Source of the DNA: Candidatus Nitrosopelagicus sp.
Lineage (GTDB): Archaea; Thermoproteota; Nitrososphaeria; Nitrososphaerales; Nitrosopumilaceae
Length of the DNA stretch: 43,663 nt
Assembly (NCBI GenBank): GCA_028345095.1
Contig: JAOMCQ010000009.1
Coordinates: 1-43,663, forward strand
Direction: 5' to 3'
In this document: piece after piece, positions 1 to 43,663 of the stretch
How the letters are laid out: every line of letters starts with the position of its first letter
Position numbering within the stretch: the stretch's first letter is position 1
Position numbers and translations under genes: made by a program
Notes under the pieces: generated by a model
The model's database searches: none
What the model was told of the DNA's origin: nothing
What the model saw: the letters and a program-made list of their open reading frames with translations, nothing else

Positions 1-1
1 C

Positions 2-1309
2 CTAGATTTTGGCATGAGTTTTGGAAAGCGTGGTGCCTATTTTGACGAGTTTATGAGTCCAAGGACAGCAGCAGGTTTACGTGATTTTTTTGAAATGGGA
101 ATGATTCCAAAATTAGATGGATTGTATAGAAATGATCTTAATGTAATGTTAGGAGAAGAACCAAAGCCCGCTGACATTGATGCTGTATTGTTAACACACG
201 CACACGCAGATCATGCTGACTACATTTCATTTCTACATGAAGATATTCCGATTTACATGGGTGATACTTGCAAGTTAATTCTAGAGGCAATTAAAGAAAG
301 AGGACAGAGAAGTTTTGAAAAAGAAATTTTATCATTCAAACCAAGAACAGCTGCAGGAATAGATAGAAAATCTGACGAAATTGAAAGGACTGTAAACACT
401 TTTCGAACTGGCGACAAATTCAAGGTTGGCTCTTTAGAAGTAGAACCAATTCATGTAGACCATTCAGTTCCAGGAGCGTATGGGTTCATCATTTACACAT
501 CATCTGGCCCTGTCGTGTATACTGGCGATATCAGGTTGCACGGAACAAGACCAGACATGACTGAAGATTTTGTAAAAAAGGCAGCAGAAGTTGATCCTAT
601 TGCACTGTTATGTGAGGGAACAAGAATTACGGATCCTGAAACTGACGAGTCTGAACAAAAAGTCTACAATGATTGTAATGCAAATATAAAAAATAATGAC
701 GGACTGGTAATTGCTGATTTTAATTTCAAAGATATGGATAGAATGCGAACATTTTATGATATTGCAAAGGATAATGACAGAAAATTTGTAGTAGATATCA
801 ACAATGTTGCATATCTAAAGCACTTATCAAAGGATCCACAACTAGGAATCCCTGATTTTTCAGACGAGCATATAGCAATTTTTAAGCCGCTAAAGTCATC
901 ATGGACAAAATCTCAAAAAGACTTGTTTGATGAACCAAATTTGATAACTGCAGATGATGTAATCAAAAATCAAGACAAGATGCTTTGTGCATTTTCATTT
1001 TGGAACTTTGGTTCTTTAATTGATATCAAACCAACCTCAAACTCACTATACATTCATTCAGCAAGTGAACCATGGGATGATGAGGGAGAATCTGATAAAA
1101 AACGAGTAAATTTGTGGCTAGAACACTTTGGTTTGAACAGACTTCAAAGCCATTGCTCAGGTCATTCAAAGGGCAGTTACCTCCTAGAGGTGGTAAAAAC
1201 AATTGATTCAGACATGCTTTATCCAATTCATACAGAACATCCAGAAGCATATGGGAAGGTTACTGACAAACTGACAATTGTACAAGAAGCAAAGAGGTAC
1301 GAGTTATAA
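2..1309 (+). CDS. beta-CASP metallo-beta-lactamase fold nuclease, RNase J/CPSF-like (5' end outside window)
   Basis: This is a zinc-dependent hydrolase of the metallo-beta-lactamase superfamily, probably a beta-CASP RNA/DNA nuclease. The HxHxDH zinc motif is HAHADH at residues 62-67 counted from the internal Met at base 14. Further ligands fit IHVDH and YTGDIRLHG. EGTRI followed by a beta-CASP-like segment (ADFNFKDMDRMRTFYD) and the C-terminal SGHSKGS and PIHTEHP motifs support the beta-CASP assignment. The frame stays open through LDFG before that Met (base 2 onward). LDFG is typical of strand 2 in this fold, so the true start lies left of the window and the CDS is partial. Its TAA stop shares one base with the next gene's ATG (TAATG), suggesting translational coupling to the SWIM-domain gene. 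Substrate unknown. Confidence 0.85.
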   Translation, partial: LDFGMSFGKRGAYFDEFMSPRTAAGLRDFFEMGMIPKLDGLYRNDLNVMLGEEPKPADIDAVLLTHAHADHADYISFLHEDIPIYMGDTCKLILEAIKERGQRSFEKEILSFKPRTAAGIDRKSDEIERTVNTFRTGDKFKVGSLEVEPIHVDHSVPGAYGFIIYTSSGPVVYTGDIRLHGTRPDMTEDFVKKAAEVDPIALLCEGTRITDPETDESEQKVYNDCNANIKNNDGLVIADFNFKDMDRMRTFYDIAKDNDRKFVVDINNVAYLKHLSKDPQLGIPDFSDEHIAIFKPLKSSWTKSQKDLFDEPNLITADDVIKNQDKMLCAFSFWNFGSLIDIKPTSNSLYIHSASEPWDDEGESDKKRVNLWLEHFGLNRLQSHCSGHSKGSYLLEVVKTIDSDMLYPIHTEHPEAYGKVTDKLTIVQEAKRYEL

Positions 1310-3441
1310 TGAGTGACGAAGAAGAAGCTAAATTTAATAGATTACTTGAAGCTTTAGGAGAAGCAACAAATTCTGTTGAAGAAAAAATAAACAATGATGA
1401 TTTTTTAGAATTAATTGAAAAATTAAATAAAAAACATCCATTGATGTATCTTCCAGATTTATTGAATGATTTTGTTCAAGGTGATACATTAGTAAAAATG
1501 CTATTCAAACATCATCTAACTGAACACAGTAGAGTAACACAACTTTTTGAAAAATCTTTAAAGTTTAAACTCACACATAGAACCAAAAGTCTAACAAATT
1601 CTCAAGTAAGTGACGAAAAAAAACAAATAATTAAACAAGAAAATCTATCACACCCAAACATTGGTCCACGATATAACGAATTAACCACTTTATGCAAAAA
1701 TAATATTGAGATAATTAATTCAAATCTAATTCATAATGTAATTCGTGCATATACAATATTGTTATTTTTCCTAGAAAAACAAACTATCAAACATGATGAA
1801 ATTTCTACTCTATTGCCAAATATTATTGAAAATTATTCAAATTTAGTTCGTTCAAAACCGGAATTCAATCCAAATCTAGAAAATTTCATTGATGATAAAA
1901 GAATAGATAAAATTATCCATGAGTTAATTGTTTATGAACATATTTTTCCAGATGCAGATGATCCAAAATTATACACAATTTCGCCAAAATATCTCAAACT
2001 TCCCACTTTGATCAAAAACATTGTTACAAACAATGAAAAAGGAATATCATATCCCAGATTATTTCTTGAAATTCATAGAAAGCGTACGCTTTTTGATTTA
2101 ATTCCTAACAGTGGACTTGTAAAATCCGCAATTTTTGAATTAGAAGAAAAAAATGAAATTATACGAAAAAGTGGCCTGAACTCATTTCATGACCAATTTT
2201 TCATACCTAAAGAATACGAAATACAGCACTCAAGATTAGAACAATCAATCATCCAACAAGGCGAAAAGAAGTTCTTTGGAAGAAGAATTACTCCTAATCT
2301 TTTCATTTCTGAATTAAATCAGTTAACAAGAGGTGATTTTGAGCCTGAAGATGATCAAGTGACTAGAATTGCTGGAATGGTTTTATCTAATGCCCGTATG
2401 CTACAAGCCGACAGTCAAAAACCACCATTATTTGATTTCACAGTTGACATGAGTAATTATCAGTTAACTCCTGAACAACTCCGGGTTTTACAAGAAACTG
2501 ACATTCAATTAACATCAAATATTGTTCACATTTCTGTTATGATAAACGAAGATCTTGATCTTAGTTTAATTGAAAATATGTCTAGAGAAATACCTGAAAA
2601 TGAACAGGGATTAGTTATCTGTTTTAAAAAAATTGAAGACGAGAATCTAAATAATTTTCTAACAGAATACAAATCGATTCAGATAGTCGATGAATCAAAT
2701 TTCCGAAAATGGTGTGAAATCACGCCTATTATACCATGTAGATTGGGTTCTATTGCAAAAATTCGATATGGAGATAATGCAGGCCAGCTTGCACAAATTA
2801 ATTCCATAAACTTTGAATCAGGTCTAGCAGACATCAAAGTTTTTCCCTCAATGTATGATACTACGCAATACATCGGTAGTATGCAAGAAATTAGTTTCTC
2901 AAACGTAGATAAATTTCGTGAAATGTCTAACCGATATTATAATTTCTTACAATTGTTATTTGATGCATCATATGGTGATGAATTCAAAAATGTTATTCTA
3001 GATTCACAGGATTTTAGTAATGTGAATACTGAACATAACTTACAAAGTATTTCATGCCAATTTGAAAAGCATAAAGCAGAAATTGATTCTGGTGAAATGT
3101 TCTTAGCATCATGTAATTGCTTTATCTGGAAAGAATTTTCACATTCTGATGGATTATGTTCTCATTTAATTTATGCATACAATTTATGGTTTAAAGAATT
3201 ACTTGATATGGGTGAAACAAAAATCACTAATAAAATGTTACATGAATTATACACACTAAAACATAATATCTCTTCTCCATTATTAGCAGAAAAACACACG
3301 TGCCCAAATTGTAATTTTAGTATAACAACTATTCAGGGACTAAATGATTTCTTTGGAACTCGTATAATTAATGGAAAACCAATTCCACAATCATGGTGTA
3401 GAAGATGTCGAAAAAAACAAAACAAATACTATCAGGAATGA
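1309..3441 (+). CDS. SWIM zinc-finger protein with C-terminal four-cysteine zinc ribbon
   Basis: A 710-residue protein of unknown function. Near the C-terminus a SWIM-type zinc finger (CxC...CxH) is formed by C602, C604, C617 and H619. A second zinc site follows: C665/C668 and C697/C700 (CPNC ... CRRC). The N-terminal 590 residues are charged, probably helical, and not recognised. SWIM proteins are known partners of SWI2/SNF2 ATPases in prokaryotes. An SNF2-type helicase lies about 1 kb away on the opposite strand, so a joint role in DNA or RNA handling is a reasonable inference. The start overlaps the upstream nuclease stop by one base. The gene converges on the DUF3883 gene with only 7 bases between stop codons. 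Codon use looks more AT-rich than in the upstream nuclease gene. Confidence 0.75.
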   Translation: MSDEEEAKFNRLLEALGEATNSVEEKINNDDFLELIEKLNKKHPLMYLPDLLNDFVQGDTLVKMLFKHHLTEHSRVTQLFEKSLKFKLTHRTKSLTNSQVSDEKKQIIKQENLSHPNIGPRYNELTTLCKNNIEIINSNLIHNVIRAYTILLFFLEKQTIKHDEISTLLPNIIENYSNLVRSKPEFNPNLENFIDDKRIDKIIHELIVYEHIFPDADDPKLYTISPKYLKLPTLIKNIVTNNEKGISYPRLFLEIHRKRTLFDLIPNSGLVKSAIFELEEKNEIIRKSGLNSFHDQFFIPKEYEIQHSRLEQSIIQQGEKKFFGRRITPNLFISELNQLTRGDFEPEDDQVTRIAGMVLSNARMLQADSQKPPLFDFTVDMSNYQLTPEQLRVLQETDIQLTSNIVHISVMINEDLDLSLIENMSREIPENEQGLVICFKKIEDENLNNFLTEYKSIQIVDESNFRKWCEITPIIPCRLGSIAKIRYGDNAGQLAQINSINFESGLADIKVFPSMYDTTQYIGSMQEISFSNVDKFREMSNRYYNFLQLLFDASYGDEFKNVILDSQDFSNVNTEHNLQSISCQFEKHKAEIDSGEMFLASCNCFIWKEFSHSDGLCSHLIYAYNLWFKELLDMGETKITNKMLHELYTLKHNISSPLLAEKHTCPNCNFSITTIQGLNDFFGTRIINGKPIPQSWCRRCRKKQNKYYQE

Positions 3442-3448
3442 TTTATTT

Positions 3449-4414
3449 CTAATTTTTTGTAATCTGTAGTGATTCTGATTTTTTATCATAGTCACTATTT
3501 TCTAAGATATTTTTTATTGGATTTGGAATCAATATTGGTTCATCAGAGGTTTGATTTTGTAAATCAATTTTTGGAATAAAGTATATCCAATAATTATCTG
3601 GATATTTTTTAGCAATTTCCATCTCATTGTAACTCCAATGTATACTAAATTCTACATCCGTGGAACTTTTGACCTCAATGAATCTATCGTGATTTAGATC
3701 ATCAGATTTACCATCAAATGAGCGAATATCATATCCAGCATTTGCCCATTTTTCACTAATTCTCTCTACATTTTGTGCCTCTTTTTCACAGTCGATTTTT
3801 GTCAATCGCTCTTTTTCATATTTTAGAGCAATTTCTTCTCCAAGATTGCCTATTTTCTTCATAATTATCAAGGAATCATCAATTTGATTTTGAGAAATTT
3901 TTCTTTTTGGAAGTCCAACAGTTAATCTCTGAATTTTATCTGTGAATTTTTCATTAATGAAAATCTGTGTATCTTTTTTTTCTAATAATTTAATTTCATA
4001 CAACATTGGTAAAATTTCAGGATTCATACAAACACCAAAAATTTCATTTTTTGGAAACCAAAATTTAGAATCTTCTTCATGAAATTCTGCTAAAAGTGCT
4101 AAAACTACTTTTGATAAATTTCCATTCAAGAAACATTCTTCAATGAATAACTCCTCTTGTTTTTGATTTAAATCATAACCTTCATCATTAGATAATATTT
4201 CTTCTCCAAGTTCTGTAAGCATGAAATTATTATTTTCTAGTTTTAATATTTTCACGTCAAGACAAAATTTCTTAAATTCCTCATAATTTTGATAAGTATT
4301 TTCAATTACTGGCTGAATATCGAATGTCTTCATTACTTCTATTTCTGGTGATTGGTTTTCTACTTCATGTAACTTTACTACACGTAAAAAATTCGAAACA
4401 TGTCTAAGCTTCAT
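3449..4414 (-). CDS. DUF3883 (endonuclease-like fold) protein
   Basis: About 321 residues. The C-terminal third matches the DUF3883 / NO VEIN C-terminal pattern. It has a GNLGEE helix, then GYDIRSFDG, then FIEVKSS, then a YWIYFIP strand. The D ... ExK arrangement (D229, E247, K249 from the ATG used here) resembles the PD-(D/E)xK nuclease active site, so DNA or RNA cleavage is plausible but unproven. The N-terminal 180 residues look helical, possibly winged-helix. I chose the ATG at 4414 over a TTG at 4450 because it leaves only an 11-base overlap with the helicase stop, against 47 bases. It is the last gene of the leftward ParB-ParB-helicase operon. DUF3883 domains are often found fused to or beside helicases. 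Confidence 0.7.
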   Translation of the reverse strand: MKLRHVSNFLRVVKLHEVENQSPEIEVMKTFDIQPVIENTYQNYEEFKKFCLDVKILKLENNNFMLTELGEEILSNDEGYDLNQKQEELFIEECFLNGNLSKVVLALLAEFHEEDSKFWFPKNEIFGVCMNPEILPMLYEIKLLEKKDTQIFINEKFTDKIQRLTVGLPKRKISQNQIDDSLIIMKKIGNLGEEIALKYEKERLTKIDCEKEAQNVERISEKWANAGYDIRSFDGKSDDLNHDRFIEVKSSTDVEFSIHWSYNEMEIAKKYPDNYWIYFIPKIDLQNQTSDEPILIPNPIKNILENSDYDKKSESLQITKN

Positions 4415-6374
4415 TTTCTTTCTGTTTATGTAATTCTTTAAGGTGTTCAACTAGTGAATCATAATCAGCTTTCCATTCATCACTATCAGTTTTTATAATG
4501 TTTGAATCATAATTTAGTTCCTTTAGATCTTTACTTTTTAATATATTATGCATTTCTTCATTTTTAGCCCATAATCTATCATGAATTTTTTTATCAATGG
4601 TATTTGTTGCAATAATTTGATGATAAGTAACATTTGGAATTCCTTTACCATGTATCATTCCAATTCTGTGAATACGATCCATTGATTGCATAAATTGTGC
4701 ACCATTCCAATTTCTATCTAAATAAATTGCATGACTACAAACTCGTTTACCAAGAATATTTTTGTGTAATGATACAGCCTCTGCTAATGATGCAGGTGTT
4801 GCAATTAAAACTCTAGGGTTTGTATCATCTTTGAATTTTTGAATTCTTTCATCTCTGAGTGAGGTAGTGCCTTCATAATCTTTTGTGGGTTCTTTAGGAA
4901 CTCCTCCATGTACCAAAATTGGTTTTTCTCCTGCAAAAATTTCATCTGCAAAAACCTCCATGTTGTGCCTAAAACTAGACCAAATGAGCACTTTCTCACC
5001 TTTTTCCATTAATTCATGAGCGATTTGACCTGCTTCTTTAATTTTAGCAGGAATTTCTAATGTTGAATAATTTTTAATTTTATCATAAATTGGCAAATCT
5101 CCAATATCTAACATGTCAATTGGATCAGAATAATATCCAAATTCATCACTATCCACATCAAATGTTGTTGAATATTCTGCAAGCATGGAAGGATTAGATG
5201 CAGTCATTAAAAGACGAGTCATCTTTGCTCTCCTAAATTTTTGTAATCTAGATTGTTCTCTAAAGCTATTAATTTCCTCTAGTGTTTTTGCAGCAATTAC
5301 ATCATAAATCATTCTTTGAACAGGTAGTAATTCTACAGGATATTGCGGATAATCGGGGTTTGGTAATTGTAAATCTTTTTTTGTTATTCTACAATATAGA
5401 GGAAATAATGCATCCCGATATTTTTGTGATAAACCGCCTGTTCTACTGATATTTGTATTGTATTGTAATTGGTGACCTAACGGAGGTGTATCTGGCCACA
5501 AAAAAGTAATCTGTGTCCATAAATCTTTTGCATCATTTGGAATTGGTGTTCCCGAAAGAATAATTCTTCTTGTTGCATCTCCTGCAATATCTAATGCCAT
5601 TTGTGCATATCTTCCTAGTTTTGGATTTTTTATGTAATGAGATTCATCAATAATTAAAACAGTTTTAAATTTTTGAAGAAATTGACGAATCTCATACGTT
5701 TTTCTCATTGCAGTTGCAAAATGCATCAAAAATAATTCATAATGATGTCCTAGGTTTGATAATTCACTAACAATATCTCCTCGCAATCTTTTACTTTTTG
5801 GTTTTCTTCCAAAACATCCTTCAAACTCTTCTTCCCATGGAACAAATGCTGCTGTTGGTGAAATTACAAGAATTTTTTCAACAATTCCTTCTTTTAACCA
5901 CTTTGAAATTGCAGCATACGTGATAGTTGTTTTTCCACCTCCTGGAACAGAAAAATTTGCAGCATTTCCTACTCCAAGAATATGTTCAACAGATTCTTTT
6001 TGATATGGTTTAAGTTCACGTAAAAATGTAGAAGGTAATTCTATCTCATGTTCATCTTTAGATTTTATTTTAATGCCATTTTCTCTTGCTAATTGGTAAT
6101 CCTCTTGAACAGTTTTTGACTCTTCATTTTCTTTCTTTAATTCATTACAAATCTCAAGTTTATCGCTAAAATACTCAATTGTCCATTTTATCGTATTTCG
6201 AAATTTTACGGAATTATTTGTGCGTGGAAAAATGAATGAATCTCCATGCTTCTCATATCCTCCCTCTTTTAGCCAATCTAAATCATAATATTCTTTTTGA
6301 GAATCATCACTTTTCTCATATTTTAATTCTAAATTTCTATAGACATCATAACATAATGAATGCAAAAAAATCAC
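4404..6374 (-). CDS. SNF2-type superfamily 2 DNA helicase/translocase
   Basis: A 656-residue SF2 ATPase with both RecA-like domains. Visible motifs: LKPYQKESVEHIL (Q-like, about 121-133), Walker A PGGGKTT (about 144-150), DESH at 243-246, LSGTPIPN at 273-280. In the second domain there are VLIWSSFRHN, VLIATPASLAEAVSLH and the arginine finger motif QSMDRIHRIG. The DESH box and the 'dRiHRiG' motif place it near Snf2/RapA translocases rather than strand-separating helicases. The N-terminal 115 residues are unrecognised. It starts at a GTG that overlaps the upstream ParB-like gene's TGA (GTGA), indicating tight coupling. Its 3' end overlaps the DUF3883 gene. A nuclease/translocase pairing typical of defence systems is inferred from context. 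Confidence 0.88.
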   Translation of the reverse strand: MIFLHSLCYDVYRNLELKYEKSDDSQKEYYDLDWLKEGGYEKHGDSFIFPRTNNSVKFRNTIKWTIEYFSDKLEICNELKKENEESKTVQEDYQLARENGIKIKSKDEHEIELPSTFLRELKPYQKESVEHILGVGNAANFSVPGGGKTTITYAAISKWLKEGIVEKILVISPTAAFVPWEEEFEGCFGRKPKSKRLRGDIVSELSNLGHHYELFLMHFATAMRKTYEIRQFLQKFKTVLIIDESHYIKNPKLGRYAQMALDIAGDATRRIILSGTPIPNDAKDLWTQITFLWPDTPPLGHQLQYNTNISRTGGLSQKYRDALFPLYCRITKKDLQLPNPDYPQYPVELLPVQRMIYDVIAAKTLEEINSFREQSRLQKFRRAKMTRLLMTASNPSMLAEYSTTFDVDSDEFGYYSDPIDMLDIGDLPIYDKIKNYSTLEIPAKIKEAGQIAHELMEKGEKVLIWSSFRHNMEVFADEIFAGEKPILVHGGVPKEPTKDYEGTTSLRDERIQKFKDDTNPRVLIATPASLAEAVSLHKNILGKRVCSHAIYLDRNWNGAQFMQSMDRIHRIGMIHGKGIPNVTYHQIIATNTIDKKIHDRLWAKNEEMHNILKSKDLKELNYDSNIIKTDSDEWKADYDSLVEHLKELHKQKENEA

Positions 6375-7564
6375 TTACCTATTTCTTCTAATTTCTTTGC
6401 ACTTCTTAAAATTCTCTTAATCACATCTTTTACTTCTGGTTTTTGCAGATCAGGATTTTGATAATCAATTGCATCTAGGAAAGTTGCTGCTTTTCGTAAC
6501 ATCTCTGCAACCTTGTCTTTGTTTTCTTCTGCACCCAATTCATCCCCTGCTTCTTCAAAAATGGTTCCTATCTCACTATTTTCTCCATCTTCCTCATCAG
6601 GTTCCTCAGGTATTGGTTCTTCAATACCAGCTTTACCTTGACATTTTTCTCCTAAAGAAATTATTTTTTTAATTGCAGTATCAAGTTGAATTCTTACCAT
6701 TCTCTCAATTTTTCGAAGTTCTCTATGTCCTATTCCATCATAAATTAAACAAAACACTGCGAATTTTATTTTTTGTCTAGTTGTTGTGTCTACTCCCATT
6801 CTATCTTCTGTAACAATTATTTTTTGTAATTCTGCAAAATGTTCTACTTTTCTATCAGCTAGTTTGTAGTCGCCTGGTTTACCTACATGAACTAAATATT
6901 CATCTATTCTTTCTAGTCTATCTAGTTTTAATTCAATTTCATCTTTATCATCTATACCATAAAGTGTTTTAGCTATTTCAGATGTTGTTATTCCTGCATT
7001 TACTCCTTGTCTTAATTTTAATAATTCATTCATTGGACCATATCTTAAAATTTCATCTTTTCCTAATTGTATTCCTGCTTCTAGTTTCCAAAGATCATTT
7101 TTGTCAACGTCACCAGGTAATCTTCCAACTTTTATGAATTTGAATTCATCATTACTTGTATCTTCAAATAGTTTGGAAAGAATTGTCATTCTTCTATTTC
7201 CATCAATTACGTAACCATCTTCAGTGATTATTCCTGGTAACCACTGTCCTCTATCCTTAATGTCATCGTAGGTTCTCTTTGATTCATTAACGTCTAAATT
7301 CCAAAGTAAGTTTTTGATTTTCTTTGCATCTTCTTTATCTTCAGGTTTTAATTCTCCGCCCTGTTTTTTTACTTCATTGATATATTCAGCAGCAAATCTT
7401 CCATTTCTAATGTTATAGTATAGCAATTCAATAGGTAATCTGTAAACCTGAAGTCTTTTCTTCTCACCTTTCAGATTTACAGGAATGGAATCATTTTCCT
7501 CACAATCATTAGTTGTGATATACTCATCAATTCGTGTTTTATTATCACTATTCAATTCAGACAT
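6371..7564 (-). CDS. ParB/sulfiredoxin-like protein with HTH (copy B)
   Basis: 397 residues. The N-terminal domain has the ParB-N/Srx-like layout: LPIELLYYNIRNGRFAAEY (about 43-61), GQWLPGIITEDGYVIDGNRR (about 106-125), with DGNRR matching the family GxRR motif. A helix-turn-helix-like stretch follows (GITTSEIAKTLYGI). The C-terminal third is acidic (EEPIPEEPDEEDGE), then a helical end. ParB-like domains bind or hydrolyse CTP in partition proteins, and related folds occur in DNA-modification proteins such as DndB. No partition ATPase (ParA) is seen here, so plasmid partition is unlikely. It overlaps the helicase start by 4 bases and lies 45 bases after its paralogue. The exact biochemical role is unknown. 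Confidence 0.7.
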   Translation of the reverse strand: MSELNSDNKTRIDEYITTNDCEENDSIPVNLKGEKKRLQVYRLPIELLYYNIRNGRFAAEYINEVKKQGGELKPEDKEDAKKIKNLLWNLDVNESKRTYDDIKDRGQWLPGIITEDGYVIDGNRRMTILSKLFEDTSNDEFKFIKVGRLPGDVDKNDLWKLEAGIQLGKDEILRYGPMNELLKLRQGVNAGITTSEIAKTLYGIDDKDEIELKLDRLERIDEYLVHVGKPGDYKLADRKVEHFAELQKIIVTEDRMGVDTTTRQKIKFAVFCLIYDGIGHRELRKIERMVRIQLDTAIKKIISLGEKCQGKAGIEEPIPEEPDEEDGENSEIGTIFEEAGDELGAEENKDKVAEMLRKAATFLDAIDYQNPDLQKPEVKDVIKRILRSAKKLEEIGK

Positions 7565-7609
7565 AGATCATTCAGATACATTTCTGTGATTTAACAATGA
7601 TCACTAGAT

Positions 7610-8788
7610 TCAATTTTTCATAATTTTATCTATAATAGAATAAAGTAAATCTAGTCTTTCTTTAGAATCTGAATTTTTTAATGATGAATGCTTTGGGTCT
7701 ATTATTTCTAAATTCTTTATTGCTCGGTTTATCAGTTTTATTGGTTCTCCAGCTTCTGATTTTGCTTTCAAACTATCTAGTGAATTAATGAAGATGGTTC
7801 GTGCTGGAGTGTATGCATCATTTTCTTCTGCGTTTAATTTTTTTGCAAGTTTTTCTCCAGCTTTTTCAGGTTGACAATATTTTTCTGATTCTCTGAATAT
7901 GTTTGCTTTGAGTTGCTCATCAATCAAGATATCTTTTAATTTTCGAAGAGTACGCACATCAATTCCATCATGGATCAACTGAAATGCAATTCTCTTAATT
8001 TTTGTAATATCACTTGGGTTAGGATAAGTCTTTTTTAATTCATCAAGTTTTTTTCTAAAATCTGTAAAATGCTCTGTGATTCCTTCAACTTTTTTAAAAT
8101 TATTTCGCTCTCCGATATAATCTAGATACCGAACAATTAATTCAAGTACTTCCAATTTCTCTAAGACTTCTTTTTCTGTATAATCACCATACAGTGTTTT
8201 TGTAATCTGTAATGCTGTTAGCCCTGCATCAATCCCTTGTTTAAATTTAAGTAATGTGTTAATTGGCCCATAATCAAGCTGAACATTTCTTGATAATTGT
8301 ATTCCTGCTTCTATTTTCCATAAATCAATAGGTGAAATGTTTGGAGGAAGTCGTGCTACCATCAAATCCTTAAAGTTTGAATCACTTTCGAAGATGTTCT
8401 CTATAATTGACATTCTTCTATTTCCATTAATGACTTGACCTCCATGAGTACAGACGCCAGGTTCTCTTTGACCATACTGACGAACATTTTTTTCTAAAGT
8501 CATACTTTGTTTTGGATCTAATGAAATCAATAAGTTCTGAAGCTCTTTTCTGTCCTCTTTATTTTCAGATTCAAGCTCTCTTCCCTTCTTATTTTTTAAT
8601 TCTTGATATTCAGCAGCAAATCTTCCATTTTTAATATTGTAAACTAGATTTTTCAATGGAATCTTGTAAACTTGTAAATCTACATTCTGACCCTCAAGAA
8701 GAACTGAATGTGTTTTTGGCAGTGTTGCCTGAGGATTATTTGTGATATATTCATCGATGATTTTTCCATTTGACTCCTCAAAAGACAT
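7610..8788 (-). CDS. ParB/sulfiredoxin-like protein with HTH (copy A, paralogue of next gene)
   Basis: 392 residues, the first gene of the leftward operon. It is collinear with the following gene: both begin with an IDEYIT segment, both have NI(R/K)NGRFAAEY at about 51-61, and both have a GNRR box at 121-125 (here NGNRR instead of DGNRR). Both also have DLWK(L/I)EAGIQL in the middle and an HTH-like segment (ALQITKTLYG). The C-terminal halves have diverged: this copy lacks the long acidic stretch. The replacement of the box Asp by Asn may mean a different catalytic ability. An AT-rich TATA-like element lies near 8827-8834. No Shine-Dalgarno is seen before the ATG. A heteromeric pair acting with the helicase is inferred. 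Confidence 0.7.
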   Translation of the reverse strand: MSFEESNGKIIDEYITNNPQATLPKTHSVLLEGQNVDLQVYKIPLKNLVYNIKNGRFAAEYQELKNKKGRELESENKEDRKELQNLLISLDPKQSMTLEKNVRQYGQREPGVCTHGGQVINGNRRMSIIENIFESDSNFKDLMVARLPPNISPIDLWKIEAGIQLSRNVQLDYGPINTLLKFKQGIDAGLTALQITKTLYGDYTEKEVLEKLEVLELIVRYLDYIGERNNFKKVEGITEHFTDFRKKLDELKKTYPNPSDITKIKRIAFQLIHDGIDVRTLRKLKDILIDEQLKANIFRESEKYCQPEKAGEKLAKKLNAEENDAYTPARTIFINSLDSLKAKSEAGEPIKLINRAIKNLEIIDPKHSSLKNSDSKERLDLLYSIIDKIMKN

Positions 8789-8830
8789 GTACGATCAATT
8801 ATATCATGTGTAAAAAGTATGATCTAATTT

Positions 8831-8843
8831 AAAATAAAAAAAA
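8831..8843 (-). terminator. T-run terminator of the small-gene operon
   Basis: Just downstream of the 125-residue gene, the minus strand reads a run of nine T, an A, then TTTT. This is a typical archaeal oligo-T terminator. It sits next to the TATA-like element of the ParB-like operon, so the two leftward units appear separate. Confidence 0.55.
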
Positions 8844-8852
8844 GGATTGAAT

Positions 8853-9230
8853 TCAGGATTCACGCCTGATATTTTTTCCAGCCTCTGTAATCTTGTGTAT
8901 CTCTGGGTCTAACAGATAGTATGTCGCAAACATCATTTGCGCTACCAGTCTGACTCGTCCAGGAGTTCCAAGCGGATACTTTTTTTCCATTTTTTCGACA
9001 AACCCTTCTACTAACGGCATCAAGTGTGTAGTCTCTGGAAGGTCTGTACATCTACCCATGTAGATGTGGCAGTATCTGACGAGATTGCTAATTATCTCAA
9101 ATCCCGCAGTTTTTTGTTCCAGTGCTAACGTCCACTTGTCAAGACCGCCTGTAATCCATGCTCGAATTTTGTATCTTTCTTCCAGACGCTCTTTTTCAGC
9201 AGTCTTTGGTTCCAAGTACGGCGAGGTCAT
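8853..9230 (-). CDS. Hypothetical protein, 125 aa (third gene of small overlapping operon)
   Basis: Not recognised. The protein is mostly helical, mixed-charge and soluble-looking, with Trp and Met/His-rich stretches (RAWITGGLDKWTLALEQK; RYCHIYMGRC). No transmembrane segment or obvious catalytic motif is seen. Its ATG shares one base with the preceding gene's TAA (TAATG), and a GAGGTG Shine-Dalgarno-like element lies about 10 bases before it at 9241-9246. That differs from the leaderless genes nearby. Composition is visibly richer in G+C than the adjacent ParB-like genes. Such tightly packed small genes are typical of viral or plasmid modules, but this is inference only. Confidence 0.55.
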   Translation of the reverse strand: MTSPYLEPKTAEKERLEERYKIRAWITGGLDKWTLALEQKTAGFEIISNLVRYCHIYMGRCTDLPETTHLMPLVEGFVEKMEKKYPLGTPGRVRLVAQMMFATYYLLDPEIHKITEAGKNIRRES

Positions 9231-9580
9231 TAGTTGAACTCACCTCTTGTCTCGTACGCTAGATCAAAGTTTCTCTCGCAGATTGTACAGACTGGTCTGT
9301 GTATTCGTAGCAATCTAATATTGCCACAGCCAACACAGTCAGTTTGCACCAAGAAATCCTTTGCAGGAGAAAAAGACGAGAAGTTACTTTGTTTTTTCCA
9401 AAGTAGTCTATACCTTGCAGTTTCTCTCTCTCTTTTTGCTTCAAGAATTGATTTCTTTTCTGCGATTTTTTGCTCCAGATAGTTTTGCGTCTGAATTTTA
9501 TCTTCGATGTACTTTTCTAGCGAGTTAGTTTCGATTTTTGTTTGTAGTTTTTGTCGATTGTACCGTCTTTGCAAGCTCAC
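9230..9580 (-). CDS. Small coiled-coil zinc-ribbon protein, 116 aa
   Basis: Not recognised as a named family. The N-terminal 65 residues are highly charged and probably a coiled coil (repeated K/E/R/Q). The C-terminal part has two CxxC pairs (CVGC ... CTIC) separated by about 16 residues, which would form a zinc ribbon. It starts at a GTG that overlaps the upstream TGA by 4 bases (GTGA), with a GGGGAG element about 9 bases upstream. A nucleic-acid-binding or scaffold role is possible but not shown. Confidence 0.55.
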   Translation of the reverse strand: MSLQRRYNRQKLQTKIETNSLEKYIEDKIQTQNYLEQKIAEKKSILEAKRERETARYRLLWKKQSNFSSFSPAKDFLVQTDCVGCGNIRLLRIHRPVCTICERNFDLAYETRGEFN

Positions 9581-9777
9581 TTGTAAAAGTCTCCCCGCGG
9601 CATACTTGATTTACTTCTTACGAAGTTTATGCCATGGATTAGCTCGTCAAAGTCTTCATCCCAGATGTATAGCTTGGTTGTTCCATACTCTAAGATGACA
9701 GCGTCGTTTCCTTTTTCGTCTTTGTAGTCATAGAGGCTGATTCTATTTCCATTGAACAGTTGTTTTTCGTTTTCCAT
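9577..9777 (-). CDS. Hypothetical acidic protein, 66 aa (first gene of small operon)
   Basis: A short acidic protein, likely beta-rich, with repeated aromatic/acidic stretches (LYDYKDEKGNDAVILEYG, LYIWDEDFDELIHGINF). No known family was recognised. I prefer the ATG at 9777; an alternative TTG start lies at 9792. A TTAAATTA-like element near 9808-9816 could be its promoter. It overlaps the next gene by 4 bases, so the three genes 9777 to 8853 probably form one transcript. Confidence 0.45.
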   Translation of the reverse strand: MENEKQLFNGNRISLYDYKDEKGNDAVILEYGTTKLYIWDEDFDELIHGINFVRSKSSMPRGDFYK

Positions 9778-9959
9778 TTTTGATGACAACAAACTACGGC
9801 ACCGTCTAATTTAAGAACATCTCATAGATTGCGATTAGTAATCTTAGGTTAAGTAATACTGAAACTTGGTATAGAAAACTTCACTGTCATTTTTGAGTAA
9901 AACACGCTATTTTCCGCTATTTATTTACGCCTAGCCTAAACTAGCGCATATTCAAAATT

Positions 9960-9966
9960 CTTATAC
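9960..9966 (+). promoter_or_regulatory. TATA box for the UbiB-kinase operon
   Basis: CTTATAC is centred about 29 bases before the ATG at 9992, giving a predicted start of transcription 0-3 bases before the ATG (leaderless). The 9778-9991 interval between divergent operons otherwise shows only an AT-rich sequence and a short GATTA-G-TAATC palindrome at 9833-9843. Confidence 0.5.
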
Positions 9967-9991
9967 TCAAATCATAATAGAAACGATCACT

Positions 9992-10387
9992 ATGACACAA
10001 GAAATTGACATCCCTTTAGACCTGAAACGAGTCGTACTATTAGGTGCTGAAGAGACAAAACTTGGTGATAAGAAAGGCGCTCTAAAACAATACCGTAAAG
10101 GCAATCTACACATTCGAGAATACGAAGATCGATTAACAGTTCATACCGATAAGGTAGACCCAAGAGAAGACCCAATTGGACATCTAATCCATGATGCACA
10201 AGAAGTACTCATTGGATTAGCAGGTGCAGCACTTGGCGGTGCAGCAATTGGAACTTATATTTACAAAATGAAAAAAAATTCTCCATATAGAAAACAGCAA
10301 GCAGTAATTGGTGGACTTGCAGCATCTCTAGCAACAGGATATGCATCATACAAAATATCTAAAAAAATAAAGGAAAAAATGGATTGA
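9992..10387 (+). CDS. Hypothetical membrane protein, 131 aa, first gene of UbiB-kinase operon
   Basis: Not recognised. The N-terminal 70 residues are soluble and charged. The C-terminal half has two glycine/alanine-rich hydrophobic helices (LIGLAGAALGGAAIGTYIY and AVIGGLAASLATGYASY), each followed by lysine-rich ends. The charge pattern fits a two-pass inner-membrane protein with both termini in the cytoplasm. The next ORF begins 4 bases later and the UbiB-type kinase follows, so it may assist that membrane-associated kinase. The function is unknown. Confidence 0.65.
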   Translation: MTQEIDIPLDLKRVVLLGAEETKLGDKKGALKQYRKGNLHIREYEDRLTVHTDKVDPREDPIGHLIHDAQEVLIGLAGAALGGAAIGTYIYKMKKNSPYRKQQAVIGGLAASLATGYASYKISKKIKEKMD

Positions 10388-10391
10388 TACG

Positions 10392-10526
10392 ATGGACGAA
10401 AAAGAAACAATTCAAAAAACAATTGATTTTATCGCATCTGAGATAAGAGAAAACAGAATTCAACTTAAAAAATTAAATCTAGAACTACAAACTGCGATCA
10501 AAAAACAACAGGAACTAAAGGAGTAA
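10392..10526 (+). CDS. Small coiled-coil protein, 44 aa
   Basis: A 44-codon ORF (begins MDEKETIQKT, ends QQELKE) that fits exactly between its neighbours: 4 bases after the upstream stop and 6 bases before the kinase ATG. The whole peptide is a charged amphipathic helix with Ile/Leu at heptad-like spacing. AAAGGAG at its end could act as the Shine-Dalgarno for the kinase start. Spacing, not homology, supports it as a real gene. Confidence 0.5.
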   Translation: MDEKETIQKTIDFIASEIRENRIQLKKLNLELQTAIKKQQELKE

Positions 10527-10532
10527 TTTACA

Positions 10533-12083
10533 ATGGTTTTTGCAAGAACTATCTACGTTTTCATCAAATTACTGCCATCAATTTTGGCACTAAGAAAAGA
10601 TCGCGTCTTATGGATATCTGATGACAAAAAAAATGTAGATGAAGAGCGATTCAAGCGTCATGCAAGAAGAATCCTTAACACATGCATCTCACTAGGTCCA
10701 GTCTACATAAAATTTGGTCAATGGCTATCATCAAGAGCTGACATTTTACCAGAACCATACCTCAAAGAGTTATCAAAATTGCAAGATGAGGTTCCAGCTG
10801 AATCCTTTGATAAGGTAAAACCTGTAATCGAACGAGACATTGGTAAAATTGATGAAAAGTTTGATTCTCTTGATACTACCGCACTATCAGGTGCCTCACT
10901 AGGTCAGGTATATCTTGCAACTAAAGATGGCCAGCAGGTTATCGTTAAGGTAAAGCGCCCGGGAATTGAAAAGGTTGTAGAAAAGGATCTCAAGGTACTA
11001 ATGAAGATCATTCCATTTGCAATGAAGTTTGTAGATCCAAACTTGAGATTCTCAATCATTCCTATAATGAAACAGTTTGTAGAGTCAATGAATGAGGAGT
11101 TGGACTATACAAAAGAGTCTGATAATCTAAAAACCATAAAGAAAAACATGGAGCCATATGACAATGTAGTCATCCCTGAAGTCCATGATGATTATTCTAC
11201 AAAAAACATCATAACAATGGAGTATATTCCAGGAATCAAGGTTACGGATATCCAATCATTAGATGAGAAGGGTATAGACAGGCAAAAACTGGTCATTGAC
11301 GTCCACAAGGTTTTCTTTACGATGCTTCTAAAACACTCCATATTTCATGCTGATCCACATCCAGGAAATATCTCGGTAAAAGATGATGGTACGCTCATTT
11401 TGTACGACTTTGGAATGATTGGTAGATTAAATGATGAGATTAGAATCAAGTTAGTCAGACTATACCTTGGATTAATAGAAAAAAATCCACCTCGTACAGT
11501 CAATGCAATGGACGAACTTGGAATGCTTGCACCTGACTTTAATCGTGAAGTGATTGAAAAGGGAATTGAGTTATCAATCAAATCAATGTATGGCAAGAAA
11601 CCAGACGAAATGGAGGTTGAACAATTAATGAATTTGGCAAATAGGACAATGTCCAAGTTCCCATTCAAGTTACCAAAGCATTTGGCTCTATACTTGAGAA
11701 TGTCCACCATCATAGAAGGCATATACCATACACACAAAGTTGATTTCAAGTTCATCAAGGTATTAGGACAAATTTTAGAAGAAGAATCACTAATCAAAGA
11801 CGCATACATTGAAGAAATTAAAAGATCATTTTCACGTTTTGCAAAAACAATTGAGGATACATTAACGATTGCACCTGAAATTAAAAAATTCATGGATGAT
11901 ACAAAAATGATGCAGCAACAATCTGGTAAAAAGAATAATTCAATGTTAGCCGGAAGTATTTTTGCTGCAGCCGTTTTTCTTGGTTCTGCATTTATGTTCC
12001 AGTCAAATGAAACCGTTGGAGTGCTAGGAATGATCGCATCAGGCGTCATAATTGGAATTTCTGTCTTATTTAGGAAGAGATAG
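10533..12083 (+). CDS. ABC1/UbiB/ADCK-family atypical kinase
   Basis: 516 residues of the UbiB/COQ8 atypical protein-kinase-like family. Seen: the KxGQ-type motif KFGQWLSSRAD (60-70), the glycine/alanine-rich nucleotide loop SGASLGQVYLA (119-129; the family usually has AxASxGQV), and K139 in VIVKVKRPG. The catalytic-loop equivalent is FHADPHPGN and the metal motif is YDFGMIGRL. Two C-terminal hydrophobic helices (about 466-486 and 493-511) anchor it in the membrane, as in family members. In bacteria and mitochondria these proteins support quinone biosynthesis. In thaumarchaea a role in menaquinone or isoprenoid lipid handling is inferred only. It is the third gene of the 9992 operon. Confidence 0.88.
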   Translation: MVFARTIYVFIKLLPSILALRKDRVLWISDDKKNVDEERFKRHARRILNTCISLGPVYIKFGQWLSSRADILPEPYLKELSKLQDEVPAESFDKVKPVIERDIGKIDEKFDSLDTTALSGASLGQVYLATKDGQQVIVKVKRPGIEKVVEKDLKVLMKIIPFAMKFVDPNLRFSIIPIMKQFVESMNEELDYTKESDNLKTIKKNMEPYDNVVIPEVHDDYSTKNIITMEYIPGIKVTDIQSLDEKGIDRQKLVIDVHKVFFTMLLKHSIFHADPHPGNISVKDDGTLILYDFGMIGRLNDEIRIKLVRLYLGLIEKNPPRTVNAMDELGMLAPDFNREVIEKGIELSIKSMYGKKPDEMEVEQLMNLANRTMSKFPFKLPKHLALYLRMSTIIEGIYHTHKVDFKFIKVLGQILEEESLIKDAYIEEIKRSFSRFAKTIEDTLTIAPEIKKFMDDTKMMQQQSGKKNNSMLAGSIFAAAVFLGSAFMFQSNETVGVLGMIASGVIIGISVLFRKR

Positions 12084-12117
12084 TTCTAGATTCTCATTCC
12101 AAAGAACGATCGCTTTC

Positions 12118-12124
12118 TTTAAAA
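12118..12124 (+). promoter_or_regulatory. TATA box for the 42-aa small gene
   Basis: TTTAAAA is centred 25 bases upstream of the ATG at 12146, the spacing expected for a leaderless archaeal transcript. Confidence 0.5.
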
Positions 12125-12145
12125 TGAATAAAAGCATAGTTGTGT

Positions 12146-12274
12146 ATGAGCAAAATGGCATCCTATAAATCAAAAAAATCAAATAAAATCAAAAAAGAGA
12201 TTGAAGAAAAGGTAAACGATGAAGAAACCACACGTCTCGATAAACTAAAGGTAGGCAGAAAAAACTTTTCCTAA
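12146..12274 (+). CDS. Small basic lysine-rich protein, 42 aa
   Basis: A 42-codon ORF (starts MSKMASYKSKKSNK, ends GRKNFS). It is rich in Lys, Ser and Glu, with no hydrophobic core or cysteines. The main support is a good TATA box 25 bases before the ATG and its position in an otherwise empty 230-base gap. A nucleic-acid-binding or disordered role is possible; no family recognised. Confidence 0.45.
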   Translation: MSKMASYKSKKSNKIKKEIEEKVNDEETTRLDKLKVGRKNFS

Positions 12275-12316
12275 TCCTGCCCAAGATTTTAATTCAAAGA
12301 AAGATCCGTCTATACA

Positions 12317-12898
12317 TTGATAATTACATTTGAGGGTGGTGATCAAGCTGGAAAAAAGACCCAATCTGCAATGTTGCAAAGAAAACTTCGTTCGGCAAAA
12401 TTAAAGGTCAAATTATTTGCATTTCCTGATTATACAACTCCTATTGGAAAAGAAATTGATAGATATCTTCATGGAAAGCGCAAGTATCCGGCACAGGTAA
12501 TCCATTGTTTACTTGCTGCAAACAGATGGGAACGAGCAGGTGATGTAATTACAGCTCACGAGAAAAACTCTGTTCTAATAATGAACCGATATAGGGAATC
12601 AAATCTAGTATATGGCATAACAAATGGTCTCAAACTAGATTGGCTTGAAAAATTAGATGAAGGCTTGCCAAAATCAGACCTAGTTATTGTTTTAGATGTT
12701 CCTCAAAAAGAGTCATTTGCAAGAAAAAAGCAAAATCGTGATAAATTTGAGAAAAACAAACAATTCTCAAATAAAATCTCTCAAGGATATCGTAAATTAG
12801 CAAAAAAGAAGAGATGGAAGGTGGTAAACGCATCTCAATCAAAGGATGAGGTTCACAAAGATGTAATGAAGATTGTAGCAAAAAAAATGGGGCTATGA
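12317..12898 (+). CDS. tmk: Thymidylate kinase (dTMP kinase)
   Basis: 193 residues. It phosphorylates dTMP to dTDP with ATP for DNA synthesis in the cytosol. The N-terminal P-loop is EGGDQAGKKT (6-15); GGDQAGKKT fits the thymidylate kinase form better than other NMP kinases. NRYRESNLVYG matches the substrate-binding arginine region, VIVLDVP is the third strand, and a Lys/Arg-rich LID follows (RKKQNRDKF). The start is TTG at 12317. Its stop overlaps the HD-phosphohydrolase ATG by 4 bases (ATGA), so the two are co-translated. The length is normal for the family. Confidence 0.85.
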   Translation: MIITFEGGDQAGKKTQSAMLQRKLRSAKLKVKLFAFPDYTTPIGKEIDRYLHGKRKYPAQVIHCLLAANRWERAGDVITAHEKNSVLIMNRYRESNLVYGITNGLKLDWLEKLDEGLPKSDLVIVLDVPQKESFARKKQNRDKFEKNKQFSNKISQGYRKLAKKKRWKVVNASQSKDEVHKDVMKIVAKKMGL

Positions 12899-14133
12899 AA
12901 AATCAATTTCTAGAAATTACAGATCCAATTCATGATTTTATTCGATTGAATAATACCGAACAGAAGATCATAGATACATCAGTCTTTCAAAGATTGAGAC
13001 GAATCAAACAATTGTCTGGTGCACATTTGACATATCCTGGAGCACAACACACAAGATTTGAACACTCGTTAGGTGTAATGCATATTGCTGGAATGGCTGC
13101 AAATTCTCTTTCATCAAAAAAACAGATGTCGGTAACAGATACAGATGACATTAGACTTGCAGCATTATTACATGACATTGGTCATGGTCCATTTTCACAT
13201 CTATTTGAAGAAGTGTTACAGAAAAAAAAGCGTATAACACATGAGCAGATTGGAAAAGAAATAATCTTAAAATCAGAAATTGGTGATATTATCTCTAAAA
13301 CAACTGATAAAAAAAAGATTAACCGCTTAGCAGTTGGTGAAGGAAGTAAACAGTTTGAAAATGAAATAATCTCTGGTGCACTTTCTGCAGACATGATGGA
13401 TTATCTTCTAAGAGATGGATATTTCACAGGTGCAGAACATGCAAAAATTGACCATAATCGTATAACAAACTCCTTTGAGATTTACAAAAATAAATTAGCC
13501 CTACAAAGTTCGGCATTGGTAAACTTTGAGACAATGATGATCTCCAGATTCCAAATGTTCAAGGCTGTATACTTTCACAAAACTGTTCGTGCAGGAGAGG
13601 TAATGTTGTTAGAAGCAATGAGTTTGGCAGATGATCATCTAGGATTGAGTACAATGAATGCTGAAGAATACGTAAAACAGACAGATGATACCATCTTACA
13701 CCAATTGACAACTCTACCAGAAACTAATTCTAATCTAAAGGCAGCTAAAAAAATTGCTAACGACTATCAGGACAGAAGACTCTTCAAATGTGTATTTGAA
13801 AAAACAATCTCTGGCAAAAAATCATTTGGGAAAAATACTCTAAAACAATTCAGAGAAGATATTGCCAAAAAGTCAAAATTGGCAGAAACTCAGGTTTTCA
13901 TAGATACATCTACCACTAATTCCCTTCCTCTGGCTCCATCAAAGAAGGAATCAAACTCTATAATCTTAATCAAAAAAGAAGGTAGTAAAGTAATTCCTCA
14001 AACAATCCCGATATCTGAGATTCCTCTTGTATCGTCGATGTCAGGAAAAATGAATATTCTTAGAGCATATACTCAACAAAAGAATAGAAACAAAGTTGAA
14101 ATTGCTGCAAAATCAATTCTTGGTGAACTGTAA
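12895..14133 (+). CDS. HD-domain phosphohydrolase, dNTPase/SAMHD1-like
   Basis: 412 residues. The HD metal site is clear: [10 protein letters not shown] (H57), [13 protein letters not shown] (H93, D94, H97, H102), and a later Asp in the [16 protein letters not shown] segment. This architecture is that of dGTPase/SAMHD1-type triphosphohydrolases, which remove deoxynucleoside triphosphates. The exact substrate cannot be read from sequence. It overlaps tmk by 4 bases and is followed 2 bases later by UMP kinase, so a role in balancing nucleotide pools is likely. The C-terminal 100 residues are less conserved and may be regulatory. Confidence 0.85.
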
Positions 14134-14135
14134 CA

Positions 14136-14819
14136 ATGAAGAAAAAAATTGTAATCAAATTTTCGGGCAAGGTCTTTGCAATGGAAAATGTAAAACTCCT
14201 AAAGGATTATGCTAGATTTTTGGTAAAAATTAGCAAAACATACCAACCAATCATAGTTGCTGGTGGTGGAAAAATTGCAAGACACTACATTACACATGCC
14301 CGTTCTTCAGGTGCTGATGAATCCACCCTAGATGAACTTGGAATTGAGATATCAAGATTAAATGCAAAATTACTCATTTATGCACTAAAAGACAAGGCAT
14401 ATCCTCATCCACCAACCACTCTCCGAGAAGCAAAGCATGCAGTAGATAGTGGATTAATCGTAATTGCTGGCGGATTACATCCTGGGCAATCGACAAATGG
14501 AACAGCTGCACTAATTGCTGAAAAGGTAGACGCTGAACAGTTCCTTAATGCAACTGATGTTTCTGGAATTTATGACTCTGATCCTAACAAAAACAAAAAA
14601 GCAAAACTCTTCAAAACAATTGAAATGAAAAATTTGAAAAAACTTCTAATTCATGAAGATTCTGTAGCAGGCGGATATGATCTAATGGATATTGTTGCAC
14701 TCAAAATTATAGAACGCTCAAAAATCAAAACTAGAGTGATAAAATCTGATATCAAAACTCTTGAAAAGGCAATAAAGGGTGGAGCCGCAGGTACTGAAAT
14801 TCTTTTAGGAAAAAAATAA
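14136..14819 (+). CDS. pyrH: Uridylate kinase (UMP kinase), archaeal type
   Basis: 227 residues of the amino-acid-kinase fold. It converts UMP to UDP in pyrimidine synthesis. Seen: N-terminal [13 protein letters not shown] (KxSG-type phosphate-binding strand), [14 protein letters not shown] (glycine-rich loop), [17 protein letters not shown], and [19 protein letters not shown], the nucleotide-binding signature of UMP kinases. The length and the lack of a C-terminal extension fit the archaeal form. It sits in the tmk/HD/pyrH operon. pyrB and pyrI of the same pathway are elsewhere in this window. Confidence 0.9.
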
Positions 14820-14830
14820 TTCCATAATTC

Positions 14831-15322
14831 ATGTCTGAAATAGAATCATTACTAAAAAGTGGACAAACATCACTAAACCTAGGTAATCCAAAAGATGCAT
14901 TAGGGTTTTATCAAAAAGTTCTTGACCAAGATCCAACTAATTTAGAGGCGTTAATCAAAAAAGGTAACATATTCGGAAAATTTGGAAAATTTGAATATGC
15001 GATAATTTGTTATGATGATGTTTTGGCACAAGAAAAAGAAAATATCTTGGCATTACTGAACAAAGGATTATGTCATCATAATCTTGGAAAATATGATACA
15101 GCCATAGAATGTTTTGATATGGTTTTGACAGTAAAACCACAAAATACTACTGCATTATACAACAAGGCCTCATCTCTTATCAAATCAGGTAAAATCAAAG
15201 AGGGACTAGAATTATTATCTCATGTAATAAAATTAGATTTTTCATTTAAGGCAAAAGCAAAAAACGATATTGATTTTGTTGATATTAAAAATCTAAATGA
15301 GTTTAAAGAAATTACTATCTGA
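14831..15322 (+). CDS. Tetratricopeptide-repeat protein
   Basis: 163 residues with at least three recognisable 34-residue TPR units. Their typical positions appear as G-x-x-x-(Y/F)-(A/D)-x-A-I-x-(C/F)-(Y/F)-D and an x-L-x-K-G-x-x pattern (for example KFEYAIICYDDVL and KYDTAIECFDMVL). There is no signal peptide. TPRs mediate protein-protein contacts; the partner is unknown. It begins 11 bases after pyrH and is probably the end of that operon. It converges on the 122-residue gene. Confidence 0.8.
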   Translation: MSEIESLLKSGQTSLNLGNPKDALGFYQKVLDQDPTNLEALIKKGNIFGKFGKFEYAIICYDDVLAQEKENILALLNKGLCHHNLGKYDTAIECFDMVLTVKPQNTTALYNKASSLIKSGKIKEGLELLSHVIKLDFSFKAKAKNDIDFVDIKNLNEFKEITI

Positions 15323-15331
15323 ATTTTTGTA

Positions 15332-15700
15332 TTATTTTAATTCTGATTGTATTGTATCAAACATCTCTGTCCAAATTGCAATTTGATTTCCTGGGAATTC
15401 TTCAATCCCTGATTCTCTAACTTTGGCATAAATTTTTGAAGCCTCTTCTTTTTCCAAATCCTTTGATTGTGTTTTCGTATATCCATCTCCATCTACCAAA
15501 ATTATCACATATCCTTCTGGTTTTTTTATGGCTGCAGAATAGATCTCCTCTCCTACAGGAATGAATTTCCCATCCTTCTTTTTTGTAGTTAGAGTTAGCA
15601 TAGCAAATCCTGCGATATCAAATAATTTCATTTGAGCCTCATTTGCTCGTTTTTTGCCTTGTTGCACTGCTTGAAAATACTGCATAATTTCATACAGCAC
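15332..15700 (-). CDS. Conserved hypothetical protein, 122 aa
   Basis: A soluble mixed alpha/beta protein with no recognised family. It has a central IPVGEEIYSAAIKKPEGYVIILVDGDGY stretch and an acidic helix after it. An alternative start is the second Met at 15685, which follows M-L-Y-E-I. It lies convergent to the TPR gene with 9 bases between stops, and divergent from the membrane-anchored gene at 15752. Confidence 0.6.
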   Translation of the reverse strand: MLYEIMQYFQAVQQGKKRANEAQMKLFDIAGFAMLTLTTKKKDGKFIPVGEEIYSAAIKKPEGYVIILVDGDGYTKTQSKDLEKEEASKIYAKVRESGIEEFPGNQIAIWTEMFDTIQSELK

Positions 15701-15751
15701 TAGTGCTATATTTTAGATTCCTTTTTATGAAGAAAAAACAGGAAAATCTTA

Positions 15752-16303
15752 TTGAACCCAAAAATCCCTGTTCTTGGAGTAGTTGGTGCATTAGCACTGG
15801 TAATAGTAGTGATTTCATATTCTGGTACATCAATTATTGATGATACATCAGGTGAGGTTCGTATTGGAACTTCTGGTGGAATGCCTACATTAATTCCATT
15901 AATCATTGAACTAGAGGATGTTGAAATTTTAAATGTCGATGAAAGAATCGCATTTGTTGAAATCTCGTTTAAAGTCACAAATCCAAATTACAAAGGTGTA
16001 ATTTTGGAGATGATTCGTTATACTGTATATGAAGATGGAATGAAGATTGGAGTAAAATCTATTGGTGATAGAGCTGCTCCTGGCGGAATAGTTTCTGCAT
16101 CAAATTACTTTACAATTCTAAGTGATAGACCAAGTATAATCTCAGATGAGTTCAATATCAAAAATGATGGAAATATTCCTGAATTGTGGAGTGCACTTGA
16201 AAATGGCGATCCAAAGTGGAGAGTTACAGGTGAGGCATATTATAACCTCAGTTCAATGACTGCAGGCGGGGAAAACGTAGTTGATTTCGAATTTACTAGG
16301 TAA
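15752..16303 (+). CDS. Membrane-anchored exported protein, 183 aa
   Basis: It starts at a TTG. An N-terminal hydrophobic helix (VLGVVGALALVIVVISY) is followed by a Ser/Thr/Gly-rich linker and an extracytoplasmic beta-rich domain of about 130 residues with alternating hydrophobic strands (ILNVDERIAFVEISFKVTNP). That domain resembles late-embryogenesis/WHy-like or immunoglobulin-like all-beta modules; the family assignment is not certain. The helix would act as a signal anchor. Confidence 0.6.
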   Translation: MNPKIPVLGVVGALALVIVVISYSGTSIIDDTSGEVRIGTSGGMPTLIPLIIELEDVEILNVDERIAFVEISFKVTNPNYKGVILEMIRYTVYEDGMKIGVKSIGDRAAPGGIVSASNYFTILSDRPSIISDEFNIKNDGNIPELWSALENGDPKWRVTGEAYYNLSSMTAGGENVVDFEFTR

Positions 16304-16339
16304 TAGTATCACAATTTTTGAAAATTATGATACAACACG

Positions 16340-16346
16340 TTATATT
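16340..16346 (+). promoter_or_regulatory. TATA box for the 37-aa membrane peptide
   Basis: TTATATT is centred 26 bases before the ATG at 16369, indicating a leaderless transcript. Confidence 0.55.
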
Positions 16347-16368
16347 CTATTTCTGAACGATTTTTACC

Positions 16369-16482
16369 ATGGCAGAAGCAGATATGGCCGCATTCGGTTC
16401 AGCAATTGGCGTAGCAATCGCATTAGCAGTAGTTACATTTGCACTTAGAGGCAAAGGCCACCCAGAAGAACCAGGCGAATAA
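16369..16482 (+). CDS. Small single-pass membrane protein, 37 aa
   Basis: A 37-residue ORF beginning MAEADMAAFG with one transmembrane helix (GSAIGVAIALAVVTFAL), then RGKGHPEEPGE. It has its own TATA box at the leaderless distance and a T-run terminator right after it. Its codons (GCA, GGC, GTA) differ visibly from the AT-biased unknown genes nearby, as in highly expressed genes. It therefore looks like a strongly transcribed single-gene unit. The function is unknown; a small subunit or stabiliser of a membrane complex is one possibility. Confidence 0.65.
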   Translation: MAEADMAAFGSAIGVAIALAVVTFALRGKGHPEEPGE

Positions 16483-16498
16483 ACTAAAACCAAACAGA

Positions 16499-16523
16499 AT
16501 TTTCTTTTCTTTTTCTTATTTTT
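16499..16523 (+). terminator. T-rich terminator after the 37-aa gene
   Basis: Repeated T-runs (TTTTCTTTTCTTTTTC then ATTTTTAA) begin 17 bases after the stop codon. This is the usual archaeal intrinsic terminator form. Confidence 0.6.
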
Positions 16524-16529
16524 AATAAT

Positions 16530-17186
16530 CTAGGATCTCATACTATCCATAAAGTCTTTACCTGCACCGAAAAAGTTTATCGTCTTTCCTGCCTTTTTCT
16601 TTGCATAACATCTTTCAAAATATTGACAATCGGTACATTCTACAGATGTCTCTAAGATTGGAGTCTTTTTCTCTTTTAGTAGATCATTTAGGACACGAAC
16701 TCTTCTGATAGTTTCTTCAAACATTTTCTTAGCTTTTGTAACTGAAAATGATATCTCATCACCCTTACCGTCTATGTAAATGATGACTCCATCAACCTTA
16801 TCATATGCGTACATGCATGCGTTAATGTACAACAAATCTTTTGCATAAGGACTTTCTGGATGTTCTCCTGCTGATCTAAAAATCATCACTAAATCGTCTA
16901 CAATTAGGTCTGCTTGAGTCTGTAGATCAATGTCTTCTAGGGAAAAATCTTTAGGTTGTGCTCCAAACTCTAATTGTCGGAACATACCTCCTATTAGGTC
17001 CGAAAAACTGGTTCTATCTTTTTCAATTTCATCAGTTCTGTCATAAAATGATCTTCTGAGGCATCCTATCACTTCACTTGCATGAATTTTTGAGATATCA
17101 TCTTTTTTGAATCTATATTCTAATTCTCTTCCAACTGATTCAATTGAATTTTTAATGACTGTTCTATAGTCACGGTCTCCCATCAT
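16530..17186 (-). CDS. Cas4/RecB-like iron-sulfur protein, catalytic motifs degenerate
   Basis: 218 residues with the Cas4/AddB-type cysteine arrangement: one Cys in GCLRRSFYDR (C42) and three at the C-terminus (C184, C187, C193 in ECTDCQYFERC). These would hold a [4Fe-4S] cluster. The conserved His upstream (IHASEV) and an Asp (QADLIVDD) fit the RecB-like nuclease fold. The position expected for the ExK catalytic pair reads MIFRS, with no Glu and Arg in place of Lys, and the later QxxxY motif is not seen. It may thus be an inactive or altered nuclease. No cas genes or repeats are nearby. It starts at 17186, with a second Met one codon later. Confidence 0.6.
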   Translation of the reverse strand: MMGDRDYRTVIKNSIESVGRELEYRFKKDDISKIHASEVIGCLRRSFYDRTDEIEKDRTSFSDLIGGMFRQLEFGAQPKDFSLEDIDLQTQADLIVDDLVMIFRSAGEHPESPYAKDLLYINACMYAYDKVDGVIIYIDGKGDEISFSVTKAKKMFEETIRRVRVLNDLLKEKKTPILETSVECTDCQYFERCYAKKKAGKTINFFGAGKDFMDSMRS

Positions 17187-17270
17187 GGTAGATCAAATGG
17201 ATTCTATCGGTGTTTTAAAGTTGTTCATGATAAAAATTTGTAGGTTTGAAACCAAATGACTCGAAATACG

Positions 17271-17774
17271 TTAGTAGGTTAGTTTAGGCGTCTTTTTTGA
17301 ATATTTATTCAAGGCTACGTGAAATACCTGATGCTCAAGCATGTAACTATGAACATCTTTTCTCTCTTTGCCATTATCATCAATACTCAAAACTACCACA
17401 TTTTCTTCATCTGTCTCAAATGTAAAAAAGTCACTTGACATGAATCCATGGGTGTCTGGTTTCTTTTTCTTATCATCTATCAGATTTGTCAGAAAATGTG
17501 AAATCCTATCCGAGACTGATAAAAGAGCAAAATGAGTGCCTATTGCAAGCACCGCACCAATTAGAAGATTATCTAAAACTGCGTAGAAATACACAAAAAC
17601 TCCTATTGACGGAACGGCTAAAATTATTCCCAAAATAGAACTTACCCAGACTCCTAATGCAAGAAAATCAATTTGTGCATCTTTGTATGGGCTCATCACT
17701 CTTTTGATATCTGGCTGAGCTCTTTCTCTAATCAAATAGTAGAGTTTAGTATTAGGAATAATTCTTTGTAACAT
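17271..17774 (-). CDS. Two-helix membrane protein next to atpC, 167 aa
   Basis: Not recognised. Residues about 38-62 and 63-85 form two hydrophobic helices (LALGVWVSSILGIILAVPSIGVF; AVLDNLLIGAVLAIGTHFALL). A soluble acidic C-terminal domain follows. It begins 3 bases after the ATP synthase subunit C stop codon in the same direction, so it is probably co-transcribed. A role linked to the ATP synthase is only suggested by position. Confidence 0.6.
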   Translation of the reverse strand: MLQRIIPNTKLYYLIRERAQPDIKRVMSPYKDAQIDFLALGVWVSSILGIILAVPSIGVFVYFYAVLDNLLIGAVLAIGTHFALLSVSDRISHFLTNLIDDKKKKPDTHGFMSSDFFTFETDEENVVVLSIDDNGKERKDVHSYMLEHQVFHVALNKYSKKTPKLTY

Positions 17775-17777
17775 ATC

Positions 17778-18827
17778 TTATTCCGCTTCTTTAATAATTA
17801 ATTTTGACATTGTAGTTTCAACAGGAATATTTTGTTCAACTGCAAATGCAATTGCCCCAATGTTTCTTACTTCATATCCAATTAATTTTGAAATTCCTAT
17901 AACAGTTGCAAAACTAAACATCTTTGAGAATGCCCCGTTGATGGAATTATAATACGTCATTTCAAATGCATGTTCAAACTCTGCAATTACTTCTACTTCA
18001 TCTTCAGTTTCTGGAATCAAGTTTTTGTATCTTGTAGTTGATAATTCGTCTAATGCATCTTTGACACTTTCTGCTGCCATCATTCTATCCATTACTTGGT
18101 TTGGAATATTTACTGTTGCAGTAATTGTCAAGTCTTGAATTCTCTCATCATCTAATCCCCAGAACTTTCCTCTAATTATGCTCATTATATTGTAAAAGTC
18201 AATCTCCATTCCATAAATGTGAGATATGTCTTGGTCGTTTTCGCTTCTTAATGCTCTTGAGATATTCTGGTAAAGCATTTTGTCAAAGTAAATATCAAAT
18301 GCTTGAATATTTTTTGTTTCATTGTATAGTTCCACAGCTTTTTGAATCTCAGCATTAAATGGTGATGAACCTAATGATGATACTGCTTCTTCCAAATCCT
18401 TTGCAACTAATGCTTTAACTACAGTATCTCTCTGTTTTGCTAATTCTTCAGCATGCATGTTAAAGTATGCTGAAATTTCTTCTTGAGATTTACCCAAAAT
18501 TTTTCCTTTTAAAATTAGCTTTAGATTTGAAACAATGAATTTCTGAAAGAATGCGTCTAGAATTTTAGAATTTCCAGAAGCCTTTGCAATCTTAAATTGA
18601 TTATCTGCTAGATTTGCTCTTAATGCCATTTCAAGTTTTTCAGCTGTATATGGTTTGGTTACTGCATTTACTGCTTCAAGATATTTTGTATTTTTGATTC
18701 TAGTAACCAATTCATCTAGATCGCGTGATTCGGCTAAAGTTTGAAGATCTGGTCTTTTTAATAATTGACCGCGTTTACTATATGATTTTACAGTAACGAA
18801 AATTTTCTGAGAACCTCCAGAGCCCAT
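17778..18827 (-). CDS. atpC: A-type ATP synthase subunit C
   Basis: 349 residues. Subunit C (V-type subunit d homologue) links the central rotor stalk to the membrane ring. The family pattern is visible as a largely helical protein with repeated ADNQFKIAKA, LRSENDQDISHIYGMEIDFYNIMSIIRGKFWGL and LIGYEVRNIGAIAFAVEQNIP segments. The last of these corresponds to the conserved C-terminal E-x-x-N-(I/L)-x-x-I motif. It lies about 3.5 kb from the rest of the ATP synthase genes and on the opposite strand to E-A-B-D-K, an unusual split. Confidence 0.8.
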   Translation of the reverse strand: MGSGGSQKIFVTVKSYSKRGQLLKRPDLQTLAESRDLDELVTRIKNTKYLEAVNAVTKPYTAEKLEMALRANLADNQFKIAKASGNSKILDAFFQKFIVSNLKLILKGKILGKSQEEISAYFNMHAEELAKQRDTVVKALVAKDLEEAVSSLGSSPFNAEIQKAVELYNETKNIQAFDIYFDKMLYQNISRALRSENDQDISHIYGMEIDFYNIMSIIRGKFWGLDDERIQDLTITATVNIPNQVMDRMMAAESVKDALDELSTTRYKNLIPETEDEVEVIAEFEHAFEMTYYNSINGAFSKMFSFATVIGISKLIGYEVRNIGAIAFAVEQNIPVETTMSKLIIKEAE

Positions 18828-18873
18828 TTAGCTTTTCTCACGTCGAACTGATTTTAAATGTTTGTTAAATATA

Positions 18874-19566
18874 TCAGTCAATTTTCTTTAGAAAATCAAT
18901 AGTTTGATCCCGATCTGACTTAGGAAGTTTTGAAAATCCCTCTAATAGCTCTATCTGAAGACGAGCTGAATTATCTGTAGATTTACTTAGATTTTCCACC
19001 GTAAATGGCAGCAAATCATCTAACATCTCTTCGCAATATGCTTTAACATATCTTTCAAAAATTGAAAAACCAAAATGTGGTGCAATTTTGATCAGTTTTT
19101 CCATAATCTGAAATGCTTGTTTCTCATCAACATCTGCTTGATTTATTATTTCTTTGAGAATTCTTTTCCTTTCAGAAATATTATCAATTGCTAAAGATAC
19201 AATCATTCCTTTTTTTGTCAAATGATAAAATGGCATTCCATTTTGTTGTAATGCTTTTGGCCCTCTTTTGAGAGGAAGTCTACCTTCTTCCTCAACTATT
19301 CCTAATGGGATCAAAATTTCATCCAAATCTCTGAATATTCCTGAATAGATATTCTTCCAAAGAATTTTATTTTTTTCTGCTATGCTCTGAGAGATGGAAG
19401 TTCTAGTCTTTGATGCAGAATTAGTTGAATTTGATAAATGTTGAATAATTGATCTTTGCCTAGATGCTTCTCCTGTAATCTGCTGACTTTTTGTCTTAAA
19501 TGTATCAAATATTGCTAAGCGCGCTTTCTCTGATTTCATTGTCCATTTTGCCTCATTTTGTAACAT
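18874..19566 (-). CDS. Putative winged-helix regulator adjacent to the ammonium transporter
   Basis: 230 residues with no signal peptide or membrane segment. A middle portion (IYSGIFRDLDEILIPLGIVEEEGR ... PFYHLTKKGMIVSLA) has the look of a winged-helix DNA-binding unit, with the 'YxLTxKG' wing typical of archaeal regulators. The C-terminal half is helical. The ATG is at 19566, with an alternative Met nine codons later. It is divergent from the ammonium transporter, with both promoters in the 110-base gap, so control of that gene is a natural hypothesis. The assignment is tentative. Confidence 0.5.
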   Translation of the reverse strand: MLQNEAKWTMKSEKARLAIFDTFKTKSQQITGEASRQRSIIQHLSNSTNSASKTRTSISQSIAEKNKILWKNIYSGIFRDLDEILIPLGIVEEEGRLPLKRGPKALQQNGMPFYHLTKKGMIVSLAIDNISERKRILKEIINQADVDEKQAFQIMEKLIKIAPHFGFSIFERYVKAYCEEMLDDLLPFTVENLSKSTDNSARLQIELLEGFSKLPKSDRDQTIDFLKKID

Positions 19567-19646
19567 AATTTGTACATATTATGTTACTAACACAATATAC
19601 TAGAATATAATAATTTACACTAGTTGTAGATTTTACATCTCAAATG

Positions 19647-19654
19647 TTATATAC
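19647..19654 (+). promoter_or_regulatory. TATA box of the ammonium transporter gene
   Basis: TTATATAC is centred about 27 bases before the ATG at 19677, giving a leaderless transcript. The divergent regulator has its own TATA-like GTATATTG on the other strand at 19593-19600. Confidence 0.6.
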
Positions 19655-19676
19655 ATTCATCCAGCGGTTTTGATCA

Positions 19677-21257
19677 ATGAAATCTCGAAACCATAAGTAT
19701 GCTCTAATACTTATGGCCGCAGTCGCTATGACGGCAACAGGTGCTCTATCAACAGCATATGCCCAACAAACCTCTGATGGTATGGATGGCTATGTAGTCG
19801 GTGATCCCGATGGTGGTGCTGGTATCTATACCGGTAACCCAAACGAATGTTGGTACGACACTGATGATGACGGCGTTCCAGACATGTACTGTTATGTAGA
19901 TACAGGTGACATGGCTTGGATGCTGACCGCAAGCTCTCTAGTACTTTTCATGACTCCAGGTGTTGCATTCTTCTACGGAGGATTAGCAAGATCAAAGAAC
20001 GCAGTCAATACAATTGGCATGGTGTTCATTATCATGGGTCTCATGAGTGTACAATGGGTATTGTGGGGTTATTCACTTGCATTCGGCGGAATAGACAGTG
20101 ACGCAAACTTATTCATGGGCAACCTTGATTATGTTGGCTTCAACCAAGTTTCACACTGGGCACCGTTAGGTGCTCCAAGTCCATGTGAAGATACTTGGGC
20201 ACACTATTACCAAATGCAAACGATGAAGGAGGGAGATGTATGTAGTGATACATGGCCAGGCACAGTGCCTCACCAACTATTTGCTATGTTCCAAGCAACC
20301 TTCGCAATCATCACACCAGCACTAATTGTTGGTGGTTTAGTTGACCGTATGAAATTCAGTGCTATTGTAGTCTTTGTTCTCTTATGGGGAACATTCGTCT
20401 ATGACCCAATTTGTCATTGGGTATGGGGCGGTGGCTACATCGGCGGTGGAAGTCTAGACTTTAATCCAGACCTGTCACCATCTTATGCACTTGACTTCGC
20501 TGGCGGAACTGTGGTTCACATTTCATCAGGATTTACAGCACTTGCTGGCGCCTTAATCCTCGGAAGAAGATTAGGATATGGCAAAGTTCCAATGGAACCT
20601 CACAATGTACCTATGGTAGTTCTTGGTGCATCAATTCTATGGTTTGGTTGGTTCGGCTTTAACGCAGGAAGTGAAGTAATGGTAGATGGAATCACTGTAA
20701 GCGCATGGACAGTCACAAACACTGCTACCGGTATGGCAACAGTAACGTGGGTGTTGATGTCATGGGCACACACCGGCAAACCTAGTATAGTAGGTGCCGC
20801 AACAGGAGCCGTCGCAGGCTTAGTCGCAATCACACCAGCATCTGGTTGGGTTGGACCAATGGCTGCAATAATTATCGGTATTGCTGCAGGTACAGTTTGT
20901 TATGGATGTGTTGCATTCAAGAACGCTCGAAAATGGGACGATGCCCTCGATGTATGGGGAGTCCACGGTATGGGTGGTTTAACAGGTGCTATCTTAACTG
21001 GTACACTAGCTAGCCCACATATTTGGGACACAGGCGATGGTATTGGCGCATGGACTGGCACACCAGAAGGTTATGAACAACAAGCAATTTCAATAGTTGC
21101 TGCAGGAATGTCAATTGCATATGCATTTGGTATATCCATTATAATCTTCAAGGTTATGGATGCAGTATGGCCTGGAGGAATCAGAGTCACTCCAAAAGAG
21201 GAGGAAATCGGACTCGATCTCTCACAAAACGGTGAAAGAGCATACGTAAACGAATAG
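19677..21257 (+). CDS. amt: Ammonium transporter (Amt family) with signal peptide
   Basis: 526 residues. It imports ammonium/ammonia across the cytoplasmic membrane to feed ammonia oxidation. A signal peptide of about 30 residues ends in STAYAQQ. Around 60 residues then follow outside with two Cys (NECWYD, MYCYVD) and an Asp-rich DTDDDGVPD loop. The Amt core begins at MLTASSLVLFMTPGVAFFYGG. Family residues are present: LDFAGGTVVHISSG (twin-His 1) and WGVHGMGGLTGA (twin-His 2), with the AMFQATFAIITPALIVGG helix carrying the Phe gate. About eleven membrane helices are expected. The C-terminal tail is short, so GlnK-style regulation cannot be judged. Confidence 0.93.
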   Translation: MKSRNHKYALILMAAVAMTATGALSTAYAQQTSDGMDGYVVGDPDGGAGIYTGNPNECWYDTDDDGVPDMYCYVDTGDMAWMLTASSLVLFMTPGVAFFYGGLARSKNAVNTIGMVFIIMGLMSVQWVLWGYSLAFGGIDSDANLFMGNLDYVGFNQVSHWAPLGAPSPCEDTWAHYYQMQTMKEGDVCSDTWPGTVPHQLFAMFQATFAIITPALIVGGLVDRMKFSAIVVFVLLWGTFVYDPICHWVWGGGYIGGGSLDFNPDLSPSYALDFAGGTVVHISSGFTALAGALILGRRLGYGKVPMEPHNVPMVVLGASILWFGWFGFNAGSEVMVDGITVSAWTVTNTATGMATVTWVLMSWAHTGKPSIVGAATGAVAGLVAITPASGWVGPMAAIIIGIAAGTVCYGCVAFKNARKWDDALDVWGVHGMGGLTGAILTGTLASPHIWDTGDGIGAWTGTPEGYEQQAISIVAAGMSIAYAFGISIIIFKVMDAVWPGGIRVTPKEEEIGLDLSQNGERAYVNE

Positions 21258-21267
21258 AAAAAAATAC

Positions 21268-21287
21268 TTTTCTTTTTTTCTTTTTTT
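21268..21287 (+). terminator. T-rich terminator of the ammonium transporter gene
   Basis: Three T-runs separated by single C residues (TTTTCTTTTTTTCTTTTTTT) begin 11 bases after the stop codon. Confidence 0.65.
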
Positions 21288-21346
21288 AAATTTACCAAAC
21301 AGCGAATGCTAAACTAATTTTTATTCCAGAGCACAAAGAATTACTC

Positions 21347-22123
21347 ATGTTCATTTCAACACCAGACTTGGAAAAAATCTATCAAGATGATTCTGTTTTG
21401 CTTTTAGATGCTCGTTCTTACAAGGATTATTCTAATGGTCATATTCCTGGGGCTGTAAGTTTGGATTTATTTTCATTTCATTGGGCTGATACCTCACAAA
21501 AAGGATTGGTAAGTTTTGGTGAACATATGAGAAAGATTTTGTCTTATGCAGGAATTGATGAAAATAAGAAAATTATTTTTTATGATAATACTTCTGGAAT
21601 GCTTGCTGCAAGAGGTGTATGGATGTGTCTTTACTTTTCACATCCAGATGTTCAGTTGTTAGATGGAGGTATCTCAAAATGGACTGGAGAGAACTTACCA
21701 ACTGTTACTGAATCTACTATTTACAAACCATCGAATCTTACTACACAAATTGATCCTTCAATCATAATTGGATTTGAAGAATTAAATGAAAATATTGGAA
21801 AAGTCACAATAATTGATGCTCGTTCTCCTGATGAGTTTGATGGAACTACTCCTAGAGCGGCTCGTGGTGGACATATTCCAACTGCAAAAAACATAGATTG
21901 GAACAACAACCTTGATGGTTCTGGCAAACTCAAACCTGATGAAGAATTAGAATCTCTATATCAAATGGATAAGGATGATCCAATTGTTACTTATTGCCAG
22001 GGTGCATATCGTGCTGCAAACAGCTATCTGTCTTTGAAAAAAATAGGCTTCAAAAATGTCAAAGTGTATTTGGGCTCTTGGGGAGAATGGGGAAATAACT
22101 TGGATCTTCCTATAGAAAAATAG
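21347..22123 (+). CDS. Thiosulfate sulfurtransferase-like rhodanese, two domains
   Basis: 258 residues made of two rhodanese domains. The N-terminal domain begins with LLLDARSYKDYSNGHIPGA. Its active-site loop reads DNTSG without Cys, so it is non-catalytic as usual. The C-terminal domain has IIDARSPDEFDG, a GHIPTAKNIDW segment and the catalytic loop VTYCQGAYRAA with the persulfide-forming Cys. It probably transfers sulfane sulfur (thiosulfate or 3-mercaptopyruvate sulfurtransferase). The precise donor is not readable. It begins about 90 bases after the ammonium transporter stop. Confidence 0.88.
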   Translation: MFISTPDLEKIYQDDSVLLLDARSYKDYSNGHIPGAVSLDLFSFHWADTSQKGLVSFGEHMRKILSYAGIDENKKIIFYDNTSGMLAARGVWMCLYFSHPDVQLLDGGISKWTGENLPTVTESTIYKPSNLTTQIDPSIIIGFEELNENIGKVTIIDARSPDEFDGTTPRAARGGHIPTAKNIDWNNNLDGSGKLKPDEELESLYQMDKDDPIVTYCQGAYRAANSYLSLKKIGFKNVKVYLGSWGEWGNNLDLPIEK

Positions 22124-22152
22124 AGAATCTCTATATCATCTTACGTGATAAA

Positions 22153-22362
22153 ATGGTCATGATACCGAAATTTCTTGTAATGTTTCTAGGTTGTTTCTCT
22201 GGAAGTATAGCAGGGATTGTTCCAAGTAATCTGATTATGTTTTATGGATTCACAACTGAAACTTTTACCATATCCATTCCGTTTATTGTTGGAGGTGTTA
22301 TTGGTACTGTAGTTTGTTTTGTTTTTGCTCATAAAATGAATGATGTTAGAACTGAAATGTAA
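22153..22362 (+). CDS. Small two-helix membrane protein, 69 aa
   Basis: 69 residues. Two hydrophobic helices (LVMFLGCFSGSIAGIVPSNLIMFY and IPFIVGGVIGTVVCFVFAHKM) separated by a short polar loop. No family is recognised. It starts 29 bases after the rhodanese gene in the same direction and converges on subunit I with 10 bases between stops. A role in sulfur or ion handling cannot be inferred reliably. Confidence 0.5.
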   Translation: MVMIPKFLVMFLGCFSGSIAGIVPSNLIMFYGFTTETFTISIPFIVGGVIGTVVCFVFAHKMNDVRTEM

Positions 22363-22372
22363 AAAACAATAA

Positions 22373-24472
22373 TTATTTTCTATTCCACTTGAATTGATTA
22401 TAGAACATCTCTGGCACTACTTGTTTGAATGGTGGTGCTCCCCCATCATACCATTTTGTGAAGAATTCGTAAAGGTGAAGTCTTAGTGATTGGATGTAAA
22501 CAATTAATCCTTCGATCATCATAATTCCAATATTTCCTCCAATGAGTAATGCTAATGCTCCTGGAGACTCTACTCCTCCTAATGAAACAAATGAATTATT
22601 GACTGTAAGTAATAATGCTGCATGTACCAGTAACATGATTCCAAGCCGAGCATAACTAATTGTATGTGCAAGGCATTCTACACTTTTTCCAAGCAAAACT
22701 TCCATGAAAACATTTGCGGGACTTCCTCCTTCTTCTGGGTGGGCCTTGATGTGTTTTAATCCACCAATCATCATTACCACAATTGATGCAATAACTATAA
22801 TTCCTGCAATTCTTGTAATGATCCAAACTTGCGCCCAATCTCCTAAGAAAACAGTAACCCATGGGACAGCCTCTGTGTGTATTTTTGAATACATGTTCAT
22901 TACATCATAACCTGAACCAATTGCACACATCATGATTACAACGATTCCACCGTAAAGTGTAACATTTGGAATTGCCTCTGTAAACATTGTAGTTTTTTTA
23001 CCCTCTTTTGCCAATTTTTTGATGTGTAACAAAAATGCCCAAACAATGTGAATTATTCCCAAAAATAATGAAACTTTTAGAATCATAATTACTTGTTCAA
23101 AGTTTAATTCTGCTACACTAATCACGCCTACTAGCCATGAGATTGAATGTAATGCTCCACCCTCTTCTAAGAGTCCTTCAAATGGTTGTAGATGGTCTAT
23201 ATGGAACCCAAACGCTTCGCCTGTTCCTACTCCCGCCATTCCTGCAGCTGCACCGGAGATTGCAATTAGCATTCCCCATCTGGAAAGATTCCCTTGTCCT
23301 TTTAATTTGAAAACTAATCCTAATCCCATTAGTAAAAATCCGTGACCTACATCTGCAAACATCAATCCATAAAATATTGGCCACATCAATGCAATCATTG
23401 GTGTTGGATCTGCTTCTCCTTTCTTTGGAATTCCCTGACTTTGCGTGATTACCTCAAATGTTCTAACAAAAATTTTATTATCAAATAGAGTTGGTGTCTT
23501 TTTTACTAGTTCAGGATCTGATACATCTTCTACGACAGACATCCATTTACTTGTAGTATCTTTAAATTTCTTCTCCATTTTCTTTGGAATGTAACCTTGA
23601 ATAACTGCAAAGTTTTTTGTTCCTCCAGGTTTTCTTAGTAATTCTAAAATATCTTTTGCAACTTGCGCTCTTTCATGTAATGTTAGTATGTCTCCTCTAA
23701 TCTTTACTGTCATTTTTGCAAGTTGTTTTGCAACTTTCTTGTGTTTCTCTTCAAATTCTTTAATTTTCAATTCTGCAGTTGCATATGCCTTTGTTGGAAT
23801 TTGTTCTACACCTTCTGGAATAGAAAATGGGTTTGCGTTAAAGCTACGCATAACTTTGAGAATTTTTTCCAAGTTTGCAACATCTGCAATAATCATTATG
23901 GCTGATTCTTCTTTTGTATTCAAATCGTACTGGTTAATTGTAATATTATCTAAGGTCCTTCTAATCTCGTCAATATCTTTTGTCTGAACAATAAACAAGT
24001 TTGTGTAAAAATGTTTCATCAGTCCAAATCCTGAAAGATCTATGTTTAGCTTTTTTACTACTTCTAATGTCTCTTTTAGTGTTGTATAATCGCTAATTTC
24101 TTTTTTATATTCGTCTCTCTCTTTGAGTAATTTAGCAGGCTCGTCAATTATTCCAGGTGCCTTTTTCATGACATCTTCGACCATTTCTTCTAACTCATCT
24201 AATTCTTGATTCTGTTTTTTGAATACAGTTCCTTTAAACAAAATCTCAATCATTCCTACCTCTCTTGGGATTCCTAATCCCTTGATGACCTCGTCAACTT
24301 CTTGAAATGTTTGTTGGGCTTTTAGTAATACATCATCAACTTCAGGAGTAACTGTCTCTGATGTAGAGTCTATTTTGTGAAACCACTCAAATTCTGTTAA
24401 TCTAGAAACAATTTGTGGTGTCTCCGATCTAGGTAAAATAACCGTGCCAATTTTTAGATCTGCCACTACCAA
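22373..24472 (-). CDS. atpI: A-type ATP synthase subunit I (a subunit)
   Basis: 699 residues. This is the membrane stator subunit that forms the ion half-channels with the proteolipid ring. The N-terminal half is cytoplasmic, with long charged coiled-coil stretches (EKHKKVAKQLAKM). The C-terminal half has about seven transmembrane helices. They include PTPMIALMWPIFYGLMFADVGHGF and the conserved Arg-bearing segment CLAHTISYARLGIMLLVHAALL, where SYARL carries the channel arginine. The start used is a TTG; a GTG two codons later is possible. It is transcribed opposite to the E-A-B-D-K genes, across an 82-base gap. Confidence 0.9.
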   Translation of the reverse strand: MVVADLKIGTVILPRSETPQIVSRLTEFEWFHKIDSTSETVTPEVDDVLLKAQQTFQEVDEVIKGLGIPREVGMIEILFKGTVFKKQNQELDELEEMVEDVMKKAPGIIDEPAKLLKERDEYKKEISDYTTLKETLEVVKKLNIDLSGFGLMKHFYTNLFIVQTKDIDEIRRTLDNITINQYDLNTKEESAIMIIADVANLEKILKVMRSFNANPFSIPEGVEQIPTKAYATAELKIKEFEEKHKKVAKQLAKMTVKIRGDILTLHERAQVAKDILELLRKPGGTKNFAVIQGYIPKKMEKKFKDTTSKWMSVVEDVSDPELVKKTPTLFDNKIFVRTFEVITQSQGIPKKGEADPTPMIALMWPIFYGLMFADVGHGFLLMGLGLVFKLKGQGNLSRWGMLIAISGAAAGMAGVGTGEAFGFHIDHLQPFEGLLEEGGALHSISWLVGVISVAELNFEQVIMILKVSLFLGIIHIVWAFLLHIKKLAKEGKKTTMFTEAIPNVTLYGGIVVIMMCAIGSGYDVMNMYSKIHTEAVPWVTVFLGDWAQVWIITRIAGIIVIASIVVMMIGGLKHIKAHPEEGGSPANVFMEVLLGKSVECLAHTISYARLGIMLLVHAALLLTVNNSFVSLGGVESPGALALLIGGNIGIMMIEGLIVYIQSLRLHLYEFFTKWYDGGAPPFKQVVPEMFYNQFKWNRK

Positions 24473-24554
24473 GATATCGATGTTGTCAAACGTGTGTGTT
24501 TAAAATCTTTCCAAAACCCCAACATTAAAATTCAATTCGATAAAACGGCATTCA

Positions 24555-25154
24555 TTGTCTTCTAATTCTGGTTTAGAATCTACTATCGATCAGGTTTTAG
24601 AGCGAAATTCATCTGAATTTTCACAAAGTTTGAAAAATTCACTTACAGATGCTCAAAAAACACTTTCTGATTCATTACCAATGCTTGAAGAGGAATATGA
24701 AAAAATCATTTCTGATGGCAAAAAAGAGGCAGATAAAATTGAAAAACAGATCGTTGGAAGCGCAGATCTACAAGCCAGAAATAAAGCCCTTCTAATTGTA
24801 CAAGAATCTGCTGATAAAGTTCTTGAAAAAGCAAAAGAAAAAATTTCAAATATGGATCGAAATTCGGAATATTCAAGTTTAATCACAAAATTACTTACTG
24901 AAGCAACTTCTGCACTAGATACTAGTGACGTTATAGTTTTCACAAATTCTAAGGACAAGGATGTAGTTCAATCAGCTGTATCAAACATTTCTGGAGCAGA
25001 ACTATCAAACGATCTCATTGATTGTATGGGTGGAGTTAAAGTAACTTCAAAAGATGGATCCATGAGTTTTGATAACACAATCGATGCAAGAATTGAATTA
25101 TTGAAACCTTTAATTAGAAAAGATATTGCAGCACAATTCAACTTAGGTAATTGA
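24555..25154 (+). CDS. atpE: A-type ATP synthase subunit E
   Basis: 199 residues. This is the peripheral stalk subunit that connects A3B3 to subunit I. The N-terminal half is a long charged helix (about residues 25-95: [19 protein letters not shown] and [19 protein letters not shown]). The C-terminal half is a mixed alpha/beta domain ([25 protein letters not shown] matching the family C-terminal motif). It starts with TTG. One base separates its stop from the subunit A ATG, so translation is probably coupled. Confidence 0.85.
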
Positions 25155-25155
25155 T

Positions 25156-26934
25156 ATGGTAGCACAAGGAAAAATTGTATGGATTAGTGGACCCGCAGTA
25201 AAGGCTGATGGCATGGCTGATGCAAAAATGTATGAAACTGTATCAGTTGGTGAATCAAAATTAATCGGTGAAGTAATTCGTCTTACTGGTGACGTAGCAT
25301 TTATTCAAGTTTATGAATCAACAAGTGGATTAAAACCAGGTGAACCTGTAGTTGGTACTGGAAATCCTCTCAGTGTTTTCCTAGGACCTGGTATTATTGG
25401 TCAAATTTATGATGGAATTCAAAGACCACTAAAAGATTTAGCCGCAAAATCAGGCTCATTCATCGGTAGAGGAATAACAACCACTCCTGTTGATATGACA
25501 AAAGAATATCACTTTAGCCCAACTGTTGCAGTAGGCGATGAAGTTGAAGCCGGAAATATTATTGGAATTGTTCCAGAATCATCATTGATCGAACATAAAA
25601 TTTTAGTTCCACCAGATCACAAAGGTGGAAAAATCACAAAAATTGTTTCAGAAGGAGATTATAATTTAGATGTAGAAATTGCTACTGTAGAAAAAGATGG
25701 TGAATCATCTCCACTAATGATGTGGCATAAATGGCCTGTAAGACAACCACGACCATATCTTAAACGATATGATCCAACAGTTCCATTACTTACTGGTCAA
25801 AGAGTTATTGATACATTTTTCCCATTAGCAAAAGGTGGTACTGGTTCTATTCCTGGAGCATTTGGTACTGGTAAAACCGTTACACTTCATCAAATTGCAA
25901 AATGGGCTGACTCTCAAGTTGTAGTCTACATTGGATGTGGTGAAAGAGGTAATGAAATGACTGAGGTACTTGTTGAGTTCCCAGAACTCAAAGATCCAAG
26001 AACTGGAAAACCACTTATGGACAGAACAGTACTTGTTGCAAATACAAGTAACATGCCAGTGGCTGCAAGAGAAGCAAGTATCTACACTGGTGTAACAATT
26101 GCAGAATATTATCGTGATATGGGTTATGACGTTGTACTTGTAGCAGATTCTACAAGTAGATGGGCAGAAGCACTTCGTGAAATGTCAGGAAGATTAGAAG
26201 AGATGCCTGCAGAAGAAGGTTATCCATCATATCTTGCATCAAGATTAGCAGAATTTTATGAAAGAGCAGGACGTGTTCAAGCAAAAGGTTCTCCTGAAAG
26301 AGATGGCTCTGTATCACTAGTAGGAGCAGTATCTCCATCTGGCGGTGACTTTACAGAACCAGTTACCACACACACAATGAGATTTATCAAGACATTCTGG
26401 GCTCTAGATGCCAGTTTAGCATACTCAAGACATTATCCATCAATTAACTGGATGAACTCATATTCTGGATATCTTGCAGATATCGCAAAATGGTGGTCAG
26501 AAAATATTAGTAAAGATTGGTTGGATATTAGAAGTCAAACATATGGAATCTTACAAAGAGAAGATACACTAAAAGAAATCGTTAAACTGTTAGGACCTGA
26601 AGCACTTCCAGATGAAGAAAAATTAATTCTTGAAGTTGCAAGAATGGTAAAAATTGGAATCTTACAGCAAAACTCCTTTGATGATGTCGATACTTACTGC
26701 AGTCCTGAAAAACAGTTTAAATTAATGAAATTACAAGTTGACTTTTACAATAAAGGTCAACAAGCGCTAAAAGATGGTGCATCACTAGCTGACATTCGTT
26801 CTATGAATGTGATCTCATTATTACTAAAAGCAAGAATGGATGTCAAAGATGATGAGATGGATAAATTAGATAAAATAGGAAATGACATGGAAGAACAATT
26901 CAAAAGTGTTACAGGAGTAAAGGTTCAAAATTGA
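25156..26934 (+). CDS. atpA: A-type ATP synthase catalytic subunit A
   Basis: 592 residues. This is the catalytic subunit of the A1 head. The P-loop is [12 protein letters not shown] (the family usually has GPFGSGKT), followed by [15 protein letters not shown] (catalytic Glu region). Also present are the bulge/non-homologous region (about 115-190) and [19 protein letters not shown] (Walker B and SRWAEALRE). No intein is present; the reading frame is continuous. Its TGA overlaps the TTG of subunit B (TTGA). Confidence 0.97.
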
Positions 26935-28313
26935 GTAATCAAGGTGGAGTTCAATACAGCAAGATTGCTGAAATTAAAGGACCGCTAGTGATTGTTGATG
27001 GCGTTGACAATGCAGCATTTGATGAACTTGTAGAGATTGAAACAACTGAAGGTGAAAAACGTCTAGGTAAAGTCTTAGAAGTTGGAAACGGTAAAGCAGT
27101 TGTACAAGTATTTGAAGGAACAACTGGTCTTTCTGTATCTGGAACAAATGCAAAATTTGTTGGAAAAGTTATGGAAATGCCAGTTTCAGAACAAGTACTT
27201 GGTAGAGTTTTTGATGGTTTAGGAAGAGCAAAAGATGGTTTACCAGAACCAGTTGCAGATTCATTTTTAGATATTAACGGCGCACCAATGAATCCTGAGC
27301 AAAGAGAGTATCCAAAAGATTTCATTCAAACTGGGGTCTCTGTAATTGATGGAATGCTTACTTTAGTAAGAGGACAAAAACTTCCAATATTTTCTGGCTC
27401 TGGTATGTCGCACAACATCTTGGCAGCACAAATTGCACGTCAAGCAGCAATCATTGGAACAGATGATAGCTTTGCTGTAGTCTTTGCGGCAATTGGTGTG
27501 CAATACAGCGAAGCAGAATATTTTAAAAGAAGTTTAGAAGAATCTGGTGCACTAAAAAGAAGTGTACTATTTTTGAATCTTGCAGATGATCCTGCAATTG
27601 AGAGAATTATTACACCTAGAGTAGCATTAACTGTTGCAGAATATCTTGCATATGACTTAGGAATGCACGTATTGGTTATTCTTACTGATATGACAAACTA
27701 TGCAGAGGCACTTCGTGAAATTAGTGCAGCAAGAGAGGAAGTACCAGGAAGAAAAGGTTATCCAGGTTATCTTTACACTGACCTTTCTACAATTTATGAA
27801 AGAGCAGGACGATTAAAAGGCAAAAAAGGAAGTGTAACACAAGTACCTATCTTAACAATGCCATCTGATGATATTACACATCCAATTCCAGATCTTACTG
27901 GATACATTACAGAAGGACAACTTGTACTTGGACGTGATTTGTTTAGACAAGGAGTCTATCCACCAATCAATATCTTGATGAGTCTTTCTAGAATCATGAA
28001 AGACGGAATTGGTGAAGGAAGTACACGAGCTGATCATCAAGAAATTTCAAATCAAAACTATGATGCATATTCTCGTGCTCAAGAAGTAAGAGCACTAGCA
28101 GGAATTGTAGGAAAAGCAGGACTTACACCAGTTGATCTTAATTACATGAACTTTGGTGATGAATTTGAAAAAAAATTTTTGTCACAAGCAATTGATGAAG
28201 ACAGAACCATTGAAGAAACATTAGGACTACAATGGAACTGTGTCTCAAAACTTCCAAAAAATGAACTCACCAAAGTCAAAGACAAATACGTAGAACAATA
28301 TTACAAGGAATAA
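26931..28313 (+). CDS. atpB: A-type ATP synthase subunit B (regulatory, non-catalytic)
   Basis: 460 residues. It pairs with subunit A in the hexameric head. Its nucleotide loop is degraded as expected ([11 protein letters not shown] instead of a Walker A GKT). [30 protein letters not shown] is the diagnostic segment. The start codon is TTG within TTGA. The next gene follows after 5 bases. Confidence 0.97.
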
Positions 28314-28318
28314 TTCTA

Positions 28319-28951
28319 ATGTCATTTGGACAAAACGTTACAGCAACAAAGATTGAGTTATTCAAATACAAACGTTCTAGTCAAGTTGCCACGATGGTAC
28401 AGAAAATTTTAGATGATAAGCGCAAAGTCTTACTAAAAAATATTGAAGAAATGATTGCTGAAGCACAAAAAACAAGAGGCGGAATTTGGGAACCTTTACA
28501 GGAAATTTATCAATCAGTTAACGAATCATATCTATCTTTAGGAGTTGGAACTGTTGATTCCGTAGCTCAATCAACTCCAGGTGTAATGGAAGTAGAATCT
28601 GATGTAAAACGTGTAGTTGACGTAACTATTCCTGTATTAAGCGTCACTGAAAAAGATACAAAATCAATTCCTTACGGATTTGCGGATACTAATTCATCTA
28701 TTGATCGTGGTGCAAAGCTAATCAAAGCTCTTCTTCCAAAAATTTGCAAGGCCGCTGAATATGAAAACTCAATTTTTAGTCTTGCAAAAGCACTTGAAAA
28801 GACACAAAAACTACTAAACGCTTTAGAAAATGTAATTATTCCTCAATACAAACAAAGAGTTCGATTTATACTTGCCACTTTGGAAGAAAGAGAAAGAGAA
28901 GAATTCGCAAGGTTAAAAAAAGTGAAAGCTTCAATGGAGAAAAGACAATAA
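28319..28951 (+). CDS. atpD: A-type ATP synthase subunit D
   Basis: 210 residues. This is the central rotor shaft: two long antiparallel helices with a short beta hairpin between. Typical N-terminal helix (ATKIELFKYKRSSQVATMVQKILDDKRKVLL) and C-terminal helix (ENVIIPQYKQRVRFILATLEEREREEFARLKK) with the conserved N-x-(V/I)-x-P motif. The next ORF begins right after its stop. Confidence 0.93.
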   Translation: MSFGQNVTATKIELFKYKRSSQVATMVQKILDDKRKVLLKNIEEMIAEAQKTRGGIWEPLQEIYQSVNESYLSLGVGTVDSVAQSTPGVMEVESDVKRVVDVTIPVLSVTEKDTKSIPYGFADTNSSIDRGAKLIKALLPKICKAAEYENSIFSLAKALEKTQKLLNALENVIIPQYKQRVRFILATLEEREREEFARLKKVKASMEKRQ

Positions 28952-29083
28952 ATGGCAAAAAATGAAATTAAAAGATTACTTGAAAATTCTAAAAAAACTT
29001 TAGATAATGAATATGAAAATTCTTCAAAAACAATTAAAGATAAATTACAATCTGCAAAAAAGAAAACTTTGGATAAGATCTAA
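28952..29083 (+). CDS. Small helical protein in ATP synthase operon, 43 aa (possible stalk partner)
   Basis: A 43-codon ORF (begins MAKNEIKRLL) starting with no gap after subunit D and ending 23 bases before the proteolipid ATG. The whole peptide is a charged amphipathic helix (KKTLDNEYENSSKTIKDKLQ), like the beginning of the peripheral-stalk G/H subunits, but far shorter than the usual ~100 residues. No separate subunit G/H is seen in the window. A stalk helix role is inference from position, helicity and charge pattern. Confidence 0.55.
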   Translation: MAKNEIKRLLENSKKTLDNEYENSSKTIKDKLQSAKKKTLDKI

Positions 29084-29106
29084 TTAAATTGGGTGTTGGT
29101 TTAAAT

Positions 29107-29445
29107 ATGGTCTCTAGAATTCAAAAATTGAAAATGAAACCACTCTCAATATTCTTACTTGCAGTCATCGCAGTTTCATTTACAGGACTAACCGGCGTAG
29201 CACATGCTGCTGAAGAAGATACTTCTTCTAGTAGTGGTGATGGTTCAAAATTAATCGGTGCAGGTCTTGCATTTGGTCTTGCAGCAATGGGTGCAGGAAT
29301 TGGTTTAGGTTATGTCGGCTCTGCAGGTTTAGCAGTAATTACTGAAAACCCAGCATTACAATCCAAAGTGTTCATCTTCATCGGAATGGTAGAATCAATT
29401 GCAATCTACGGTATCGTCATGATGTTCATTATCTTAGGACAATAA
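29107..29445 (+). CDS. atpK: A-type ATP synthase proteolipid subunit K (c subunit), with signal peptide
   Basis: 112 residues from the ATG at 29107 (a TTG at 29089 is in frame but less likely). Residues 1-34 form a signal peptide (VAHA, then AEEDTSSSS). Two membrane helices follow: GAGLAFGLAAMGAGIGLGYVG and VFIFIGMVESIAIYGIVMMF. The ion-binding glutamate is E96 in the second helix. Mature length (about 78) fits a two-helix c-ring monomer. A cleavable leader on a c subunit is unusual. Confidence 0.9.
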   Translation: MVSRIQKLKMKPLSIFLLAVIAVSFTGLTGVAHAAEEDTSSSSGDGSKLIGAGLAFGLAAMGAGIGLGYVGSAGLAVITENPALQSKVFIFIGMVESIAIYGIVMMFIILGQ

Positions 29446-29452
29446 TCAAAAA

Positions 29453-29485
29453 AATAATTTTTTTAAAATTTTTTAATTCTTTTTG
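29453..29485. terminator. Bidirectional AT-rich terminator between atpK and pyrI
   Basis: A-runs and T-runs on both strands (TTTTTTTAAAATTTTTTAATT) lie between the convergent ends of atpK and pyrI and overlap the last codons of pyrI, able to stop both transcripts. Confidence 0.5.
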
Positions 29486-29943
29486 CTGATTTTTAGATCA
29501 TTAACATCTAAAATTCTTCCACAGTATCTACATTTTAGAACAAGATTTTCTTTATCCATGACCTCCATTGTAGATTCAATGTGTTCATGACTGTTAGTAA
29601 TACAATCTGGATTTGAGCATCTAAAAATTTGTTCTATTTCATTTGGTAGTGAAACTCGTCTCTTTTCTACCAATTTGTAATCTTTGATTATATTCACAGT
29701 AGAAGATGGAGCAATGACAGCTAGCTTGTTTGTATCATCGTCCTCTAGAAATCTACCTTCTACCTTTATCATATCTTTTTTCTTTAATTTCCCGCTAGGC
29801 ATGTTTAATGCAATTGTTATTACATTTCCACGACTGCCGTCAATTTCAAGTGCTTCTAAAACATTGAGGCCTTTTCCCTCGTTAATATGATCAATTACCG
29901 TCCCATCTTTGATACGTCTGACTATCAAATCCGACTGTTCCAT
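29473..29943 (-). CDS. pyrI: Aspartate carbamoyltransferase regulatory subunit
   Basis: 156 residues. It binds nucleotides (ATP/CTP) and holds the catalytic trimers together in the archaeal/E. coli-type complex. The N-terminal allosteric domain includes VRRIKDGTVIDHINEGKGLNVLEAL. The C-terminal zinc domain has the four Cys: CSNPDC and CRYCGR. It is divergent from pyrB with only 28 bases between starts, while most archaea keep pyrBI in one direction. Confidence 0.95.
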   Translation of the reverse strand: MEQSDLIVRRIKDGTVIDHINEGKGLNVLEALEIDGSRGNVITIALNMPSGKLKKKDMIKVEGRFLEDDDTNKLAVIAPSSTVNIIKDYKLVEKRRVSLPNEIEQIFRCSNPDCITNSHEHIESTMEVMDKENLVLKCRYCGRILDVNDLKISKKN

Positions 29944-29971
29944 AGAATAGTTTGTATATCTGCCACTATAT

Positions 29972-30901
29972 ATGATTCAAAGAATGAATAATTTTTCTCA
30001 AGAAAATATCATATCCATACGTGATTTATCCAAGGATGATCTGGAGCAAATCTACTCTAAAACTAATGAAATCATCGAAATGAAGCCAGAACAAAGACGG
30101 GAAATAGCCCGAGGAAAAACTTTGGGATATCTTTTCTTTGAACCTAGTACTAGAACTAGACTTAGCTTTCAATCTGCAATGGCTTTGATTGGAGGAACAT
30201 CATTTGGAATTGCCGATGCAACATCTTCTTCTGTTCAAAAAGGTGAAAGTTTAGCTGATACTGTAAGAATAATGGCTGGATATGCTGACGCAATTGTTCT
30301 ACGTCATTCTCTAGATGGTTCTAGTAAATTTGCAGCAGAAGTATCAACAAAACCCATAATTAATGCAGGTAGTGGAACAGAAGAACATCCTACACAAGCA
30401 ATTCAAGATTTGTATACAATAAAAAAAGAATTAGGCAAAATTGATGGAAAAAATATTGGAATTGTTGGTGATCTGAAATATGGAAGAACAGTTTATTCTT
30501 TGTTGTATGGATTAAGCAATTATGATGTTAATGTACATTTGATATCTCCTGAATCATTAAAAATTAGAAGTGATTCTACATACAATCTTAAAGAAAATTT
30601 ATCATATACTGAATCTGAAAATCTAGATGAGTACATAGAAGATTTGGATGTGTTATATGTAACAAGAATTCAAAAAGAAAGATTCCCTGATGAAGAAGAA
30701 TATGTCAAAGTTAAAGGTAGTTATGTAATAGGTCAGGATGTCGTAAATAAAATGAAAGAAGATTCTATATTATTACATCCTCTTCCAAGAATCGATGAAA
30801 TTTCTACAGATGTTGATTCTACAAAACAAGCAAAATATTTCCAACAAGCTGAATACGGAAAATTTACTCGTGCAGCAATCCTAAGTCTACTCTTAAAATA
30901 A
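29972..30901 (+). CDS. pyrB: Aspartate carbamoyltransferase catalytic subunit
   Basis: 309 residues. It condenses carbamoyl phosphate with aspartate, the first committed step of pyrimidine synthesis. Seen: the carbamoyl-phosphate loop FFEPSTRTRLSFQSAM, EEHPTQAIQDL, VGDLKYGRTVYSL and HPLPRIDEIS. Two possible starts exist: ATG at 29972 and ATG at 29984 (MNNFSQEN). A TATATATG element sits right at the start. The gene ends 65 bases before a tiny Cys-rich ORF. Confidence 0.96.
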   Translation: MIQRMNNFSQENIISIRDLSKDDLEQIYSKTNEIIEMKPEQRREIARGKTLGYLFFEPSTRTRLSFQSAMALIGGTSFGIADATSSSVQKGESLADTVRIMAGYADAIVLRHSLDGSSKFAAEVSTKPIINAGSGTEEHPTQAIQDLYTIKKELGKIDGKNIGIVGDLKYGRTVYSLLYGLSNYDVNVHLISPESLKIRSDSTYNLKENLSYTESENLDEYIEDLDVLYVTRIQKERFPDEEEYVKVKGSYVIGQDVVNKMKEDSILLHPLPRIDEISTDVDSTKQAKYFQQAEYGKFTRAAILSLLLK

Positions 30902-30941
30902 GAAAACAGTAGTTATACCTGATCTATATGCCCAAGTGTCA

Positions 30942-30948
30942 TTAAATA
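30942..30948 (+). promoter_or_regulatory. TATA box for the small Cys-rich gene
   Basis: TTAAATA is centred 22 and 28 bases before the two candidate ATGs (30967 and 30973), consistent with a leaderless transcript. Confidence 0.45.
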
Positions 30949-30966
30949 CAAACTTTGCAATAATAT

Positions 30967-31098
30967 ATGGAAATGTCACTTTATGACTACAAAAAAGGAA
31001 ATCTTCTAATTTGCTTTGATTGTGGTGAAGCCTCTAATCAATGCAAATGTACAAAATCCAAAGTTGAAGAATCTAGTTTTGTTTCAGCTTTTGAGTAA
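30967..31098 (+). CDS. Small Cys-rich (zinc-knuckle-like) protein, 43 aa
   Basis: A 43-codon ORF. Cys pattern CFDCGEASNQCKC gives a CxxC ... CxC arrangement that could bind one zinc or iron ion. It has its own TATA box and ends 11 bases before the convergent gene. Start could be ATG 30973, two codons later, given the TATA spacing. Function unknown; nucleic-acid binding is typical for such small archaeal zinc proteins. Confidence 0.5.
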   Translation: MEMSLYDYKKGNLLICFDCGEASNQCKCTKSKVEESSFVSAFE

Positions 31099-31109
31099 CC
31101 AAGATTTTT

Positions 31110-32681
31110 TTAACTTATTCTTATAATTCCATCTTTGATCAAATATTCAATTCCATCAATGAATGCAGAATCTGGTATCTGGCCATCAGCCCACCATCCA
31201 GCATTGTTTTTCACCCACTCTGGAATTCCATCTGCTTCTGATTCACTTTGTTTTGCATTTGAAACAACAATAATTCCATCTTTGATCAAATATTCAATTC
31301 CATCAATGAATGCAGAATCTGGTATCTGGCCATCAGCCCACCATCCAGCATTGTTTTTCACCCACTCTGGAACTGATGATGATTTTGATTCTGTTTGTCC
31401 ACCAACTACAAATGCAAATTCTGTTTGTTGTCCACTACCTGAAATATTTGAAAATCTAGCGACCGTTAACCCTATTTGTTCTTCTGTAAATGTAAAGTCT
31501 GTAAAGTCTGCACCAATTTTTGCAAATCTGTCTTCAGAAAAAATTGTTTTACCATCTTGTAATATTGTAAATGTATAATCAGAATTTCTAATTGGACCCA
31601 AGTCTGTCGTATCTCTGAATGTATAGATGAACTTGACTTTCTCACCTGGAATGATAACTTTAGGATCCCATGATAAATCAACTTGATACTCTTCACTAAG
31701 TGTTAAGGTGCGTAATGGAAATTCTATTTCTTTTCCTTTATTTAGCACTAAATCAATTGAATTAGGTAATACTGCAGATGAACTATCCATATCCATCTTT
31801 TTTAATTGATTCTTGATGTGTCTAACATGATCTGGCAGTAGTACAAAATGAACTATACGATTATCTTCTTCAGAATAATCATCGATAAATATAGATGATT
31901 TGAATAGTTCTACCCCATTACCTGTCCCTGAATAATTTGGCGAAAGAAATTCTAGTGTATTTTTTGGAAACATTATTTCTGTGTGTATTACATTTGTATG
32001 TGAAATGTTTGTTTCAGAAAAATCAAATGGAAAACTAATTTTTGCAACGTTTTCCTTTGCATCATACTCGAAACTGCTAATTTTATCATAGTATGATTTT
32101 ACTCTAAACTCTGTCTCTTTTTGTCCTGTATTTTCTTGATAATATGATACGTCAGTTACGCTTACTTGTACTTCAAACTCAATATTACTGATTATTCCAA
32201 TCTCATCTTGTGCATCAAGTATAATCTTGAACGTGTATATTCCACCTTTATCAAAAATTGGCCCAGTTATGATTAATGGTGATGTATCTGTTTTTTCCCA
32301 TAATCCAAAACTATTCTTCTCTCCAGAAATCTCAATAGCATCTCTACTTGTTACGATTACATCTGGTTCAACTTGTAAAATTAAATTTCCATCTTGTGTG
32401 TAAAACCATTCATCTAACAATAACTGATTGTCATTGAAAATTTGAACTTTGAAACTAGTATTTGTAATGGTTTCACGATTAGTATGATCATAGGCATCAA
32501 TCTTAATTATTTTCTCATCTGATTTGTAAAAGTCTGATGGAAGTAATTCTACTGTAACTTTGACTTGTCTGTTATCTGTAAAAATTAATGGTGATGCTTC
32601 AATACCTGCACCATGTCCAAACGCTGTTCCAATTGAAAATGTAATAAAAAATGCTAACAGTATTCCAAATATTATCTTCAT
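31110..32681 (-). CDS. Exported copper-cluster protein with two C-terminal WVKNNAGWW repeats (P1)
   Basis: 523 residues. A signal peptide is predicted to end TAFG with mature N-terminus HGAGIEASP. The body is beta-rich with segments shared with the P2 gene at 38944: GPI(F)xKGG(I/L)Y, ENxVHF-like and a Trp-Asp strand. No further family was recognised. The C-terminus carries two copies of a compact unit (IPEWVKNNAGWWADGQIPDS followed by IEYLIKDGII) encoded by a perfect 102-base DNA repeat. Such WxxxNAxWW units recur in archaeal surface proteins and probably bind the cell surface, a partner protein or metal. TATA-like sequence around 32706 overlaps the end of the CopC/CopD gene. Function inferred from neighbours: copper acquisition or protection. 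Confidence 0.6.
   Translation of the reverse strand: MKIIFGILLAFFITFSIGTAFGHGAGIEASPLIFTDNRQVKVTVELLPSDFYKSDEKIIKIDAYDHTNRETITNTSFKVQIFNDNQLLLDEWFYTQDGNLILQVEPDVIVTSRDAIEISGEKNSFGLWEKTDTSPLIITGPIFDKGGIYTFKIILDAQDEIGIISNIEFEVQVSVTDVSYYQENTGQKETEFRVKSYYDKISSFEYDAKENVAKISFPFDFSETNISHTNVIHTEIMFPKNTLEFLSPNYSGTGNGVELFKSSIFIDDYSEEDNRIVHFVLLPDHVRHIKNQLKKMDMDSSSAVLPNSIDLVLNKGKEIEFPLRTLTLSEEYQVDLSWDPKVIIPGEKVKFIYTFRDTTDLGPIRNSDYTFTILQDGKTIFSEDRFAKIGADFTDFTFTEEQIGLTVARFSNISGSGQQTEFAFVVGGQTESKSSSVPEWVKNNAGWWADGQIPDSAFIDGIEYLIKDGIIVVSNAKQSESEADGIPEWVKNNAGWWADGQIPDSAFIDGIEYLIKDGIIRIS
31124..31225. repeat. Perfect 102-bp direct repeat, copy 1 (within P1 gene)
   Basis: Identical at all 102 positions to copy 2 at 31271-31372; the spacing from start to start is 147 bases (49 codons), so the unit stays in frame. 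It encodes the WVKNNAGWW repeat. The perfect identity, including silent positions, indicates recent duplication or gene conversion. Confidence 0.9.
31271..31372. repeat. Perfect 102-bp direct repeat, copy 2 (within P1 gene)
   Basis: Second copy of the repeat at 31124-31225; 45 bases of unique sequence (a Ser/Glu-rich linker) lie between the copies. Confidence 0.9.
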
Positions 32682-32683
32682 AT

Positions 32684-32701
32684 AGTGAAACTATTATCAC
32701 T
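32684..32701. promoter_or_regulatory. Imperfect palindrome upstream of the P1 gene (possible operator)
   Basis: AGTGA and TCACT arms separated by 8 bases lie between the TATA-like element and the start codon of P1. Only five-base arms, so weak; AGTGA also occurs at the same distance from the CFI-box gene start (38849-38853). Confidence 0.25.
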
Positions 32702-32707
32702 CTTATT

Positions 32708-35485
32708 TTACTTAGTGGAAATCAATTCGTCAATTTTTCTCTTATCTCTAACACTTTTAACATAAAATAATGCTGTTACAATAATTCCTGCAGCTACTAT
32801 TGGTGCAACTAATTCAACGTACATGATATCTATGGATGTTTGTTCTTGAACAATTGTTCTTTGTGTTGGTACTGCACTAATGGATACTTTACCAAGCTTT
32901 CCTCCGCGCTGTTCTACAAACCAAATGTCGCCATTATCATCAGCAATAACAAATTGTGTAAATGATCCTTCTGTTGGTATCGGAACTTCTATCATCTGTT
33001 GATTATTCTGATCGTAAACTACCAAACTATCAATAACATGCTGTGCTATCCACATGTTATCATATTTATCAAAAGCCATTCCAAATGGTAATGATTCTGG
33101 ATTTGAGATTGAAACTTTATCAAAACTATCTAAAACTGGATTGAATTTTGTCACTGCTGGTCCAATATGTTCTGCAATCCATACATTTTCTTCTTTATCA
33201 ATCATTAATGCAAATGGTTCTGCCATTGGCTCAAGTGGTGCAAACTCTGTCAATTCTTTAGTTTCACCATCAATTTTTCCTAATTTACCTACAAGTGATT
33301 CAGCAAACCAAACATTGTTTGAATTATCAATTTCTATTGCAGTCGGTCCTGCTTCAGGTGTGATAGTATTGATTATCTTAAATTTTTTTGTTGATTGATT
33401 ATATTCTAACATTAATGATTGATCAATTACTGCAACCCAAACATCATTCTCATTGTCAACTCCAACTGATGTTGGAAGTGATTTTTTACTAACCAAATTA
33501 AACTGTGGAAGCTCTATTGTTTCAAATTTTTCTGTCTTTGGATCAAAACTTCCAATCTTTGAATTTGGTGTATCGGTGAACCAAATCTTTCCATCTTTTC
33601 CAATATCCATGAAAATTGTTGTTAATCCATCAAATGTGTATGGAGTAAATTGTTCATCTTCTAATGAAAATTTCCATAGTCGAGGTTTTTGTGCATCTGA
33701 AATCCAAATATTCTTTCCATCGTATACAGGGAAAAGTGGTGCTGTATCATCTGCAGGAAATTCATATTCGGTTATCTCTGTTCTAATGTCGCTTAACGTT
33801 GGCTTGATTTGTAAATCAAAAATTGTATTTTCATTAGAGTTTTGTTCTCTTTGTGCTTCTAATTCAATTTGCCAGTTTCCTGCAAAACCAAATGTTGCAT
33901 CTGTTGTATATCTTGTAACTGAATTTTGAACAGTTTCAGAAACCTCTGCTAGTATTGGAGAAATATTTTTTTGTGGATTTGACACCTTTACTTTTAATCC
34001 TGAAATATCTTCAAGCGGTTTGTCATCAAATGATGAAACTATAACTGAAATTATATTCTGTCCAATACCTGCAGGTTCAACTTTGACATCAAACTTTGCA
34101 TTCTCAGAGAAAAGAATTGACTCATAACCAAACGTTCCTTGTAATGCATCTGCTGATTGAATTTCTCCTTCTGGCAATGATGAGTTAACTAATAATGCAA
34201 CTACAGCTAATAATGCAATTCCTAAACCTGCTTCAAACTTCAATGGTTTACTTATCTTCTTTGAAATATTCAGAGACTGGTAATTGCTTGGATTTTTAAG
34301 AAACTTCACTTGATGCAAACCACCAAATGCAATCATTGCAATAGCGATTCCAATTTTTATCATAATTAATTTTCCATATGTAGATTCTGTGAGGGAACCA
34401 ATATTGTCATCTAAGAACCAAAGTAATGTTGGACCCGTAATAATCAAAATTCCAATTGCTATAATGAATAAGCCTGAAAATCTTGGAATCAAACTTAGAG
34501 TAATTTTATTTCTTAGGGAATCGTCAGTTCTGGAAACTGTTGGGAGTACAACAAATGCAAAAAATATGACTCCTCCAATCCAAATTGATGATAATAGATT
34601 GTGAGCATAATCCAAAATCCATGGTGCTTCTAGTTCTGTTGAAGCTCCATGTCCCATCATGGTAGTAGTTGCTATCAAAATTAGTGATGCAATTAACAAA
34701 GGAATCTGTTCTTTAATTGAAATCTCTCTTTTCTTTTCCATCCAAAACCAAATTCCAATGATTATGATTGTAATTATCATTCTCATTAACCAAGTTGTAC
34801 CAAATGTTGTTCCAATCACTTCTATTGGTGAAGCTTCTAATCTCCATGTTTGAACTGCAAGCATAATGAAATTCGATGCAAACGTTGCAATCACTCCGTA
34901 TCCTAAAATTTTTGAAAATTTCGTCTTAAATTGCTGATGAATGTTTTCAAAAGAATCTCTGAATCTTGTTTGCTGTGATGACCAAATTGTAATTGAAATA
35001 ATAACTCCACCAAGAATTATTGTTTGACCAACTAATCCGGGAAACCTTGCAATTGATTCAGGAATGAATGTTGTCTCAGAACTTTCTTGTGAATCTAATA
35101 GTGATGAATCAATTTTTACATCTCCAACTCCAAATACGACAGCTGCTTGAACTAAATGTCCGTCAACTTTTGAAAGAACTTTACTTGTTATCGTGTAAAC
35201 TCCTTGTTCAAGTGGAGGTGTTGTTACAATAAGTGATGCTTCGGAATTGTTGTATGAAGTATCTCTATTATCAATTTGATTTCCATTTGCATCATACACT
35301 TTTAGTTCAGAAAAATCAATTTCTACAGCTTCTGAATACTTTGAAATTATTTGAGTTACTCCAACTGGTGCATTTTGGCCTTGACCTGGAACTGTTTCCA
35401 ACAAAAATGGATGAGCACTGGCTGTAGGTAATCCTAAAAATAATATCAAAACTGGAATAATCCAAATTAGCTTCAATGATTTCAA
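32708..35485 (-). CDS. CopC-CopD-beta-propeller fusion, copper transport/sensing membrane protein
   Basis: 925 residues in three parts. (1) A signal peptide ending TASA, then HPFLLETVPGQG and about 100 residues of CopC fold, with the copper-site motif SKVDGHLVQAAVVFGVG. (2) CopD-like membrane domain (about 150-435) with around eight helices and conserved GHGAS, NLLSSIWIGGVIFF and GGLHQVKFL-like segments. (3) After a beta-rich region, a C-terminal propeller (about 575-885) of the streptogramin-lyase/Vgb type, seen as repeated (I)WFxDxxNSKIG, NVWFAES, NMWIAQH blades. A final transmembrane helix (VAPIVAAGIIVTALFY) ends it. It starts with TTG; an internal TTG at codon 4 would suit the TATA near 35504 better. 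CopC/CopD import copper in bacteria. Confidence 0.85.
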   Translation of the reverse strand: MKSLKLIWIIPVLILFLGLPTASAHPFLLETVPGQGQNAPVGVTQIISKYSEAVEIDFSELKVYDANGNQIDNRDTSYNNSEASLIVTTPPLEQGVYTITSKVLSKVDGHLVQAAVVFGVGDVKIDSSLLDSQESSETTFIPESIARFPGLVGQTIILGGVIISITIWSSQQTRFRDSFENIHQQFKTKFSKILGYGVIATFASNFIMLAVQTWRLEASPIEVIGTTFGTTWLMRMIITIIIIGIWFWMEKKREISIKEQIPLLIASLILIATTTMMGHGASTELEAPWILDYAHNLLSSIWIGGVIFFAFVVLPTVSRTDDSLRNKITLSLIPRFSGLFIIAIGILIITGPTLLWFLDDNIGSLTESTYGKLIMIKIGIAIAMIAFGGLHQVKFLKNPSNYQSLNISKKISKPLKFEAGLGIALLAVVALLVNSSLPEGEIQSADALQGTFGYESILFSENAKFDVKVEPAGIGQNIISVIVSSFDDKPLEDISGLKVKVSNPQKNISPILAEVSETVQNSVTRYTTDATFGFAGNWQIELEAQREQNSNENTIFDLQIKPTLSDIRTEITEYEFPADDTAPLFPVYDGKNIWISDAQKPRLWKFSLEDEQFTPYTFDGLTTIFMDIGKDGKIWFTDTPNSKIGSFDPKTEKFETIELPQFNLVSKKSLPTSVGVDNENDVWVAVIDQSLMLEYNQSTKKFKIINTITPEAGPTAIEIDNSNNVWFAESLVGKLGKIDGETKELTEFAPLEPMAEPFALMIDKEENVWIAEHIGPAVTKFNPVLDSFDKVSISNPESLPFGMAFDKYDNMWIAQHVIDSLVVYDQNNQQMIEVPIPTEGSFTQFVIADDNGDIWFVEQRGGKLGKVSISAVPTQRTIVQEQTSIDIMYVELVAPIVAAGIIVTALFYVKSVRDKRKIDELISTK

Positions 35486-35574
35486 ATCATCATACTTACA
35501 ATTTAAAGAAATGCCTCTTCGAAAACTGTACTATCTTAGTAAAGATAATAATGTAAGAATTTGGATAACACATA

Positions 35575-36222
35575 TTGAAAAAATCTTTTCTATTGCTCAG
35601 CGTAATACTTCTTTCAGGATTTGGAATGTCTTCAGTATATGCTCATACCACTGTATATGTTGAACAGTATGAGATTGAGGCTGGTTGGGGAGAAGAACCA
35701 CCAGTTGTAAATTTACCAAATAAAGTTGTAGTTGAGGTTGCAATTTCTGGAGAAAAAGAAGGACTTAGAACCGGAGTTACCAATGCATTCAAAACAATGA
35801 CTGCAACCCTAATCTCTGGTGGAGCAGAGAAAACACTTGATATCAACTCTGATCCTCGACCTGGACATTATTATTCAAAAATTTTACCAACAAAAACTGG
35901 TTCTATGTCATTGAAGATTCAAGGTGAATTAAATGGATTACCAATTGATGTTGTAATTCCAATTGAAGATATTGAAAGTCAATCTATTCTTGCATTCCCA
36001 CCAGTTAGCGGTTCATCTTCTGCAGGTGAAATTGGTGCAGTAAAAAATGCATTATCTTCATTACAAAAGGATGTCTCTAACATAAAATCAAATGTTGGTG
36101 AAGTTAGCCTAACTGCCGGTGGTATAGATATACAAAATGCCTACAACTTTGGTGTATTTGGTTTATGTTTAGGCGCTGCTGGTGTAATCTTAGCCGTAAT
36201 TGCTATGATTCGTCGAAAATAA
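35575..36222 (+). CDS. Exported, C-terminally anchored copper-cluster protein (Q1)
   Basis: 215 residues from TTG. The signal peptide is predicted to end SVYA with mature N-terminus HTTVYVEQYEIEAGWGEEPP. A beta-rich domain of about 110 residues follows (typical E-x-G-W-x-x-E-P-P strand, then an Ig-like fold), then a helical/coiled segment and a C-terminal transmembrane helix (GLCLGAAGVILAVIAMI) with RRK tail. It resembles the YtkA/FixH-like copper-associated exported domain; identification is tentative. It has a diverged paralogue at 37368 on the same strand. Confidence 0.65.
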   Translation: MKKSFLLLSVILLSGFGMSSVYAHTTVYVEQYEIEAGWGEEPPVVNLPNKVVVEVAISGEKEGLRTGVTNAFKTMTATLISGGAEKTLDINSDPRPGHYYSKILPTKTGSMSLKIQGELNGLPIDVVIPIEDIESQSILAFPPVSGSSSAGEIGAVKNALSSLQKDVSNIKSNVGEVSLTAGGIDIQNAYNFGVFGLCLGAAGVILAVIAMIRRK

Positions 36223-36345
36223 AAAAACTGATAGACAGAATTCTGGTTAGACGATGAAGTTCATTTTATGACACGTTAAGGGAACTATCTATCATTTTGT
36301 TTTTACACTTTTAATTATTATAAGAATTGGTACATGCTATGTTGT

Positions 36346-36380
36346 ACTAGAAAAAAAATAAAAATAAAAGGAAAAAAAGT
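36346..36380 (-). terminator. T-rich terminator of the plastocyanin gene
   Basis: On the minus strand, T-runs (CTTTTTTTCC, TTTTATTTTTATTTTTTTT) follow the gene end. The 36223-36385 interval between Q1 and this gene shows no ORF of note. Confidence 0.6.
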
Positions 36381-36385
36381 CTTTT

Positions 36386-37261
36386 CTAGATTCTTGGCAT
36401 AAAGCTAAGTCTTGATTTTGCTGATACTGCAATTATTGAAACAATTGCTACTGCAAGAATCACTGCTGCTATTGCACCAAATTCTGGAACTGCTTGAGCA
36501 TTACTGGTTAATCCAATTGGACCTGTGAATTCATCCCCTGGTATACCGAAACCTTGGAATGTTACAGTGACGTCAATTGGCAAATCATCAGATGCATCTG
36601 CTGCAAGTGCTGATGTAACGTGATTACCTTCTCCTGTATGTGAGTGATTATCACTTTCATTTAGGATTTCTTCACCACCATGAGTTGCAACAATGTCATA
36701 GTTAACGTGTGAACCGCTAATTGTAACATCAATTGATACTCTTTCACCTGCTTTTGCACCATCTGCGATATCAATTGCGATATCTGCTGCAGTTAGTGTT
36801 TGCATTTCCATTTCTTCCATATCACCATGATCTTTCATGTCTCCATGTTCATCACCGTGATCGTCGTGACTTTCTTCTTCAACAATTACCAATCCTTCCA
36901 TCCATGGATGTACCATGCAAAAGTAAGGATATTCACCTGCATCAAGTGCTGGGGTTGTATATGCTGCTCCCATCATTACTAATGAGCTGTCCCATGCACC
37001 ACTTGGTCCATCTGCTGGAGTACCAGCAGTTGATGTATGTGCTGCAGTATCGTTGTTAGCAAATGTAACCATTCCACCAACACCAATGGTAACTGTAGCT
37101 GGGATGAAACAATCTGGTTCACATCCCGGCATCGAAGAACCTTCTGCGTTCTCTACTGTCGCATTCATTGAGTGTTCAGCAAATGCACCAGGTGCTGCAG
37201 TCATTCCGATTGAAACAATTGCAAAAAGAACGAATAAGGAACTTATGGTCTTGTTATTCAT
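36386..37261 (-). CDS. Plastocyanin-like blue copper protein with His-rich linker and PEFG C-terminal sorting signal
   Basis: 291 residues from ATG 37261 (a TTG at 37285 is less likely). A signal peptide (MTAAPGAFA then EHSMNATV) precedes a cupredoxin domain of about 95 residues. Type 1 copper ligands fit H75 (AAHTS), C115, H118 and M121 (CMVHPWM). A Cys pair (C47, C51) is near the start. A His/Asp-rich linker (DDHGDEHGDMKDHGDM) follows, then a second all-beta domain. The C-terminus is AVPEFG (259-262), a hydrophobic helix and a basic tail, the PEFG-CTERM pattern of archaeosortase substrates. TATA at 37284-37291 puts the transcript start at the ATG. It probably carries electrons or binds copper at the cell surface. 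Confidence 0.85.
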   Translation of the reverse strand: MNNKTISSLFVLFAIVSIGMTAAPGAFAEHSMNATVENAEGSSMPGCEPDCFIPATVTIGVGGMVTFANNDTAAHTSTAGTPADGPSGAWDSSLVMMGAAYTTPALDAGEYPYFCMVHPWMEGLVIVEEESHDDHGDEHGDMKDHGDMEEMEMQTLTAADIAIDIADGAKAGERVSIDVTISGSHVNYDIVATHGGEEILNESDNHSHTGEGNHVTSALAADASDDLPIDVTVTFQGFGIPGDEFTGPIGLTSNAQAVPEFGAIAAVILAVAIVSIIAVSAKSRLSFMPRI

Positions 37262-37283
37262 TAGGTAAATTCTGGTGTTAGAC

Positions 37284-37297
37284 AATAAAAATGATCT
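37284..37297 (-). promoter_or_regulatory. Promoter element of the plastocyanin gene (shared with CFI-box gene)
   Basis: The forward-strand sequence AATAAAAATGATCT, 23 bases from the start codon, is identical to 38870-38883 upstream of the CFI-box gene (22 bases from its start). On the coding strand it reads AGATCATTTTTATT, a BRE/TATA-like element. TTTAGA lies next to it at both sites with one base of difference in spacing. Confidence 0.5.
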
Positions 37298-37338
37298 CTA
37301 AATTTACACCTATTTTATCGATTATTGTACCACTTTGA

Positions 37339-37347
37339 TTTTTATTC
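37339..37347 (+). promoter_or_regulatory. TATA-like element for Q2 gene
   Basis: GATTTTTATTC-type element centred about 25 bases before the GTG at 37368, indicating a leaderless mRNA. Confidence 0.45.
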
Positions 37348-37367
37348 AAATTATTCCATATTAGTAC

Positions 37368-38018
37368 GTGAACAAGATCTATTTCATCGCTATGTTGATG
37401 TTCTCATCTCTATTTTTGAGTGGGGCATATGCACACCAATCAGATTCAGTAGGAGATTATAGACTCGAAATTGACTGGAAAAACAAACCAATTGTTACTG
37501 GCGAGTCAAATGCAATCATTGTGTATGTTAGTGAAATGGATAAGTCAAAAGAAGCAGCAGACCAACCATTTATTCCTGAAAAAGGAATTGAAGGTTTGAA
37601 AAAAACTTTGAAGATACAACTAGTAGTTGATACTGAATCAATTACTCTTCCGTTACAACCCACTGATATTCCAGGAAAGTATGAATCTCCAATCACCCCT
37701 ACATTTTCTGGTTGGTCACAACTAAACTTTCTTGGAAAAATTAATGAACAAAATGTTAACTTGGCATTACATCCATTAAAAGTAGAAGAACAAGAGGTTC
37801 TACAATTCCCTCCAGTTGAATCAACTATTGTTGAATCTGGTGATTTTGAACGTGAGATAAATGACTTACGTGGTGATATTAGAGAATTACAAGAAACAAT
37901 TAGTGAGTTGAAGGAGCAATCTGAAAATTCAATGAATGGTCTAATGATAATTGTTGCTATAGGATTAGGAATAGCTGGAATTGTAATTGCTGCTGCATCA
38001 TTTGCAAAGAAAAAATAA
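37368..38018 (+). CDS. Exported, C-terminally anchored copper-cluster protein (Q2)
   Basis: 216 residues from a GTG at the expected distance from its TATA element. The signal peptide ends GAYA with mature N-terminus HQSDSVGDYRLEIDW. An Ig-like exported domain follows (segments VTGESNAIIVYVSE and YESPITPTFSGWSQLNF), then an acidic coiled coil (ERE-rich, about 160-190) and a C-terminal transmembrane helix (GLMIIVAIGLGIAGIVIAAAS) with KKK tail. It has the same architecture as Q1, but sequence identity is low by eye. Confidence 0.65.
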   Translation: MNKIYFIAMLMFSSLFLSGAYAHQSDSVGDYRLEIDWKNKPIVTGESNAIIVYVSEMDKSKEAADQPFIPEKGIEGLKKTLKIQLVVDTESITLPLQPTDIPGKYESPITPTFSGWSQLNFLGKINEQNVNLALHPLKVEEQEVLQFPPVESTIVESGDFEREINDLRGDIRELQETISELKEQSENSMNGLMIIVAIGLGIAGIVIAAASFAKKK

Positions 38019-38030
38019 TTTTTTTATTTT
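38018..38030 (+). terminator. T-run terminator of Q2 gene
   Basis: ATTTTTTTATTTT directly follows the stop codon and overlaps the end of the convergent CFI-box gene. Confidence 0.5.
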
Positions 38031-38848
38031 CTAAGTTTCTTTTTGATTACTGTAAATAACATAGCCGGTGCTACAAAGTACATTCCAACGTTTAGTAGTA
38101 TTACACCGATGCCATAACCTAACATCTCATGTTCTGTATCAACTGGCACATGAGCCAAAAGTGAAAATGATGTTAGCATTGGAGTTAGTGTAACTTTTAC
38201 TGCTTCTTTGAATACTGGATTCTCTCTTTCATAGTCTGCTACATATGGTGAAAATGAATAGTAAACTTGATTGAATCCTGACATGAAAATTTTTCCAGAA
38301 CTTGTTTGCATTACCACATTATCTCGAATCTCTCTCAGTTGTTGAACTTGTGATGACATTTCTGAACCAAATGCTGCAGTTGCAATCAAACAACCACCAC
38401 CTTCATTATTATTTTGTTGTGTAGATTGTGATGTCTGTTCTCCTCCAACCTCAATTGTGAAGTATGTAGTTTCTAGTGGTATTGGCTGGAACAAAATTCC
38501 TTCCATCTCAACTTTTACTTGATGTTCTCCATTTGATGTAAATTCTACAGGAATCTTTACGGTTCCTATGGATGTGTGTGTAAGTGGTATTGGTCCAAAG
38601 ATGTTCTGACCATCTTTGATAACTGTAATTTTATAATCAATATGTTCTTGTATCTTGTTAAATCCTGGCTTTATCCATCCAATATGTAATTTTGATACAG
38701 CGTTTGCTTCTGCTTCAGGAACTACTGATAATCCAATATCTAATGTTCCATTCTCAGATGGTAAAACTTGGTCATAATCTTCTGCACTTTCAGCAAAGGC
38801 TGGTGTTAACAATAAAGGAAGTAACATCAACCCTAGAAGATATTTCAT
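38024..38848 (-). CDS. Exported protein with CFI-box C-terminal domain
   Basis: 274 residues. The signal peptide ends TPAFA. An exported beta-rich domain of about 110 residues (LHIGWIKPGFNKIQEHIDYKI onward) is followed by a Gln/Asn-rich linker. Next comes the CFI-box: GGGCLIATAAFGSEMSSQVQQLREIRD (C153), then SGKIFMSGFNQVYYSFSP and a C-terminal hydrophobic region with a basic end. The CFI-box-CTERM pattern (C-F/L-I-A-T-A-A-x-G-S) is known as a C-terminal module of surface proteins and may be a lipid- or protein-attachment signal. It is adjacent to Q2 and shares a promoter element with the plastocyanin gene. Confidence 0.75.
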   Translation of the reverse strand: MKYLLGLMLLPLLLTPAFAESAEDYDQVLPSENGTLDIGLSVVPEAEANAVSKLHIGWIKPGFNKIQEHIDYKITVIKDGQNIFGPIPLTHTSIGTVKIPVEFTSNGEHQVKVEMEGILFQPIPLETTYFTIEVGGEQTSQSTQQNNNEGGGCLIATAAFGSEMSSQVQQLREIRDNVVMQTSSGKIFMSGFNQVYYSFSPYVADYERENPVFKEAVKVTLTPMLTSFSLLAHVPVDTEHEMLGYGIGVILLNVGMYFVAPAMLFTVIKKKLRK

Positions 38849-38869
38849 AGTGAAAATCTATCTGAATAT

Positions 38870-38883
38870 AATAAAAATGATCT
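38870..38883 (-). promoter_or_regulatory. Promoter element of the CFI-box gene (shared with plastocyanin gene)
   Basis: Identical 14-base sequence to 37284-37297, at nearly the same distance from the start codon. Confidence 0.5.
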
Positions 38884-38943
38884 TCTAAAATCTAGAAAAA
38901 ACCATCGAATCATTAATAGGTGATTTAAGGCTAAAATTTGTAA

Positions 38944-40605
38944 TTGTACTACAAAAGTTTCTTACTCATTGTATCTGTTCTTGTAACCTTACCATTTCTA
39001 AGTGAAGATGTATTTGGTCATGGTCTAGGTGGTGATGCTGCTCCTCCAATTAGTTTTGAAGGTATGGAGGTAACAATTTTTACACAGTTAGATCCTGCTG
39101 ACATGACTGCAGGTGAAGTTGATTCAGCAAATATTGCAATTCGATTTTATGACATGTTAACTGATCAAAATCTAGAGCAGGTTACATATCGTGTTGAAGT
39201 TTGGAGAAGCGGTGATCTTTTAGCTAGAAATTATTTCTATGATGATGATGGTGAACTAAATGTTGAGGTTAGACCAAAAGGAGATTGCTATGAAGCAAAG
39301 CCTTGGAAATGTACTGAATATTATGGTGAAGTACATGGAACGGCAGGTGGATTGTTTGCAAGAGGTGACGGAAGACCACTTATTGATGGTCCAATCTTTG
39401 AAAAAGGTGGATTATACAATGTTAAAGTTTCAATTGAAGGTGCAACAAGTCCTAGATCATTAGTAGCACAACCACTAAACTTTGATACTTTTGTTAGTGT
39501 TGCACAAGATCAAAACTTCTTTATTAAAACTGCAGAAGCTGCAGAAGTTCCTGTTACAGTAAAAACATACTATGACGATGTAGAAAATTTCACATATAAT
39601 CAAGGTAGTAATGCAATATCATTTGATATGCCCTTTGACTGGGATCCTGAATATATCGAACTAGTTCAAATGGTTCATGAAGAGATTCGTGTTCCAAAAT
39701 CATTTGATCCATACAATCCTGAAACATCATTCAAAGGTTATGTAGATGGTATTGAAGTTGATCAAAGAGTTTTAGTAATGGATCCATACTCATCAGAGAC
39801 TGAAAACATTGTTCACTTTTTAGTTACAGGAACTGAATTACAAAGAATTAATGAACTCTTAGGAGAATCTCACTATTCATCTAAAACAATGAGCTTTGAG
39901 CTAGTTCCAGAAGGAACTGTTAAGAAAAACTCCTTTGATATGTCATTTGATAATGGATACAAGGCACTAATTGCTTGGGACTCTACATATGGCGCTGGAG
40001 ATGAAATTCCATTTGAATTTTCATTCTTTGATAACAATGGTGGTATAGTAAAAGATGTAATCTATGCATTTGGTTTAGTTAATCCACAAGGTGAACAATT
40101 CAATTTGGTTACAGGTGACAATCCTGAAATGTTTGTAGGTACAAAGTCAGTAGAGGGAATTGCTACTCATATGATAACCATTCCTGATGACAGTATGTAC
40201 ACTTTGAATTTAGTATTAACTGGTGAAGGCTTTTCTAACTATGATGAATTTTTTCAAGCATCACAAATGTTTGAAGTAGGAGTATCTACTAGTAGTTCAT
40301 TAATTGGTACACCATCTTCTACCCCATCACAAACTGTTAACATTCCTGATTGGGTGAAAAACAATGCAAAGTGGTGGTCAAATGGTGAAATTGATGATAA
40401 TACCTTTGCATCTGGAATCGAGTTTATGATAAAACAAGGAATTATCTCTGTACCAACTACTACAAGTGGTGCACAAAATGATAACGCAACCATTCCTGAT
40501 TGGGTTAGAAACAATGCAAAGTGGTGGTCAAATGGTGAAATTGATGATAATACCTTTGCATCTGGAATTCAATTTTTAGTCAAGGAAGGAATTATTTCAG
40601 TTTAG
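38944..40605 (+). CDS. Exported copper-cluster protein with two C-terminal WVKNNAKWW repeats (P2)
   Basis: 553 residues from a TTG, paralogue of P1 at 31110. The signal peptide ends EDVFG with mature N-terminus HGLGGDAAPP. The body shares GPIFEKGGLYNVKV and the Trp-Asp strand (ALIAWDSTYGAGDEIPF) with P1. Near the C-terminus are two copies of IPDWVKNNAKWWSNG-type units (second copy has VRNNAKWW) separated by a Ser/Thr-rich linker. One cysteine pair (GDCYEAKPWKC) is found only in this copy. The function is unknown; surface copper handling is inferred from the cluster. Confidence 0.6.
   Translation: MYYKSFLLIVSVLVTLPFLSEDVFGHGLGGDAAPPISFEGMEVTIFTQLDPADMTAGEVDSANIAIRFYDMLTDQNLEQVTYRVEVWRSGDLLARNYFYDDDGELNVEVRPKGDCYEAKPWKCTEYYGEVHGTAGGLFARGDGRPLIDGPIFEKGGLYNVKVSIEGATSPRSLVAQPLNFDTFVSVAQDQNFFIKTAEAAEVPVTVKTYYDDVENFTYNQGSNAISFDMPFDWDPEYIELVQMVHEEIRVPKSFDPYNPETSFKGYVDGIEVDQRVLVMDPYSSETENIVHFLVTGTELQRINELLGESHYSSKTMSFELVPEGTVKKNSFDMSFDNGYKALIAWDSTYGAGDEIPFEFSFFDNNGGIVKDVIYAFGLVNPQGEQFNLVTGDNPEMFVGTKSVEGIATHMITIPDDSMYTLNLVLTGEGFSNYDEFFQASQMFEVGVSTSSSLIGTPSSTPSQTVNIPDWVKNNAKWWSNGEIDDNTFASGIEFMIKQGIISVPTTTSGAQNDNATIPDWVRNNAKWWSNGEIDDNTFASGIQFLVKEGIISV
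40359..40418. repeat. 60-bp direct repeat, copy 1 (within P2 gene)
   Basis: Identical at 60 of 60 bases to 40509-40568; start-to-start spacing is 150 bases (50 codons), in frame. Confidence 0.85.
40509..40568. repeat. 60-bp direct repeat, copy 2 (within P2 gene)
   Basis: Second copy of the repeat at 40359-40418. Bases just outside the core differ, so this is an older or partly converted duplication compared with the 102-bp pair in P1. Confidence 0.85.
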
Positions 40606-40652
40606 ATCTACCTGAAAATTCTTATACAAACTAAACAAACTTTGATTGATTT

Positions 40653-41423
40653 ATGCTTCCATTAAGAGATGAAAATCCACACCCTCCAGGATTTAAGCCA
40701 AAACTAACAATTGCACTAATCATTATCAATGTTATAGTATTTGGAATTGAAGTTGTAATAACTGGTCAATTCATTGAGTTTTCAAATCGTGAAGCAATGA
40801 ACATGTTTTTGAATTGGGGAGCAGTTCCAGGATGTGTCACAGGTCAAATCGATGGAATTAACACCGGTGCTGAAATTATTAATTGTCCTGCAATTCCTGA
40901 ACTGACTTTGATTACTTCAACATTCATGCATGGAGGAATAATGCATCTTGGTGGAAACATGTTGTTTTTGTGGATATTTGGTGATAATATTGAAGCCAAA
41001 TTTGGCAGAGTAAAGTATATTGGAATTTATTTGATGTGGGGCGTTGGCGCTGGTTTGATTCACATTTATGGTGATGCAGGTAGTGGAATTCCTGCAGTTG
41101 GTGCATCTGGTGCAATTGCTGGAATTTTAGGTGCATACTTGGTAATGTTTCCACGAGCTAAGGTTATGACGTTTGTGATGTTGGGATTTTTCTGGCGCAT
41201 GATGCACATTCCCGCAAAATTCTTCTTACCATTCTGGCTAATTTTTCAAAATTTGTTACCATTTTTCATAGGAGGTTTTGGTGTTGCAGGTGGTGGTGTT
41301 GCATTTTTGGCACACATTGGTGGTTTCTTTTTAGGATTAGGTGTCGGATATTTCTATAAGAAAACCAATAAGTCTGAGACTTATGGTTCTAGATATGGTT
41401 ATCGTAGAGATGATTGGAGATAA
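40653..41423 (+). CDS. Rhomboid-family intramembrane serine protease
   Basis: 256 residues with about six transmembrane helices. The catalytic dyad fits S152 in VGASGAIAGILG (GxSG) and H221 in LAHIGGFFLG. The FMHGGIMHLGGNMLFLWIFGDNIE loop is the diagnostic HxxxHxxxN region of rhomboids. A CVTGQ...NCPAIPEL insertion contains two cysteines. Substrates are unknown; membrane-anchored surface proteins in the neighbouring copper cluster are possible candidates. Confidence 0.92.
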   Translation: MLPLRDENPHPPGFKPKLTIALIIINVIVFGIEVVITGQFIEFSNREAMNMFLNWGAVPGCVTGQIDGINTGAEIINCPAIPELTLITSTFMHGGIMHLGGNMLFLWIFGDNIEAKFGRVKYIGIYLMWGVGAGLIHIYGDAGSGIPAVGASGAIAGILGAYLVMFPRAKVMTFVMLGFFWRMMHIPAKFFLPFWLIFQNLLPFFIGGFGVAGGGVAFLAHIGGFFLGLGVGYFYKKTNKSETYGSRYGYRRDDWR

Positions 41424-41461
41424 TTCAATCAATTAAATTATCATAATTACCTTTTCAATTC

Positions 41462-41638
41462 ATGCCATACGTACACGTATCACTATATCCTGGACGTTCT
41501 GAAGAACAAAAACAGGAATTTGCAAAGGCTGTCACTGATTCTGCAGTTGAGATTCTAAAAACAAAGAAAGAACATGTGATTATAGTCTTTGACGAAAACC
41601 CAAAAGAGAACTGGTTTCTTGCAGGAAATCAACTCTAA
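41462..41638 (+). CDS. 4-oxalocrotonate tautomerase-like protein, 58 aa
   Basis: A 58-codon ORF encoding MPYVHVSLYPGRSEEQKQEF and onward. Pro at position 2 becomes the N-terminal catalytic proline after Met removal, as in 4-OT enzymes. The length, the PGRSxEQKxEFAKAVTD helix and the C-terminal hydrophobic strand fit the family. The substrate is unknown. It follows the rhomboid gene by 38 bases. Confidence 0.8.
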   Translation: MPYVHVSLYPGRSEEQKQEFAKAVTDSAVEILKTKKEHVIIVFDENPKENWFLAGNQL

Positions 41639-41653
41639 TTTTTTTATTAAATT

Positions 41654-42511
41654 TTATATAAAATAAAATAAGGCTAAAGTAAAAACGGTATATAATATTA
41701 TTCCTAAGATTGTTGGTACATCATTAATTACTTCATAGAATTTTTTTAAATTATTTTTTTTCTTTGAAAGCATTAATTGTCGTGTAACTATAAATACAAA
41801 TATTGGAATTGTAAAAACTAATCTAAAATCATTTGTAGGGTTATCTACAAAAACATACATTCCATAAATAATAATTACTAATATTGCTGTTGTAATTAGA
41901 ATTTTATTTAATGAATCTATAGTATAACTTTTTAATACATTTCTATGATTCGAATAACCTTCTTCCATTGTCATTAATTCATTTTTTCGTTTCAAAAACC
42001 CCAAAAATAATGCAACTAAGAATACTCCTATAATTACCCATGGAGAAAATTCAGTTGATAGTAGAACTATTCCTGCAATTGCTCTTAAAATAAAATTTAA
42101 TCCTATTGCAAAAACATCTACATATACAAAATTTTTGCTCCAAACAGAGTATATTGTTGTATTTAAAATAAGAATCAAAATTACTATTCCAAATTGCCAA
42201 TTTAAGAAAAAACCTGAAACAACGCCAATAATTATTAAAGAAATAAAAATTTTTTTTGCGTTAACAATTGAAATATCCCCTCTTGCTAATGGTCTATTTC
42301 TTTTTTCTGGATGATTACGATCAGCATTTACATCTTTTATATCATTCAAAATGTAGATTGCACTTGATACAATACATAATACAAGAAATCCAAAAATAGT
42401 TTGTATTAAACTATCAGAAATTAAAAATTGAAATGAAAAAACTAATGGCAGAAATATTATTACGTTCTTGTACCATTGTCTAATTCTAATTAGTTTTAAT
42501 AACGAATTCAT
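41654..42511 (-). CDS. UbiA-family prenyltransferase, DPPR-synthase-like
   Basis: 285 residues with eight to nine transmembrane helices. The first Asp-rich motif is NDIKDVNADRNHPEKRNRPL. Its 'NHPEKRNRPLA' context matches decaprenylphosphoryl-5-phosphoribose synthase-like members of the UbiA family rather than quinone-type members. The second Asp motif is not clear by eye. It would attach a phosphoribosyl group to a polyprenyl phosphate, giving a sugar donor for cell-surface glycans. Its start shares one base with the glycosyltransferase-like gene's stop (TAATG). Confidence 0.75.
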   Translation of the reverse strand: MNSLLKLIRIRQWYKNVIIFLPLVFSFQFLISDSLIQTIFGFLVLCIVSSAIYILNDIKDVNADRNHPEKRNRPLARGDISIVNAKKIFISLIIIGVVSGFFLNWQFGIVILILILNTTIYSVWSKNFVYVDVFAIGLNFILRAIAGIVLLSTEFSPWVIIGVFLVALFLGFLKRKNELMTMEEGYSNHRNVLKSYTIDSLNKILITTAILVIIIYGMYVFVDNPTNDFRLVFTIPIFVFIVTRQLMLSKKKNNLKKFYEVINDVPTILGIILYTVFTLALFYFI

Positions 42512-43663
42512 TATGTTTCCTTATTTTCTGAATATACTATTTTGTACACCATCGTGCCTTTACTTCCTTTGTAGATTAATTCAAAATTTGAAGGAATTTC
42601 AGGATTTTCTGGATCTGTTAGTTTATTCAAAAACTCGTGATGATTTTCATGTGGTGGATAAATAAAATAATCTGGCAAGTTACTAGATTCATCATATCTA
42701 TCTAGAGGCCAACTGTGAAGGTTTGAATAATGTTTATCATAGAAACTCCAATTTTCTCTAGTAACATAATTTTCTATTGAATCATTTTTTGGTTCTTCAA
42801 TATAATTGAAAAATATTCGATTACTTTCTAAATAAGCATGATAAACTAACGATCCTCCGACATAGCTATCTTCGATGTTGGGTTCTTTTGATAAAACATT
42901 TGCAATCTCTTCCATCTCTTTACCTACAGTCTCTAAAGGCATATTATTTTGAATTCTTTTTATTTCATCTTGTATACTAATGAAAGGTTCATCTGATGAA
43001 AGTATCTTCAATTGTATGTATGAATATGTCACATTGAGTGATGCAAATATTACAATTAGAATAATGAAAGTCACTTTCATTCCATTATTCACATGAATTT
43101 TTTCTTTTTTTCCTTGTATTCTTTGAAATATTATTGGTAACATTTTTGTAAAAAATACTGCCGATAATGCAGCAAAACAAACCCAAATGAATAAGAAATG
43201 GTGTGGTCCTCTTACTGGTATTATAGCAATTGCAAGAGCAAAAACTATAGGAATTAAAAATATTGGTAAGAAATTTCTATCTATATTTTTCCAATTAATT
43301 ATTCCTAATACCATTAATGGAACAATAATTATAGCAAAAAAATGATTCTGAATATTTCCAAATAGAAATATTGATGTTACGGTAATTCCAATTGCACTTA
43401 AAATAATCACAAGATTTTTCTTAGAATATTTTAATTTCATTGAATATACTACTCCACCCAACACTGTTATGAGTCCTAAAATTGGTATTACTGGTAAAAT
43501 TGATAAACTAACTTTGTCTTCAAAACCAAATAAGCTATTAGGAATTCCATACAATAAATTATAAAAATAATTCTCTTTCCATAAATCAAAATCAACAAAA
43601 ATACTATCTAATATTCCACCCTGACTTTGCATGAATACTTCATCTTTCCATTCTTCATTTGAA
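42511..43663 (-). CDS. Membrane glycosyltransferase-like protein, C-terminal part (5' end outside window)
   Basis: The frame is open to the right edge. The Met at 43632 is internal, because upstream codons read SNEEWKDEVF without a stop. The visible part has about six to seven membrane helices, then a soluble C-terminal domain of about 140 residues (ANVLSKEPNIEDSYVGGSL, PPHENHHEFLNKL). This matches the C-terminal layout of dolichyl-phosphate-mannose-type (GT39-like) glycosyltransferases, but the catalytic N-terminal region is not in the window, so the call is tentative. Overlap with the UbiA-like gene suggests a shared surface-glycan pathway. Confidence 0.5.
   Translation of the reverse strand, partial: SNEEWKDEVFMQSQGGILDSIFVDFDLWKENYFYNLLYGIPNSLFGFEDKVSLSILPVIPILGLITVLGGVVYSMKLKYSKKNLVIILSAIGITVTSIFLFGNIQNHFFAIIIVPLMVLGIINWKNIDRNFLPIFLIPIVFALAIAIIPVRGPHHFLFIWVCFAALSAVFFTKMLPIIFQRIQGKKEKIHVNNGMKVTFIILIVIFASLNVTYSYIQLKILSSDEPFISIQDEIKRIQNNMPLETVGKEMEEIANVLSKEPNIEDSYVGGSLVYHAYLESNRIFFNYIEEPKNDSIENYVTRENWSFYDKHYSNLHSWPLDRYDESSNLPDYFIYPPHENHHEFLNKLTDPENPEIPSNFELIYKGSKGTMVYKIVYSENKET

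Follow-up and report, generated by a model that had tools for sequence, protein, structure and literature searches.

We analysed a window of 43,663 nucleotides, one whole contig of Candidatus Nitrosopelagicus sp. (bin of 895 kb, 66% complete, contamination 0.17%), which terminates inside an island carrying genes for two ParB-fold proteins, an SNF2-family motor and a predicted DUF3883 nuclease. Comparison with related loci supports the view that ParB-SNF2-DUF3883 is a co-conserved, patchy and horizontally moving cassette found in defence islands. Because it lies almost always beside a DNA-methylating enzyme, it is probably a new kind of restriction module, driven by a motor and directed against foreign DNA that lacks the mark. 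We put the probability that it is a defence cassette linked to restriction-modification at about 0.85. The narrower proposal, which we favour with less assurance, is that a modular restriction-modification system powered by a motor relies on the cassette either for restriction itself or for enhancing it.

The five genes to which a sequence-only reading had drawn attention, four leftward ones and a convergent SWIM gene, were intact at the positions and with the spacings it had reported (Table 1). The ParB 1 and ParB 2 genes are separated by a 45-base gap, the ParB 2 and SNF2 genes share a 4-base GTGA overlap, and the SNF2 and DUF3883 genes overlap by 11 bases if the latter begins at an internal ATG (4414), which is probably its true start. 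The SWIM gene is convergent with the DUF3883 gene across a 7-base gap. The last base of the MBL gene (position 1309) is also the first of the SWIM gene, so these two genes appear to make up one rightward unit, MBL-SWIM, which meets the leftward ParB-ParB-SNF2-DUF3883 unit tail to tail. Two small genes (8853-9580) on the strand of the cassette may be co-transcribed with it; the first had no significant family match in Pfam and PADLOC searches, and a relative of the second was found in only one of 20 other genus genomes, where its island also contains an MBL gene. A repeat search of the window returned the ParB paralogues and otherwise short, probably chance, matches, a promoter scan gave no more matches than shuffled sequence, and no tRNA att site was found in the window.

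Table 1. Positions of the cassette, its neighbours and the island edge in the window
Feature	Position	Strand	Remark
RNase J-like MBL metallo-hydrolase gene	14-1309	+	neighbouring accessory, outside the core
SWIM-domain protein, C-terminal zinc ribbon	1309-3441	+	paired with the MBL gene, outside the cassette
DUF3883/NOV_C PD-(D/E)xK nuclease (predicted), 333 aa	3449-4450 (to 4414 with the internal ATG as start)	-	
SNF2-family ATPase/translocase, 656 aa	4404-6374	-	PF00176
ParB-fold protein 2, 397 aa	6371-7564	-	directly upstream of SNF2
ParB-fold protein 1, 392 aa	7610-8788	-	opens the cassette; tandem paralogue of ParB 2
Small gene, possible accessory	8853-9230	-	by position only: upstream of ParB 1 at a distance of 64 bases
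Small zinc-ribbon-like gene, possible accessory	9230-9580	-	
Conserved flank gene, 131 aa	9992-10387	+	marks the chromosomal island edge with the kinase gene
Kinase gene	10533-12083		conserved partner of the 9992-10387 flank gene

The family assignments of the sequence-only reading were borne out, those of SNF2 and NOV_C by Pfam, that of ParB by AlphaFold and Foldseek and that of SWIM by its CxC...CxH pattern. The SNF2 protein (PF00176, 3e-17) has a subfamily-specific Walker A motif, ANFSVPG[GS]GKT, and the further motifs DESH, SGTP and QSxDRIHRIG; all are intact, and the motif residues are invariant across 12 homologues. The window thus contains an SF2 motor with intact ATPase motifs, as ATP-dependent restriction-modification demands. 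A nuclease with an intact catalytic site, another component to be looked for, is indicated by motif conservation in the DUF3883 protein (NOV_C PF13020, 1e-16), in which G201, E205, D241, E259-x-K261 and E276, the pattern of PD-(D/E)xK enzymes, are invariant across 29 sequences. Its N-terminal region is helical/winged in a model with a pLDDT of 91. Foldseek searches with this model gave weak partial matches to the C-terminal part, including Hjc resolvases and FokI, and no match with E <= 0.001, and the DUF3883 sequence profile found nothing useful among PDB sequences. The predicted nuclease identity rests on Pfam and motif conservation, the fold support from Foldseek being weak.

The two ParB proteins are 39% identical tandem paralogues, a relationship that the sequence-only reading had overlooked, as it had the MBL gene (14-1309). 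Neither matched a Pfam or PADLOC family, and their sequence profile found nothing useful among PDB sequences. An AlphaFold model of ParB 2, built with 36 aligned relatives (pLDDT 90, pTM 0.85), had Thermus Spo0J/ParB (1vz0) as its best Foldseek match (E 7e-4, probability 1.00), and pNOB8 ParB-N and Noc were also matched; the probabilities for 1vz0, 5k5d and 7ol9 (0.98-1.00) indicate a ParB-N fold with an HTH domain. Judged by this modelled fold, the leftward pair belongs to the ParB superfamily. A conserved motif of the family, DG-x-(V/I)(D/N)GNRR, occupies what we take to be the place of the GERR box of ParB. Tandem ParB copies were also observed at three other loci (L090, L102, L123). The ParA partner that ParABS partition requires was absent, as the sequence-only reading had claimed: Pfam detected none among the proteins encoded at 14-10387.

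To follow the cassette beyond the window we used a sample of 300 genomes of the class and a survey of 84,980 species' genomes with an SNF2 profile, which yielded at least 514 SNF2 relatives; the best 80 of these were examined as loci. The ParB family was present in 6 of the 300 class genomes, that of the window among them, and in none of the 11 other genus members of this sample. In the five other ParB-bearing genomes the order ParB-SNF2-DUF3883 was kept at about 25-50% identity. Among the best 80 of at least 514 loci, automatic adjacency placed ParB directly upstream of SNF2 in 75, a number that rises to 77 with two cases of overlapping ORFs, and DUF3883 lay directly downstream of SNF2 in 57. 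Co-conservation with a patchy distribution, which the sequence-only reading had named as the support its proposal needed, was thus observed. Its five-gene grouping was upheld for the leftward genes, whose adjacency far exceeds chance, and not for SWIM. Chance co-location is ruled out by the 77/80 adjacency together with the methyltransferase distance profile described below.

The 80 best loci, most of them bacterial, span about 20 phyla of bacteria and archaea, and copies were also detected on Enterococcus and Rhizobium plasmids and on IMG/VR contigs. Their SNF2 tree requires a minimum of 32 phylum changes, a sign of horizontal movement. We found no description of the ParB-SNF2-DUF3883 trio in the open-licence literature searched, in Pfam or in PADLOC. 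The earlier claim of an undescribed defence module is retained without its archaeal restriction; a system confined to archaea is ruled out, most of the best 80 of at least 514 loci being bacterial. Two variants of the locus were seen along the way. On an Exiguobacterium plasmid (L084:7926-11697) the gene after a ParB-family gene encodes a PLD-SNF2 fusion, in which the phospholipase D-type domain may stand in for the nuclease. Genes of about 280-290 aa lie just upstream of ParB in an alphaproteobacterial/actinobacterial subset (L080, L083, L113, L128, L151, L160) and may form one family.

The sequence-only reading had remarked on the lack of a methylase. This holds locally in the window and not for the family: a DNA methyltransferase was found near the cassette in 68 of the 80 loci, close thaumarchaeal relatives included, and in 67 it lay within 3.5 kb of SNF2. 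The classes were C5 in 25 loci, DUF1156-type in 18, D12 in 16, N6/N4 in 7 and IIG in 2, and the SNF2 tree requires no fewer than 15 changes of class. Counted by distance from the cassette edge, 60 methyltransferase genes lay within 2 kb, another 10 between 2 and 4 kb, and 2 between 4 and 10 kb. This profile, which served as an internal control across the 80 loci, corresponds to a density of 0.21 per kb within 2 kb against ~0.004 per kb beyond 4 kb (~50-fold). Pfam searches of the 143 immediate neighbours detected N6/N4 (14), D12 (14), C5 (13) and NaeI (4) families, and single HaeIII, EcoO109I, BglII, DpnI-like and Vsr matches.

Restriction-modification enzymes surrounded the cassette in other loci, in agreement with the defence setting that the sequence-only reading had suggested. 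The REases adjoining or near it were NaeI, HaeIII, EcoO109I, NgoPII, BglII and DpnI-like. Thaumarchaeal loci carried an N6/N4 methyltransferase with EcoO109I (L010, L012), a D12 methyltransferase with HaeIII (L011), a Type IIG with an N6/N4 enzyme (L009) or an NgoPII REase with a C5 methyltransferase (L066). Type III Mod-Res genes immediately precede ParB-SNF2 on the E. faecium plasmid p1818-a and the IMG/VR contig L171, and in E. lactis a Type I system (HsdM/S/R) occurs at a distance of a few kb. DUF3883 adjoining SNF2 was detected neither in the NaeI loci checked (L118, L149, L153, L164) nor in L082 and L171, the Type III loci. Since DUF3883 is often missing beside NaeI or Type III Res, the nuclease slot looks exchangeable, and these gene arrangements suggest a position that different enzymes may fill. 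One thaumarchaeal island with the cassette also encodes a protein of 998 aa that combines an N-terminal Mrr domain with an AAA_5 (McrB-like) one (L088:7906-10902).

We compared the insertion site of the window with those of other genus members. In one genus mate (G309) the kinase and 131-aa flank genes, 93-95% identical to those of the window, lie beside a different island containing a ParB-SNF2 pair (31-36% identity), an NgoPII REase, a C5 methyltransferase and an MBL gene. The flank pairs of G305, G213 and G267 (62-81% identical) have core ABC-transporter genes directly next to them and no island, and the contigs of G302, G303 and G168 stop at distances from a few hundred bases up to about 2 kb from the flank genes. 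The kinase-flanked site is a variable defence hotspot, empty in more distant genus members. Contamination of the bin is an unlikely source of the island, given the 93-95% identity of the flank genes to those of the genus mate and the contamination value of 0.17%. No methyltransferase was seen in the window, which is cut by the contig end, and the C5, N6/N4 and N6_Mtase families were absent from the 66% complete bin. Its one D12 enzyme, encoded close to amo-like genes, was set aside as the missing partner; it is probably the group's orphan GATC enzyme. The window SNF2 protein grouped (SH-aLRT 100) with those of L087, L088, L090, L089 and L091, of which the first three have IIG/N6-N4, N6/N4 and C5+NgoPII partners, respectively; none was found at L089 and L091. 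The methyltransferase of the window may lie beyond the contig end.

The MBL protein (PF12706, 6e-12) is RNase J-like with an intact HAHADHAD site. Its homologues, 50-93% identical, occur in thaumarchaea (L064-L078, L010, L088), where they adjoin Dnd, DISARM, Type I R-M, HEC-06, NgoPII R-M, EcoO109I and the present cassette, and the gene looks like a general, promiscuous accessory of thaumarchaeal DNA-modification defence. The CxC...CxH pattern of the SWIM protein is invariant in six homologues. Its relatives in the 300-genome sample occur in other genomes than those of the ParB family, the window excepted, which rules SWIM out as a cassette component. An MBL homologue lies beside SWIM also at L038 and L040. 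There (L038:4568-15396, L040:743-9223) SWIM is accompanied by an AAA_23-type ATPase, small genes, an SF2 (ResIII/SNF2-like) helicase and the MBL gene, and at L038 additionally by an HNH gene; the L040 cluster was assigned solely from similarity in gene order and in the beginnings of the sequences. The SWIM-AAA_23-helicase cluster is possibly a second undescribed defence cluster.

The co-conservation and order of the genes, their intact catalytic motifs, the ParB fold, the linkage to methyltransferases and the apparent exchange of nucleases are what these comparisons show. In the mechanism we propose, a separate, exchangeable DNA methyltransferase would mark the host genome as self. The ParB-fold protein would bind DNA that the state of the mark or site reveals to be foreign, probably acting as a nucleotide-gated clamp, and would load the SNF2 motor, which would then translocate along the duplex. 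Cleavage would fall to a PD-(D/E)xK nuclease, either DUF3883 or, elsewhere, a Type II REase such as NaeI or a Type III Res subunit. Clamp loading, translocation, cleavage, phage protection and the component that reads the mark are elements that we infer. Tentatively, and with rather less than even confidence, we suggest an unnamed pan-prokaryotic restriction class in which a ParB nucleotide-gated sliding clamp would replace HsdS/Mod, couple recognition of unmodified DNA to an SNF2 motor and an exchangeable nuclease, and fit any methyltransferase class.

Other accounts of the same loci have to be weighed against this restriction module. The cassette may be an accessory or back-up to a resident Type I, II or III system that cuts or stalls first, ParB-SNF2-nuclease then finding ends or unmodified DNA and destroying the rest. 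Its recurrence beside complete Type I, II, IIG and III systems fits such a role, and the joint presence of DUF3883 and a complete Type II pair at L101, L105 and L090 means that the cassette may only assist another REase. Many loci, however, have a methyltransferase and no recognised REase, a weak objection, as Type II REases are hard to recognise; we regard the accessory role as unlikely. DUF3883 could instead be the ordinary Type II REase of the adjoining methyltransferase, with ParB and SNF2 serving the methyltransferase or its expression (regulation, clearing of nucleoprotein). A survey of archaeal R-M systems counts DUF3883 presumptively as Type IIR (PMC10609329), and a methyltransferase does adjoin in most loci. 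This account nevertheless predicts the reverse of the data, in which ParB-SNF2 is the most constant element (77/80) and DUF3883 the replaceable one (57/80), and DUF3883 also adjoins the complete pairs at L101 and L105, so we consider it distinctly unlikely.

Two further accounts concern the ParB protein and the copy in the window. Instead of defending the host, ParB might help to partition or maintain a mobile element, or the cassette might shield incoming DNA (DarB-like counter-restriction). Such a role would accord with the ParB fold, the plasmid and IMG/VR copies and the protection of phage P1 DNA by SNF2-methylase pairs (PMC5512222). It is opposed by the lack of ParA in the island, the invariant nuclease site and the adjoining restriction enzymes, and we give it a very small chance. 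That the cassette of the window genome is a partnerless remnant would explain the methyltransferase families missing from window and bin; yet the ORFs are intact, the motifs are conserved, the contig ends inside the island and the near relatives L087, L088 and L090 do have a methyltransferase, and we attach little credence to it.

The ParB component thus belongs to no Pfam or PADLOC family, yet the cassette is found in about 20 bacterial and archaeal phyla, Enterococcus plasmids included. Should it prove to be a plug-in restriction motor, an ATP-driven partner of many 'orphan' methyltransferases and Type II systems would have gone unrecognised, and a ParB clamp would gain a role in immunity. 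The cassette makes it testable whether a ParB clamp reports DNA methylation state to a translocase.

Several known systems share parts with the cassette. Fusions of SNF2 to DUF3883, encoded in R-M operons together with HEPN proteins, were reported in 2013, and DUF3883 was there called a novel REase domain (PMC3710099); that report is a single table entry on fused proteins, in which no ParB partner is named and the separate cassette is not surveyed. An SNF2-type motor in a defence island is common to the cassette and to DISARM, Dpd and Zorya (DrmD, DpdE, ZorD). ZorD was the best PADLOC match of the window SNF2 protein (1e-25 over part of the protein), and DpdE-type (6e-13) and DrmD-type (2e-9) cross-matches were also obtained; these concern SNF2 only, and ZorA/ZorB, DpdA, and DrmA, DrmB and DrmC are absent. 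No Dnd/Ssp model matched among the eight island proteins, so that the earlier statement that the genes do not fit Dnd, Dpd or DISARM stands, and Pfam and PADLOC searches of the island detected no PglZ, BrxC or DUF499 ATPase of BREX or BREX-related systems. Hma consists of HmaA helicase, HmaB methylase and HmaC ATPase (PADLOC 2021, PMC8565338). The HmaA model weakly matched both the window SNF2 protein (5e-7, ~110 residues) and DUF3883 (9e-4), so Hma seems to join both modules, and HmaB models matched D12 methylases adjoining the cassette. The weak HmaA matches fall on two separate genes, and HmaB and HmaC matched nothing among the window island proteins, so that membership of Hma is rejected; moreover, unlike Hma, the cassette keeps its modules as separate genes, nearly always has a ParB-fold protein and varies in methylase class. 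With ParB/Spo0J/Noc, DndB and ParB-methylase proteins the cassette ParB shares the ParB/Srx N-terminal fold and a GxRR-type motif, but it is without ParA, outside Pfam and PADLOC and fixed to SNF2. A further parallel in components is ATP-dependent restriction-modification of Types I and III, with which the cassette has in common an SF2 motor, a nuclease, in most loci a methyltransferase and, probably, translocation before cleavage. In contrast to these systems, its SNF2 motor belongs to a distinct subfamily, a ParB-fold protein seems to take on recognition, a separate and exchangeable gene encodes the nuclease, the methyltransferase class varies, and the cassette is itself found behind complete Type III Mod-Res genes.
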